From: Selenomonadaceae bacterium
GTDB lineage: Bacteria > Bacillota > Negativicutes > Selenomonadales > Selenomonadaceae
Direction of reading: 5' to 3'
Assembly: GCA_017484005.1 (NCBI GenBank)
Contig: JAFUTY010000070.1
Coordinates: 1 to 48,993 of the forward strand
Length of the DNA: 48,993 nucleotides
The position numbers and the translations under genes were made by a program. Below, piece after piece: positions 1 through 48,993 of this stretch (positions within the stretch are counted from its first letter, which is position 1; the number at the start of each line of letters is the position of its first letter). The notes beneath the pieces were generated by a model. That model had not been told where the DNA came from, ran no database searches, and saw only the letters and a program-made list of their open reading frames with translations.

Positions 1-177
1 AGCACCATCTTTCGACAGATGTGCTTTGATGAATCCCTGCTCGCGCATGACTTTCATCGCTTCATGCGCTTGAGCGAGTCGATCTTTATATTCATCGAGA
101 TCCGCTTGAGTGACTTTTCCATCGCCGAAAAGATTGTCATAGTCGAACGAGAATCCAGATTTTAGAGTCAACGCCAT
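1..177 (-). CDS. N-terminal fragment, probable glucose-6-phosphate isomerase
   Basis: Fifty-nine codons are visible before the gene runs off the left edge. The ATG is preceded by a strong AAGGAGTG ribosome site at a normal distance. The N-terminus contains FDYDNLFGDGKVTQ followed by a helix with AHEAM, which resembles the start of clostridial/Negativicutes glucose-6-phosphate isomerases; no catalytic residue is in view. It lies directly downstream of a phosphomannomutase/phosphoglucomutase on the same strand, which suits a hexose-phosphate function. An intrinsic terminator lies immediately before its ribosome site, so expression probably depends on readthrough or antitermination. The assignment rests on weak similarity plus context; another small alpha-helical protein is possible. 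Confidence 0.45.
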   Translation of the reverse strand, partial: MALTLKSGFSFDYDNLFGDGKVTQADLDEYKDRLAQAHEAMKVMREQGFIKAHLSKDGA

Positions 178-197
178 GAATTTTTCACTCCTTCGAT

Positions 198-234
198 AAA
201 AAAGAGGCAATCTCTCGAATTAAGAAATTGCCTC
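198..234 (-). terminator. Intrinsic terminator between phosphomannomutase and the next gene
   Basis: The arms gaggcaat (204-211) and attgcctc (227-234) form an 8-bp perfect stem, followed on the minus strand by six T (A run at 198-203). The T run ends about 20 nt before the next ATG, directly against that gene's Shine-Dalgarno, leaving no room for a separate promoter. Confidence 0.8.
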
Positions 235-268
235 CCGTTTCCAATTTGAAATTTTTTCAGATCAAAAA

Positions 269-1633
269 TCAGCCGCGAATAACTCCAAGGAGCTCATCGG
301 TCTTTTGTTTGAGGAGATCTTTGTTGCCGCGAGTTTCGACGTTCAAACGAATCAGCGGTTCAGTGTTAGATCCGCGGACGTTGAATCTCCAATCCGGATA
401 ATTGACACCGAATCCGTCAACTTTCATGACTTCGCCAGTCGATCCATATACTTCCTCGAGTTTTTGGAGGATCGCTTTGACTTGTTCCGTGTCTTTAACT
501 TTCGTATTGATTTCGCCGGAGATTGGGAATTTCGCGATTCGATCTTCCATCAACTGCGAAAGAGTTTTATCAGTCTGGCTCAAGAGTTCAAGAACGAGCA
601 GCCATGGAATCATGCCGCTGTCGCAATAGTAAAAGTCACGGAAGTAATGGTGAGCACTCATTTCGCCGCCATAGATCGCGTTGACATTGCGCATCTTCGC
701 TTTGATAAATGCATGTCCCGAGCGACTCATGACAGCCTCGCCGCCCATGTTTTCAACGATCTCAACAGTGTTCCAAATCATGCGCGGCTCATAAATGATT
801 TTCGCGCCTGGATTTTTGCTGAGGAACGCTTGAGCGAGGAATCCAACCATATAATATCCTTCGATGAAACCGCCTTTTTCGTCGAAGAGGAAGCAGCGAT
901 CGAAGTCGCCATCGAATGCAATTCCGCAAGCCGCTCCGGATTCGATGACAGCTTTAGCAGTAGCGTCGCGATTTTCTTCGAGGATTGGATTTGGAACGCC
1001 GTTCGGGAAGAATCCATTCGTATCGTTATGAACTTTGACGATCTCGAATGGAAGATATTTTTCGATTTCGTTAATGATTGGACCAGCCGCGCCGTTTCCA
1101 GTGTTGATAACGACTTTGAGAGGTTTCAATTTTGCAGGATCGACATAGGAGAGGAGACGTTTGATATAGTCTTCCATGATGTCGATTTTGTAGACGGTTC
1201 CGGTTGCAACTTTGTGAGACCAGTCGCGAGATTCATCGGCAATAGCGTCGCGAATCGAGAAAAGTCCAGTATCCGAACCGATTGGACGAGATCCCTTGCG
1301 GACGAATTTCATGCCGTTGTAATCTTTTGGATTATGACTTGCAGTGATCATAATTCCGCCGTCGAGTTTTTTGAATCCAGTTGCGAAATAGATCATTTCA
1401 GTTCCGCATTGACCGATATCATAGACGTCGCAGCCTGCTTCAGTGAGTCCACGTGCGAGAGCATCGCTAATCGTTGGACCGCTCAAGCGAATATCATGAC
1501 CGATTGCGACTTTGTCTGCATTGAAGAGCTCGGGGAAAACTCGACCGATTCGATAGGCGAGCTCCTGATTGATGTTGCCTGGATAGATTCCGCGAATGTC
1601 GTATGCACCGAAACCGCTGGTATCAACTGCCAT
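269..1633 (-). CDS. Phosphomannomutase/phosphoglucomutase
   Basis: This cytosolic alpha-D-phosphohexomutase interconverts hexose 6- and 1-phosphates to supply GDP-mannose or UDP-glucose precursors for surface polysaccharides. All four family signatures are present: the phosphoserine loop TASHNP (97-102, Ser99), the metal loop DGDFDR (241-246), the sugar loop GEMSAHH (323-329) and the phosphate loop RGSNTEP (420-426). At 454 residues it is full length for the ManB/AlgC type. The ATG has an AAAGGAGC ribosome site. It is likely followed by a hexose-phosphate isomerase. Upstream lies one copy of a 59-bp repeat. Whether mannose or glucose phosphate is the preferred substrate cannot be read from the motifs. 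Confidence 0.92.
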   Translation of the reverse strand: MAVDTSGFGAYDIRGIYPGNINQELAYRIGRVFPELFNADKVAIGHDIRLSGPTISDALARGLTEAGCDVYDIGQCGTEMIYFATGFKKLDGGIMITASHNPKDYNGMKFVRKGSRPIGSDTGLFSIRDAIADESRDWSHKVATGTVYKIDIMEDYIKRLLSYVDPAKLKPLKVVINTGNGAAGPIINEIEKYLPFEIVKVHNDTNGFFPNGVPNPILEENRDATAKAVIESGAACGIAFDGDFDRCFLFDEKGGFIEGYYMVGFLAQAFLSKNPGAKIIYEPRMIWNTVEIVENMGGEAVMSRSGHAFIKAKMRNVNAIYGGEMSAHHYFRDFYYCDSGMIPWLLVLELLSQTDKTLSQLMEDRIAKFPISGEINTKVKDTEQVKAILQKLEEVYGSTGEVMKVDGFGVNYPDWRFNVRGSNTEPLIRLNVETRGNKDLLKQKTDELLGVIRG

Positions 1634-1685
1634 GTGAACACGCTCCTTTGAAAAAATTTTTTCGGTAGATGATAATGAAAGAGAT

Positions 1686-1744
1686 ATTCTCGCTATGAAA
1701 AAATTTTCCTGTTATCATTCAGAAAATTTTCGAAAATTTTTACT
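1686..1744. repeat. 59-bp direct repeat, copy A
   Basis: This stretch matches 2860-2918 with one difference in 59 bases (A6T4 here, A5T5 there). It contains a perfect 18-bp palindrome, AAAATTTTCGAAAATTTT, at 1723-1740. It sits in the upstream region of the phosphomannomutase gene. The two copies bracket a 1.1-kb segment with its own promoter, gene and terminator. Confidence 0.85.
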
Positions 1745-1753
1745 TCCGAACAA

Positions 1754-1786
1754 AAAAGGATCTCCCAACCATTTTGGTCGAGAGAT
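1754..1786 (-). terminator. Intrinsic terminator with TTCGGA flank
   Basis: On the minus strand the stem ATCTCTCGACC/TGGTTGGGAGAT with an A-rich loop is followed by CCTTTTTT and then GTTCGGA. It would end transcripts arriving from the right before the phosphomannomutase gene. It begins about 15 nt after the stop of a possible gene remnant at 1801-1911. Confidence 0.75.
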
Positions 1787-1800
1787 TTGCAAAATTTTGA

Positions 1801-1911
1801 TCAAGATTTAAATTCCGCGACGCTAAAAATTATCAATACAAGACAAATAGATCCGAATGAAGTTATCTGTTCAAATCCAAATGGTTCAATGATCCATGAA
1901 ACATTATCGCG
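1801..1911 (-). pseudogene. Possible 3' remnant of a membrane protein gene
   Basis: A minus-strand frame of about 36 codons ends with TGA at 1801-1803 and encodes a segment including SWIIEPFGFEQ followed by a hydrophobic stretch (ICLVLIIFSV). No start or ribosome site precedes it, and a terminator follows about 15 nt after the stop. This fits the leftover end of a gene that once preceded the phosphomannomutase gene and was truncated when the neighbouring cassette arrived. Chance is a real alternative for so short a frame. Confidence 0.25.
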
Positions 1912-1922
1912 CCTTCAATCAT

Positions 1923-1948
1923 AAAAAGTTACCTTTAGGCGACTTTTT
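1923..1948 (-). terminator. Terminator of the DUF488-like gene
   Basis: The minus-strand stem AAAAGTCGCC/GGTAACTTTT with a TAAA loop, flanked by T runs on both strands, begins about 10 nt beyond the stop codon of the upstream gene. Confidence 0.6.
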
Positions 1949-1958
1949 TGATTTTCTA

Positions 1959-2744
1959 TTATTCGATTTCAATATCCTCGATGATTGCATACCCATCAAG
2001 TAGCAATTTTCGTGCTTCCTCAAAAGGTATACTGGTTTTCTTACCTTTGCGATTCTTAACAACTCTGACAATAGAATCTTCTTTCAGGACGAAGAGTATT
2101 TTGAGAATTGATTCGTAATCTAGCCGCAATTCTGCTTCCCCATTAATCAGCATCTTGCGCGCCGCACTATCTGCAATCCGTTCTTGCTTGCCTGTAATCG
2201 GATTAACAATATAGTACATATCACCGCCTGTACCTCCCCAAGTTGAATAAGTCACAACTATGGTTGGCTTATTATTGCTGGAAGTAACTTCAGACACAAC
2301 AATATGTTTCTTATCGACAGATTCAACTTCAGGCACAACTATAGGTTCGCCTTCAATAACAAAATCTGAATCATCCTTCAATTCCGGAATATCTTCACCT
2401 GTACGCGCTTTCCACCATTTTGCAAAAACCAAACGATGACACCAGTTATTCCCGCCTTTTCGAACGTCTTCAAAACAAAGCAACACCACAGGCTTTCCAA
2501 ACGATTCATAATAACGCAACTTTTTCTCGATATTCTCCACGCCGAAAGAATCTAATCTTTCATAATAGAGTGGAGAAAATTCCATAATATCATCAATATA
2601 TCTGATTCCAGACGGCATAAGTTCTTTAATTGAACCATCAAGCGTATACCCTGTACGCCAACGTGGTGCGCCCAAAGACATCCTCACAGTAGTATAATTA
2701 CCCGATTTAAGTTCGGGATTTTGAAATCTGCTTGTGTACAGCAT
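1959..2744 (-). CDS. DUF488-like protein with C-terminal duplicated motif
   Basis: The N-terminal 120 residues resemble DUF488: an LLCFED strand and a WCHRLVFAKW helix, as in the family's C-H-R signature; its biochemical function is unknown. The C-terminal third carries two related copies of about 30 residues (around ITGKQERIADSAARKMLING and RKGKKTSIPFEEARKLLLDG), apparently an internal duplication. The ATG has a GAGGAG site. The gene has its own promoter (2792-2820) and terminator (1923-1948), and the whole unit lies between 59-bp direct repeats. Its codon choice has less of the CGA/TCG bias seen in neighbours, which supports recent acquisition. The DUF488 assignment is from motif resemblance only. 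Confidence 0.6.
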   Translation of the reverse strand: MLYTSRFQNPELKSGNYTTVRMSLGAPRWRTGYTLDGSIKELMPSGIRYIDDIMEFSPLYYERLDSFGVENIEKKLRYYESFGKPVVLLCFEDVRKGGNNWCHRLVFAKWWKARTGEDIPELKDDSDFVIEGEPIVVPEVESVDKKHIVVSEVTSSNNKPTIVVTYSTWGGTGGDMYYIVNPITGKQERIADSAARKMLINGEAELRLDYESILKILFVLKEDSIVRVVKNRKGKKTSIPFEEARKLLLDGYAIIEDIEIE

Positions 2745-2791
2745 TTACAATTTCTCCTCACTCTTAGCATTTCACTAATCTATACAGTTGT

Positions 2792-2820
2792 ATGTTAATA
2801 CATTTATAATTCTCCGTCAA
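2792..2820 (-). promoter_or_regulatory. Promoter of the DUF488-like gene
   Basis: On the minus strand TTGACG, a 17-bp spacer and TAACAT lie about 50 bases upstream of the ATG at 2744. Confidence 0.6.
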
Positions 2821-2859
2821 TGACATCTTTGTGATACAGATAAAAGATTCTGCTGGCAC

Positions 2860-2918
2860 ATTCTCGCTATGAAAAATTTTTCCTGTTATCATTCAGAAAA
2901 TTTTCGAAAATTTTTACT
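2860..2918. repeat. 59-bp direct repeat, copy B
   Basis: This is the partner of copy A at 1686-1744, in the same orientation with one difference. Its 18-bp palindrome is at 2897-2914. It lies between the DUF488-like cassette and the YfhO gene. Confidence 0.85.
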
Positions 2919-2943
2919 AAGCTGAGTAAAAAATAGATATCGA

Positions 2944-2972
2944 TTGACAAATTAAATTTCAAAAATTTTATT
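2944..2972 (+). promoter_or_regulatory. Candidate promoter of the YfhO gene
   Basis: TTGACA, a 17-bp spacer and TTTATT lie 40 bases upstream of the ATG at 3012. The -35 is perfect and the -10 is weak. Confidence 0.45.
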
Positions 2973-3011
2973 CAACACCATCTAGAGAATTTATTAAGGC
3001 AGGATATACAC

Positions 3012-5441
3012 ATGAAAATGTTTTTGCCGACAATTTCATTTATGATCACAATCGCGATTTTATTGATGCTTATGACGTTTTTCGAATTCGCACCATTTGG
3101 CAATACCAGTTTTGCATCGGCCGACGCGTCGATTCAATATCTGGACTTTTTTGCATATTTAAAAAGATTATTTGAAGAATCCGCGAGTTATTCATTCACA
3201 TTCGAAAAGGGGCTTGGCGGAAATATCTTCGCAGTGTTGACATACTATTTGGCATCACCGTTGAATTTGTTGATACTATTTTTCGATCAAGTTCATTTGC
3301 ATGAATTTTATAACATCGTGACAATTTTAAAATTCAGTCTATCAGGTTTCACAATGGCATATTATCTCGGAATTAGATTCGAAAATAAAATCGCACCATC
3401 CATAATAATAGCTTTATCAGTTGGATTTGCATTGATGACTTACAATTTGGAACAAGCTCGGAATGTAATGTGGCTCGATGGTGTTTATATGTTGCCGATG
3501 ATGATGCTAGGTTTGCATTATCTTCATCGAAATGGAAATATAATTTTTTTATCAATCACTTCCGCTTTATCAATCATTTTTAACTGGTATTCTGGATTTA
3601 TAAATTTGGCTTTTATCGTTTTGTTTGCATTATGGGAAGGTTTCTTCGTATATGGAAGAATTCGTTGGAAGGAAATATTTTTATCGGTCATTTTTGCGGT
3701 TGGAATGATTGCATTCATTTTTATACCAACTATGTCAGCGTTATCCGATGGACGAGCGGAAATTGACTGGAATCGATTGAGCTCACGTTATGCGGGCAAT
3801 CCGATCAATTTGTTACAAGGTTTAAGTTTAGGCAGTGTGAGTGAGAAAAAGCAGGCTACATTATTTGTCGGCGATCTTGCAACTGTTGGATTGATGTTAT
3901 TTTTTCAGACTGTTCGAGGCAAAGTTCTCAGATCTGGTTTAATTCTTGTTGCTTTCATGCTTTTAATGTTTTATTGGCAACCATTAGTATTTCTGTTTTC
4001 CTTGCTAAAAGATGTTTCGAGCTATTGGTATCGTTACTCATATTTAGCAAGTTTCTTGATTATTTATATAGCCGGAATTTATTTCAGCAGTCCGAAAGAA
4101 CATAAAAATTATTTTGTGTTAGCTATATATCCTGCAGTGTTGATCATAATGCAATTGATTCATCCGATAAATTCATGGTTCAATACCACATGCTCGATGT
4201 TGATTTATGTAATCCTTTTAAAATTTTATAAAAATCCTGTAATCATGATTCCTGTCGTGATTGTTGGATTATGTCATAATTGTGTAGAAGTTGGGCAACA
4301 TTATACGAGATCAAATGTCAATGATTATAAGAATTATGTTTCGCAACAAAAATTACAAATTTCAGAGTTGAAAGAATTGGATTCTGGAGTTTTTCGAATC
4401 AATCAGACAAATACTTACAACGTTATATCAGATCGTAGGACTGCGAACTATAATGAGGGCTTGGCATATGGATATAATTCATTAGCGAGCTATACATCGA
4501 GTCCAGTTAATGCTGGTCTATATTTTCTGGATCATATTGGATTCGCCAAAAATGGTGATAATATGAACATTGTAAATTTGCCAATCATTGCATCAGATTC
4601 TCTACTCGGAGTTAAATATGTTTTATCAGATATTCCAATCAAAGGACTTCGACTTGTACCGAATTCGAATGTGCATAACGGCAAATTGATCTATGTAAAT
4701 GATTTTGCTTTTCCATTGGCATTTGTTTGCAGTGATATTGATCTCACAAGTTGCACATATAGAAATAATTCATTCGAATATGTGAATCGAATATATCAGA
4801 AATTGTTCGGTGAAAATGTTGAGATCTATCAGAGAATATCTTACGAGGAAATTTTTTCGGATCAGCATAACCATAAATATAAGCTGTCGAATGTCGATGG
4901 TGCAGTTTATGGAAATATTCTTAATGATAAATGGTGCAACGCTCGAGTTACTATTGATGACTTAACGTATTTAACTTCACAATGGCTTGGAATTTCAGTT
5001 TTTTACATACCGACTGAATCCGGTGAAGTTATAGTAAACTTTTCCTCTGAAGATGAAATCAATACCAAGATACATCCTCAATTTTATGCGTTGAATGAAA
5101 ATATATTGTCAAGATTAGCAAATGCGGCTCGTGATAGACAAGTCGAGTTTGTAACTTTTGGTGACACTCACATAAAATTTGAAGTCGATGGAACAGCTGG
5201 CGAAAAATTATTTACTTCAATCCCTTACGATGAAGGTTGGAATGTGGTTTGCAACGGTGATAAAGCCGAACCGCAACTAGTTGCAAATTATTTTATGGGA
5301 TTTACTCTACAGAATGGAAAAAATGTGTTCGAAATGGTTTATGTGTTGCCTGGATTGAAGATTGGTATAGTCATATCTGTTTTGAGTTGCATTTTTTTGA
5401 TTCTGTACAGTCGTTATAAATTTTGCAAACAGTTTCGATAA
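3012..5441 (+). CDS. YfhO family membrane protein
   Basis: This 809-residue polytopic protein has about a dozen hydrophobic segments in its first 420 residues and a final one near the C-terminus, with a soluble domain of about 350 residues between. The early D-A-S-I-Q-Y-L-D region, the KGLGGNIF segment and the RNVMWLDGVYMLPMM stretch match the YfhO family of GT-C-like proteins. These act on lipid-linked sugars at the membrane; in Bacillus YfhO is needed to glycosylate lipoteichoic acid. Its substrate here is unknown. The ribosome site is weak (AAGGCAGG). The gene is more AT-rich than its neighbours and its stop lies just before the next gene's ribosome site. Confidence 0.85.
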   Translation: MKMFLPTISFMITIAILLMLMTFFEFAPFGNTSFASADASIQYLDFFAYLKRLFEESASYSFTFEKGLGGNIFAVLTYYLASPLNLLILFFDQVHLHEFYNIVTILKFSLSGFTMAYYLGIRFENKIAPSIIIALSVGFALMTYNLEQARNVMWLDGVYMLPMMMLGLHYLHRNGNIIFLSITSALSIIFNWYSGFINLAFIVLFALWEGFFVYGRIRWKEIFLSVIFAVGMIAFIFIPTMSALSDGRAEIDWNRLSSRYAGNPINLLQGLSLGSVSEKKQATLFVGDLATVGLMLFFQTVRGKVLRSGLILVAFMLLMFYWQPLVFLFSLLKDVSSYWYRYSYLASFLIIYIAGIYFSSPKEHKNYFVLAIYPAVLIIMQLIHPINSWFNTTCSMLIYVILLKFYKNPVIMIPVVIVGLCHNCVEVGQHYTRSNVNDYKNYVSQQKLQISELKELDSGVFRINQTNTYNVISDRRTANYNEGLAYGYNSLASYTSSPVNAGLYFLDHIGFAKNGDNMNIVNLPIIASDSLLGVKYVLSDIPIKGLRLVPNSNVHNGKLIYVNDFAFPLAFVCSDIDLTSCTYRNNSFEYVNRIYQKLFGENVEIYQRISYEEIFSDQHNHKYKLSNVDGAVYGNILNDKWCNARVTIDDLTYLTSQWLGISVFYIPTESGEVIVNFSSEDEINTKIHPQFYALNENILSRLANAARDRQVEFVTFGDTHIKFEVDGTAGEKLFTSIPYDEGWNVVCNGDKAEPQLVANYFMGFTLQNGKNVFEMVYVLPGLKIGIVISVLSCIFLILYSRYKFCKQFR

Positions 5442-5462
5442 AAGATGCGGGAGGTGATAAAA

Positions 5463-6461
5463 ATGTTTGAGGCGATTGGAACTTTGCATTCATATGCGCA
5501 ACAGCAAAATCTTCTCAAGAGTGTCAATCACAAGAAGAAAACCGGCGTGAGTCTCGATCAGCTCAAGGAACAGGCGAAGGAAATCGCGCGGCAGAATGAT
5601 TCGCTCGTTGATAAAATGCTCCAGGCGCAAAAATCTGCAGACGATGAAGCGGCTAAACAGCGAATCGCATCGATCAAAAATCGACTGCTCGCAGGTAAAA
5701 AATTATCGCAAACTGAAATCGATTATCTCCGCGACAAAGATCCCAAGCTCTATAAAAAGGCGAAATCTGCCGATGATGCTCGAACTGAACTCAAAGCGGC
5801 ACTCAAGCGAGCTAAGACAAAACAGGAAGCTCGAATGGCTCTGACTCAAGCGATGGTTAAAGCATCGAGTGAAGCATTGACTGAAATTTCTGCGGCGAAA
5901 GCTAATATGAATGCCGCGGGAGCATCTGGAAACGTCGGCAATGATCTTCAAAACGATATTCAAAATGATTTGTCGAATCAAAATCAGACTTCCGATCAAA
6001 ATTCAAGCTTGATCGATCAAAATCAAAATCTCGAATCGAATCAAACTTCCGAACCAAATTCCGAACAATCCAATACAGTGATCTTTGCGCAAACTTCATC
6101 AGATCAAACTTCAAGCGATGAAATCAAAATGGAAATCGCGGGAGAAAATCTCGAGGAATCAAATGAGATTCAAAATGAGGAACAGAATTCCGAAGTTGAA
6201 AATCTCGATGAAACTCCGGAATCTGAAGAGACTTCCGAGATTCAAAAATCGCGCGAGGATGAAATCGATACGCCGGAGGATATCATGGAAAAATACATCA
6301 TGATCTTCCGTGCGCTTGAGAATGAATTTGTTGAATTCATGAAAACCGATCACGCGAAAAAACTTCCGGAAGATAAGCCGAAGGATGTTGTCAAAATTCC
6401 AAGTACAAAACTTCATGACATGATGAATCTCTATCGAATGCAAATGAATTTCGGAAAATAA
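5463..6461 (+). CDS. Unrecognised Q/N/E-rich helical protein
   Basis: I do not recognise this 332-residue protein. It has no signal peptide or membrane segment. Residues 20-150 are highly charged and predicted helical, with an RLLAGKKLSQTEIDYLRDKD segment. Residues 160-205 are a low-complexity stretch of N, Q, S and D. Residues 210-275 are strongly acidic, and the last 55 form a compact helical tail ending LYRMQMNFGK. The start was set at the ATG at 5463 because GGGAGGTG lies eight bases before it; an upstream in-frame ATG at 5445 has no ribosome site. It follows the YfhO gene closely and ends in a shared terminator. The composition suggests a flexible linker between two helical modules; function unknown. 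Confidence 0.8.
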   Translation: MFEAIGTLHSYAQQQNLLKSVNHKKKTGVSLDQLKEQAKEIARQNDSLVDKMLQAQKSADDEAAKQRIASIKNRLLAGKKLSQTEIDYLRDKDPKLYKKAKSADDARTELKAALKRAKTKQEARMALTQAMVKASSEALTEISAAKANMNAAGASGNVGNDLQNDIQNDLSNQNQTSDQNSSLIDQNQNLESNQTSEPNSEQSNTVIFAQTSSDQTSSDEIKMEIAGENLEESNEIQNEEQNSEVENLDETPESEETSEIQKSREDEIDTPEDIMEKYIMIFRALENEFVEFMKTDHAKKLPEDKPKDVVKIPSTKLHDMMNLYRMQMNFGK

Positions 6462-6505
6462 AAAAGAGATCCACCGATCATTTTTTGATCGATGGATCTT
6501 TTTTT
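6460..6505. terminator. Bidirectional terminator between convergent genes
   Basis: The arms GATCCACCGATC (6468-6479) and GATCGATGGATC (6487-6498) are flanked by A6 on the left and T7 on the right. The single C/A mismatch on the plus strand becomes a G-U pair on the minus strand, so it probably works better for lysA. Outer flanks are TTCGGA (6450-6455) and the variant TTCAGA. Confidence 0.85.
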
Positions 6506-6508
6506 AAT

Positions 6509-7750
6509 TCAGAAACTCAACGTCGCAAAATAATCCTCGAGAGTTTCAGCGCGTCGAATCATTTCGATTCTTCCACTCTCGCGAATCAATAATTCTGCAG
6601 ATCGAAGTTTGCCGTTGTAATTGAATCCCATCGCATGCCCATGCGCACCGGTATCGTGAATCACAATCAGATCTCCCATTTCGATTTTTGGAAGCTGTCG
6701 ATCGATCGCAAATTTGTCATTATTCTCACACAAACTTCCAGTCACATCGTAGACATGATCTCGCGGCGCAGATTCTTTTCCAACTACCGTGATGTGATGA
6801 TATGCTCCATACATCGCCGGACGCATCAAATTCGCCATGCATGAATCCAAGCCGATGTAATCTTTATAAGTGTGTTTCTCATGAATTGCTGTCGATATCA
6901 GCCAGCCAGCATCTCCAGTCATTGCTCGACCGCTTTCAGTTCGCAATGATATTTTTTCTAATCCAGCGGGCGGAAGAATCTCGAAAAACAGTTCTCGAAT
7001 TCCATTTCCAATTGCATCGAAATCGACTGGATCTTCATCTGGACGATATGGAATTCCAAATCCTCCGCCGAGATTTATGAATTCAAGATCGATTCCAATT
7101 CGATTTTTGATTTCGACTGCCAGCTCAAACATCAATCGCGCCGTCGTCAAAAATGCATCGGTGTTTCTCTCATTCGAAACGACCATTGTATGCAATCCAA
7201 ATCGCTTAACTCCTCGAGATTTTGCGATTCGATATGCGTCGAAAATCTGATCGCGCGTCAATCCATATTTAGCTTCTTCCGGCTGACCAATGATATTGTT
7301 GCCGCGAATTATCGAGCCAGGATTGTATCTGAATGACAAAATTTTTGGAAATCCAGCGGCTTTTTCGAGATAATCGATGTGAGTTATATCATCGAGATTG
7401 ATAATCGCGCCGAGTTCAAATGCTTTTTGAAATTCATCGGCAGGAGTATCGTTCGAAGTCAACATGATTTTCTCGCCAGTGACTCCAGCTCGCTGCGAAA
7501 TGATCAATTCAGCAATCGAGGAACAGTCAGTTCCAGCTCCATCGTTCGCCAAAATTTCAACGATTCGAGGATTTGGAGTCGCTTTCACTGCAAAATATTC
7601 TTTGAATCCTGGATTCCATTCGAAAGCTTTCCGGAGTCTTGCAAAATTTCCACGAATCTTTTTCTCGTCATAAATATGAAACGGCGTTGGATATTTTTTG
7701 ATCAATTTTCGAAGTTGATCCTCAGTCAACGGAAAAATTTTTTCATTCAA
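6509..7750 (-). CDS. lysA: Diaminopimelate decarboxylase
   Basis: This PLP enzyme makes L-lysine from meso-diaminopimelate, the last step of lysine synthesis. The PLP lysine lies in FAVKATPNP (Lys56), the phosphate-binding glycine loop is INLGGGFG, and the partner-subunit cysteine is in CENNDKFA (Cys341). The usual H-x-G-S stretch is replaced by HTMVVS, so it belongs to a divergent subgroup and a related decarboxylase activity is possible. The start was set at TTG 7750, because AGAGGTG lies eight bases before it; the in-frame GTG at 7759 overlaps that ribosome site. It is the last gene of the map-glycosyltransferase-phosphofructokinase operon, and the upstream stop codon is inside its ribosome site. 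Confidence 0.85.
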   Translation of the reverse strand: MNEKIFPLTEDQLRKLIKKYPTPFHIYDEKKIRGNFARLRKAFEWNPGFKEYFAVKATPNPRIVEILANDGAGTDCSSIAELIISQRAGVTGEKIMLTSNDTPADEFQKAFELGAIINLDDITHIDYLEKAAGFPKILSFRYNPGSIIRGNNIIGQPEEAKYGLTRDQIFDAYRIAKSRGVKRFGLHTMVVSNERNTDAFLTTARLMFELAVEIKNRIGIDLEFINLGGGFGIPYRPDEDPVDFDAIGNGIRELFFEILPPAGLEKISLRTESGRAMTGDAGWLISTAIHEKHTYKDYIGLDSCMANLMRPAMYGAYHHITVVGKESAPRDHVYDVTGSLCENNDKFAIDRQLPKIEMGDLIVIHDTGAHGHAMGFNYNGKLRSAELLIRESGRIEMIRRAETLEDYFATLSF

Positions 7751-7761
7751 ATATATCACCT

Positions 7762-9474
7762 CTAAAAATCTTTTAGCATCCAGATTTCATTTTTATTATA
7801 ACAAAAATGATCTAAAAACGGCTCGACTCCATTTTTATTTTCGAGATATATGAGTTCAAGATGAATTGCCTCTTTGAAATTTTTTGATTCGATGGCAGTG
7901 ATAATTTTTTTGAGAATGCTCGTTTGAGGATTTGTATCTTCCGCAAAAAATTCGTCCCAATCAACAAGATGTGCATTTTCTCGAATCACTTTCTGCCGCG
8001 CCAACCATAAATCAAATATTTTATCGAGTTTCGATTTTGTATCGATGTGAATTTGATATGCGAATGCAGCTAGAACGAATCCAAGAAAATCAAGGAGAAT
8101 AGTGACAATTACTTTTGGATTTTGAGAATTCTGATCGGCATGAAGTCTCATTGAACTCAGCGAATCGCTCAGATAAACAATCTTTGATCTTTTTCGTCCA
8201 ATTTCCATGAAAGTTGAAACATCCCACATCGAATCATCTTGAACTCCCGCAAAATTTCCAATTCGAGGAATTCCATTGATATCTTTCCATAGATCATGTT
8301 TTCGAAAGAGAATCGTGGTAAGTTCTCCAACTGCATTTGAAAAAGTTTCGAGTATCATTCGAGTCAAAAATCGCGACTCAATGATTGTATCATTTGCAGG
8401 ACTGAATGTTGCTTCGTTAATTGGATTGCCATCCGAATCGATTATATTTCTAGCTGACGCGATAAATGCAATTTCACCGACAAGATCGCTCTGAAAAATT
8501 TGCATCATTCGCTCGATTTTTTCCGGCTTGATTAAATCATCATGATAAAGATATTGAATGAATTCACCATGACAATCCTCGAGCAATTTCTGCATATTTC
8601 CCCGCCCATTGAATCCCAGCGGTTTTTCATGACGATCGTAAAATAGATTTCGATGTTTTTTGAGATAAGGTTTGATCAATTTTTGAACTCGATCATCCGT
8701 TGAATCATCGCCAACTAGAATTTCGATGTTGGGATAAGTCTGATTCAATGCAGATTCGAGCGCGAGTTTAAAAAATTCTGGTTGATTATACGACGGAATT
8801 AGAATCGAGACGAGCGGAAGAAATTTTTTGTAATATCGATCGAAGAATTTTCGGCGATCCGATTCGATTGTCTGACGTTGATAAATGCTTGGTTGATTGA
8901 AAATCGCGATCGGTTCATCTTTTGGAGTCATTGCGACAACTGATTGAAATCCTTTTGATTTGAGATTTAAACATATCGCCGCACCGAGATATTCATCTGC
9001 AACTTCAGAATCAAAATCGATTTCATTTCCGAACGTCACGATTAAAGATGGATCAATCGCTTGAACTTCTTGAAAAATATATGGCTCGCGAAAATTATCT
9101 CGAGTTGCAGTTTCGCCGTCTGAAGTGAATGTATAAGATCCAAAAATCGATTGAGCTTTGGAAAAATCTGCATCGATTGGAATTTCAGAGCCGAGAAATC
9201 CAATCAATCGAATCTCAGAAAAATTTTCTTCTATGAATCCAATTGAATTCCAAATTTGATCGTTGATTTGCAAAATCGAGTCCGTCGTCCAAAATTTAAA
9301 ATATGAATCATCTTGGACTTTGCTGAATGCCTCGCCGATTGTCTTTCCAAATGCAAAAATCAATTTGAATTTGAAATCCTTCGGTGATTTGAAATTCTGA
9401 AGCATTTCGATAATTCGATCTTGATTCGATGGATCTCGAAGATAAACTATGAATGAGATTTTTTGATTCTCCAT
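7762..9474 (-). CDS. Two-domain glycosyltransferase (StrF-like + GT2)
   Basis: This 570-residue cytosolic protein has a StrF-like N-terminal part (1-210; note RLIGFLGSEIP at 89-99) and a GT2 domain from residue 221 (LVSILIPSYNQPEFF). The nucleotide-binding GDDS is at 255-258 and a metal-binding HDDL at 311-314. It probably adds a sugar to a cell-surface glycan; donor and acceptor are unknown. The ATG at 9474 has a GGGAGTAA site; an upstream in-frame start at 9531 would place the initiation region inside a terminator stem. It is a clear paralogue of the gene at 10859-12622, from which it is separated by phosphofructokinase. Confidence 0.85.
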   Translation of the reverse strand: MENQKISFIVYLRDPSNQDRIIEMLQNFKSPKDFKFKLIFAFGKTIGEAFSKVQDDSYFKFWTTDSILQINDQIWNSIGFIEENFSEIRLIGFLGSEIPIDADFSKAQSIFGSYTFTSDGETATRDNFREPYIFQEVQAIDPSLIVTFGNEIDFDSEVADEYLGAAICLNLKSKGFQSVVAMTPKDEPIAIFNQPSIYQRQTIESDRRKFFDRYYKKFLPLVSILIPSYNQPEFFKLALESALNQTYPNIEILVGDDSTDDRVQKLIKPYLKKHRNLFYDRHEKPLGFNGRGNMQKLLEDCHGEFIQYLYHDDLIKPEKIERMMQIFQSDLVGEIAFIASARNIIDSDGNPINEATFSPANDTIIESRFLTRMILETFSNAVGELTTILFRKHDLWKDINGIPRIGNFAGVQDDSMWDVSTFMEIGRKRSKIVYLSDSLSSMRLHADQNSQNPKVIVTILLDFLGFVLAAFAYQIHIDTKSKLDKIFDLWLARQKVIRENAHLVDWDEFFAEDTNPQTSILKKIITAIESKNFKEAIHLELIYLENKNGVEPFLDHFCYNKNEIWMLKDF

Positions 9475-9493
9475 AAATTTACTCCCAACATAG

Positions 9494-9526
9494 AAAAACG
9501 AGGATGATCCGAGTTGGATCGTCCTC
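9494..9526 (-). terminator. Terminator between phosphofructokinase and the next glycosyltransferase
   Basis: On the minus strand CGAGGACGATCC/GGATCATCCTCG is followed by TTTTT, ending just before the GGGAG ribosome site of the next gene. A T6 run on the plus side means it could also act in reverse. Its position inside an otherwise co-directional gene run suggests partial termination. Confidence 0.75.
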
Positions 9527-9554
9527 GTCATTTTTTATTTGTGATTAGAAAATT

Positions 9555-10808
9555 TTATTCCGTCGCGAAAAGATATCCGTAACGTTCTTTGAAATCCTCG
9601 AGACTCATGCGGAATGCATTTGCGAGTCCTGGATCATTCAAATCATCCTGCTCGAGTCTCATCATGAATCCACGCGCGATTCTGTAATGGACAGATTCAA
9701 CATTCACGCGACGAACTTTAGTCTTTCCGGTTTCTGGATCGCGAATCTCGTCAAAAGTCATCGGGACAGCTTTGTTATCCTGAATCGTGATAAGAGATCC
9801 AGATTCTCCGCGCATCAAGAACTGCATCGCTTCATAACCGAGATTTCGAGCATAATCGATATCATAAGCGATTGGAGCAGCGCAGCGGAATTCATAACCG
9901 ATTTCTTTATCGACGATGCTGATGTTGAGATCGAGACGTCTCAATTCTGCCAAAACTTTCTGCTTGAGAATTTCGCCGAAGTCGAGCTCGCTGTAGTGAA
10001 TGTGACCATGTTCATCGAGGACAACATTGCCGAGCTCTTTGAAATCTTCTTCCGCGATTTTTTCGATAACGCCTTCCGCGATAACTGCAACGCCATAGCT
10101 CTTTCCGACGAGACGACGTTTGACAATCGAGCCGGTGATGATATCGACAACTTGCTGCAATCGAATTTTTTCCTGCGGGAATTCTTCAGGAATGATTGTG
10201 ACAGCTGCGCCGGCTGATCTTCCCATTCCAAGAGCAAGATGTCCAGCTGTGCGACCCATCGCGATAGCAAAATACCAGCGATTGTTCGATGTGCGAGCAT
10301 CTTCCATCAAGTTTTGAATTTCAGTCATTCCAAAAGCTCTGGCAGTTTCAAATCCGAACGTTGGAATTCCTTCTGGCAATGGAAGATCGTTATCGATTGT
10401 CTTTGGAACATGAACGACGTTGATTGTGCGACCAATGCTCCGCGCGAATTCTGAAACTTTGCTCGAAGAATATGCAGTATCATCTCCGCCGATTGTGACA
10501 AGATGAGTGACTCCGAGTTCAGTCAAAGTCTCGACAACAGTGCGAAGATCTGATTCTTTCTTTGTAGGATTGAATCGAGACATTTTCAGAATGCATCCGC
10601 CGGTCAAATGGATTCTGTTTGTGTTGGAAGGATCGAGACGAATGTAATTTTTCTCGCCGCGCCCGAGTCTCGAGAATCCCTCATAAATTCCCAAAACATC
10701 CCAGCCATGACGATATGCAGTGTTTGTAACTGCAGAGATAACAGCATTCATTCCTGGAGCTGGACCTCCACCGCAGACGATAGCAACGACATTTTTCACA
10801 CCGATCAT
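9555..10808 (-). CDS. Phosphofructokinase, probably pyrophosphate-dependent
   Basis: It phosphorylates fructose 6-phosphate to fructose 1,6-bisphosphate. The phosphoryl-donor loop is CGGGPAPGMN (12-21), and the catalytic block PKTIDND is at 135-141. Two positions discriminate the donor: GGDD (107-110) instead of the GGDG of ATP enzymes, and Lys in PKTIDND instead of Gly. Both indicate pyrophosphate as donor, which would make the step reversible. At 417 residues it is the size of the PFP-like group. The ATG has a GGGAG site. It sits between two glycosyltransferase paralogues. The donor call is inferred from residues, not measured. Confidence 0.88.
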   Translation of the reverse strand: MIGVKNVVAIVCGGGPAPGMNAVISAVTNTAYRHGWDVLGIYEGFSRLGRGEKNYIRLDPSNTNRIHLTGGCILKMSRFNPTKKESDLRTVVETLTELGVTHLVTIGGDDTAYSSSKVSEFARSIGRTINVVHVPKTIDNDLPLPEGIPTFGFETARAFGMTEIQNLMEDARTSNNRWYFAIAMGRTAGHLALGMGRSAGAAVTIIPEEFPQEKIRLQQVVDIITGSIVKRRLVGKSYGVAVIAEGVIEKIAEEDFKELGNVVLDEHGHIHYSELDFGEILKQKVLAELRRLDLNISIVDKEIGYEFRCAAPIAYDIDYARNLGYEAMQFLMRGESGSLITIQDNKAVPMTFDEIRDPETGKTKVRRVNVESVHYRIARGFMMRLEQDDLNDPGLANAFRMSLEDFKERYGYLFATE

Positions 10809-10858
10809 AAAGATTCTCCCTTCGATTTAGATTTTGGTTTGTGTGAAAATTCTTTATC

Positions 10859-12622
10859 TCAGGAAAAAATCCTGCCGAGCGGTGAAAGATCTTTGGACGC
10901 CTCCGGATCGATCGTTTTATCTTTGATGTAGTCAAGAATTTCGCTGATAACTGTGAGTCTATCGTTTCTGTCGAATGCACTTTGAATTTTTTTGTAACGA
11001 ATATATTCCGATGTTGGATTTTTCTCGAGCTCTTCAACATCCGGCAACAATGTATATCGAACTGTGAATAGATAATCCTCCAGCGCGATTTTGAATTCTT
11101 CCGCCGTCTCAAGATAAATTCGATTTCCATATGACAAACAAATCAGACTCAGCCAATCCAAAACGAGCGTGACTCTCATTTGCGGATCTGAAATATTTTG
11201 ATGCTCGTGAGATCGATACGCGCTCAAACACTCACGAATAAAAATGACATTTGGATTTTTCTGTCCGAGCTCAAGGAACGTTGAAACATCCCACATCGAG
11301 CGATCCTGCATTCCAAAGAAATAGCCAACGCGATGTTCATTCAATTTTTCCTGCCATAGATCATTTTTGCGAATCAAAACTGTCGTGAGTTCGCCGATGA
11401 AATTCGATCCCCAAGTCATTAATTTTTTACCGATCAATTTACTCGAATGAATTTCATCGCCAGCAGGAACGAATGGAGATCTCGGCTTGCCAGTTGAGTT
11501 GCCATCTGCATCGATGTTGTCGCGGGATGAAGTCACAAATGCAATTTCATTATTGAGATCGCGTTGGAAATAACTCATCATTCGAGAAATTTTTGTTGGA
11601 TAGATCAAATCGTCATGGAGCAGGAATTGAACAAATTCGCCGCGAGAATTTTTGAGCAGACTCTGCATGTTATTGAGCCCATTGATTCCAAGCGAGCCGC
11701 CATGATTTTCATATTTGATATTTCGATAGGAACGCGAGAATTGATCGGAAATTTTTTGAATTTCATCGCCATCGCTGTCATCACCGATCAAAATTTCGAT
11801 GTTTGGATAATCCTGCTTGACTGCGCTATTGAGTGCCTCACGGAAAAATTCCGGCTGATTGTATGCAGGAATCAGAATCGAGACGAGCGGAAGATAATTC
11901 AATTCATAAGCCGATTTGAATTTCTGAAGTTGACGATCATAACTGTCGAATTCTGGAGTTGCTGGCTTGTATTGATCAGTTGATTCTTCTTCAAATTCCA
12001 TGTAAACACTTGGCGAATCAAACATCGCGAGCGGCTCATTTTGCATCGGGACAACTGTCAAAAATCCTTCCTTTGCAACGCGACAGCAGATCGATGCGCC
12101 GACAAAAAAATCTCCAATCGATTCATCGAAATGCACATCGACATCGCCACGAATTCCGATGAATGCTCCATCGACCGCCTGAACTTTCTGCTCAAAAACT
12201 GGATTAAATGTTGGGACGGAATAGATATCCTCGCCATCTTCCATTGAATAATTTCCATAGATCGATTGTGCGTTTCGAATATCTCCATTGACTGGAATTT
12301 CTGAACCGATTAAACCAATCAATCCAAGGTTCGGAACAGATTCAAAATGTCTCGCGAGATTTATGAAAACGTCCTCGTCGAGATTTGAGATTGAATCGTC
12401 AATGAAAAATCTGATATCTGCGGAAGTTTTGTTGAGACCTTTTTGATATGCTTGAGCGCGAGATCCTGTTTCAATTGTCAACTCGAGTTCATAACCTTTT
12501 GGCGCGTAGACATGTTGAAGAATTTCCAATACTCGATTTGATTTGCGTTCGTCAGATTGTCTAAGAATGATCGCGATTTTCTTTACATCTGATTTTGGTT
12601 GAGTTTTAGTTTTCAATTTCAC
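10859..12622 (-). CDS. Two-domain glycosyltransferase (StrF-like + GT2), paralogue
   Basis: It has the same architecture as the gene at 7762-9474. The StrF-like N-terminal half includes LGLIGLIGSEIP (99-110), and the GT2 domain begins near residue 246 (LVSILIPAYNQPEFF), with GDDS at 280-283 and HDDL at 336-339. The start is GTG at 12622, four bases overlapping the map stop (GTGA), with GAGGTAAT eight bases earlier. Translational coupling to map is therefore likely. Target glycan unknown. The paralogue pair probably arose by duplication followed by insertion of the phosphofructokinase gene, or by duplication around it. Confidence 0.85.
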   Translation of the reverse strand: MKLKTKTQPKSDVKKIAIILRQSDERKSNRVLEILQHVYAPKGYELELTIETGSRAQAYQKGLNKTSADIRFFIDDSISNLDEDVFINLARHFESVPNLGLIGLIGSEIPVNGDIRNAQSIYGNYSMEDGEDIYSVPTFNPVFEQKVQAVDGAFIGIRGDVDVHFDESIGDFFVGASICCRVAKEGFLTVVPMQNEPLAMFDSPSVYMEFEEESTDQYKPATPEFDSYDRQLQKFKSAYELNYLPLVSILIPAYNQPEFFREALNSAVKQDYPNIEILIGDDSDGDEIQKISDQFSRSYRNIKYENHGGSLGINGLNNMQSLLKNSRGEFVQFLLHDDLIYPTKISRMMSYFQRDLNNEIAFVTSSRDNIDADGNSTGKPRSPFVPAGDEIHSSKLIGKKLMTWGSNFIGELTTVLIRKNDLWQEKLNEHRVGYFFGMQDRSMWDVSTFLELGQKNPNVIFIRECLSAYRSHEHQNISDPQMRVTLVLDWLSLICLSYGNRIYLETAEEFKIALEDYLFTVRYTLLPDVEELEKNPTSEYIRYKKIQSAFDRNDRLTVISEILDYIKDKTIDPEASKDLSPLGRIFS

Positions 12623-13494
12623 TTTGAAATTACCTCATTTCCGTTTTCAGTGATCAAGATTGTATGTTCCCATTGCGCGGAAAGTTTTTTATCAGCCGTT
12701 CGCACCGTCCAATGATCTATTGGATCAACCGTGACTTTTTTCCCTCCTTGATTGATCATTGGCTCGACAGTGATAGTCATTCCAGGCACGAGGAGCATTC
12801 CTGTATTTGCGTGAGATTCATGCGACACGAATGGTTCAAGATGAAATTTTTTCCCGACGCCATGCCCGCCTAATGCTGTAACGACTGAAAATCCATTTTT
12901 ATGAGCATGTTTTGCGCAGACTGCACCGATATCTCCGACGAATTTCCAAGGCTGAGCCGCTTCAATTCCGAGCATCATGCATTCGCGAGTGACTCGAACT
13001 AATTTTTCAGCTTCCGGAGAAGTTTTTCCACCGACAATATACATTCTCGACGCGTCTGCAAAATATCCATGAAGATCCGTCGTGATATCGACGTTGACAA
13101 TATCTCCCTCGCGCAAAATTGTATCTCGCGACGGAATTCCATGACAGACAACTTCATTGACTGAAATGCAAATCGATTTTGGAAATCCCTCGTAATGCAG
13201 ACATGATGGATGTCCGCCATGCTCAACGATGAATTCATGCGCCGCGTCATTCAAAGTCAGTGTATCGATTCCAGGTTTGACGAGCTCATCCATTAAATCC
13301 AGTGCGCCATTATTGATTACAGCGGCTTTTCGAATTCCCTCGATGTCTCGCTCATTGTTTATAACTCGATGCGGTGGCGGTTCTTGTTGAAGAAATTCAT
13401 CGAAATCCATTGCGTCAATTTTTTCATCGAATTCCATGTGACAGCGTTTATATTTTTTACCACTGCCGCACCAACAGAGTTCATTTTTACTCAT
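12619..13494 (-). CDS. map: Methionine aminopeptidase with SEC-C zinc motif
   Basis: It removes the initiator methionine from nascent proteins. The N-terminus is a SEC-C zinc knuckle (Cys7, Cys9, Cys18, His19), and a linker leads to the pita-bread catalytic domain. All five metal ligands are visible: Asp136, Asp147, His211, Glu244 and Glu276. The catalytic-region His is in VCHGIP. At 291 residues it matches SEC-C-bearing MetAPs of Firmicutes. The ATG has an AGAGGTG site and a strong promoter lies directly upstream. It heads an operon of surface-glycan glycosyltransferases, phosphofructokinase and lysA, an odd association for a housekeeping gene. Confidence 0.93.
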   Translation of the reverse strand: MSKNELCWCGSGKKYKRCHMEFDEKIDAMDFDEFLQQEPPPHRVINNERDIEGIRKAAVINNGALDLMDELVKPGIDTLTLNDAAHEFIVEHGGHPSCLHYEGFPKSICISVNEVVCHGIPSRDTILREGDIVNVDITTDLHGYFADASRMYIVGGKTSPEAEKLVRVTRECMMLGIEAAQPWKFVGDIGAVCAKHAHKNGFSVVTALGGHGVGKKFHLEPFVSHESHANTGMLLVPGMTITVEPMINQGGKKVTVDPIDHWTVRTADKKLSAQWEHTILITENGNEVISK

Positions 13495-13524
13495 TGAAAC
13501 ACCTCTTAGAATTTTTTCGACACT

Positions 13525-13553
13525 ATTATAATGTAGGAAATTGAATCTGTGAA
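13525..13553 (-). promoter_or_regulatory. Promoter of the map operon
   Basis: On the minus strand TTCACA, a 17-bp spacer and a perfect TATAAT lie about 30 bases upstream of the map ATG. It is the best promoter for the five-gene run down to lysA. Confidence 0.75.
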
Positions 13554-13559
13554 AAAATT

Positions 13560-14987
13560 TTAATATGCACCGCGGCTCTGCAATACTGCTTTCACAGTTT
13601 TAAAAAGATACATCAAATCAATCCACACCGACCAATTTCGAACGTACCATGTATCCATTGCGACGCGCTCCTCGTAAGTTGTATCACTTCGACCTGAGAC
13701 TTGCCACATTCCAGTAATTCCAGGCAGCACCATGAAATATTCGCGAATGTTTTTTTGATATCGAGGAATTTCAGCTTTCACAATCGGGCGAGGACCTACT
13801 AAACTCATATCTCCGCAAATCACATTCCAAAGTTGAGGCAATTCATCGAGACTCGTTCGACGCAAAAAATTTCCAAGCTTCGTGACTCGAGGATCATTTG
13901 TCAATTTGAAACTCTCTTCCCATTCTTGACGAGCCTCTGGATTTTTTTCGAGATACTCTTTCAAAACTTCTTGAGCGTTCGGAATCATTGTCTGGAATTT
14001 GTAACATGAAAATTCTCGACCATTCCGCCCGACTCGTCGATGTGCAAAGATCACTCGACCTCGATTATCAATCGCAACGATTATCGCAAGGATCAATAAA
14101 ATCGGTGAGATCAAAATTCCACCGGTGATCGTGAAAAATAGATCGAACAATCTTTTGATTAATCGATTGTACCAGCGTGAAAGATTGTTGCGGAGATTCA
14201 ACATCAAAATTTTTTCGCTGAATAGAATTCGAAGATCTGCATCAGCCATCGGTGTACCAATCAAATCCGGAACGAATGAAATGTTTTTGACATACGGCTG
14301 AATCGCGACGATTAAATCCTGCAGATGATCTTTCGAAAGTCCTGGCGCGGCGATTATGACTGTCTCGATTTTTGTCCGTCGAACTAATTTTTTAGCTTCG
14401 GAAAATCCTCCGAGAATTTTGAACTCCTTCGGAAGAGTTGTCGAAATTGGATGATCGTCAACAATCCCAATAATTTCATATCGATAGCCGACGTCATTTT
14501 CCCAAAATCTCAACATGCATTCCGCAGTCTTTCCAGCTCCGATCAATAACACCGGCTCATAAAAAAATTTGCGCCGTTTGATAAATTTCAGGATCATGTA
14601 TCGAATCAGACAAACATCGATCAGAGAAAAAATTCCGAACAAAATTATAAACAATCTCGATGCCTGCTCGCTCGCCTTTAAAAAATAGATTAAAATTATC
14701 GACGCCATCCAACCGAAGAAAATCGCTTTGAACAGACTTCGCAAAATATCAACGATCGGCTGCGCTGAATCATAAGTTCGCGGCGCAATGAAAATCAGAT
14801 ACAGCGCGGGAATCCAAATGTAAATGTAGGAATCTGAATAAAGATACCGAACATGATTCCAAAAATCGAGGCAGTCGCGAAGGATGAATGAGATGTGTTC
14901 AGCTAAAACGATTCCGAGATAATCGCCGAGCGCAAAGATTATCGGCAGAAATATTTTGCGTTTTGAGATTATGTCTTTCACCTCCAA
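13560..14987 (-). CDS. Undecaprenyl-phosphate sugar-1-phosphate transferase (WbaP type)
   Basis: This membrane enzyme initiates surface polysaccharide by moving a sugar 1-phosphate onto undecaprenyl phosphate. Four hydrophobic segments lie in the first 140 residues, a CoA-binding-like domain follows (VLLIGAGKTAECML near 155), and one more membrane segment leads into the catalytic domain (KRLFDLFFTITGG; RVGRNGREFSCYKFQTM; DELPQLWNVICGDMSLVGPR). At 475 residues it is full length. The sugar (galactose, glucose or other) cannot be told. The start is uncertain: TTG 14987 and GTG 14981 lie at or inside the GGAGGTG ribosome site, while the codon at the usual distance is ATA (14972-14970). It is divergent from the GT9 pair. 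Confidence 0.9.
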   Translation of the reverse strand: MEVKDIISKRKIFLPIIFALGDYLGIVLAEHISFILRDCLDFWNHVRYLYSDSYIYIWIPALYLIFIAPRTYDSAQPIVDILRSLFKAIFFGWMASIILIYFLKASEQASRLFIILFGIFSLIDVCLIRYMILKFIKRRKFFYEPVLLIGAGKTAECMLRFWENDVGYRYEIIGIVDDHPISTTLPKEFKILGGFSEAKKLVRRTKIETVIIAAPGLSKDHLQDLIVAIQPYVKNISFVPDLIGTPMADADLRILFSEKILMLNLRNNLSRWYNRLIKRLFDLFFTITGGILISPILLILAIIVAIDNRGRVIFAHRRVGRNGREFSCYKFQTMIPNAQEVLKEYLEKNPEARQEWEESFKLTNDPRVTKLGNFLRRTSLDELPQLWNVICGDMSLVGPRPIVKAEIPRYQKNIREYFMVLPGITGMWQVSGRSDTTYEERVAMDTWYVRNWSVWIDLMYLFKTVKAVLQSRGAY

Positions 14988-14999
14988 AAAATTTTGAGT

Positions 15000-15008
15000 A
15001 TCATACCA
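15000..15008 (-). promoter_or_regulatory. Extended -10 element of the sugar transferase gene
   Basis: On the minus strand TGGTATGAT (extended -10) lies about 25 bases before the codon expected as start. No good -35 is visible, as is usual for extended -10 promoters. Confidence 0.45.
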
Positions 15009-15065
15009 TAGATTTGATCTAAAAAATTCCGAGACAAAATTGAATTTATCGGAGCGTGATAAAAT

Positions 15066-16379
15066 TTGTCAATTCAAAACATCATCGATGTCTACACAAG
15101 AATCGCTGATAACGTCATCGAGAAGAATCAATTCAGCTCTTTGAGATTCAAAAACACTCTCGAGCCGATTTTTGAGCGTGAAGGTTATCGCAAAAACATG
15201 TTCGATTCGAAAGAGAATCCAGGACTTCGAATCATGATTTTGCAAGACGCGAGCATCGGCGATTTCATTCTCCTTTCACCATGTATCCGCGAAATTCGTC
15301 GAATCTATCCAACGGCGCGAATCAGTCTAGTCATTCACGATAGAGCGCATGAACTCGCAATGAGTTGTCCATATGTTGATGAAGTGATTCAATTCAACGC
15401 GTTTGAAAATATGCGCGACTTCAAAAAACTCTTCCGGCAATTCATCGGATTTTCCAAAACACTCCTCGAGCGTCATTTCGATATTGCATTTCTGTTCAAT
15501 CATTTCATGACTACATCGCTACTTGCATATATGTCCGGCGCGAGAGATCGAATTATCAGCGAGGGACAGGGAAATCCTCTCGAATTTGGAATTAATCCGG
15601 TTGATTTTACATCGCCGCTAGTCACAACAATTCTCCCGAGACTCGCTAAGACAAATCATTCAGTCGATAACAATTTAAAAATCCTCGATCATTTTATGCA
15701 TTCACCAATCCAAAATCGCGAGTTAGAAATTTGGTATACGCCACAGGATCTCGAGCTCGCTAAAAAAATCTTTTCACAACGGAATTTCAACAAGCCGCGT
15801 CGAGTCTATTCATTGACAGTCGGCGGAACGCGTCCAGGCAATTGGTATCCTCCGCAGATGTATGCGGCATTCGCTAAAACAGTTCTCGAACATGATAAAA
15901 ATGCATGTTTCATTTTAATCGGTTGGAAAAAGGAATTGCCGATCATTCGTAGATTTTTGGCGGAATTCCATGGACAATTCGTCGATCGCGTTTTGAATTT
16001 AGCAGGAGGACTCACACTCAGACAATGTGCAGCGATAATTTCACTTTGCACAGCTCACGTTGGAAATGACACTGGAACAATGCATATCGCGGCAGCAAAT
16101 CACATTCCATGTTTAGAAGTGACTCCGTATCCGGCGGATCAAAAATTGCGAGCAAATACGATCTTCTTGAGATTCGCGCCATATCATGTGCCTGGAGTAG
16201 TTGTACAGCCTGCAAAATCTCTTCCGGAATGCGTTGATAGTAAAGAATCTCACGGCTGTCGTTCGGAAAATAGACCTCACTGCATTACGACAATTCATCC
16301 GCAAAAATTGCTCGATGGATTTGTGCTCCTTCATCAGAAAATGCAACGCAACGATAGCTCGCTTTCGATGATTCATTGA
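15066..16379 (+). CDS. Glycosyltransferase family 9 (heptosyltransferase-like)
   Basis: It has a GT-B fold of the ADP-heptose:LPS heptosyltransferase family. The N-terminal domain has MILQDASIGDFILLSPCIREI, and the C-terminal donor site has GNDTGTMHIAAA. A cysteine cluster near the end (ECVDS...GC...HCITTI) is shared with the next gene. The start is TTG 15066 with GGAGCG upstream. It forms a two-gene unit with its tandem paralogue, ended by a terminator at 17670. It lies outside the main heptose operon, so its sugar may differ from heptose. The N-terminal 55 residues before the GT9 core are an extension not seen in WaaC. Confidence 0.85.
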   Translation: MSIQNIIDVYTRIADNVIEKNQFSSLRFKNTLEPIFEREGYRKNMFDSKENPGLRIMILQDASIGDFILLSPCIREIRRIYPTARISLVIHDRAHELAMSCPYVDEVIQFNAFENMRDFKKLFRQFIGFSKTLLERHFDIAFLFNHFMTTSLLAYMSGARDRIISEGQGNPLEFGINPVDFTSPLVTTILPRLAKTNHSVDNNLKILDHFMHSPIQNRELEIWYTPQDLELAKKIFSQRNFNKPRRVYSLTVGGTRPGNWYPPQMYAAFAKTVLEHDKNACFILIGWKKELPIIRRFLAEFHGQFVDRVLNLAGGLTLRQCAAIISLCTAHVGNDTGTMHIAAANHIPCLEVTPYPADQKLRANTIFLRFAPYHVPGVVVQPAKSLPECVDSKESHGCRSENRPHCITTIHPQKLLDGFVLLHQKMQRNDSSLSMIH

Positions 16380-16391
16380 GGAGATGATGTT

Positions 16392-17651
16392 TTGATTCTC
16401 AATGGATTGAAATGTTATCGTGAAATCATTCTTCGAACTGGATTTTTCGATGCGCACGAGTTCAAAATTTTCATGGAATCGATATTTGAGTCGCAAGGAT
16501 ATCGCGGCGAATCTAAAGATATCTTGATCATTCATGACGCGGGAATCGGTGATTTTGTTAATCTTTCATCTTCGATTCGGACAATTCGACAAAAATTTCC
16601 AGAATCTCGAATCACTTTGATTTGCGATTCAAGCACCAAATTTTTAGCGCGATCCTGTCCTTACGTCGATTCGATTTTTTACAATCCCAGAAATTTCGAT
16701 TCAGCGGAGTTCATTCAGATTTTCGATTGGCAAGTTGAATTTGTTCAAAATTTGTTGCCGTCGAAATTCGATTTAGCATTTTGTTTTTGTCATCGAATCG
16801 CTGGAATTTTGTTAGCATATATTTCCGGCGCGAAAAAGATAATTCATTATTCTGGGAGTCTAATTTGTTCACCGGATCATTTCGGAATTGAATTTGTAAA
16901 TCCGCTCGTCAATTCTCCAGTCAAAATAGATTTTACTCGACCGCACATTGCAGATCGATATCTCGGCTTGGTTGATGGATTTTTTCAAACGTTGACAGAA
17001 GATCGCGAATTGGAAGTTTGGTTTGAGCCTCGATGTCTCGATAAAGCTCGAAAGTTGCTCGGTGATTTTCATGATAAACAGATTTTCGCGATTGTAATGA
17101 GTGGAGCGACTTTCGATAAACATTATCCTCCGGAAAAATATGCACAGCTCGCCAGAAAAATTTCCGAATCGATTCCCGATGCTCGATTTGTAATTCTCGG
17201 TGGAAAAATGGATTTTGAATCTGGCGAAATTTTTACTAATGAATTTGGATCTACAGACCGAATTCTGAATTTAGCGGGATCAACGAATTATTCAGAAACA
17301 GCGGCAATTCTATCAATGTGTTCAATGTATATTGGAAACGATACAAGTTCAAAACATGTTTCCGCCGCGTTGAAAATTCCATGTCTTGAGCCGAACTGCT
17401 TTCCTCGGGATCATGAATTGCAATTTGATTCGTCGCCGATGATTTATTTTCCATATCTCGTTCCATCAGTCACAGTTATGCCTGAAAAATCTTTGCCGGA
17501 ATGTATCGATTCAACATTCTTCCGCGGTTGCAAAATTCAAAATCAGTCACATTGCATAACTCAAATCGAAGTTGATAAATTGTTTGAGGGATTTCATTTA
17601 CTTCTTGATAAAATTCAACGCGAAGATAATCTTCCGAGTTTCATCTATTAA
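16392..17651 (+). CDS. Glycosyltransferase family 9, tandem paralogue
   Basis: This is a second GT9 enzyme, 419 residues, clearly related to the preceding one: ILIIHDAGIGDFVNLSSSIR at the N-terminal loop, GNDTSSKHVSAA at the donor site, and the same tail (ECIDS...GC...HCIT). The donor-site DTSSKH departs from the usual D-T-G-x-x-H, so activity or specificity may have changed. The start is TTG 16392 with GAGGAG eight bases earlier, 12 bases after the previous stop. Substrate unknown. Confidence 0.85.
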   Translation: MILNGLKCYREIILRTGFFDAHEFKIFMESIFESQGYRGESKDILIIHDAGIGDFVNLSSSIRTIRQKFPESRITLICDSSTKFLARSCPYVDSIFYNPRNFDSAEFIQIFDWQVEFVQNLLPSKFDLAFCFCHRIAGILLAYISGAKKIIHYSGSLICSPDHFGIEFVNPLVNSPVKIDFTRPHIADRYLGLVDGFFQTLTEDRELEVWFEPRCLDKARKLLGDFHDKQIFAIVMSGATFDKHYPPEKYAQLARKISESIPDARFVILGGKMDFESGEIFTNEFGSTDRILNLAGSTNYSETAAILSMCSMYIGNDTSSKHVSAALKIPCLEPNCFPRDHELQFDSSPMIYFPYLVPSVTVMPEKSLPECIDSTFFRGCKIQNQSHCITQIEVDKLFEGFHLLLDKIQREDNLPSFIY

Positions 17652-17669
17652 ATCATCTGAACACAAAAA

Positions 17670-17707
17670 GATCCATCGATCGAAAAATGATCGGTGGATC
17701 TTTTTTT
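17670..17707 (+). terminator. Intrinsic terminator after the GT9 pair
   Basis: GATCCATCGATC and GATCGGTGGATC form the stem, followed by T7 and then ATTCGGA (TTCGGA at 17709-17714). Confidence 0.88.
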
Positions 17708-17777
17708 ATTCGGAATGCTAGACGAATGAATTTGCGCGTTGTAGCATGAATCGAAATTTAAAACTCGGGGGAAAAAA

Positions 17778-19310
17778 ATGAAAAACTCTTCAATAAAAAT
17801 TGCATTGATGATTCTTGCATTCACACTTCCAACTTCGATTTCTCAAGCGACTTATCGATCCGATTCAGACACTGGCACTGATATTCTTGACGGAATTGAA
17901 GATGCTCGCCGCGAGGAGAGAGCATCTCGATTGACCGGCGAGCAGAAAAGATTTCTCGAGGAACTCAGAATCGCCAGACAGCGGGCTGGATATCCTTCAG
18001 ATTCAAACGAGGACATGATTCCAATCGCATTTGAGGGGGACGATCTTCAATACGATGAAGTGACTGGAGATTTTGTCGCGACGGGAAAAGTCGATGTGAT
18101 TCAGCTCGATGGGCATCGATTTCAGACTGACAGACTCACCGGCAACATGAAGGATCAGACGATTTCAGTTCCTGGAAATGCTCATGTGATTCAATTAATG
18201 GAGGGCGCACCGAGAATTACACTCGATGGATTTCAGGCAAATTACTCGGTCAAAGATAAAACTGGATCGATGCAAAATGCAAAGGGAAAAGTCGGTGAAT
18301 ATTATCTCAGCGGCAAGCGATTTGAATTTTATCCGGATCGAATCATAATTCACGACGGAGTTCAGACAAAATGTGGAGCTAAAATTCCGGATTACTCTCT
18401 CAAAGCGAAACGAATCGAGATTATCAATCAAGAAGTTGTTCGAATGTATGATGTGAAATTTTTGATCAAAAATAATGTTGTTGGCGGGCGGAAATTTTAT
18501 GAGAAGAAAATCGGTGAAGATTCGTCGAAAGATTTCCCGCGTGTTGGATATAACGACAAGCATGGAGTTTACATCGAGCAGAGATTGCAGCATCCCATCG
18601 CGAGTCATATTGATGCAAATTTAAATCTGCGAGCTGAAACGAAATATGGAATTCGAAGCAATGCAGATATCTCGTATTGGAATCGTGGATTGTCGATACG
18701 CGGAGTCTATGGATTCTACGGCGATGATGATTATGTTTGGATGCAGAAAGAGCCTGGAGCGATTGTTGAATTCTCTCGAAAGCTTGGAGATCTGCCGTTG
18801 AGTTACAATTTGAAATATGAAGCTGGACATTGGCGGCAGGAATCGATTGCCTCGACTCACCAATATTATGAAGTAGGATTGACACGCGATCCGATTCATT
18901 TTCATAACTGGGAATTGAGACTTCATACGAGTTACAGCGTCACGAAGGAAAGTCTCGATGATTCAACAGTCAACGGAATCAATTACGACGCGGTTATCGG
19001 AAAAGCTTTCACTCCAAAATTTGCAGCGTACAGTGGCTATCATTATTCCAAAAACACGAATAAGAATTCGATTTTCGATTTTGATCTCGATGATTATTCA
19101 AAAAAGCTCGATGCAGGTTTGAGTTATCAAGTCACAGATATCGATCGATTTGTTTTCGGAATTGAATACAATGTTGACGATGGAGTAATTGGCGCGACAG
19201 ATTATTTCTGGTATCGAGATTTGCATTGCTCGCAATTGATCCTCCGCTATCGAATCAAGAAAGATCATGATGACAGGTTCGAGGCGCATTGGAATTTTCT
19301 ACCGTGGTGA
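17778..19310 (+). CDS. lptD: LPS-assembly protein, LptD-like
   Basis: This outer-membrane protein inserts LPS into the outer leaflet. A signal peptide covers residues 1-24 (cleavage after SQA). Residues 80-230 form an OstA/LptA-like beta-jellyroll (DDLQYDEVTGDFVATGKV; LTGNMKDQTISV), and the rest has the alternating pattern of an outer-membrane beta-barrel (RAETKYGIRSNADISYW; DAGLSYQVTDIDRFVFGIEY). At 510 residues it is short compared with proteobacterial LptD, which fits the Negativicutes form. A cysteine pattern like that of E. coli LptD is not seen. It heads the LPS operon after a terminator, with a GGGGG ribosome site. An LptA-like scaffold is a less likely alternative because of the barrel-like region. 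Confidence 0.8.
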   Translation: MKNSSIKIALMILAFTLPTSISQATYRSDSDTGTDILDGIEDARREERASRLTGEQKRFLEELRIARQRAGYPSDSNEDMIPIAFEGDDLQYDEVTGDFVATGKVDVIQLDGHRFQTDRLTGNMKDQTISVPGNAHVIQLMEGAPRITLDGFQANYSVKDKTGSMQNAKGKVGEYYLSGKRFEFYPDRIIIHDGVQTKCGAKIPDYSLKAKRIEIINQEVVRMYDVKFLIKNNVVGGRKFYEKKIGEDSSKDFPRVGYNDKHGVYIEQRLQHPIASHIDANLNLRAETKYGIRSNADISYWNRGLSIRGVYGFYGDDDYVWMQKEPGAIVEFSRKLGDLPLSYNLKYEAGHWRQESIASTHQYYEVGLTRDPIHFHNWELRLHTSYSVTKESLDDSTVNGINYDAVIGKAFTPKFAAYSGYHYSKNTNKNSIFDFDLDDYSKKLDAGLSYQVTDIDRFVFGIEYNVDDGVIGATDYFWYRDLHCSQLILRYRIKKDHDDRFEAHWNFLPW

Positions 19311-19343
19311 TTTAAATATTCGAATTTTTGAAGGAGAAAAATC

Positions 19344-19811
19344 ATGCGAATTGATCGATCCGATACAAAAATTTTTTCCGAGATTCTTCATCGCGGCGGA
19401 AAGAAGATCGTTTTCACGAATGGCTGTTTCGATATTCTGCATGCCGGACATGTTAGATATCTCAAAGCCGCCCGATCCCTCGGCGATGTTTTGATTCTCG
19501 GTTTGAATTCAGATCAATCTGTTAAAAAATTGAAAGGCGAAGATCGTCCAATCAACTCTGAGGATGATCGATTGGAAGTTATTGACGCGCTTGAATATGT
19601 TGATTTCGTCGTGATTTTTGATGAATCGACAGCTGAAAATCTCGTCTCAGAAATCAAGCCGGATATCTATGTCAAAGGCGGAGATTATTCGATCGAAAAT
19701 CTGCCAGAGGGACAAATCGTCTTGAGTTATGGGGGCAAAGTCGAATTGATTCCACTTGTCGCAGGAAGATCCACAACAAACATCATTCGCAAAATCGGTG
19801 AATCGCGATGA
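19344..19811 (+). CDS. rfaE2: D-glycero-beta-D-manno-heptose 1-phosphate adenylyltransferase
   Basis: It forms ADP-D-glycero-D-manno-heptose from heptose 1-phosphate and ATP. The nucleotidyltransferase signature TNGCFDILHAGH is at 25-36 and the C-terminal GRSTTNIIRKI is typical. At 155 residues it equals the C-terminal half of E. coli HldE; the kinase half is a separate gene (rfaE1) further down the operon. The ribosome site is GAAGGAG. Its stop overlaps the tag start by four bases (ATGA). Confidence 0.93.
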   Translation: MRIDRSDTKIFSEILHRGGKKIVFTNGCFDILHAGHVRYLKAARSLGDVLILGLNSDQSVKKLKGEDRPINSEDDRLEVIDALEYVDFVVIFDESTAENLVSEIKPDIYVKGGDYSIENLPEGQIVLSYGGKVELIPLVAGRSTTNIIRKIGESR

Positions 19812-20290
19812 GATGTTCATGGTGCGGCGATGATCCATTATTGATTCAATATCACGATGAAGAATTTGGAATTCCAACGACAGATGATCGCAAACATTTT
19901 GAGGCACTGATGCTCGAATCGCTGCAATGTGGTTTGAATTGGAAATTGATTCTTCGAAAGCGGGAGATTTTTCGGAAGTGTTTCGATGAATTCGACTTCG
20001 AAAAAATTGCGCGGTATGATGATTCAGACGTCGCGAGGATTTTCAACACTGAAGGCATGATTCGATCCGAACGAAAAATTCGTGCGATTATCAATAATGC
20101 TCAAAAATTTATCGAGATTCGAAATGAATTTGGAAGCTTTCATGAATTTGTCGAAAATCAAGATCAACTCACGAGGGAATTGAAACATCGAGGATTCAAA
20201 TTTCTCGGTGAATCTTCAGTAACTTCATATTTGCAGGCTGTCGGGATTCTCAATGGTCATGAAGAAGGCTGTTCAAAATTTGCTCAATGA
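19808..20290 (+). CDS. tag: DNA-3-methyladenine glycosylase I, short form
   Basis: This base-excision repair enzyme removes 3-methyladenine from DNA. The zinc ligands are all present (Cys3, His16, His151, Cys155), as are YHDEEFG and the substrate-pocket LESLQCGLNW. It is 160 residues against about 187 in E. coli: the loop between the HEFVEN region and KHRGFKFLG is shortened. It is embedded in the LPS operon with a four-base overlap upstream and 17 bases downstream, so it is co-transcribed with envelope genes without an obvious functional link. Whether the shortened loop alters activity is open. Confidence 0.88.
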   Translation: MRCSWCGDDPLLIQYHDEEFGIPTTDDRKHFEALMLESLQCGLNWKLILRKREIFRKCFDEFDFEKIARYDDSDVARIFNTEGMIRSERKIRAIINNAQKFIEIRNEFGSFHEFVENQDQLTRELKHRGFKFLGESSVTSYLQAVGILNGHEEGCSKFAQ

Positions 20291-20307
20291 AAAGTTGAGG
20301 AATTGCT

Positions 20308-21324
20308 ATGAAAAACATTCTATTAATCAAACTGTCGGCGTTGGGAGATGTGATTCACGCGCTGCCAGTTTCATACGCCATCAAAGAAACTTATCCGGAT
20401 GCAAAACTCACATGGGTTGTCGAGCCGCAATCGCAGGAGATTGTCGAGATGAATCCATGCGTTGACGAGATTATCACGTTTTACAAAAAGGATTTCAAAA
20501 CGTTTCGGGGATTTTGGAGAAATCTGATTCCATTTCGCCGCGAGATTCAAGATGAAAAATATGATGTTGTCCTCGATTTGCAGGGATTATTTAAATCTGC
20601 CGCGATAGCATTTTTCGCAAAATCAAAATTGAAAATCGGAACGTGCGACATGCGTGAAGGCAGTGATAAAATCTCAAAACGGATTGTCGGTGAGCATTCC
20701 GCGGGACATGTTGTCGATCGATATCTGGATTCAGCGCGAGCGATCGGCTGCAAAGTCGATGAAGTAAAATTTCCTCTGATAATTCCTGACGAAGTTGAAA
20801 TCGAAACAAAAGAACTGCTCGCAAGTGAAGGAGTTCAAATCGATAATCCATATGTCGTTTTTGTTGTTGGAGCGAGCTGGGCGACTAAACGATGGAAAGC
20901 TGAATATTTTGTTGCGATGTCTGAATGGCTCTATGATAATCGAGTGACTCCAGTTTTGGTCGGAAGTGGAACGATTGATTCATTCATCGCGAATCAAGTT
21001 TACGATGCAATGGAAGTTCCCCCAGTGAATTTAGTCGGAAGATTGAATTTGAAACAGCTTGCATTCACTCTTGAAAATGCTCGGCTCGTTATCGGTGCAG
21101 ACACTGGACCAACTCATCTAGCTGTCGCGCTGGAAACTCGAACGATCATGTTAATGGGCGCAACGAATCCTCGACGAACTGGTTCATACGATCAGCAGGA
21201 AAATATCATGCTCGTCGATCGCCCATGCAAAATTTGCATGAAAAAAATCTGTCCAAAACAGGCAGATTGTCTCGAACGAATTACTCCGGAAATGGTTCAG
21301 CGTAAAATCATGGAGATGAGATGA
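20308..21324 (+). CDS. waaC: ADP-heptose:LPS heptosyltransferase (WaaC-like)
   Basis: This is a GT9 enzyme that adds heptose to the inner core of LPS on the cytosolic face. The N-terminal loop is LIKLSALGDVIHALPVSYAI, and the donor-site segment is ADTGPTHLAVAL. At 338 residues it is typical of heptosyltransferase I. A cysteine-rich tail (CKICMKKICPKQADCLERITPEMV region) follows the donor site, as in other GT9 proteins here. It overlaps the YrbL-like gene by four bases. The I versus II assignment is by similarity and is less sure than the family. Confidence 0.85.
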   Translation: MKNILLIKLSALGDVIHALPVSYAIKETYPDAKLTWVVEPQSQEIVEMNPCVDEIITFYKKDFKTFRGFWRNLIPFRREIQDEKYDVVLDLQGLFKSAAIAFFAKSKLKIGTCDMREGSDKISKRIVGEHSAGHVVDRYLDSARAIGCKVDEVKFPLIIPDEVEIETKELLASEGVQIDNPYVVFVVGASWATKRWKAEYFVAMSEWLYDNRVTPVLVGSGTIDSFIANQVYDAMEVPPVNLVGRLNLKQLAFTLENARLVIGADTGPTHLAVALETRTIMLMGATNPRRTGSYDQQENIMLVDRPCKICMKKICPKQADCLERITPEMVQRKIMEMR

Positions 21325-21881
21325 TGTTTTTATCTGACGAAAATCTCCTATTCATCGGCGGAAATAAAAATGTGTATCAACATCCCTCGGATTTAAATAA
21401 GTGCGTAAAAATTTCAATCAAAAAACCGGATCTCGATATTCAACTCGAGCTGGAATTTCGACAGATATGTCTCGAGCGCGCTGAAAATTCCAAATTGATC
21501 CCTCAATATTTTGGTGAAATTGAAACGAATCTCGAAACTGGATACATGTTTGAATTGATTCGCGATTTCGATGGATCAATCAGCCGCCCGCTCGATCAAA
21601 TTTTGAAAACTGATTATGATCCTCGCGAAATTTTGAAACTCCTCGAGGAATTTGAAAATCAATGTCTTGAAGAATGTTTAGTGTTGAGGGATCGCGAGCC
21701 ATGGAATTTGCTCGTTCAGCGAATCGATGAATCTCAAAAACGAATTCGAGTTATCGATGGAATGGGAACGACGGCAAAAATTCCTCTCCCATATTTTTCC
21801 AAAAAGATCACGCGGCTTCGTGAGAGAAAGCATTGGCGCGAATTCATGGAGAAATTGCAAATCGATGCAGATTCGAGGTGA
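21321..21881 (+). CDS. YrbL-like protein, probable LPS-linked kinase
   Basis: The N-terminus (GGNKNVYQHPSDLNKCVKI) matches the YrbL family, kinase-fold proteins first noted in the PhoP network of enterobacteria; the Lys in CVKI would be the ATP lysine. A DREPWNLL stretch near residue 125 looks like the catalytic loop, and VIDG near 148 like the metal-binding motif. Its place between two heptosyltransferases, overlapping the first by four bases, suggests phosphorylation of the LPS core, as for the WaaP/RfaY kinases. Substrate is inferred from context only. Confidence 0.7.
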   Translation: MMFLSDENLLFIGGNKNVYQHPSDLNKCVKISIKKPDLDIQLELEFRQICLERAENSKLIPQYFGEIETNLETGYMFELIRDFDGSISRPLDQILKTDYDPREILKLLEEFENQCLEECLVLRDREPWNLLVQRIDESQKRIRVIDGMGTTAKIPLPYFSKKITRLRERKHWREFMEKLQIDADSR

Positions 21882-21884
21882 AAA

Positions 21885-23006
21885 ATGACGTATAAAAAAA
21901 TTCTCGTGATAAATCTTATGCATCTGGGCGATTTGATGCTCGTGACGCCAATTCTTCGAACGCTGCGGACAAATTTTCCAGAATCTCACATCGCACTCGT
22001 CGCAGATTTGAAACTCGCGGACACCGTGAGACTCAATCCAAACCTTGACGAGTGTATTTTTTTGGATAAAAAAGGATCGGATGATTCATTGCTCGGGATT
22101 TTAAAATTCGCATGGAAATTGCGTCAGAAAAATTTTGATCTCGTGATAAATTTACATCGAAACGAGCGAGCATCAGCAATCGCGGCGTTATCAGGCGGAA
22201 AAAAGATCGTTGGATATAGCAAGCCTGGATTCTCATTAGCTTTCGAAAAAATTTTGCCGAATCGAAATCCAATCAAACATCAGATTCACTCTCATTTCGA
22301 TGTTTTGAGAGATTGTGTTGGGATCGAGAATTTCGATGATAATGGACTTGAGATGGTGATCGATTCGAGCGTCGAAGAAAAAATCGAGAATCTATGGCGC
22401 GAAGAATTTCCGCCCGAATCGAAAGTTATCGCGTTGAATATTGGTGCGAGCTGGATGACTAAACGCTGGCTCGATGATTATTTTGCAAAAGTCGCAGATC
22501 ATTTTGTCGCGAATGGATTTCACATAATATTTCTCGGCGGGACGATGGATCTCGGAATTGTCGAGGCATGTCGAGCTAAAATGCAGAATCGAGATTCAAA
22601 CTTAGTAAAAATTTTCACTGGAAAAATGTCATTAGCGGAACTCGGAGCAGTTTTGTCTCGATGCGTGCTATTCATTTCGACAGATTCTGGACCAATGCAT
22701 GTCGGCGTCGCGATGAATGTTCCAATCGTCACGATGTTTGGAGCGTCGCCAGTTCTAGGATTCTATCCATATGACGAGAAAGATCTATCGATAAAATCGC
22801 CGGAATATTGTCATCCTTGCAATTTGCATGAATGTCCGCGGCAGGGTGAATATAAACTTGCATGCATGAAAAAAATCACGCCGGAAATTGTGATTCGATG
22901 TGCTAATCAATTGCTCGATGAATTTGGAATGCCCGCTCGCGAAATTCCACGTCGAAAATGGCATTACACTTCGCGAGTCATATATATTCCACCGAATGGA
23001 GAGTGA
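21885..23006 (+). CDS. ADP-heptose:LPS heptosyltransferase (WaaF-like)
   Basis: This is the fourth GT9 enzyme of the window, 373 residues. The loop is ILVINLMHLGDLMLVTPILR and the donor site is STDSGPMHVGVAM. A four-Cys tail (CHPCNLHECP...CMKKITPEIV) matches many WaaF/WaaQ proteins. The start follows the previous stop by three bases with a GAGGTG site. It probably adds the second or a later heptose to the core. Confidence 0.85.
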   Translation: MTYKKILVINLMHLGDLMLVTPILRTLRTNFPESHIALVADLKLADTVRLNPNLDECIFLDKKGSDDSLLGILKFAWKLRQKNFDLVINLHRNERASAIAALSGGKKIVGYSKPGFSLAFEKILPNRNPIKHQIHSHFDVLRDCVGIENFDDNGLEMVIDSSVEEKIENLWREEFPPESKVIALNIGASWMTKRWLDDYFAKVADHFVANGFHIIFLGGTMDLGIVEACRAKMQNRDSNLVKIFTGKMSLAELGAVLSRCVLFISTDSGPMHVGVAMNVPIVTMFGASPVLGFYPYDEKDLSIKSPEYCHPCNLHECPRQGEYKLACMKKITPEIVIRCANQLLDEFGMPAREIPRRKWHYTSRVIYIPPNGE

Positions 23007-23009
23007 GTC

Positions 23010-24014
23010 ATGGATCTCGAAACAAAAAAAAATCTGTATAATTTCGTTGAGAATCGCGCCGGCGAGTGTAAAATTCTCGTCGTGGGAGATGTGATGCTCG
23101 ATCAATATTATTATGGAAGCGTCACAAGAATTTCGCCGGAAGCTCCAGTTCCAATCAACCGCGTCGATAAAGTGAAACGAGCTCTCGGCGGTGCAGCAAA
23201 TGTTGCGCACAATATATCATTGCTCGGCGCGAATGTTTCATTGATTGGATTCGTCGGCAAAGATCATCATGGAGTTGATCTTCGCCGCAAATTGTTAGAG
23301 CGTGGAATCGATCCTACAAATTTGATCAAGACTGAAAATGCAACGACGACTAAAATTCGAGTGATTGGCGGACATCAACAAATGCTGCGACTCGATTTTG
23401 AAGATGTAATTCCTGCTGATGAATCTCAAACTCAGCGTATTTTTGAAATTGTTGATCAAAAAATTCTCGACGGCGCAAATGTATTGATAATTTCTGATTA
23501 TGGAAAAGGAGTCTGCACTCCTCAAGTCTGTCAAAGATTGATCAATCTCTGCCGCGATAAAAATGTTCAAGTGGTTGTCGATCCGAAAGGAACTCGATGG
23601 GAAAAATATTCCGGCGCGAGCTTTATAACTCCAAATTTCAATGAGTTGAATGCTGTCCTCGAATTTCCGATTGAGAACACTGGCTCGGAAATCGAATCAG
23701 CCGCTCGATTTGTCATGGATCATTTCAAAATCGAATCAGTCTTGGCAACTCGAAGTGCTCAAGGAATGAGTTTGATTTCGCGCGATTCAGTCATGCATAT
23801 TCCGACCAAAGCGCAGGATGTTTATGATGTTTCCGGCGCAGGCGATACAGTCATTGCAGTTTTTTCATTAGCACTCGCTGGCAAAATCGATCCAATTGCC
23901 GCGGCATATTTATCAAATCTTGCGGCGTCAGTAGTTGTCGCGAAAGTTGGAACTTATGCAGTCAGCCGCGAGGAACTTTTGAATCGAATTCATGAATCCA
24001 TAGGAAACTCATAA
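23010..24014 (+). CDS. rfaE1: D-glycero-beta-D-manno-heptose 7-phosphate kinase
   Basis: This PfkB-fold kinase makes heptose 1,7-bisphosphate. It shows VVGDVMLDQYYYG, the RISPEAPVP signature, a GGAANVAHN stretch and the catalytic VSGAGDTVIAVF near residue 270. At 334 residues it equals the N-terminal half of bifunctional HldE. It is followed by hldD and gmhB, and the adenylyltransferase is upstream as rfaE2. GAGAGTGA precedes the ATG. Confidence 0.93.
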   Translation: MDLETKKNLYNFVENRAGECKILVVGDVMLDQYYYGSVTRISPEAPVPINRVDKVKRALGGAANVAHNISLLGANVSLIGFVGKDHHGVDLRRKLLERGIDPTNLIKTENATTTKIRVIGGHQQMLRLDFEDVIPADESQTQRIFEIVDQKILDGANVLIISDYGKGVCTPQVCQRLINLCRDKNVQVVVDPKGTRWEKYSGASFITPNFNELNAVLEFPIENTGSEIESAARFVMDHFKIESVLATRSAQGMSLISRDSVMHIPTKAQDVYDVSGAGDTVIAVFSLALAGKIDPIAAAYLSNLAASVVVAKVGTYAVSREELLNRIHESIGNS

Positions 24015-24041
24015 AAATTTTTCAAAGGGGGAATTTTTTCT

Positions 24042-25004
24042 ATGATCGTTGTAACTGGCGGCGCAGGATTTATCGGGAGCAACATCGTCAAGGAGTTGAA
24101 TCGTCGCGGACGGGAGGATATTCTCGTTGTCGATGAACTCAAGGAGGGCGAGGCCTTCAAAAATCTCCTCGGATTACATTTTGCGGATTACATCAGTAAA
24201 GATGATTTCATCGAATCGCTTGCAGATTTTGATGATTCGATTGACGCGATTTTCCATGAGGGCGCATGTTCTGACACAATGGAATATGATGTTGGATTCA
24301 TGATGCGGACGAATTATGATTATTCAAAAACGCTCCTCCATTTTGCGCAGGAAGAGGAGATTCCATTCATCTATGCATCCTCTGCATCGACTTATGGAAC
24401 TGGAAAAAATGGATTCAAAGAAGAAGATCGATGTGAGGAAGCATTGAATCCATATGCCGCGTCAAAACTTCTATTCGATCGTTACGTTCGAAAGATTCTT
24501 CCGCATGCAAATTCTCAAATCGTCGGGCTTAGATATTTCAACGTCTATGGATTCCAGGAACATCACAAGGGAAAAATGGCGTCGATTGCTTATCAGCTCT
24601 ATCAACAGATTCAAGAATCGGATCGCGCGTATTTATTCAAGGGGACAGATGGAATTCCAGATGGCGAGCAGAAACGCGATTTTGTTTTCGTCAAAGATGT
24701 TGTTGAAGTGAATTTATGGTTTCTTGAGCAAAAAGGTGCGAGCGGAATTTATAATTGTGGAACTGGACAAGCGCATTCATTCAATGAAGTCGCGCGTGCA
24801 GTTATCAACGCAGTGGGACATGGACAGATCGTTTATAAAGAATTCCCGAAACTTCTCAAGGGAAAATATCAGAATTTCACGCAGGCAGATCAATCGAAAC
24901 TTCTTGCGGCGGGATATGATCGCGGCTTCCATGATCTCAACGCGGCGATTAAAGAGTATTGCGATTTCTTAAATGCCGGCGGATATTTTTCCTATGTTGA
25001 CTAA
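24042..25004 (+). CDS. hldD: ADP-L-glycero-D-manno-heptose 6-epimerase
   Basis: It converts the ADP-D,D-heptose to the L,D form used by heptosyltransferases. The Rossmann loop TGGAGFIGS is at 5-13, the SDR catalytic YAASK is near 140 and the Ser/Thr triad region is YASSASTYG. EHHKGKMAS and the KGTDGIPDGEQKRDF block are HldD signatures. At 320 residues it is full length. The ribosome site is AAAGGGGGAA. Its end overlaps the start of gmhB. Confidence 0.95.
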   Translation: MIVVTGGAGFIGSNIVKELNRRGREDILVVDELKEGEAFKNLLGLHFADYISKDDFIESLADFDDSIDAIFHEGACSDTMEYDVGFMMRTNYDYSKTLLHFAQEEEIPFIYASSASTYGTGKNGFKEEDRCEEALNPYAASKLLFDRYVRKILPHANSQIVGLRYFNVYGFQEHHKGKMASIAYQLYQQIQESDRAYLFKGTDGIPDGEQKRDFVFVKDVVEVNLWFLEQKGASGIYNCGTGQAHSFNEVARAVINAVGHGQIVYKEFPKLLKGKYQNFTQADQSKLLAAGYDRGFHDLNAAIKEYCDFLNAGGYFSYVD

Positions 25005-25494
25005 AGCGATTTTTTTCGATCGAGACGGCACTCTCAACGTTGAGAAAAATTTTTTGATCGATCCGCGCGATTTTGAATGGATTCCTGGCGCGATTGAATC
25101 GATTCGATTTTGCAATGAAAATGATTTTCTAGCGATTGTTGTCACGAATCAAAGTGGAATTGCTCGAGGATATTTTACTGAATCAGACGTCGAGAATTTA
25201 CATCAATGGATGAATTCCGAATTGAAAAAATTCAACGCGCGAATCGATGATTTTTTCTATTGTCCACATCATCCAAATGCAAACGTCGAAAAGTATCGAG
25301 TCGATTGCGATTGTCGGAAACCTAAATCGGGATTGATTGATCGAGCTGTCGAAAAATATCAGATCGATCGAAAAGCTTCATTATTGATCGGCGACGCGGA
25401 TAGAGATGTTGAATCTGCAAATCGCGCAGGAATTCGCGGAATCAAATTCTCAGGCGGAAATCTCTTCGAAACTCTGAAGAAAGCGATGAGGTGA
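24994..25494 (+). CDS. gmhB: D-glycero-D-manno-heptose 1,7-bisphosphate 7-phosphatase
   Basis: This HAD phosphatase removes the 7-phosphate between the kinase and adenylyltransferase steps. It has the nucleophile motif FFDRDGTLN, VVTNQSGIARG, the zinc loop (CPHHP ... CDCRKPKSG) and GDADRDV. The start was set at the ATG at 24994, which yields the usual MLTKAIFFDRDGT; an in-frame ATG at 24973 lacks a ribosome site. It overlaps hldD by 11 bases, indicating translational coupling. Confidence 0.92.
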   Translation: MLTKAIFFDRDGTLNVEKNFLIDPRDFEWIPGAIESIRFCNENDFLAIVVTNQSGIARGYFTESDVENLHQWMNSELKKFNARIDDFFYCPHHPNANVEKYRVDCDCRKPKSGLIDRAVEKYQIDRKASLLIGDADRDVESANRAGIRGIKFSGGNLFETLKKAMR

Positions 25495-25498
25495 TCAC

Positions 25499-26395
25499 TT
25501 GGATTTCATCGAGCTCGGCAAAAAAATCTATCGTGTGAATAATCCTCGCGAAGCGCATCGACTCGCAATTTTTGTGATTCGATGTCTAGCACATCAGACG
25601 CGAATGAAACGGCTCGAGGAATTTTTTCTCTCTGACGAATTGCTCACAAAAATTTCCGAGAGCTTTCCATTCCTTTATGAACAGCCAACGCGTTCATTTT
25701 TCTATCACAACTCAACATTTGGCGAGCGCGCTGATTTGTTGAAAGATCATCTCAAATTTCTCAAATCAAAACTCAAGCCGGAGATTTTTTTAGGGCTCTA
25801 CAGCGATGAAACTCAAATTCTCTGGCGTCATGAAAATCTCGAATTGCAGCTTCGATTTGAGCCTGGGCAGCGTAAAGAAGGATTGGCATCTTTAATGTTG
25901 AAAATCGAATCGACAACGCTTTATCAAATCATGTTTTGGATTTCCAAGGATCGAATTCTCAAGAAAGATAAATCGATCGCGCTTTGGATTGGTGCGCTGC
26001 AAGGTCCAAATGTCGAGGATTCGAAGGAACTCGTCAAAAAAATCACGAAGGAATGTCATGGATATCGAACGAAAAATCTGATTCTGCATTGCATTCAAGA
26101 ATTCGCTAGATCGCTCGGAATTGAAAAGATTTATGCAGTCACGAACGAGGGATATTATGCAAATAATCACATTCGGCTCGATAGAAAATTGAAAACTTCA
26201 TTCAGTGATTTTTGGCTCGAGGCGGGAGGAAATCCAACAGATGATCCGAGATTTTTTGAACTTCCATTAATCGAGCATCGCAAGACAATGGAAGAAGTTC
26301 CAACTCGAAAGCGGGCAGTTTATCGGCGTCGATTCGAAATGCTCGATGCTCTCGACGAATCAATCGCCAAATCGATGGAGGAGATCATGATATGA
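25499..26395 (+). CDS. VirK/YbjX (DUF535) family protein
   Basis: This 298-residue cytosolic protein matches the DUF535 family, named after Shigella VirK and E. coli YbjX, which are linked to envelope and LPS phenotypes; no biochemical reaction is established. Visible family landmarks are LYSDETQILWRHENLELQL, LWIGALQGPN and NEGYYANNHIRLDRKLKTSF near 225. The start is TTG 25499 with GAGGTG. It overlaps the next gene by four bases inside the LPS operon. Confidence 0.8.
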   Translation: MDFIELGKKIYRVNNPREAHRLAIFVIRCLAHQTRMKRLEEFFLSDELLTKISESFPFLYEQPTRSFFYHNSTFGERADLLKDHLKFLKSKLKPEIFLGLYSDETQILWRHENLELQLRFEPGQRKEGLASLMLKIESTTLYQIMFWISKDRILKKDKSIALWIGALQGPNVEDSKELVKKITKECHGYRTKNLILHCIQEFARSLGIEKIYAVTNEGYYANNHIRLDRKLKTSFSDFWLEAGGNPTDDPRFFELPLIEHRKTMEEVPTRKRAVYRRRFEMLDALDESIAKSMEEIMI

Positions 26396-27525
26396 GAATT
26401 GCGATCTTCGAAAACATCATGACGCCGGGCGGACATGAAGTCGAATTTGATCGCTTGTTGACTGAAGAACTCGAATCCCTCGGCGCGGAAGTATTTTTTT
26501 TCGTTCCGAGGGATTTCGTTTTTGCCATGGATTATGGAGTTCCAGTCGAGCGACTCGAAGGGCAGGTTGTCTCATATACAAATGTTCACGGCTTGAAAAA
26601 AATCATGTATTCAATCAAGCGGGAGTGGAATCGGCGTCGGCTGTATCGAGAAATTTTTGAGCGGGGCGATGAATTCGATGCGCTGATTGTGCCGACTTCG
26701 ACTTATCGATATTTACGCGCACTGGATCGATCGGTTTTGCGTGAGACTGATAAGCCGTTGATTTTCATTCTTCATGGAATCAATCCCGGCGAGTCTCAAA
26801 ATTTTTTAGATTCAGTGGATCAAATTGCGAATCATCCAAAAGTCTGTCCAGTAGTTCTAACGTTGAGCGATTCAATTTTCGGTGAGACTCGGAAGAATAT
26901 CAGATTGATTCCTCCGCCGACATATACAGCGCGGGATCTCGACGATTTCAAATCTCACAATGAAATTTTGACGATTGGATTTTTCGGTCAATATCGACGT
27001 GAGAAAAAGCTCGAGGATTTTTTAGATGTTTACGCCTCGAAGAAGTTCAATCGAAAAGTAAAATTGATCGTTCAAGGCTCGACGAATTCTCCAGAGGATC
27101 TCGAGGATTTCAAACGGATCTCGAAAAAATTCGAGCGTGAGGATTTTGAATTTATCCCGCGAGGATTGATTGGAAAAGATTGGCAGTCTGCAATTGCGAG
27201 CGTCGATGCATTGCTCATGCCATATTCCGCGCCGAGGTATCGATATCATTGGGGCGGAATGCTTTTCACAGCGATAGGATTTCAGAAACCAGTTATCGCG
27301 AGTGATGATATGAATCCAGAAGTTTTTCGAGATTTTCGAATCGGCGAGACTTTTGCGAGTGGAAATCTTGAGCAATTAGGCGATGTATTGGAAAAATTCA
27401 TCAATGACTTCGATAAAAATTCCGCGACGTATGAATCTGAATTGAATCGCGCCGCTGAATATTTTTCGCCGAATCGATTTGCAAAAAATCTCATCGAGAT
27501 AATCGAGGAGGTTAAAAAATTGTGA
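26392..27525 (+). CDS. GT4-like glycosyltransferase
   Basis: This 377-residue GT-B protein has a C-terminal domain with GFFGQYRREKKLEDFLD (donor-domain start), a segment LLMPYSAPRYRYHWGGML and the following GFQKPVIASDD that together fit the GT4 E-x7-E region. The N-terminus (IFENIMTPGGHEVEFDRLL) fits an acceptor domain. It likely adds a sugar to the LPS core or O-chain, on the basis of position only. Its stop overlaps the start of the next gene by four bases (GTGA). Confidence 0.75.
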   Translation: MRIAIFENIMTPGGHEVEFDRLLTEELESLGAEVFFFVPRDFVFAMDYGVPVERLEGQVVSYTNVHGLKKIMYSIKREWNRRRLYREIFERGDEFDALIVPTSTYRYLRALDRSVLRETDKPLIFILHGINPGESQNFLDSVDQIANHPKVCPVVLTLSDSIFGETRKNIRLIPPPTYTARDLDDFKSHNEILTIGFFGQYRREKKLEDFLDVYASKKFNRKVKLIVQGSTNSPEDLEDFKRISKKFEREDFEFIPRGLIGKDWQSAIASVDALLMPYSAPRYRYHWGGMLFTAIGFQKPVIASDDMNPEVFRDFRIGETFASGNLEQLGDVLEKFINDFDKNSATYESELNRAAEYFSPNRFAKNLIEIIEEVKKL

Positions 27526-28304
27526 GTCAAGTTTCATTCATAATTCTCGCGCGGAATGAGGAGCATCAGATTTCAGAATGCATTGAAAGCGTACAAAAAT
27601 TTCAGATCGCCGATGAAATTCTTCTAATCGATGATCTCTCGACTGATAGAACTGCTGAAATTGCCGAAGGACTTGGTGCGAAGATCATTCAACATTCAAT
27701 GAATGGAGACTGGGGAGCTCAATGGAATTTTGCGATCTCTCAAGCGAAGTTCGAATGGATCTTTTTCATCGATGCAGATGAGAGAATGACTGAAAAGCTC
27801 GCCAAACATCTTCGAAAGATTGTCGATGAAAATGATCAGCGATTTGCTTACAATGTCACGCGGCTCAATTATTTTTACGGACAAAAACTCAAGCATGGCG
27901 GTTGGTTTCCAGATTATGCATTGCGACTTTTTCCAAAAGAAGGAGTTCATGTCGAGGGATTCATTCATCAGACAACGCATCATCCTCGTGAAGAAAAAAA
28001 TCTGCCGCTCGATGAATTCATGATTCATTATTCTTATCGCGATTGGGATCATTACTTCAAAAAATTCGAGAGTTATACGACAATGGCAGCTCGGAAGATG
28101 CAATCAGAAGGAAAATCTGCGAGTCTCCTCGATATTTTGATTCGACCTGCATGGGCATCGTTTCGAATGTATGTTTTGAGACTTGGATTTCTCGATGGAA
28201 AGATTGGATTTTTTCTCGCGATGTTTCATTTCTTCTATACGATGGTTAAATATGTGAAGCTGATGTACCTTTCCGAACAAAAAAAAGATCGAGGATCTAT
28301 TTGA
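27522..28304 (+). CDS. GT2 glycosyltransferase, WaaE/KdtX-like
   Basis: This cytosolic GT2 enzyme of 260 residues has FIILARNEEHQISECIESV, LLIDDLSTDRT and FIDADERMT (DxD), the layout of WaaE/KdtX proteins that add glucose to the inner-core heptose. A hydrophobic C-terminal segment (GFFLAMFHFFYTMVKYV) suggests membrane contact. The start is GTG 27522 with GAGGAGG. The stop codon lies inside the terminator stem that ends the operon. Confidence 0.85.
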   Translation: MSQVSFIILARNEEHQISECIESVQKFQIADEILLIDDLSTDRTAEIAEGLGAKIIQHSMNGDWGAQWNFAISQAKFEWIFFIDADERMTEKLAKHLRKIVDENDQRFAYNVTRLNYFYGQKLKHGGWFPDYALRLFPKEGVHVEGFIHQTTHHPREEKNLPLDEFMIHYSYRDWDHYFKKFESYTTMAARKMQSEGKSASLLDILIRPAWASFRMYVLRLGFLDGKIGFFLAMFHFFYTMVKYVKLMYLSEQKKDRGSI

Positions 28305-28317
28305 TCCCCGATCTTTT
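28281..28317. terminator. Bidirectional terminator ending the LPS operon and yitT
   Basis: GATCGAGGATC/GATCCCCGATC is flanked by A8 on the left and T7 on the right. Both outer flanks carry TCCGAA (28272-28277 and 28324-28329), the minus-strand form of the TTCGGA terminator flank. It overlaps the last codons of the plus-strand gene. Confidence 0.85.
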
Positions 28318-28330
28318 TTTATTTCCGAAA

Positions 28331-29161
28331 TTAATGACCTTTTTTGAATCGACCGCCAACAATATCGTGAACAGTTTGAATCGTTACAAATGCTCGCTCA
28401 TCGATTTCCAAAACGATCTCTTTCAGTTTATCGACTTCGAGCCGAGTCACAACTGTATATAGAACTTCTTTACTATCGCCAGTATATCCTCCCGCGCCAT
28501 GCAACAATGTGACTCCACGTTTCAATTTGTCATTGAGTTGCTTCGTGATTTCGAATGGATCATTCGTGACAATCATAACAGCATAACTTTCTTCAAATCC
28601 ACGGAGAACGACGTCAATCATTTTACTGATAACGAAGTATGCAAATAGAGAATACATCGCTTTATCCCAGCCGAATAACAGCCCTGCGCCGCTCAAGATG
28701 AAAAGGTTGATGAACATGACAACTTCGCCGACTGAAAAAACTGATCGACGATCTGCAATAATCGCAACAATTTCAGTTCCGTCGAGAGATCCTCCCGCCC
28801 GCATGACTAAGCCGACGCCAATTCCATCAATAACGCCGCCGAAAATCGCTGCGAGAAATGAATCATCGGTGACTTTTGGAAATTGCTCGAAGAATGCACT
28901 CCATAGCGACAGAAAACAGATTCCAATGATTGTACTAATCGCGAATTTTTTTCCAATCTGTTTATAGCCGAGATAGAGAAATGGAATGTTGAATGCGATC
29001 AAAAATACACCGAGTTTCCAGCCAGTGACATGAGATGCCATGATTGCCAGACCAACAACTCCGCCATCGATAACATTGTTCGGAATCAAAAACAATTCGA
29101 GACCGATTGCCGCGATCGCCGTTCCGAGTGCTAACAACAAAATATTTTTGAGATTCTTCAC
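28331..29161 (-). CDS. YitT family membrane protein
   Basis: This 276-residue protein has five or six membrane segments in its first 185 residues and a C-terminal DUF2179 domain (VTLLHGAGGYTGDSKEVLYTV), the standard YitT layout. The N-terminal block GLELFLIPNNVIDGGVVGLA is characteristic. Transport substrate is not known for the family. The start was set at GTG 29161, seven bases after GGAG; the TTG just upstream is too close. It is preceded by a leader of about 265 nt that ends in an intrinsic terminator, so regulation by attenuation is likely. Confidence 0.88.
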   Translation of the reverse strand: MKNLKNILLLALGTAIAAIGLELFLIPNNVIDGGVVGLAIMASHVTGWKLGVFLIAFNIPFLYLGYKQIGKKFAISTIIGICFLSLWSAFFEQFPKVTDDSFLAAIFGGVIDGIGVGLVMRAGGSLDGTEIVAIIADRRSVFSVGEVVMFINLFILSGAGLLFGWDKAMYSLFAYFVISKMIDVVLRGFEESYAVMIVTNDPFEITKQLNDKLKRGVTLLHGAGGYTGDSKEVLYTVVTRLEVDKLKEIVLEIDERAFVTIQTVHDIVGGRFKKGH

Positions 29162-29164
29162 CAA

Positions 29165-29435
29165 ATCACTCCTTAATTTCTCGAAAAATTCCTCGGGAAA
29201 AAAAATAGACGACTCGCGCCGTCTGAATCCGCCGTTTGCACGACTTTTTTAAGGAGGTTCCCCCACGCCAACAACCCGAAATCGTCATCGTAGGGATTAC
29301 TCGACTCACGAAAAAAATTCTCGCACTCAAAAAAATCCTCGAATCCATTTCATCAACCGTAAATCCCGACGATCGACGCCTCCACCTTTACACACTTTCA
29401 CTCACGACTCTAAACCTTGTGAGAGATTTTCTAGA
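29165..29435 (-). ncRNA. Structured 5' leader of yitT, candidate riboswitch/attenuator
   Basis: This stretch of the 440-bp gap carries no convincing gene. On the minus strand a TTGACA promoter is followed by about 265 nt containing a long imperfect stem: 29359-29378 pairs with 29283-29300 (17 base pairs, two bulges, one mismatch). It also holds shorter pairings and then the GNRA-capped terminator. A plus-strand frame through the same bases has an AAGGAGGT with no start codon at the right distance and is judged a shadow. I could not match it to a known riboswitch, T-box, 6S RNA or SRP RNA. It could also be a free-standing small RNA of about 220 nt. Confidence 0.5.
29198..29223 (-). terminator. 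Intrinsic terminator in the yitT leader
   Basis: The minus-strand stem GACGGC/GTCGTC is closed by a GCGA (GNRA) tetraloop and followed by TA and eight T. It lies about 20 nt before the yitT ribosome site and downstream of a promoter at 29436-29464, so it would abort transcription of yitT. Confidence 0.8.
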
Positions 29436-29464
29436 AAATTACATTATTCTCTTTTCAATGTCAA
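29436..29464 (-). promoter_or_regulatory. Promoter of the yitT leader
   Basis: On the minus strand TTGACA, a 17-bp spacer and TAATTT. Its -35 lies within one arm of an inverted repeat TAAACCTTG/CAAGGTTTA (about 29411-29419 and 29462-29470), which encloses the palindrome ATTTTCTAGAAAAT, a possible operator. Confidence 0.6.
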
Positions 29465-29520
29465 GGTTTAGGAAAAATTTGTCGATGAAAAAATCTCAAA
29501 ACTTCTTCCGAAGCTTGAAA

Positions 29521-29549
29521 TTGACAGGGTTTAAAGCGCGTTGTAATAT
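29521..29549 (+). promoter_or_regulatory. Promoter of the fructose operon
   Basis: TTGACA, a 17-bp spacer and TAATAT, about 55 bases before the fruK ATG, divergent from the yitT promoter. Confidence 0.8.
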
Positions 29550-29562
29550 GCAACCGGCTTAA

Positions 29563-29577
29563 ATTGAAACGTTCAAA
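29563..29577 (+). promoter_or_regulatory. Candidate repressor operator at the fru promoter
   Basis: TTGAAACGTTCAA lies just downstream of the -10, around the transcription start. It resembles LacI-family (Cra/CcpA type) half-sites TGAAACG, imperfectly palindromic. No regulator gene is in this operon. The regulator is inferred only. Confidence 0.35.
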
Positions 29578-29601
29578 AAAATTCATTTGGGAGGGGATTC
29601 A

Positions 29602-30516
29602 ATGATTTACACAGTTACTTTCAATCCGTCGCTTGATTACATCGTTCGGCTCGAAAAATTTACTGCCGGCGCAATTAATCGAGTCAGCTACGAACAGGTT
29701 CTCGGCGGTGGAAAAGGCGTCAATGTTTCAATCGTTCTCGGAAACTTTGGACAGCCGACAACTGCGCTCGGATTTGTTGCAGGATTCACTGGCGCGGAAC
29801 TCTGCAGACAGCTCGACAATTTCGGCGCAAAACATTCATTCGTCATGCTTCCGAAAGGTTTTACTCGAATCAATGTCAAAGCGAAAGCCGATGTTGAAAC
29901 TGAAATCAATGGGCAAGGTCCAGATATTCCAGAAAAATATCGCGACGAACTTTTCCAGCAGGTCGAAAATGAAATCAAAGCGGGAGATATGATTGTCATT
30001 TCCGGCTCGATTCCAAAAACTCTTCCGTCTGATATGTACGAGCAGCTGATTTCTCACGTTCCGGCGGGAGTCAAAATCGTTGTCGATGCAGAAAAAGATC
30101 TGTTGCTCAAATGTTTGAAGTTCAAACCGTTTTTGATCAAACCGAACAATCATGAACTCGGCGCGATGTTTGGAGTCTCAATCCCTGGAACTGATACTGA
30201 AAAAATCGCGACTTATGCAAAACGACTTCAAGATCAAGGTGCGAAAAATGTTTTGGTATCATTGGCAGGCGATGGAGCATTCCTGCTCGATGAAAACGGC
30301 GGACAGCATACATCCAAGCCGCCGAAAGGAACTCTCGTCAATTCAGTCGGCGCGGGAGATTCAATGGTCGCTGGATTTATCACTGGATACATCGAATCGA
30401 ACGGCGATTATGAAAAAGCTTTCAAGATGGGAATTGCAACTGGAAGCGCATCAGCATTCTCGGAAAATCTTGCAACTCGTCCGGAAGTCGATGAACTTTT
30501 GAAACAGCTCGGTTAA
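29602..30516 (+). CDS. fruK: 1-phosphofructokinase
   Basis: This PfkB-family kinase phosphorylates the fructose 1-phosphate delivered by the fructose PTS. It has the N-terminal TVTFNPSLDYIV, the GGGKGVNVS glycine block near 36 and the catalytic NSVGAGDSMVAGF near 248. The start was set at ATG 29602 after GGGAGGGG. It is first in an operon with two fructose PTS proteins, which favours fructose 1-phosphate over tagatose 6-phosphate as substrate. Confidence 0.92.
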   Translation: MIYTVTFNPSLDYIVRLEKFTAGAINRVSYEQVLGGGKGVNVSIVLGNFGQPTTALGFVAGFTGAELCRQLDNFGAKHSFVMLPKGFTRINVKAKADVETEINGQGPDIPEKYRDELFQQVENEIKAGDMIVISGSIPKTLPSDMYEQLISHVPAGVKIVVDAEKDLLLKCLKFKPFLIKPNNHELGAMFGVSIPGTDTEKIATYAKRLQDQGAKNVLVSLAGDGAFLLDENGGQHTSKPPKGTLVNSVGAGDSMVAGFITGYIESNGDYEKAFKMGIATGSASAFSENLATRPEVDELLKQLG

Positions 30517-30525
30517 TCGATTCAA

Positions 30526-30561
30526 AAATTTATACTCGATCTCGAATTTGAGTATAAATTT
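30526..30561 (+). repeat. AT-rich inverted repeat between fruK and the IIAB gene
   Basis: AAATTTATACTC and GAGTATAAATTT form a perfect 12-bp stem with a 12-nt loop. There is no T run, so it is more likely an mRNA processing or stability element than a terminator. Confidence 0.55.
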
Positions 30562-30607
30562 GAGAGATCAAATCGAAATTCAATTTGCAGTGAAGGAGGT
30601 GATCAAA

Positions 30608-31489
30608 ATGAAAATCTCGGACTTCATTGATAAAAGCTGTATCAAACTCAACGCACCGCAAATCGATAAGACTGACACAATCGCCGCGCTCGTTGAATTT
30701 CTTCAAGAATCTGGACACATCACCGATTTCGATTCAGTTTTCTACGATGTGTTGAAACGCGAATCGGAAGGCTCAACTGGACTTGGCGATGGACTTGCAA
30801 CTCCTCACGCGCAAAATGATTCAGTCAAAAAGCCATGCATTTCCGCGATAACATGTCCGCAGGGAATCGATTTCAAAGCGATCGATGGAAAACCGTCGAG
30901 ACTTATCATGCTCTTCGCCGCACCGAAAAATGCTCCTCAAGAAGAATTGATGCAGTTCGGCAAATTCGCAATTCTGTTGATGAAACCTGAATTCAAAGAG
31001 GCACTTATCAAGGCGAAATCTGTCGATGAATTTGTCGCGTTAATCGATGCGGAAGAAGAAGCTCGCTCGAAGGCTGAAGCGATCAATCCTCAAGCAACAG
31101 GATTCGAAAAGATTGTCGCGGTGACTGCATGTCCAACTGGAATCTCGAGCTCTTACATGGCAACTGAAGCTCTCGAAAAAGCTGCAGCTCGAAAGGGATT
31201 ATCGATTCACGTCGAAACTCATGGCGCGGGCGGAATTTTCAAAGAGTTGAGCGATGAAGAGATTCAATCTGCAGACGCTGTGATTGTCGCGGCATCTGGA
31301 AAAGTCGCAATGCATCGATTCGACGGCAAAAAACTTCTATCGACTGGCGTTGGAACTGCAATTCGAAATCCAGACAATCTAGTCGATCGAGTTTTATCGG
31401 GGAACATCAGAATTTATCACGCGACAGGCGAGGATGATGAAACTCCAGCATCTCGAATCTGGAAAAAAATCACACATCTATTCGGTTAA
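30608..31489 (+). CDS. Fructose-type PTS IIAB protein without IIC
   Basis: The IIA domain (1-145) has the phospho-His in GLATPHAQN (His67), and the IIB domain (168-280) has the phospho-Cys in TACPTGISSSYM (Cys175). Compared with the FruA IIB sequence ACPTGIAHTFM in the next gene, the AHT is replaced by SSS, which may alter phosphotransfer. There is no membrane domain, so it must phosphorylate through another IIC, most simply the FruA encoded next, or act as a regulatory phosphocarrier. The start was set at ATG 30608 after AGGAGGTG. It looks like a duplicate of the FruA N-terminal half. Confidence 0.88.
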   Translation: MKISDFIDKSCIKLNAPQIDKTDTIAALVEFLQESGHITDFDSVFYDVLKRESEGSTGLGDGLATPHAQNDSVKKPCISAITCPQGIDFKAIDGKPSRLIMLFAAPKNAPQEELMQFGKFAILLMKPEFKEALIKAKSVDEFVALIDAEEEARSKAEAINPQATGFEKIVAVTACPTGISSSYMATEALEKAAARKGLSIHVETHGAGGIFKELSDEEIQSADAVIVAASGKVAMHRFDGKKLLSTGVGTAIRNPDNLVDRVLSGNIRIYHATGEDDETPASRIWKKITHLFG

Positions 31490-31507
31490 AAATTTTTGGG
31501 AAGTGAA

Positions 31508-33436
31508 ATGATGAGAGTCACAGATTTACTCAAAGACGCGAGCATCGAACTCAATGCGAAAGTGCCTGATAAAGCTGGCGCGATTGATAAACTCGCGGAT
31601 CTCATGAACAAAGGCGGAAATCTCAAGGACAAGGAACAATATAAGAAGGATGTTTTGGCTCGCGAAGCATCTGGAACGACGGGATTGGGCGATGGAATTG
31701 CAACTCCTCATGCAAAATCTGCCGGAGTTAAAAATGCAGGACTCGCCGCGATGACAATTCCTGAAGGTATCGATTTCGAATCGATGGATGGAAATCCCGC
31801 TCGATTGTTTTTCATGATCGCTGCGCCGGATGGAAGTAATGACGAGCATCTTCAAATTCTTTCGAAACTCGCGACAATGGTCATGGATCCAGATTTCAAG
31901 GAAGCATTGATCAAAGCGACGACTAAGGAAGAATTTTTGAAAATTATCGACGATAAAGAAGATGGAAAATTCCAAGCTCCAGCGTCCTCGGAATCTTCCG
32001 CACCAGCTGTCGTCTCGGATCACATTCAAGTCTTGGCAGTCACCGCATGTCCTACAGGAATCGCACACACATTCATGGCGGCTGAATCGCTCGAACAGCA
32101 TGCTAAAAAACGCGGAATCTCTATCAAAGTCGAAACGAATGGATCTGGCGGTGCAAAAAATGTTTTGACTGCAGATGAAATCGCCAAGGCTGATGGAATC
32201 ATTGTTGCCGCTGATAAAAATGTCGCGATGGCTCGATTCGCTGGAAAACGCGTTGTCATCACGAAAGTTGCAGATGGAATCAATAAGGCTGATGAATTGC
32301 TCGATAAAGCTTTGAGCGGAACTGCTCCAGTTTATCAAGCGACAGGCGGAGCTGAAGCTGAAGGCGCGGCTGATGTTTCGAATGAATCTCTCGGTCGTCA
32401 AATCTACAAACATCTGATGAATGGCGTCTCGCATATGTTACCATTCGTCGTCGGCGGCGGTGTATTGATCGCGTTGTCATTCCTAATCGATGGTATGAGC
32501 GTCGATTTGAATTCATTGCCAGCTGAAGAGCGTGGACATTTTGGAAACATCACTCCAGTTGCACATTTCTTCAATCAAGTCGGCGGCGCATCGTTTGGAT
32601 TCATGCTTCCAGTGCTCGCTGGATTTATCTCGATGTCAATGGCAGATCGTCCAGGTCTTGCAGTTGGATTCGTCGGTGGAGCTCTCTCGAGTGCTAATGG
32701 ATCTGGATTCTTAGGCGCATTGCTCGCTGGATTCTTGGGCGGCTGGCTCGTCAATACTCTCAAAAAAGTTTTCTCTGGACTTCCAGCGGCTCTCGATGGA
32801 GTCAAACCAGTTCTCCTCTATCCATTCTTTGGAATTCTGTTGATTGGCGTTGCATGTCTCTTGATCATTGGTCCTCCAATCGCAGCGATTAACAGCTGGC
32901 TCGTTGATACTCTGAAAAATATCGATCCTTCGATGAAGATGGCTATCGGTGCATTAGTCGGCGGAATGATGGCGATTGATATGGGCGGTCCAATCAATAA
33001 AGCGGCTTATGTTACTGGAACTGGACTTCTTGCATCTGGAGTTTATGACGTCATGGCGGCAGTTATGGCAGGCGGAATGGTGCCGCCTCTCGCAATTGCT
33101 CTCTGCACAACTCTTTTCCCAGATCGATTCACTGAACGCGAAGTCAAATCTGGTCCAACCAACTACGTCATGGGATTGAGTTTCATCACTGAAGGCGCGA
33201 TTCCATTTGCAGCGAGCGATCCTCTCCATGTCATTCCTGCATGCGTTGCGGGATCTGCTGTCGCTGGAGCTCTCACGATGGCTTTCGATTGCCAGCTCCG
33301 CGCTCCTCATGGTGGAATCTTTGTCGTCCCGACAATTGAAAATCCTGCAATGTATCTCGTCGCAATCGCTATCGGAATGGTTATCGGCTGCGCAGTTCTT
33401 AGAATTCTTCGCAAACCTGTCGAAAGAGATGCATAA
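31508..33436 (+). CDS. fruA: Fructose PTS permease IIABC
   Basis: This inner-membrane permease imports fructose and phosphorylates it to fructose 1-phosphate. Domain order is IIA (phospho-His68 in GIATPHAK), IIB (phospho-Cys181 in TACPTGIAHTFM) and a IIC domain from about residue 305 with eight or more hydrophobic segments. The PHGGIFV near the end is typical of fructose IIC. The start was placed at ATG 31508 after GGGAAGTG; ATG 31511 is equally possible. It is co-transcribed with fruK and the IIAB gene. Confidence 0.93.
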   Translation: MMRVTDLLKDASIELNAKVPDKAGAIDKLADLMNKGGNLKDKEQYKKDVLAREASGTTGLGDGIATPHAKSAGVKNAGLAAMTIPEGIDFESMDGNPARLFFMIAAPDGSNDEHLQILSKLATMVMDPDFKEALIKATTKEEFLKIIDDKEDGKFQAPASSESSAPAVVSDHIQVLAVTACPTGIAHTFMAAESLEQHAKKRGISIKVETNGSGGAKNVLTADEIAKADGIIVAADKNVAMARFAGKRVVITKVADGINKADELLDKALSGTAPVYQATGGAEAEGAADVSNESLGRQIYKHLMNGVSHMLPFVVGGGVLIALSFLIDGMSVDLNSLPAEERGHFGNITPVAHFFNQVGGASFGFMLPVLAGFISMSMADRPGLAVGFVGGALSSANGSGFLGALLAGFLGGWLVNTLKKVFSGLPAALDGVKPVLLYPFFGILLIGVACLLIIGPPIAAINSWLVDTLKNIDPSMKMAIGALVGGMMAIDMGGPINKAAYVTGTGLLASGVYDVMAAVMAGGMVPPLAIALCTTLFPDRFTEREVKSGPTNYVMGLSFITEGAIPFAASDPLHVIPACVAGSAVAGALTMAFDCQLRAPHGGIFVVPTIENPAMYLVAIAIGMVIGCAVLRILRKPVERDA

Positions 33437-33442
33437 TCTCGA

Positions 33443-34105
33443 ATGAAAATCGTCAAACTCATTTCATTGGGGCTGATCGTTTGTTTGATCATTGTGATCC
33501 ATTCGGTCGCCCCTTCTTTTTTTCCAACGCTGTGGGATCTTTTAAAGCGCGGCGATATCGTTGACACGGCGCGATATATCGATTCATTTGGCGGATGGGC
33601 GATCGTTTTTTCATTTCTATTGACACTTTGCGTAAATGCATTGGGATTTCCTCCCGCGATCATTTTTTCGACGGCAAATACAATCGTTTTTGGAATTGTT
33701 CTTGGAATTCTGTTGAGTGTCTTGGCTGAAACTGTCGGCGTCGCGATCAGTTTTATATTGTTGAGACATTTTTTCAGAGATTCCGCGAAGAAGATCATCG
33801 ATAAATATCCCAAGCTCGCCAAGATCGAAAAATATTCCGGCGAAAAAGGATTTCAAGTCATGCTCATTGCGCGAATGATCCCATATATCCCGTCAGTATT
33901 ATTGAACGCGCTCGGAGCATTGAGTGCAATTTCGTTCAAAGATTATTGCATTGCGTCGCTCGTTGGAAAAATTCCGAGCACTGGAATTGAAGCGATAATT
34001 GGGCACGATACAATTTTGCATCAAGAAAATCCTACTCGATTGATTGTCACAGTGATAATCGCCGCGATTTTGATCATTTGGGCATGGAGATCTCACAATC
34101 ACTGA
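33443..34105 (+). CDS. TVP38/TMEM64 (SNARE-associated, DedA-like) membrane protein
   Basis: This 220-residue membrane protein has a VTT domain: a hydrophobic block with ALGFPPAIIFSTANTIVFG, and RMIPYIPSVLLNALGALSAI near 135. The family is linked to lipid transport across bilayers; the substrate here is unknown. It starts seven bases after fruA and ends the operon, but has no obvious tie to fructose. Confidence 0.85.
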   Translation: MKIVKLISLGLIVCLIIVIHSVAPSFFPTLWDLLKRGDIVDTARYIDSFGGWAIVFSFLLTLCVNALGFPPAIIFSTANTIVFGIVLGILLSVLAETVGVAISFILLRHFFRDSAKKIIDKYPKLAKIEKYSGEKGFQVMLIARMIPYIPSVLLNALGALSAISFKDYCIASLVGKIPSTGIEAIIGHDTILHQENPTRLIVTVIIAAILIIWAWRSHNH

Positions 34106-34122
34106 TTCGGAAATAAAAAATT

Positions 34123-34163
34123 CTCCCGATAGATCGTTGAAAGATCTGTCGGGAGCTTTTTTT
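34123..34163 (+). terminator. Terminator of the fructose operon
   Basis: CTCCCGATAGATC (34123-34135) pairs with GATCTGTCGGGAG (34143-34155), followed by T7. Outer flanks are TTCGGA (34106-34111) and TTCGGC (34166-34171). Confidence 0.9.
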
Positions 34164-34181
34164 AATTCGGCTCGAAAAAAA

Positions 34182-34210
34182 TTGACGAGAGATTTTCGAA
34201 AGAATATCAT
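34182..34210 (+). promoter_or_regulatory. Promoter of the DUF4446-M23-FkbM operon
   Basis: TTGACG, a 17-bp spacer and TATCAT lie about 35 bases before the ATG at 34243. Confidence 0.7.
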
Positions 34211-34242
34211 ACAAGATATTTTCAAACGAAGGAGTATATTGA

Positions 34243-34737
34243 ATGAACGCCATCGGGAATTTGATTCTCAATCACCAAACTGCAATCATTCTATCAATTT
34301 CAATTTGTACACTCGGGCTATTGATTCTCACGATTTCTCTCAATTCAAAAATCAATCAAATGCGAGGACTCTATTCAAAGATGATGACTGATTCCTCCGG
34401 CGAGAGTATTGAAGAAATGCTCGTCACGAATTCTCAAAAACTCGAAAGAATTATAGATGATCAACGATTTCAAGAACGAGAGATTCGCGACATCAAAGAT
34501 CTTTTGCAAAATGCAATAACTCGTGTCGGGATTGTTCGATTCGCCGCTTTCGATGATGTTGGATCTGATTTGAGTTTTGCAGTCGCTCTGCTCGATGAAA
34601 ATAAAAATGGATTTCTACTCACGAGCATTTTCAGCCGATCAGAAGCTCGAAGTTATGTCAAGCCGATTGAAGCTGGTGCGTCGAATTACAAATTGATTGA
34701 TGAAGAAGTTCAAGCATTGCGGGAGGCGATGCGATGA
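34243..34737 (+). CDS. DUF4446 family protein
   Basis: This 164-residue protein has one N-terminal membrane segment (AIILSISICTLGLLILTISL), a charged helical stretch and a C-terminal domain with VGIVRFAAFDDVGSDLSFAVALLD and KPIEAGASNYKLIDEE, the DUF4446 hallmarks. Function is unknown; the family is common in Firmicutes. AAGGAG precedes the ATG. It overlaps the M23 peptidase gene by four bases. Confidence 0.85.
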   Translation: MNAIGNLILNHQTAIILSISICTLGLLILTISLNSKINQMRGLYSKMMTDSSGESIEEMLVTNSQKLERIIDDQRFQEREIRDIKDLLQNAITRVGIVRFAAFDDVGSDLSFAVALLDENKNGFLLTSIFSRSEARSYVKPIEAGASNYKLIDEEVQALREAMR

Positions 34738-35756
34738 CTCCTGAAGAAAAGGAATCAATCCTCGAGGACTTCAAAAAAAATCCGGATGAATCGAATCTCA
34801 AAGATATCAACGCGGAAGATTTGTCGCAAAATCGATATACAATTCGACTGACTCGAACTCAAGTTTTTGCCGCGATTGTATTTTTCATCGCCGCAGGATT
34901 ATCGATCGTCTTGGCAGTTGGATATGGAGCTTATCGAACGAGTCAGATTCGATCTATGACTTCAGAAATCAATTCACTTCGTCAATCGACTTTCACTCAG
35001 CAGGATCAAATTTTGAGATTGTCGAAAAAAGCATCGGATCTTCAAAATGAAATCGATCAATTGACTCAGCTCGAGCAAAGTTTACGTCGAGCATTTTCAG
35101 TTCAGCCGGCTAAGGATTCCGAATCGAAAGTTCCGGATGGGCAGGGCGGACCAATCTCATCGGTTATCGATATCAAGCAAGTCGCGAGCAATTTGACTTC
35201 AGCGCAGCGGAGATTTTCCGAGAGATCAGACAGCGTTCATGAATTGCAGCAAATTTTGAAAAATCAGCGCGAGATGTTTGATAAAAATGGTGCACTCGGA
35301 GTTTTCAGAACATATTCAATCGGAGATTCAGATTCATATTCTGGATATTTCGATCAGCCGTTCAATTTTGCTCGAAGCACCAGAGTTCCAGAAGGATGGC
35401 CAGCATCTGGAGTTGTAACCTCGCCATTTGGATTGAGATGGGGAGGCACTGATTTTCATCCGGGCATGGATATCGCAAATGACATGGGAACGCCGATTCT
35501 TGCGACGGCTGATGGAACTGTCGATTTTGCGGGATGGAATTCGGGCGGCTATGGAAACATGGTTGATATCGATCACGGCAATGGAATGATGACTCGATAC
35601 GCGCATGGATCTCAAGTCGTTGTCAAAGCTGGGCAACAGGTTCGAAAAGGACAATTGATAATGTACATGGGCAGCACTGGATTCAGCACTGGACCTCACG
35701 TTCATTATGAAGTCTGGGTTGATGGGCAGAGAGTCAATCCGGTGAATTATTTGTGA
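34734..35756 (+). CDS. M23 family peptidoglycan metallopeptidase, membrane-anchored
   Basis: A cytoplasmic N-terminus of about 43 residues is followed by one membrane segment (44-66), a coiled coil (72-125 and 150-185) and a LytM/M23 domain (220-340). Zinc ligands are intact: His242, Asp246 and His324, with His291 and His322 catalytic. It should cut peptidoglycan cross-bridges in the periplasm, unlike EnvC-type proteins that lack ligands. It is translationally coupled to DUF4446 (ATGA) and followed closely by the FkbM gene. Confidence 0.92.
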   Translation: MTPEEKESILEDFKKNPDESNLKDINAEDLSQNRYTIRLTRTQVFAAIVFFIAAGLSIVLAVGYGAYRTSQIRSMTSEINSLRQSTFTQQDQILRLSKKASDLQNEIDQLTQLEQSLRRAFSVQPAKDSESKVPDGQGGPISSVIDIKQVASNLTSAQRRFSERSDSVHELQQILKNQREMFDKNGALGVFRTYSIGDSDSYSGYFDQPFNFARSTRVPEGWPASGVVTSPFGLRWGGTDFHPGMDIANDMGTPILATADGTVDFAGWNSGGYGNMVDIDHGNGMMTRYAHGSQVVVKAGQQVRKGQLIMYMGSTGFSTGPHVHYEVWVDGQRVNPVNYL

Positions 35757-35767
35757 GGAGGAATTCG

Positions 35768-36926
35768 ATGAAAAATTTTGTCAAGACTTTCGAAAAAATC
35801 TTTCAAGATCAAAAAAGCAAACTTCTAACAAAGATTCGCAAGGAGAAAATTCCAGTTGCATGGTTTCAAACTCCATATGCCAACAAAGAACGTGCAAAAT
35901 CTGCCATGGATTCGCTCCTCAATGAGGGCACTGATGTTCGATATATGTTCATTGCGGACGAAAATTCTGCCCCCCCCCCCCCGAGAAAATCTTCAAATCT
36001 TTAATATCAACAAAATTGCTGAAGTTTTCCCGCGTCCGAAATATTTATTCATTTTTTCAGATCCCAAAGCATGTGCGTTCGTTGACAGATTAAAATCATT
36101 GGGAATTGAGTTGATTGAACTTGCAAGGGGCGGCGGCAATTCTTCATGTTATCTTGATCATATGTCGGATCTTTATGAAGTTTACAATTCGCTTATCGAT
36201 GAAGAAAGTCGTCGAGTTTTTCTGGCCTTCTTGCTTGGAAATTCTTCAACGCGAATCAGTGACTACATTTTTGATCCAATGCCACAATATTTTCTCCATG
36301 GATTCATGCCGCAAGCTGGAGATATATTGATCGATGGCGGAGCATTTGATGGCTCAAGTGCGTCAAAATTTAAAAAATATGGTTGCGATGTTTATGCATT
36401 TGAACTCGATAAATTGAATTTTGAGAATGCAAAATCTCGTGGAGATCGCGAGGGATTTGTTGTCGAAAATTTTGGACTCGGTGAACATTCACAACAAATC
36501 GATTATGTTGTAAGTGGCATGTCATCGCATACTAGCTCCAATGTTGCTACTACTAAAAATAAACAGGTTGGAAATTTGATTTCAATCGATGAATATGTTG
36601 AATCTAAAAATCTTCCGCGAATCGATTTTATCAAGCTCGATATTGAAGGATCTGAGCTCGATACTCTCAAAGGCGGCGCGATCTCAATTGCAAAATGGAA
36701 ACCACGACTTGCAATTTCTGCTTATCATAAATCTGAAGATGTTTATACGCTCGCGCAGTTTTTGAAATCGATTCGTCCGGATTATGAATTTGCGTTCAGA
36801 CATTATCCGACAAGTTTCGATAATGAACCAGCTATGTTTGGTGCAAACGCTAAAGAGTTTCTTGAAAGTCACAATCTTCCGCTGAAAATTCCATACGTTT
36901 GGGAAGCAGTTCTGTACGCAAGTTAA
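35768..36926 (+). CDS. FkbM family methyltransferase, interrupted by a C13 tract (phase OFF)
   Basis: The start (ATG 35768 after GAGGAGGAATTCG) opens a frame of 68 codons that enters a run of 13 C (35970-35982) and then hits TAA at 36004. The rest of the protein is in the next frame. With 12 C the two parts join into about 385 residues. The second part has an AdoMet-binding block (DILIDGGAFDGSSASKF), a YAFELDKLNF strand and IDFIKLDIEGSELDTLKGG, clear FkbM motifs. FkbM proteins O-methylate sugars or other small groups. The long homopolymer in the coding region is the usual sign of slipped-strand phase variation. A sequencing error in the C count is the main alternative. A second such tract is in the convergent gene at 37573-38673. 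Confidence 0.85.
35970..35982 (+). repeat. C13 homopolymer, probable phase-variation tract
   Basis: Thirteen consecutive C inside the FkbM gene. In this genome's moderate-GC, C-poor context such a run is exceptional. A count of 12 or 15 gives an open frame; 13 closes it. Confidence 0.9.
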
Positions 36927-36930
36927 ATTC

Positions 36931-36973
36931 AAAAAAAAAGTGGGCGATCAAAAATCGATCGTCCACTCTTTTT
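36931..36973. terminator. Bidirectional terminator between FkbM and acetyltransferase genes
   Basis: AGTGGGCGATC pairs with GATCGTCCACT, flanked by A9 and T5, with TTCGGA at 36975-36980. Confidence 0.88.
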
Positions 36974-36987
36974 ATTCGGAAAAATTT

Positions 36988-37554
36988 TCAATGAGGAACT
37001 GATTTCAAAAATTTTGCAGGAACTCCACCGACAACTGTATATGGCTCGACATCCTTCGTGACAACTGCTCCAGCCGCAACGACTGCCCAATCTCCAATTG
37101 AAACTCCAGCCAAAATCGTCGCGTTAGATCCGATCCAGACATTTTTTCCAAGTTTCACCGGCGCGTAATGATTCCGTCGATTGTTCCGAGGATCGAGATC
37201 ATGATTTATCGTCGCGATTACAGTATTGTGACCGATCAAACATCCATCGCCAATCTCGATTCCGCCTTGATCTTGAAATTTGCATCCGGAATTGAAAAAT
37301 ACATTTTTGCCGATTGAAATATTTTTTCCAAAATCAGCATAAAACGGTGGAAACATTCGAAAGCTCGGATCGATCGATTTGCCGGTGAGTTTTGACATGA
37401 TTTTAACGATTTCTTTCGGCGTGTGATAATTCGAATTCAAATCCATTGTGATTCGAATCGCCTCTTGACACAAATCGCGGAAGAATTTGAAACGCTCCGG
37501 ATTTTCTTCCAGCGATTCATCATAAAAACTTTGAATCACTTCATCGATTGTCAT
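36988..37554 (-). CDS. Hexapeptide-repeat O-acetyltransferase (Maa/LacA type)
   Basis: This 188-residue cytosolic enzyme transfers acetyl from acetyl-CoA to a sugar hydroxyl. It has the mac-type N-terminal helices followed by left-handed beta-helix hexapeptides (ISIGKNVFFNSGC; IEIGDGCLIGHNTVI; VWIGSNATILAGVSIG; WAVVAAGAVVTKDV), the catalytic His in TINHDLDP, and the C-terminal GGVPAKFLK. The sugar is not known. It is the second gene of a two-gene operon with a phase-variable radical SAM gene, so it may help decorate a surface glycan. The ribosome site is TTGGAGG. Confidence 0.9.
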   Translation of the reverse strand: MTIDEVIQSFYDESLEENPERFKFFRDLCQEAIRITMDLNSNYHTPKEIVKIMSKLTGKSIDPSFRMFPPFYADFGKNISIGKNVFFNSGCKFQDQGGIEIGDGCLIGHNTVIATINHDLDPRNNRRNHYAPVKLGKNVWIGSNATILAGVSIGDWAVVAAGAVVTKDVEPYTVVGGVPAKFLKSVPH

Positions 37555-37572
37555 TCATTCAGCCTCCAATTT

Positions 37573-38673
37573 TTAAACGCTCCACGATTCAGAATTTGGA
37601 TTTGGCAAATTCCTCCATTCAAATTGTCCGGGAGTTTCTACGCAATATTGACACATTTCAACAGGCTCATCTAATAAATCGATCATTTCCGTGAAATTTG
37701 GATTGTATACGTCGATCCAAGTTGAATTTGGTAATTTTCGAGGAGCATCTGGGAATTTTTCATTATATCTAGGTTGCAAAGCATCAATTGGACATCTGTA
37801 AAGCTTGCCATTTCTAAGAATTTTAGATCCCTTACAGCCGCAGATTTTCAATGCAGTCAATGGATCTGACAATCCAGATTCCTTTCGCAATATCGTTCGG
37901 AAAGTTCCCTTTGGGATAAATTGATGTGATATTGAATATTCGTTCAAGATTTTATCGATTTGATCTTTGGATTTTTCCATCGGCGGATAATCGCTAATGC
38001 AAAAAGACACATTTTCTCGAGACAAATATTTTAAAAGATCCGGCGTCAAATTTGGAATTAGAGTGCCATTCGTCAAAATATCGATAGCGATCACCGGAAA
38101 AATCTTTCGAACTATGTTGATATATTCATCAATATTTTTGACAAGGAGAGGCTCGCCGCCGACAAATCGTATCGCTGATAAATCACATTTGCGAGAGAAT
38201 TGTTTGAGATCGCGTTCAAATGTTTCGAGATTGTAAAACTCTTCCTTCGAATATAGCGGTGCGAAATGTGAACAGCCTTTACAACTCAAATTGCAACCGT
38301 CAATCAAATTGATTTCAATATATGGAAAGAAATATTTCTCAAAATCAAGCCAAGTCAGTGAATTGTTGACGAAAAAAAGATCAAAATATACCGCGATTTT
38401 ATCGACGCGATTCAATTTGAGCTTTCTGACAATCTCTTTAGATATTTTCATTTCTCCAACTGAGGATGAAACGATGATAGCGTCAATCGATCCAGCGCGA
38501 TAACGTCTAAGAAATTCGAAAAAATCAACGTTATCGATTCCGTCAATTTTTAAAGGATTTCCGAAAATTTGAGTTGAACAATCAATCTGTAAATTGTTGC
38601 CCCCCCCCCCGAGTTTTTTATCAATGAATTTTGACACAGTTCCAATTTTACTTCCACAAACTGTGATCTTCAC
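37573..38673 (-). CDS. Radical SAM protein with G10 tract (phase ON)
   Basis: The iron-sulfur motif C-x3-C-x2-C is CNLSCKGC (Cys127, Cys131, Cys134), followed by IRFVGGEPLL (AdoMet glycine motif) and Cys-rich C-terminal parts (CGCKGSK, RCPIDAL, CQYC) that may bind an auxiliary cluster, as in SPASM enzymes. The start is GTG 38673 with GGAGGAG, 20 bases after a strong promoter; an ATG at 38703 would lie in the promoter. Codons 22-25 are a run of ten G on the coding strand, read as four glycines in the present count. A gain or loss of one G would abolish the protein near its N-terminus. The reaction is unknown; the N-terminal 115 residues are an extra domain I do not recognise. Confidence 0.85.
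   Translation of the reverse strand: MKITVCGSKIGTVSKFIDKKLGGGGNNLQIDCSTQIFGNPLKIDGIDNVDFFEFLRRYRAGSIDAIIVSSSVGEMKISKEIVRKLKLNRVDKIAVYFDLFFVNNSLTWLDFEKYFFPYIEINLIDGCNLSCKGCSHFAPLYSKEEFYNLETFERDLKQFSRKCDLSAIRFVGGEPLLVKNIDEYINIVRKIFPVIAIDILTNGTLIPNLTPDLLKYLSRENVSFCISDYPPMEKSKDQIDKILNEYSISHQFIPKGTFRTILRKESGLSDPLTALKICGCKGSKILRNGKLYRCPIDALQPRYNEKFPDAPRKLPNSTWIDVYNPNFTEMIDLLDEPVEMCQYCVETPGQFEWRNLPNPNSESWSV
38601..38610 (-). repeat. G10 homopolymer, probable phase-variation tract
   Basis: Ten consecutive G on the coding strand (C on the plus strand) at codons 22-25 of the radical SAM gene, in frame as sequenced. Confidence 0.88.
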
Positions 38674-39010
38674 TCGGATCTCCTCCTCAAAATTTTTCTC
38701 GAGCATATATTTGAGACGTCTCGTTGTCAAAGAATTTCACTCAGAATTTTCACATTGAAGCTTAACTCGAATCTTAAAAACAGTTGAAAAGATCTTTTAT
38801 TCTATGGTAACATTCTCGGAACTTCTTCAAGGGAATTTCTCTTTGAAATCGGTCGAGTGGAACGGATTTTTTTATTCTTGATCGAAAAATTTCTTGGCGA
38901 GAGGTGATGCTTCAATCGCAATTATATTTTAATTCTGATTCGCCGATGCATTGAGATTCTTGAAGATGTGTCGAAACATTTCTAAGACATGATAAAGGGG
39001 GAAATTTTCA
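38674..39010. other. 337-bp divergent intergenic region
   Basis: Besides the minus-strand promoter at 38702-38730, a plus-strand candidate (TTGAAA, 18 bp, TAACAT at 38784-38813) would give the PTS IIC gene a 190-nt leader. In that leader TCTTCAAG near 38825 is complementary to CTTGAAGA near 38961, a possible long-range stem, and a T7 run lies near 38867. A 15-codon frame (MLQSQLYFNSDSPMH) has a ribosome site that is too close. No gene is called. Confidence 0.45.
38702..38730 (-). promoter_or_regulatory. Promoter of the radical SAM operon with palindrome in the spacer
   Basis: On the minus strand TTGACA, a 17-bp spacer and TATGCT. The spacer contains the perfect palindrome GAGACGTCTC (38713-38722), a likely operator position for a repressor. 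Confidence 0.7.
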
Positions 39011-40330
39011 ATGTCAAAGCAAGAAATGTTCGACAAGTTTATAGAAGCGATGGCGAGATTTGCTGATCTGAAAGTCGTTGGTGCGCTCCGTGATGGATTC
39101 ATCATGACGACGCCTTTCACGATTTGCGGTTCAGTATTCCTGCTTCTTGCAAACTTGCCGATTCCTGGCTACGGAGACATGATGGCGGGAATGTTTGGTC
39201 CTCAATGGACAGTTCCTCTGTATGCAATCTCCGGCGCAACGTTCGATGTCCTCGGTCTTATCTGCGCTGTCACAATTCCGTACAAATACGTTGAAGCTCA
39301 AGAGTGCGATGCTATCACCGCTGCAACTCTCAGCTTGTGCGTATTCCTGGCTGTCGTTCCAGCTACGACTCTCGCACCGAATGGCGATGTTGTTGCTGGA
39401 GTTATTCCAAAAATGTGGGCTGGATCTAACGGAATCATCACCGCTATCATTGTCGGTTTGATCACCGGTATCACCTGCGTTTACTGCCAAGTGAATCATC
39501 TCGGAATCAAAATGCCTCCATCTGTCCCGGGCGGTGTCGTTCGAGCATTCGAAGCATTGACTCCTGGTATGATTCTTTTCACCGGCGCAGCTATCGTTTA
39601 TGGTGTCTGCTATTTTGGACTTGAAACGAGTTTCCCGCAATTGATCTTCACAATGATTCAGACTCCGCTGCAAGGTTTGTCTGATACTCTAATCGGCGGA
39701 TCTGTTTTCGTCTTCTTGATGAGCTTGCTTTTCTGGGCTGGCGTTCATGGACCGAACGTCGTCGGCGGCGTTATGAACCCATTGATGCTCGCAAATGCTC
39801 TCGAAAATCAGCAGATTCTCGAATCAACTGGACGTCTCGTTTATGGAGATCCCGGCGTTCATGTTTTCACGATTCAAGTCATGGATGTTTTCGTCAAACT
39901 TTGCGGCTGCGGATCTACTGGCGGACTTTTGATCGCGAGCTATCTCGTTGCAAAATCTGATCAGATGAAATCCATTACCAAACTCGCAACTGTTCCTGGA
40001 CTTTTCAACATCAATGAGCCGGTTATCTTCGGTCTTCCAATCGTTTTCAACCCATTCATGATCGCTCCATTCATCCTTGCACCTCTTTGCATCACTCTCA
40101 TCGTCTATTTCTCAATCGCGTCTGGATTTATGAATCCATTCACCGCGGTTCAAATTCCATGGACAACGCCAGTCATTCTATCCGGATTGTTACTCAACGG
40201 CTGGCAGGGTGCAGTTGTTCAAATAGTTTCGCTTGCAACTGCTACAGCGATTTACTTCCCATTCGTCAAAGCGCAGGATAATGCTTACGTCAAAGAACAG
40301 GAAGAGGAAGCTGCAGCTGAAGAATCCTGA
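39011..40330 (+). CDS. celB: Cellobiose/lactose-type PTS IIC permease
   Basis: This polytopic membrane protein of 439 residues is the sugar-conducting IIC of the lactose/cellobiose PTS family, with about ten hydrophobic segments. Landmarks are LRDGFIMTTPFTICGSVFLL, NHLGIKMPPSVPGGVVRAF, FWAGVHGPNVVGGV and LFNINEPVIFGLPIVFNP, the last being the substrate-contact motif. The tail is acidic (KEQEEEAAAEES). No IIA or IIB gene is adjacent, so it must share these from elsewhere in the genome. The ribosome site is AAAGGGGG. It stands alone between promoter and terminator. Codon use is that of a well-expressed gene. Confidence 0.9.
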   Translation: MSKQEMFDKFIEAMARFADLKVVGALRDGFIMTTPFTICGSVFLLLANLPIPGYGDMMAGMFGPQWTVPLYAISGATFDVLGLICAVTIPYKYVEAQECDAITAATLSLCVFLAVVPATTLAPNGDVVAGVIPKMWAGSNGIITAIIVGLITGITCVYCQVNHLGIKMPPSVPGGVVRAFEALTPGMILFTGAAIVYGVCYFGLETSFPQLIFTMIQTPLQGLSDTLIGGSVFVFLMSLLFWAGVHGPNVVGGVMNPLMLANALENQQILESTGRLVYGDPGVHVFTIQVMDVFVKLCGCGSTGGLLIASYLVAKSDQMKSITKLATVPGLFNINEPVIFGLPIVFNPFMIAPFILAPLCITLIVYFSIASGFMNPFTAVQIPWTTPVILSGLLLNGWQGAVVQIVSLATATAIYFPFVKAQDNAYVKEQEEEAAAEES

Positions 40331-40353
40331 TTCTGATTTCAATTCACAAATAG

Positions 40354-40396
40354 AAAAGATCCTCGATCGATCTGCGTCGGTCGAGGATCTTTTTTT
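40354..40396. terminator. Bidirectional terminator after the PTS IIC gene
   Basis: GATCCTCGATCG pairs with CGGTCGAGGATC, with A4 before and T7 after, and TTCGGA at 40398-40403 directly against the stop codon of the convergent gene. Confidence 0.88.
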
Positions 40397-40403
40397 GTTC
40401 GGA

Positions 40404-40961
40404 TTATTTAACACTCTGCGCAATTTCAAACATCCTAAGCATCATCTGATTGAGCCTCTCAAATTCACTGCGAATCTCTTCCCAATCATGCGATTCATTT
40501 TGAGCATTTGCATCGTAAGCACATGCAAAAACTTCCTTAGCGATCGCTTCATTCTGCGCATCAGATAAAAGTTTCGATTTGCGAAAATGTTTATCGAGAC
40601 ACTCTTTTCGAATTTCAGATGAAACGATGAATCTCCGGACTTCATTGTACACTTTTTTGACTTTATTTTGAGCCTCGTCGAGAATTTCCTTTGCGCGATC
40701 CATCAGAATCAATTGATCATCTTCATCGACACCAGTTTCATCCATGTGCCGCTTGAACGCTTGAATCTCCGTGTTGATATATGTGTAAGTGCTCCGCTCC
40801 GCCTTATTCAAAAATTTGATTTTGTTGAATGAAAGCTGCATTCCATAGCCCATCGTTTTTTCATTGACAAAATCGAGCAGACTGCGATTTGTTGGAACGA
40901 GTTTTGCGACTGATGCGGCAATTGGTCTCAATTTATCTTGAAGCTGACGCTCGGTCATCAT
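40404..40961 (-). CDS. Unrecognised helical protein
   Basis: I do not recognise this 185-residue protein. It has no signal peptide or membrane segment and appears mostly alpha-helical, with charged stretches (DRAKEILDEAQNKVKKVYNEV; RSEFERLNQMMLRMFEI). The start was set at ATG 40961 because GGGAGGAATTTAAG precedes it; the longer frame to 41003 has no ribosome site. A second ATG follows immediately. It is a single-gene unit, divergent from the small proline-rich genes. Confidence 0.7.
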   Translation of the reverse strand: MMTERQLQDKLRPIAASVAKLVPTNRSLLDFVNEKTMGYGMQLSFNKIKFLNKAERSTYTYINTEIQAFKRHMDETGVDEDDQLILMDRAKEILDEAQNKVKKVYNEVRRFIVSSEIRKECLDKHFRKSKLLSDAQNEAIAKEVFACAYDANAQNESHDWEEIRSEFERLNQMMLRMFEIAQSVK

Positions 40962-41116
40962 CTTAAATTCCTCCCGCGATTCACTTTTCCGAGATGAATT
41001 CAACTATCCAGAAAAAAATCCTGCAAATTCCAGCGCGATATAAAAATTCGAAAGAGGGAAAAAATTCGCAACGTGGAAAATTTTTCACAAAGAATTTTCG
41101 GAAGGAGTGATTCGCT

Positions 41117-41323
41117 TTGAAATCGATCCTGCTCGCGATTTTTTTAGCCGTGATATTTTTTCCGAGCGAAGTTGATGCAGTCAAACCTCCGCCGCCAATG
41201 ATTTCCGGCGACAATCGATATCGAGTTCCTCCTGCACAATTCAGACCACCGCCGCCAAGTCATTGGGTTAATCGTCCACTCAAAAAACGTCCAAAAAATC
41301 CAGATCATCGAGTCAGGTGGTAA
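41117..41323 (+). CDS. Small secreted proline-rich protein 1
   Basis: This 68-residue protein has a signal peptide of about 21 residues (SILLAIFLAVIFFPSEVDA) and a mature part rich in Pro and Arg (RPPPPSHW), ending NPDHRVRW. The start is TTG 41117 with AAGGAG. The codons for the last Arg-Trp (AGG TGG) form the ribosome site of the next gene. No known family is recognised. A basic proline-rich peptide may bind the cell wall or LPS, but that is speculation. Confidence 0.75.
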   Translation: MKSILLAIFLAVIFFPSEVDAVKPPPPMISGDNRYRVPPAQFRPPPPSHWVNRPLKKRPKNPDHRVRW

Positions 41324-41326
41324 TCC

Positions 41327-41590
41327 ATGATCAAAAAATTTTTAGCGATTGTATCTCTCGCAATTTTCATCGCAACACCAGCTGAAGCATCTTTAATGAT
41401 CAAAAAAGATCCAGAGAAAGTTGTGATCAAACCTAATAAATATCGTCCGCATGAAACTCCAAAGCCTCCAAAGATCAAGCCTGGCACGAGATCCAATCCT
41501 CCATCGAATTTCAAACCTGCCTCTCCTGGAAGAAAAAATCCTCCTCCAAAACCTAATCCTCCAAATCCAGATCACAGAGTGAGGTGGTAA
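41327..41590 (+). CDS. Small secreted proline-rich protein 2
   Basis: This 87-residue protein has a signal peptide (FLAIVSLAIFIATPAEA), a lysine- and proline-rich mature part and the same C-terminus NPDHRVRW as the preceding protein. Its ribosome site is AGGTGG in the end of that gene, and its own end supplies GAGGTGG for the next one. It is clearly a diverged tandem copy. Confidence 0.78.
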   Translation: MIKKFLAIVSLAIFIATPAEASLMIKKDPEKVVIKPNKYRPHETPKPPKIKPGTRSNPPSNFKPASPGRKNPPPKPNPPNPDHRVRW

Positions 41591-41593
41591 TTC

Positions 41594-41827
41594 ATGTTCA
41601 GAATTTTTTTAGCTCTGATTTTGGCGATGAATTTTTCGATTCAAACAGGATTCACTTCATCTCAAAAAGTCATAATCGCGCCGCCTGGACAATCTCGAAC
41701 TCCTCCAAAAGTTTCATCGCGTCGATTAGGACCTCCCCCCGCCCCTCCATATCCAAACAAAAAACTTCCGCCCGCTCCAATATCTCGCGGAGGCAGACAT
41801 TTCATTCCGCCCGCTTTGAGAGGTTGA
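41594..41827 (+). CDS. Small secreted proline-rich protein 3
   Basis: This 77-residue protein has a signal peptide (FLALILAMNFSIQTGFT) and a proline-rich basic mature part (RLGPPPAPPYPNKKLPPAP). It has lost the NPDHRVRW tail but keeps the same gene spacing. The codons near its stop contain GAGAGG, the ribosome site for the following amidohydrolase. Confidence 0.75.
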   Translation: MFRIFLALILAMNFSIQTGFTSSQKVIIAPPGQSRTPPKVSSRRLGPPPAPPYPNKKLPPAPISRGGRHFIPPALRG

Positions 41828-41831
41828 GCCG

Positions 41832-42632
41832 ATGAAAATCATTGACGCACATCTGCATTTCGTCGAGCATGAAATGTATTTTGATCGAATCGCAATCGCC
41901 GCGGGACATGAAAATTCCGAGAAACATCTGCGAAAAATGTATCGAGAGCTCGGAATGATTCATGGAATCGTCATGGGAAATCGAACGCTCGCCCTGGAAG
42001 ATCATATTTATCCGGAGTTTTTGAGTTATTGCATTGGGCTTGACAATTCTGTCTGGAATTCAATTGATCTAAATTTGATCGAAAAACATCTTCAGCGTCG
42101 AAGCTGCGTCGGAATCAAACTTTATCCTGGATATCTGCATTTCTATATCTATGACAATTCGCTCGCGCCGCTGTATCGAATCGCGGAAAATTTCAATAAG
42201 CCAATCGCGGTGCATACTGGATTAACTGCTGGAAATTCATACACCGTTCCGAAATATTGTGAGCCTCAAGTCATTGGAATCGCCGCGGAAAAATTTCCCA
42301 AAAATCGATTCGTCATGTGTCATTTTGGCGAGCCGATGTTTAAAGAAGCGTCACAAGTCCTAAAAAATTTCAAGAATGTCTCGGCAGATTTATCCGGAAT
42401 GCTCGAGGGACGAATGTCGAAATCGAGTTTTCCAGATTCATACATCCGGACGCTTAAAGATTCACTGAGATCAATTGGCGACTGGGATCGATTGATGTTC
42501 GGAACAGATTTCCCACTCGCAAATTTGAAAAATTATATCGAATTCACAAAATCGATTATCCCTTCGACGGAATGGGAAAAGATTTTCAATTTGAATGCGG
42601 CGCGAATTTATCGATTGGAGAATTTTTCATGA
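41832..42632 (+). CDS. Amidohydrolase-family TIM-barrel protein
   Basis: This 266-residue protein starts MKIIDAHLHF, with the metal-binding H-x-H. It has GIKLYPGY (carboxylated or substrate Lys region), PIAVHTGLT, FVMCHFGEP and GTDFPLAN, the conserved His and Asp ligands of the amidohydrolase 2 family, which includes decarboxylases and lactonases. Substrate unknown. It is followed by a four-base-overlapping paralogue. The start is ATG 41832. Confidence 0.82.
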   Translation: MKIIDAHLHFVEHEMYFDRIAIAAGHENSEKHLRKMYRELGMIHGIVMGNRTLALEDHIYPEFLSYCIGLDNSVWNSIDLNLIEKHLQRRSCVGIKLYPGYLHFYIYDNSLAPLYRIAENFNKPIAVHTGLTAGNSYTVPKYCEPQVIGIAAEKFPKNRFVMCHFGEPMFKEASQVLKNFKNVSADLSGMLEGRMSKSSFPDSYIRTLKDSLRSIGDWDRLMFGTDFPLANLKNYIEFTKSIIPSTEWEKIFNLNAARIYRLENFS

Positions 42633-43426
42633 AAATCATTGACGCACATCTGTCATTCGTTCCAGACTCTGAATATTTGAGCCAGCTTGCAATTGAATCG
42701 GGGCATCAGAATTCCGCGGAATATTTGATCAAAATTTATCGCGATCTAGGAATCGAGCGCGGGATTGTCATGGGAACTCCCTCGCTCGAATTCAAAAAAT
42801 ATCCTCGATTTTTGAGTTATTGCGTCGGGCTTGATAATTGTGAATGGAAGTCTCAAGATTGGCAAAAGAATCTCGAATTGATAGAAAAACATCTTAAGAA
42901 TCGCGAATGTGTCGGGATCAAACTTTATCCAGGATATTGGGATTTTTTTATTGATGATGAATCGCTCGCACCGATTTATAAGCTCGCTGAAAAATTCAAT
43001 AAACCTATCGCGATTCATGCGGGATTGACTTCGAATGAGAATTTCGATGTTCCGATTTTCTGCAGTCCAGAAGTTTTTCGAAAAGCCGCTGAAAAATTTC
43101 CAAATAATCGATTCGTCATGTGTCACTTCGCGCAGCCATTATTCAGACAAGCCGCTAGACTCATGAAAAAATTTCCAAATATCGCGACGGATTTATCGGG
43201 AATTCTCGAGGGACAGATGTCTGTGAAAAGTTTCGATGAAAATTATTTATGGATTTTCCGCGATTCGCTCGAGCTGATTGGCGATTTCGACAGAATCATG
43301 TTCGGAACAGATTTCCCGCTCGCGAATATTCAAAACTGCATTGAATTTGTCAAATCGATTGTGCCGGAATCTGAATGGGAAAAAGTTTTTTACTATAATG
43401 CTGTCAAAATTTACAATCTGAGGTGA
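42629..43426 (+). CDS. Amidohydrolase-family paralogue lacking the second His of HxH
   Basis: This protein is plainly related along its whole length to the preceding one: GIKLYPGY, PIAIHAGLT, FVMCHFAQP and GTDFPLAN are all kept. The first motif is DAHLSF instead of DAHLHF, so one metal ligand is replaced by Ser. It may bind one metal, use another ligand, or have become non-catalytic and pair with the intact copy. The start was set at ATG 42629 (GGAGAATTTTTC upstream), overlapping the previous stop by four bases. Confidence 0.82.
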   Translation: MKIIDAHLSFVPDSEYLSQLAIESGHQNSAEYLIKIYRDLGIERGIVMGTPSLEFKKYPRFLSYCVGLDNCEWKSQDWQKNLELIEKHLKNRECVGIKLYPGYWDFFIDDESLAPIYKLAEKFNKPIAIHAGLTSNENFDVPIFCSPEVFRKAAEKFPNNRFVMCHFAQPLFRQAARLMKKFPNIATDLSGILEGQMSVKSFDENYLWIFRDSLELIGDFDRIMFGTDFPLANIQNCIEFVKSIVPESEWEKVFYYNAVKIYNLR

Positions 43427-43430
43427 TTCT

Positions 43431-44483
43431 ATGCTCAAAAATTTTCTTACATTTATAATCGCGATGCTTGCGTCGATGAATCTAGTTCAAGCGCATGCAA
43501 ATCTGTGGTACGATCTCAACACGAATTTCGAATCGATTCAATCTGTCGCGATTCTGCCGCTCGAAGATCCATTCAACAGCAAAATCGATGAATTCTATCT
43601 CAATGAAAAATTGTCGAAGGAATTCAAAAAGATCAATTTCCTCGTGACAAATGATCCATCCGATGCAGATTTTTACATCGTTCCGCGAATTATTCAGCAT
43701 GATATTCAAACAGATATCTCGCCGGCAGTTGAAATTTCAATCCCGATGAAAACTTGGACAGAGATTTCAGACAGTCCTCACGCTGGAACTTTCACTGATC
43801 GAACTTGGACTGAATATCATTTGATTCCGGAGAAAACGATTTTCACTCGAACAATTGCGCTCGAATTCAATCTCTTCGATTCAAGCGGCAATTCGATTTT
43901 GAGATTCAGTTCGAATGATTTCAATGTGACTGCGGAAAAATTTTATAAAAACTCCGTCAATGAATTCTGCAAGGAGTTCAAACGTATTAACAAATCTGAT
44001 AAAAAATCTAAGAAACAAAAGTTCTCGATTCAAATCGGTGAAATCGGATCTCCAATGGAAGATTTTGTTTTCTATCTCGAGCGTGACAATCTGAAAAATG
44101 TGAGTTTCATCGATTCAAATGCAGATTATGAAATTCAAGGCGAGATTCGAAATTCAAGTCTCGATTTTCAATGGATTCCTCCAAATGCAACGACGAGCGA
44201 TGAATTGATTCGCACCGATGAATTTCCATGGGAAGATCGCAATGGCAAGGAACATAAGGAAAAGCGGAAATATTATCGAACGAAGATCGAGGATCATTAT
44301 GGATATTGGTCAGCGAAGGCAAATGTTTCAGTGGTTTTCAATCTCGTCGATTTGAATTCTGGACGCACTGTCGTTCAATTTTCTCAAACAACATCTGACG
44401 ACAAGCAAATCGATGCGCTTCATCATCTCGTCGAAGATTTTTATAAAAAAGTCAACAAATATCTGAAGGATGCAAAGTCATGA
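43431..44483 (+). CDS. Secreted protein with two related halves
   Basis: I do not recognise a family. A signal peptide (FLTFIIAMLASMNLVQA) leads a 350-residue protein. The first half (VAILPLEDPF near 42; DADFYIVPRI; the T-W-T-E segment; ALEFNLFD) and second half (NADYEIQGEI; DFQWIPP; NVSVVFNLVD) share a beta-rich layout, suggesting an internal duplication. It may be periplasmic; no lipobox Cys is seen. It overlaps ybaK by four bases. Confidence 0.65.
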   Translation: MLKNFLTFIIAMLASMNLVQAHANLWYDLNTNFESIQSVAILPLEDPFNSKIDEFYLNEKLSKEFKKINFLVTNDPSDADFYIVPRIIQHDIQTDISPAVEISIPMKTWTEISDSPHAGTFTDRTWTEYHLIPEKTIFTRTIALEFNLFDSSGNSILRFSSNDFNVTAEKFYKNSVNEFCKEFKRINKSDKKSKKQKFSIQIGEIGSPMEDFVFYLERDNLKNVSFIDSNADYEIQGEIRNSSLDFQWIPPNATTSDELIRTDEFPWEDRNGKEHKEKRKYYRTKIEDHYGYWSAKANVSVVFNLVDLNSGRTVVQFSQTTSDDKQIDALHHLVEDFYKKVNKYLKDAKS

Positions 44484-44959
44484 AGAAAGTTAATAAAACC
44501 AATGCCGCCCGAATTCTAGATCGGCTGGGAATTCAATACGATCTGGTGACGTATGAAGTTGATGAAGAAGATCTCTCGGCGATTCATGTTGCGGAAATTA
44601 CTGGAATGGATATCTCGATGATTTTCAAAACGCTTGTCTCGCGCGGCGATCGATCTGGAATAATTTTTGCCGTGATTCCTGGAGGTCTCGAAGTCGATCT
44701 GAAACTTTTAGCGTCGGCATCTGGAAATAAACGAGTCGAACTTGTTCCATTGAAAGAAGTTTTGCCGTTGACTGGATACATTCGCGGAGGATGCTCGCCT
44801 CTCGGTGCAAAGAAAAATTATCCAGTGTATTTGGATTCTCGCGCGATGGATTTGGAAAAAATCTCGATTTCAGCTGGAAAACGCGGCGAGCAGATCATTT
44901 TAAAACCGAGCGATCTGATTCAAGCGACTCAAGCGACAGTCGCAGAAATTGCAAAATGA
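44480..44959 (+). CDS. ybaK: Cys-tRNA(Pro) deacylase
   Basis: It hydrolyses mischarged aminoacyl-tRNA (Cys-tRNA-Pro) or a related one. Landmarks are FKTLVSRG, VIPGGLEVDLKLLASASGNKRV and GYIRGGCSPLGAKK, all of the YbaK/EbsC family. At 159 residues it is full length. It starts inside the stop of the preceding gene (ATGA) and is followed by thrC after a few bases. Confidence 0.92.
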   Translation: MKKVNKTNAARILDRLGIQYDLVTYEVDEEDLSAIHVAEITGMDISMIFKTLVSRGDRSGIIFAVIPGGLEVDLKLLASASGNKRVELVPLKEVLPLTGYIRGGCSPLGAKKNYPVYLDSRAMDLEKISISAGKRGEQIILKPSDLIQATQATVAEIAK

Positions 44960-44971
44960 GGAGTGAATCGA

Positions 44972-46465
44972 ATGCCTGAATATATCAGTACTCGCGGCGG
45001 AGAAAATCCAATTTCATCTGCCGAAGCGATTATCAAAGGAATTGCGGAAGATGGAGGATTATTTGTCCCGACTGAAATTCCCAAAATTCCTCGAAATTTT
45101 ATCAATCAACTTTGCGAGGGAGATTATGAATTTCGCGCGGAAAATGTTCTCGGACAATTTTTGACAGACTACACCGATACAGAAATCACGACATGCGTTG
45201 CTCGAGCTTATGGCGGAAGTCGATTTGATAATCCTCGCCGTGCACCATTGCGAGTTATCGGCGATTCATTCAGCGTCCTCGAGCTTTGGCATGGACCTAC
45301 CAGCGCGTTCAAAGACATGGCTCTTCAAATTCTCCCGCATCTGCTAAATAAAGCGATGAAAAAACTCAATGAGAAAAATCAAATCATGATTCTCGTCGCG
45401 ACTTCTGGAGACACTGGAAAAGCTGCTCTCGAGGGATTTGCAAATGTTCGCGGTATAAAAATTCTAGTTTTTTATCCAGATGGTGGAGTCAGCAAGATTC
45501 AGCGGCTTCAAATGGTGACTCAAGTCGGTAAAAATGTTGAAGTCATTGGAGTCAATGGAAATTTCGATGACGCTCAAAATGGAGTCAAAAAGATTTTCAA
45601 CGATCGCGATTTCAATTCAAAACTCGAAAATCTCGGTGTGAAATTATCTTCGGCGAATTCAATAAACTGGGGCAGATTAGTTCCACAGATCGTTTATTAT
45701 TTTTCAGCATATGCAGATCTTTTAGCGCGGCAGAAAATCCAAAATGGTGAGGAGATCAATTTCTGCGTTCCGACTGGAAATTTTGGAAACATTTTGGCTG
45801 CATATTATGCCAAGCGAATGGGATTGCCGATTCATAAATTGATCTGCGCGTCGAATCGAAACGATGTGCTCACAGATTTTTTCAGAACTGGGAAATATGA
45901 TCGGAATCGAGAATTTTTCAAAACGATCTCGCCATCAATGGATATTTTGATTTCGAGCAATTTGGAGAGGCTTTTATATCACGAGACGGGAGATTCCGCG
46001 CGAGTCAAAAAATTCATGGAAGATCTTTCGACGACCGGATCTTACGAGATCGATTCGGAACTTCATGAAAAATTGAAATCGATATTCTGGGCAGATTTTG
46101 CAGCGGAAGATGAAACGCTCGATACAATTCGCCGAGTTTTCAATTCACAAAAATATCTGCTCGATACTCATTCCGCCGTCGCATGGAATGTCGCGGAGAA
46201 ATATCAAACGGCAACTGGAGATCATCGTCCGCTTGTCGTTGTATCAACTGCAAGCCCATATAAATTTTCGCCGAGTGTTTTACAAGCTCTCGGAAAACGT
46301 CTCAATGATATGGATGAATTTAAAATGCTCGAGCGTCTGCATGAAATCAGTGAAATCCCGATTCCAAAACATTTCATCGATCTTCAATCTGCCGCTGAAA
46401 TTCACACTTCGATCTGTGAGAAAAATGAAATGGAATTCCGTGTTGAAAGATTTGCGAATCCTTGA
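44972..46465 (+). CDS. thrC: Threonine synthase
   Basis: This PLP enzyme converts O-phosphohomoserine to threonine. The PLP lysine is in HGPTSAFKDMALQ (Lys114), and VATSGDTGKAALEGF and VPTGNFGNILAAYYAKRMG follow, all typical. At 497 residues it belongs to the longer bacterial form. The start was set at ATG 44972, eight bases after GAGGAG; an in-frame GTG at 44963 lies in the ribosome site. The pckA promoter -35 overlaps its stop codon. Confidence 0.95.
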   Translation: MPEYISTRGGENPISSAEAIIKGIAEDGGLFVPTEIPKIPRNFINQLCEGDYEFRAENVLGQFLTDYTDTEITTCVARAYGGSRFDNPRRAPLRVIGDSFSVLELWHGPTSAFKDMALQILPHLLNKAMKKLNEKNQIMILVATSGDTGKAALEGFANVRGIKILVFYPDGGVSKIQRLQMVTQVGKNVEVIGVNGNFDDAQNGVKKIFNDRDFNSKLENLGVKLSSANSINWGRLVPQIVYYFSAYADLLARQKIQNGEEINFCVPTGNFGNILAAYYAKRMGLPIHKLICASNRNDVLTDFFRTGKYDRNREFFKTISPSMDILISSNLERLLYHETGDSARVKKFMEDLSTTGSYEIDSELHEKLKSIFWADFAAEDETLDTIRRVFNSQKYLLDTHSAVAWNVAEKYQTATGDHRPLVVVSTASPYKFSPSVLQALGKRLNDMDEFKMLERLHEISEIPIPKHFIDLQSAAEIHTSICEKNEMEFRVERFANP

Positions 46466-46490
46466 CACTCGCCGAGTTTGTGACTAAACT
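46462..46490 (+). promoter_or_regulatory. Promoter of pckA
   Basis: TTGACA overlaps the thrC stop, followed by a 17-bp spacer and TAAACT, about 40 bases before the pckA ATG. Confidence 0.65.
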
Positions 46491-46532
46491 TAAATCAGAT
46501 CCAAAACATTTTTAATAGGAGGAAAAAAATCT

Positions 46533-48137
46533 ATGCCAAGTCTCGATCTCTCAAAATATGGAATCACTGGCGTCAAAGAAGTTTTCTACAATCCGACTTA
46601 TGAAGTTCTCTTCAATCACGAGATGGATCCTTCACTCACCGGATTTGACAAAGGTCAGGAAACTGAACTCGGCGCAATCAACGTTATGACTGGAGTTTTC
46701 ACTGGTCGCTCGCCAAAAGACAAATTCATCGTTATGGATGAAAATTCCAAAGACACCGTCTGGTGGACAACTCCGGAATATCCAAATGACAATCATCCTG
46801 CATCGAAAGAGACTTGGGATGCTGTCAAAAAGCTCGCGATTCAAGAACTCTCAAACAAAACTCTTTATGTCGTCGATGGATTCTGCGGAACTCATAAAGA
46901 CACCCGCATGAAGATTCGTTTCATCGTCGAAGTTGCATGGCAGGCTCATTTCGTCACGAACATGTTCATTCGTCCGAAAAATCAAGCGGAATTCGATCAA
47001 GAGCCGGATTTCGTCGTCTACAACGCATCGAAAGCTAAAGTCGAGAATTTCAAAGAGCTCGGTTTGAATTCTGATACTGCAGTCGTTTTCAACGTCACAA
47101 GCAAAGAGCAGGTCATTCTCAACACTTGGTACGGCGGCGAGATGAAGAAGGGCATGTTCTCAATGATGAACTATTTCCTGCCGCTCAAAGGAATCGCTGC
47201 GATGCACTGCTCCGCTAACACCGATATGAACGGCGAGAACACTGCGATCTTCTTCGGACTTTCCGGAACTGGAAAAACTACTCTTTCAACAGATCCAAAA
47301 CGTCTGTTGATCGGCGATGACGAGCATGGCTGGGATGATACCGGAGTCTTTAATTTCGAAGGCGGCTGCTATGCTAAAGTTATCAACCTCGATGCAGAAG
47401 CTGAGCCGGATATCTATGGCGCAATAACTCGCGATGCTCTCCTCGAGAATGTAACCGTTGATAAAGATGGCAAGATCGATTTCGCCGACAAATCTGTCAC
47501 TGAAAACACTCGCGTCAGCTATCCAATCTATCACATCAAAAACATCGTTCGTCCAGACAGCCATGGACCTGCCGCGAAATCAGTCATTTTCTTGAGCGCA
47601 GATGCATTTGGAGTTCTTCCTCCAGTCTCAATTCTCACTCCGGAACAAACAAAATATTATTTCCTCTCCGGATTCACTGCAAAACTCGCAGGAACTGAGC
47701 GCGGAATCACTGAACCAACTCCAACTTTCTCGGCATGCTTCGGGCAGGCATTCCTCGAACTTCATCCAACCAAATACGCGGAAGAGCTTGTCAAACGCAT
47801 GGAACAAAGCGGTGCAAAAGCCTATCTCGTCAACACTGGTTGGAATGGAACTGGCAAACGAATCTCGATCAAAGATACTCGCGGAATTATCGATGCAATT
47901 CTCGGCGGCGCGATTAAATCTGCTCCAACGAAAAAACTTCCGATCTTCGATTTCGAGATTCCAACGCAGCTCGAGGGCGTCGCAACAGAAATTCTCGATC
48001 CTCGCGACACTTACAAAGATCCTTCCGAATGGGATAAAAAAGCAAACGATCTTGCAAGCCGTTTCATCAAAAACTTCCATAAATATGAAGGCAATGAAAC
48101 AGGTAAAGCACTCGTTTCAGCTGGCCCAAAACTCTAA
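46533..48137 (+). CDS. pckA: Phosphoenolpyruvate carboxykinase (ATP)
   Basis: It interconverts oxaloacetate and PEP using ATP; in succinate- or propionate-forming anaerobes it often runs in the carboxylating direction. Landmarks are [15 protein letters not shown] (substrate loop), [20 protein letters not shown], the P-loop [21 protein letters not shown] (metal) and [13 protein letters not shown]. At 534 residues it is full length. The ribosome site is ATAGGAGGAA. Its Arg codons are almost all CGC/CGT, pointing to high expression. It is a single-gene unit with its own promoter and terminator. Confidence 0.96.
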
Positions 48138-48173
48138 TTCTCAATTCGCAATTTGATTCGGAAATAAAAAAGA

Positions 48174-48209
48174 GATCCCCAATCTCAAAACGAGGTTGGG
48201 GATCTTTTT
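48174..48209 (+). terminator. Terminator of pckA
   Basis: GATCCCCAATCTC pairs with GAGGTTGGGGATC around AAAAC, followed by T5. The left outer flank is TTCGGA (48157-48162) then an A run. Confidence 0.88.
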
Positions 48210-48380
48210 GATCTGGGAACTGGATTTTTTATCGACAGAGAATCTGTTGATGTTGAATTGTATGATCCACTATATTATTTCTCAACGGAAATGATTTTAG
48301 TCTCGGGTCGTTCAAAATTACACTCTCAGCTTGTATCAGATTCAAATATGTTGGAAGAGGAACGATTCAAAATTCACTAT
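48210..48380 (+). pseudogene. Possible gene fragment between two terminators
   Basis: In this stretch one plus frame reads protein-like sequence (VDVELYDPLYYFSTEMILVS, then LVSDSNMLEEERFKIHY) but has no start, no ribosome site and no stop before running into the next terminator. It may be the trace of a lost gene. Chance is not excluded. Confidence 0.25.
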
Positions 48381-48430
48381 AAAAAAAGATCCCCCAACTT
48401 CCGCATGGAAATCGAGGGATCTCTTTTTTT
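48381..48430. terminator. Terminator at the end of the right-edge gene
   Basis: GATCCC and GGGATC, with an inner TTCC/GGAA pairing, are flanked by A7 and T7. TTCGGA (48432-48437) touches the stop codon of the minus-strand gene. Confidence 0.8.
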
Positions 48431-48437
48431 GTTCGGA

Positions 48438-48993
48438 TTACGAACTAAAAGTATGATTCGAGAAATCTGCAGTATATTTTCCACTCGCCAAACTGAATTG
48501 AGTCATGTTTGTCCCGACAATATTCAAACTCGAATCGTCAATTGAAATGATCAATCCTGAATCAGTGAATTGAGTTGAGATTTCATCGAAACTGTAACTC
48601 GCAAAATCAATTGTATCAGTTGCATCTCCATTCGATATCGTCACATTCTGATTTGAAACTACATTCCGATTCGAAACAACTCTATTTACATGATGCATTT
48701 CGACAAATTCCCAAGTTGCATCGGTGCGAGTCGGCGAAGTATGAATTTCTCCATCTGAACCGTAATATGCAAATTTGACATCGTCATCTCTGAAATTCGA
48801 CTCGACGCTAATCATTTCATCTCCGACCATTCGAATGATTGTCCGCGATGTAAATGTATAATCTGATTCACTGCTACCAATCGTCGATCCTACATAGTAA
48901 ATAATCCCGCCATCGATACTTAGATTGTCAGATCCCACACTTTCGATTGTGATTGTCTGATTCTCATTTTGATTGAAATAGAAAATCACACTA
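48438..48993 (-). CDS. C-terminal part of a surface/repeat-type protein
   Basis: The frame is open to the window edge, so the gene starts outside. The visible 184 residues are rich in Ser, Thr, Asp, Asn and Ile in short beta-strand-like units (IDGGIIYYVGSTIGS; IIRMVGDEMISVES; DATDTIDFASYSFDEIS), with a local repeat VVSNRNVVSNQNV. This composition suits the tail of a large secreted or surface adhesin/RTX-like protein; no specific family was recognised. Confidence 0.6.
   Translation of the reverse strand, partial: SVIFYFNQNENQTITIESVGSDNLSIDGGIIYYVGSTIGSSESDYTFTSRTIIRMVGDEMISVESNFRDDDVKFAYYGSDGEIHTSPTRTDATWEFVEMHHVNRVVSNRNVVSNQNVTISNGDATDTIDFASYSFDEISTQFTDSGLIISIDDSSLNIVGTNMTQFSLASGKYTADFSNHTFSS

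What the first reader, a model, noticed from the sequence alone, without database searches (positions are those of the whole stretch)
35768..36926. FkbM methyltransferase gene switched off by a C13 tract
Seen: 13 C at 35970-35982 separate an N-terminal frame with a proper start from the FkbM catalytic part in the next frame; TAA at 36004 closes the present frame. One C fewer joins them into about 385 residues. Known: homopolymeric C/G tracts in coding regions mediate slipped-strand phase variation, often of surface-glycan modifying genes. Inferred: methylation of a surface glycan or other surface molecule flips on and off in this organism. The second tract in the convergent radical SAM gene suggests a two-switch locus giving up to four surface states.
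Basis: partly seen in the sequence, partly recalled or inferred. Interest (0 to 1): 0.85.

Follow-up and report, generated by a model that had tools for sequence, protein, structure and literature searches.

The report
Poly-C switch in FkbM methyltransferase gene
In a bacterium related to Selenomonas, a run of 13 Cs puts a methyltransferase gene out of frame while a database protein identical to both halves reads through in frame, and the same genome holds 87 more such runs that likely act as random on/off switches, many in predicted surface-building genes.

Summary
In detail: C13 at 35970-35982 splits an FkbM methyltransferase between two frames; C11 at 38600-38610 lies in a convergent radical SAM gene that is in frame. 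A database protein identical to both halves (385 aa, P0004) sits on another contig, so two frame states exist. The site is a hot spot: among 51 loci examined, 17 further FkbM genes from 16 congeners carry C7-C12 there; with the window's gene, 8 of 14 that could be judged are out of frame. The larger finding is the genome: 88 C-tracts of 9 or more (chance about 3), lengths peaking at 12 with almost none at 7-8, and 82 of 11 or more against 0-36 in 379 other genomes of the class. Of 38 tracts with coding sequence on both sides, 11 are in frame. Nine others lie between -35-like and -10-like boxes. Pfam names glycosyltransferases, TonB receptors and flagellins near tracts. MutS and MutL are intact. 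Best reading: slipped-strand phase variation of a large contingency set in a lineage for which my searches found no report. Tract flanks follow a species-specific motif, unexplained. Live switching and the methylated substrate are untested.

The parts
35768..36004 (+). N-terminal ORF of the FkbM gene, ATG start, closed by TAA after the tract
   Evidence: residues 1-71 of P0004 match it at 100%
35970..35982 (+). C13 tract, predicted slipped-strand switch; at this length the two halves are in different frames
   Evidence: frame analysis
35983..36926 (+). FkbM methyltransferase body in the other frame
   Evidence: PF05050 and TIGR01444 above cut-off; 100% identical to P0004 over the 306 residues searched
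37573..38730 (-). radical SAM gene, convergent, in frame through its tract; probable start GTG at 38673 after a GAGGAGGAGATC-type ribosome-binding sequence (read by eye)
   Evidence: PF04055, 46.4 bits; intact identical P0124
38600..38610 (+). C11 tract (G11 on the radical SAM coding strand), second predicted switch, in frame at this length
36988..37554 (-). hexapeptide-repeat acetyltransferase-like gene between the two tract genes, no tract
   Evidence: PF00132, PF14602; run list
34734..35756 (+). M23 peptidase gene directly upstream, probably co-transcribed with the FkbM gene (inferred from spacing)
   Evidence: PF01551; adjacency
36928..36978 (.). inverted repeat between the convergent genes, likely two-way terminator (by eye, not scanned)

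Best explanation
A tract of 13 Cs holds this FkbM methyltransferase gene out of frame, and gain or loss of single Cs by replication slippage likely switches it on and off as one of up to 88 such predicted switches in the genome. Shown: the tract, the two frames, the stop-free gene body, a database protein identical to both halves that reads through in frame, tracts of 7-12 Cs at the same site in FkbM genes of 16 congeners, and 88 tracts genome-wide, many within reading frames and nine between -35-like and -10-like boxes. Inferred: that length changes arise by slipped-strand mispairing at high rate, that the out-of-frame form gives no active enzyme, that the product O-methylates a surface glycan, and that the neighbouring radical SAM gene switches independently.
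For: In-frame natural form: P0004, 385 aa, 100% identical, on a 109,116-base contig; the own genome has no second copy of this gene (4 FkbM matches). Radical SAM P0124 is intact with the same longest-contig length. Site: in 51 loci examined, 17 FkbM genes from 16 congeners plus the window's gene carry C>=7 at the same alignment position; 8 out of frame, 6 in frame, 4 undetermined. Genome: 88 tracts >=9, expected 2.7; 82 >=11, expected 0.12. Run lengths: 4:258, 5:44, 6:7, 7:1, 8:0, 9:2, 10:4, 11:18, 12:36, 13:18, 14:3, 15:5, 16:1, 19:1. Frames: 11 of 38 in frame, about one third. Promoter-like placing: 9 tracts read on the G strand against 1 on the C strand under one rule. A-runs >=11 number only 9, and MutS and MutL are full length, so a general repair defect is unlikely.
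Against: No reads were available, so mixed lengths within one population were not seen. The second assembly's DNA was not seen; its 12-C length is deduced from the protein. An internal start (for example TTG 35856, 356 aa) might give a product while OFF. A one-third in-frame share is also what decayed genes would give, and two congener FkbM genes (G050, G100) show a further frame break away from the tract. Six of the nine promoter-like tracts have spacers of 20-22 bases, beyond the usual 17, so they are either OFF or wrongly assigned. The surface substrate is unproven; 16 of 60 scanned tract-associated segments had no Pfam match.
Confidence: 0.88

Rival explanations
1. The 13th C is a sequencing or assembly error and the gene is always intact.
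For: Homopolymers are error-prone (recalled); the other contig reads in frame; 5 of 88 tracts lie within 100 bases of a contig end, expected 0.5.
Against: 27 of 38 scoreable tracts are out of frame, and out-of-frame FkbM genes recur at the same site in 7 congeners; scattered errors would hardly do this. The long tract itself is real in any case.
Confidence: 0.07
2. The genes are decaying pseudogenes and the tracts are by-products of relaxed selection.
For: About two thirds of scoreable tracts are out of frame; FkbM genes of G050 and G100 have a further frame break.
Against: The window's FkbM body is stop-free and conserved, an identical in-frame protein exists, tract lengths peak sharply at 12, and some tracts sit between promoter-like boxes.
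Confidence: 0.03
3. Programmed slippage of RNA polymerase or ribosome on the tract makes some full-length product in every cell, so this is leaky expression, not a switch. It could also coexist with a switch.
For: Transcriptional slippage on poly(A) tracts is described for Buchnera in PMC2831843 (passage seen).
Against: The frame differs between the window and P0004 and between species at the site; tracts also lie between promoter-like boxes, where slippage of this kind has no role.
Confidence: 0.06

Closest known systems
Haemophilus influenzae 86-028NP ntHI0694, FkbM-family methyltransferase gene with a (G)12 tract in its 5' end (PMC2651432, one passage seen)
   Same: FkbM-family gene with a 12-13-base C/G homopolymer near the 5' end; the authors suggest that the LPS may be O-methylated
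   Different: One gene of one strain in Gammaproteobacteria; here a site recurring across species of one genus and part of an 88-tract set
Poly-G/C phasomes of Campylobacter (PMC6321876, passages seen; PMC8355987, abstract start in the listings)
   Same: Poly-G/C tracts inside and between genes; SAM-dependent methyltransferases and radical SAM enzymes among the genes; ON share in draft genomes close to neutral drift
   Different: Median 20 tracts per C. jejuni genome in that paper (its length cut-offs differ from mine); here 88 of 9 or more with peak length 12, in a Selenomonas-related lineage with intact MutS and MutL
Neisseria phase-variable genes and promoters (PMC5084427, title and abstract start in a listing: 115 genes; promoter-spacer control as in porA and fetA is recalled)
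   Same: Repeats both in reading frames and, from recall, between -35 and -10 boxes; repertoire of similar size, though counted over several repeat types
   Different: Unrelated lineage; here I counted only poly-C/G, of one length class with a shared flank motif

Membership tests
FkbM-family methyltransferase | FkbM domain above curated cut-off | tested here: met
   PF05050 55.9 vs 22.7 bits; TIGR01444 59.7 vs 37.7; only PDB relative by profile at E<=0.01 is 2py6, 'Methyltransferase FkbM'
FkbM-family methyltransferase | S-adenosylmethionine-dependent O-methylation of a sugar | not testable with these tools
   no substrate data
Simple-sequence-repeat phase-variable locus | repeat longer than chance allows | tested here: met
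   88 tracts >=9 observed, 2.7 expected from base composition
Simple-sequence-repeat phase-variable locus | unit change alters frame or promoter spacing | tested here: met
   frames either side differ at 13 C; promoter-like spacers
Simple-sequence-repeat phase-variable locus | length or frame differs between close strains | tested here: met
   one pair only: window out of frame, P0004 in frame; DNA of the second not seen
Simple-sequence-repeat phase-variable locus | reversible high-rate switching with change of expression | not testable with these tools
   needs reads, colonies or proteomics
Multi-locus phasome | ten or more such loci (the review PMC11868660 speaks of ten or more genes), mainly surface functions | tested here: inconclusive
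   number met: 88 tracts; surface functions are the largest named share of 60 scanned segments, by family name only
Mismatch-repair-deficient mutator | loss of MutS or MutL and excess of all homopolymers | tested here: not met
   MutS in an 862-codon open frame, MutL in a 587-codon open frame; only 9 A-runs >=11

The most novel reading that the evidence does not exclude
The tracts are not chance expansions but are written and kept near 12 C by a sequence-specific process: in this species they share the context AAAnnTG-Cn-GAG on the C strand whichever strand is coding, and congeners use other contexts. Such a process would convert ordinary genes and promoters into switches across the genome.
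Probability: 0.12. Interest if true: 0.9.

Novelty: new member of a known kind. Interest (0 to 1): 0.62.

Why it matters
[quoted passage not shown] This genome's nearest named relatives, by one protein (RNase Y), are Selenomonas bovis, uncultured Selenomonas and Selenomonadaceae assemblies; its habitat and any pathogenicity were not tested. It carries 82 C-tracts of 11 or more, while 64 of the 65 other genomes of its genus that were searched have 15 or fewer. That makes the question testable inside one genus. It also gives an FkbM switch site shared by many species, and a flank motif that might show how such tracts are born.

Tried and rejected
General mismatch-repair defect: rejected (MutS, MutL present in full-length open frames; A-runs few). 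Tract as loop of a pair-specific inverted repeat: rejected, observed arm similarity 5.54 against 5.59 for re-paired flanks. Naming the organism through genome contigs: one irrelevant hit, Frigidibacter; RNase Y then gave Selenomonadaceae bacterium and Selenomonas bovis as nearest named, 77% (best 120 of 7997 listed). Structure: mean pLDDT 62.9; the proline run at residues 69-71 lies in a predicted coil, but fold matches were unspecific Rossmann-type proteins with TM-scores under 0.3 on the query and I do not use them. RNase Y (L110) as the gene switched by its upstream tract: rejected, because a terminator-like repeat and a nearer promoter-like sequence lie between (read by eye). Megablast against plasmids: no match. 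Segments scanned for L068, L094, L096, L110, L117 and L119 start more than 100 bases beyond the tract and may be neighbours, not the switched gene.

Full report
What is in the window. C13 lies at 35970-35982 and C11 at 38600-38610; the only other C or G run of 6 or more is a C6. From the ATG at 35768 the frame runs through the tract and stops at 36002-36004. The FkbM body is in the other frame and ends at 36926. The body matches the FkbM methyltransferase models above their cut-offs. The gene follows an M23 peptidase gene directly. Converging on it are an acetyltransferase-like gene and a radical SAM gene; the latter carries the second tract as G11 and is in frame.

A natural in-frame form exists. 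A search with the body alone returned P0004, 385 aa, 100% identical. Its first 71 residues match the window's N-terminal frame at 100%. Its contig has 109,116 bases, while the window's has 48,993, and the own genome shows no second copy of this gene (4 FkbM matches, two of them the halves of this gene). The radical SAM protein P0124 is 100% identical, with the same longest contig, and its glycine run is unchanged. P0008, 99.7% identical to this genome's C12 FkbM paralog, has a longest contig of 341,048 against 27,946 here, which again points to a second assembly of this species. The DNA of that assembly was not seen, so '12 C' is deduced from the protein.

The FkbM site is a hot spot in the genus. 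Searching 66 genomes of the genus gave FkbM matches in 57. I examined 51 loci: 30 handed out by the search, 20 that I picked with a bias towards matches cut or split at the N terminus, and one paralog already held; a few overlap. Seventeen FkbM genes from 16 other species carry 7-12 Cs in coding orientation at query residues 62-74 (its 19 rows hold two genes twice, and its rule put the window's own tract at residue 61, so I added that one by hand). With the window's gene that is 18. In 14 both halves could be placed: 8 out of frame (G000, G110, G073, G055, G050, G105, G092, G086) and 6 in frame (G112, G072, G087, G089, G058, one copy of G084); 4 could not be judged. Against a pure switch, the G050 gene shows a further frame break between residues 94 and 128, and G100's gene (tract elsewhere) near residue 115. 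A second cluster of tracts lies at residues 224-267 in 7 FkbM genes. This genome's C22 paralog has C12 near residue 91 and is out of frame; its C12 paralog has no C or G run of 7 or more in the stretch read.

The genome-wide set. The own genome (2,437,461 bases, 72 contigs, completeness 100, contamination 0.24) has 88 C-tracts of 9 or more on the two strands, against 2.7 expected from base composition, and 82 of 11 or more against 0.12. In 410 kb read around them the run-length spectrum falls from 258 (C4) to 1 (C7) and 0 (C8), then rises to 36 at C12. So these tracts look like a class of their own. Among 380 genomes of the class, own included, the next highest count of tracts of 11 or more is 36 (G065), then 15 in two genomes, one of which (G046) has all of them within about 1.1 kb; 152 of 380 have any. 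A-runs of 11 or more number 9. MutS and MutL lie in full-length open frames.

States and positions. With a rule that asks for 60 stop-free codons of coding character on both sides, 38 of 88 tracts could be scored: 11 in frame, 27 out, near the one third expected of freely drifting lengths. The radical SAM tract is not among the 38, its upstream side being too short. The 38 lie on either coding strand (25 as G, 13 as C). Under a rule of at most one mismatch to TTGACA and one to TATAAT with 15-24 bases between, applied to the table, 9 tracts lie in a spacer when read on the G strand and 1 on the C strand. Their spacers are 15, 16, 17, 20, 21 and four times 22; the long ones are either OFF states or wrong assignments. 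One clear example has TTGACA, a 17-base spacer with G11, and TATACT, in front of an 817-codon reading frame (L109).

Which genes. I scanned 60 tract-associated segments, picked by script, with Pfam: 16 had no match at E 0.001. Glycosyltransferase-type matches number 10 (GT2, GT8, GT11, GT61, group 1, and two DUF4422, whose role is recalled; one GT8 is under its cut-off), WcbI 2, WbqC 1, hexapeptide transferases 3, methyltransferases 4 including another FkbM, TonB receptors 2, flagellins 2, RTX-repeat proteins 3, radical SAM 3 (one under its cut-off), a solute-binding protein 1, a type ISP restriction-modification enzyme 1. The other 12 are mixed. Six segments, the second FkbM among them (L068, L094, L096, L110, L117, L119), start more than 100 bases beyond the tract and may be neighbours of the switched gene. 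In this set surface and glycan functions are the largest named share.

The flanks. On the C strand the tracts share the context AAAnnTG-Cn-GAG: G at -1 in 83% and G at +1 in 77% of 84 tracts (4 of 88 lacked flanks), in C-coding (17), G-coding (37) and unassigned (30) groups alike. TG before and GA after occur together in 30 of 84 tracts, but in 5 of 249 C4 runs and 0 of 51 C5-C6 runs. Partial samples from congeners show other, weaker contexts: G065 TG-Cn-T, G100 and G112 A/T-Cn-AC (36, 31 and 27 tracts of 42, 34 and 31 counted). Paralogy and promoter boxes may explain a part of this; I did not remove paralogs. It may mark how tracts arise. I leave it unexplained.

Mechanism. The most likely reading is slipped-strand phase variation. 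A C gained or lost during replication shifts the frame and so joins or splits the gene; in promoter tracts it changes the box spacing. Shown: tract, frames, an in-frame form, recurrence and the genome-wide class. Inferred: high-rate reversibility, loss of activity when out of frame, surface glycan as target, independence of the radical SAM switch.

Comparison with print. An FkbM gene with (G)12 in its 5' end was reported in H. influenzae (PMC2651432, passage), so the single switch is of a known kind. C. jejuni has a median of 20 tracts by that paper's cut-offs (PMC6321876, passages). [quoted passage not shown] My searches found no report for this lineage: Selenomonas + homopolymeric tract + phase variation 0 papers; Selenomonadaceae + phase variation 0; Selenomonas + phase variation 10 papers, none on this by title (listing only); none of the 30 listed of 177 names Selenomonas; of 14 papers, four hold Negativicutes with phase variation, one of them on invertons (PMC11892184, listing only); the 10 listed of 591 do not name Negativicutes. 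The library is open-access only and holds no preprints.

Noticed in passing
88 places in the own genome, e.g. window 35970-35982 and 38600-38610; loci L061-L128: Tracts share a flank context (AAAnnTG-Cn-GAG) on the C strand independent of coding strand; congeners show other contexts. Unexplained.
   Followed up: partly
L097 (G000:C58:1-3342), tract at 834: G10 tract in frame inside a type ISP restriction-modification gene, a candidate phase-variable DNA methylation system that could change expression of many genes at once.
   Followed up: partly
L081 (G000:C44) and L083 (G000:C47): C/G tracts upstream of, or at the start of, two flagellin-type open frames.
   Followed up: partly
FkbM genes of G085, G081, G078, G074, G071, G100, G087: Second cluster of C/G tracts at FkbM residues 224-267, G on the coding strand in 6 of 7.
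   Followed up: partly
G046:C9:3578-4659: Fifteen C-runs of 11 or more within about 1.1 kb of one contig in another genus of the family.
   Followed up: no
P0014 and P0126 (database proteins): An FkbM relative (53%) and a radical SAM relative (48%) both list a longest contig of 10,929 bases, hinting that the gene pair stays together in another species.
   Followed up: no
contig ends of G000: 5 of 88 tracts lie within 100 bases of a contig end, 0.5 expected: the assembly may break at tracts, from mixed lengths or repeated flanks.
   Followed up: partly
L110 (G000:C4), tract at 2502: TTGACA, a 14-base spacer with G12, and TATAAT precede a short stretch ending in a terminator-like repeat, upstream of RNase Y: possibly a small switched transcript (by eye).
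   Followed up: no
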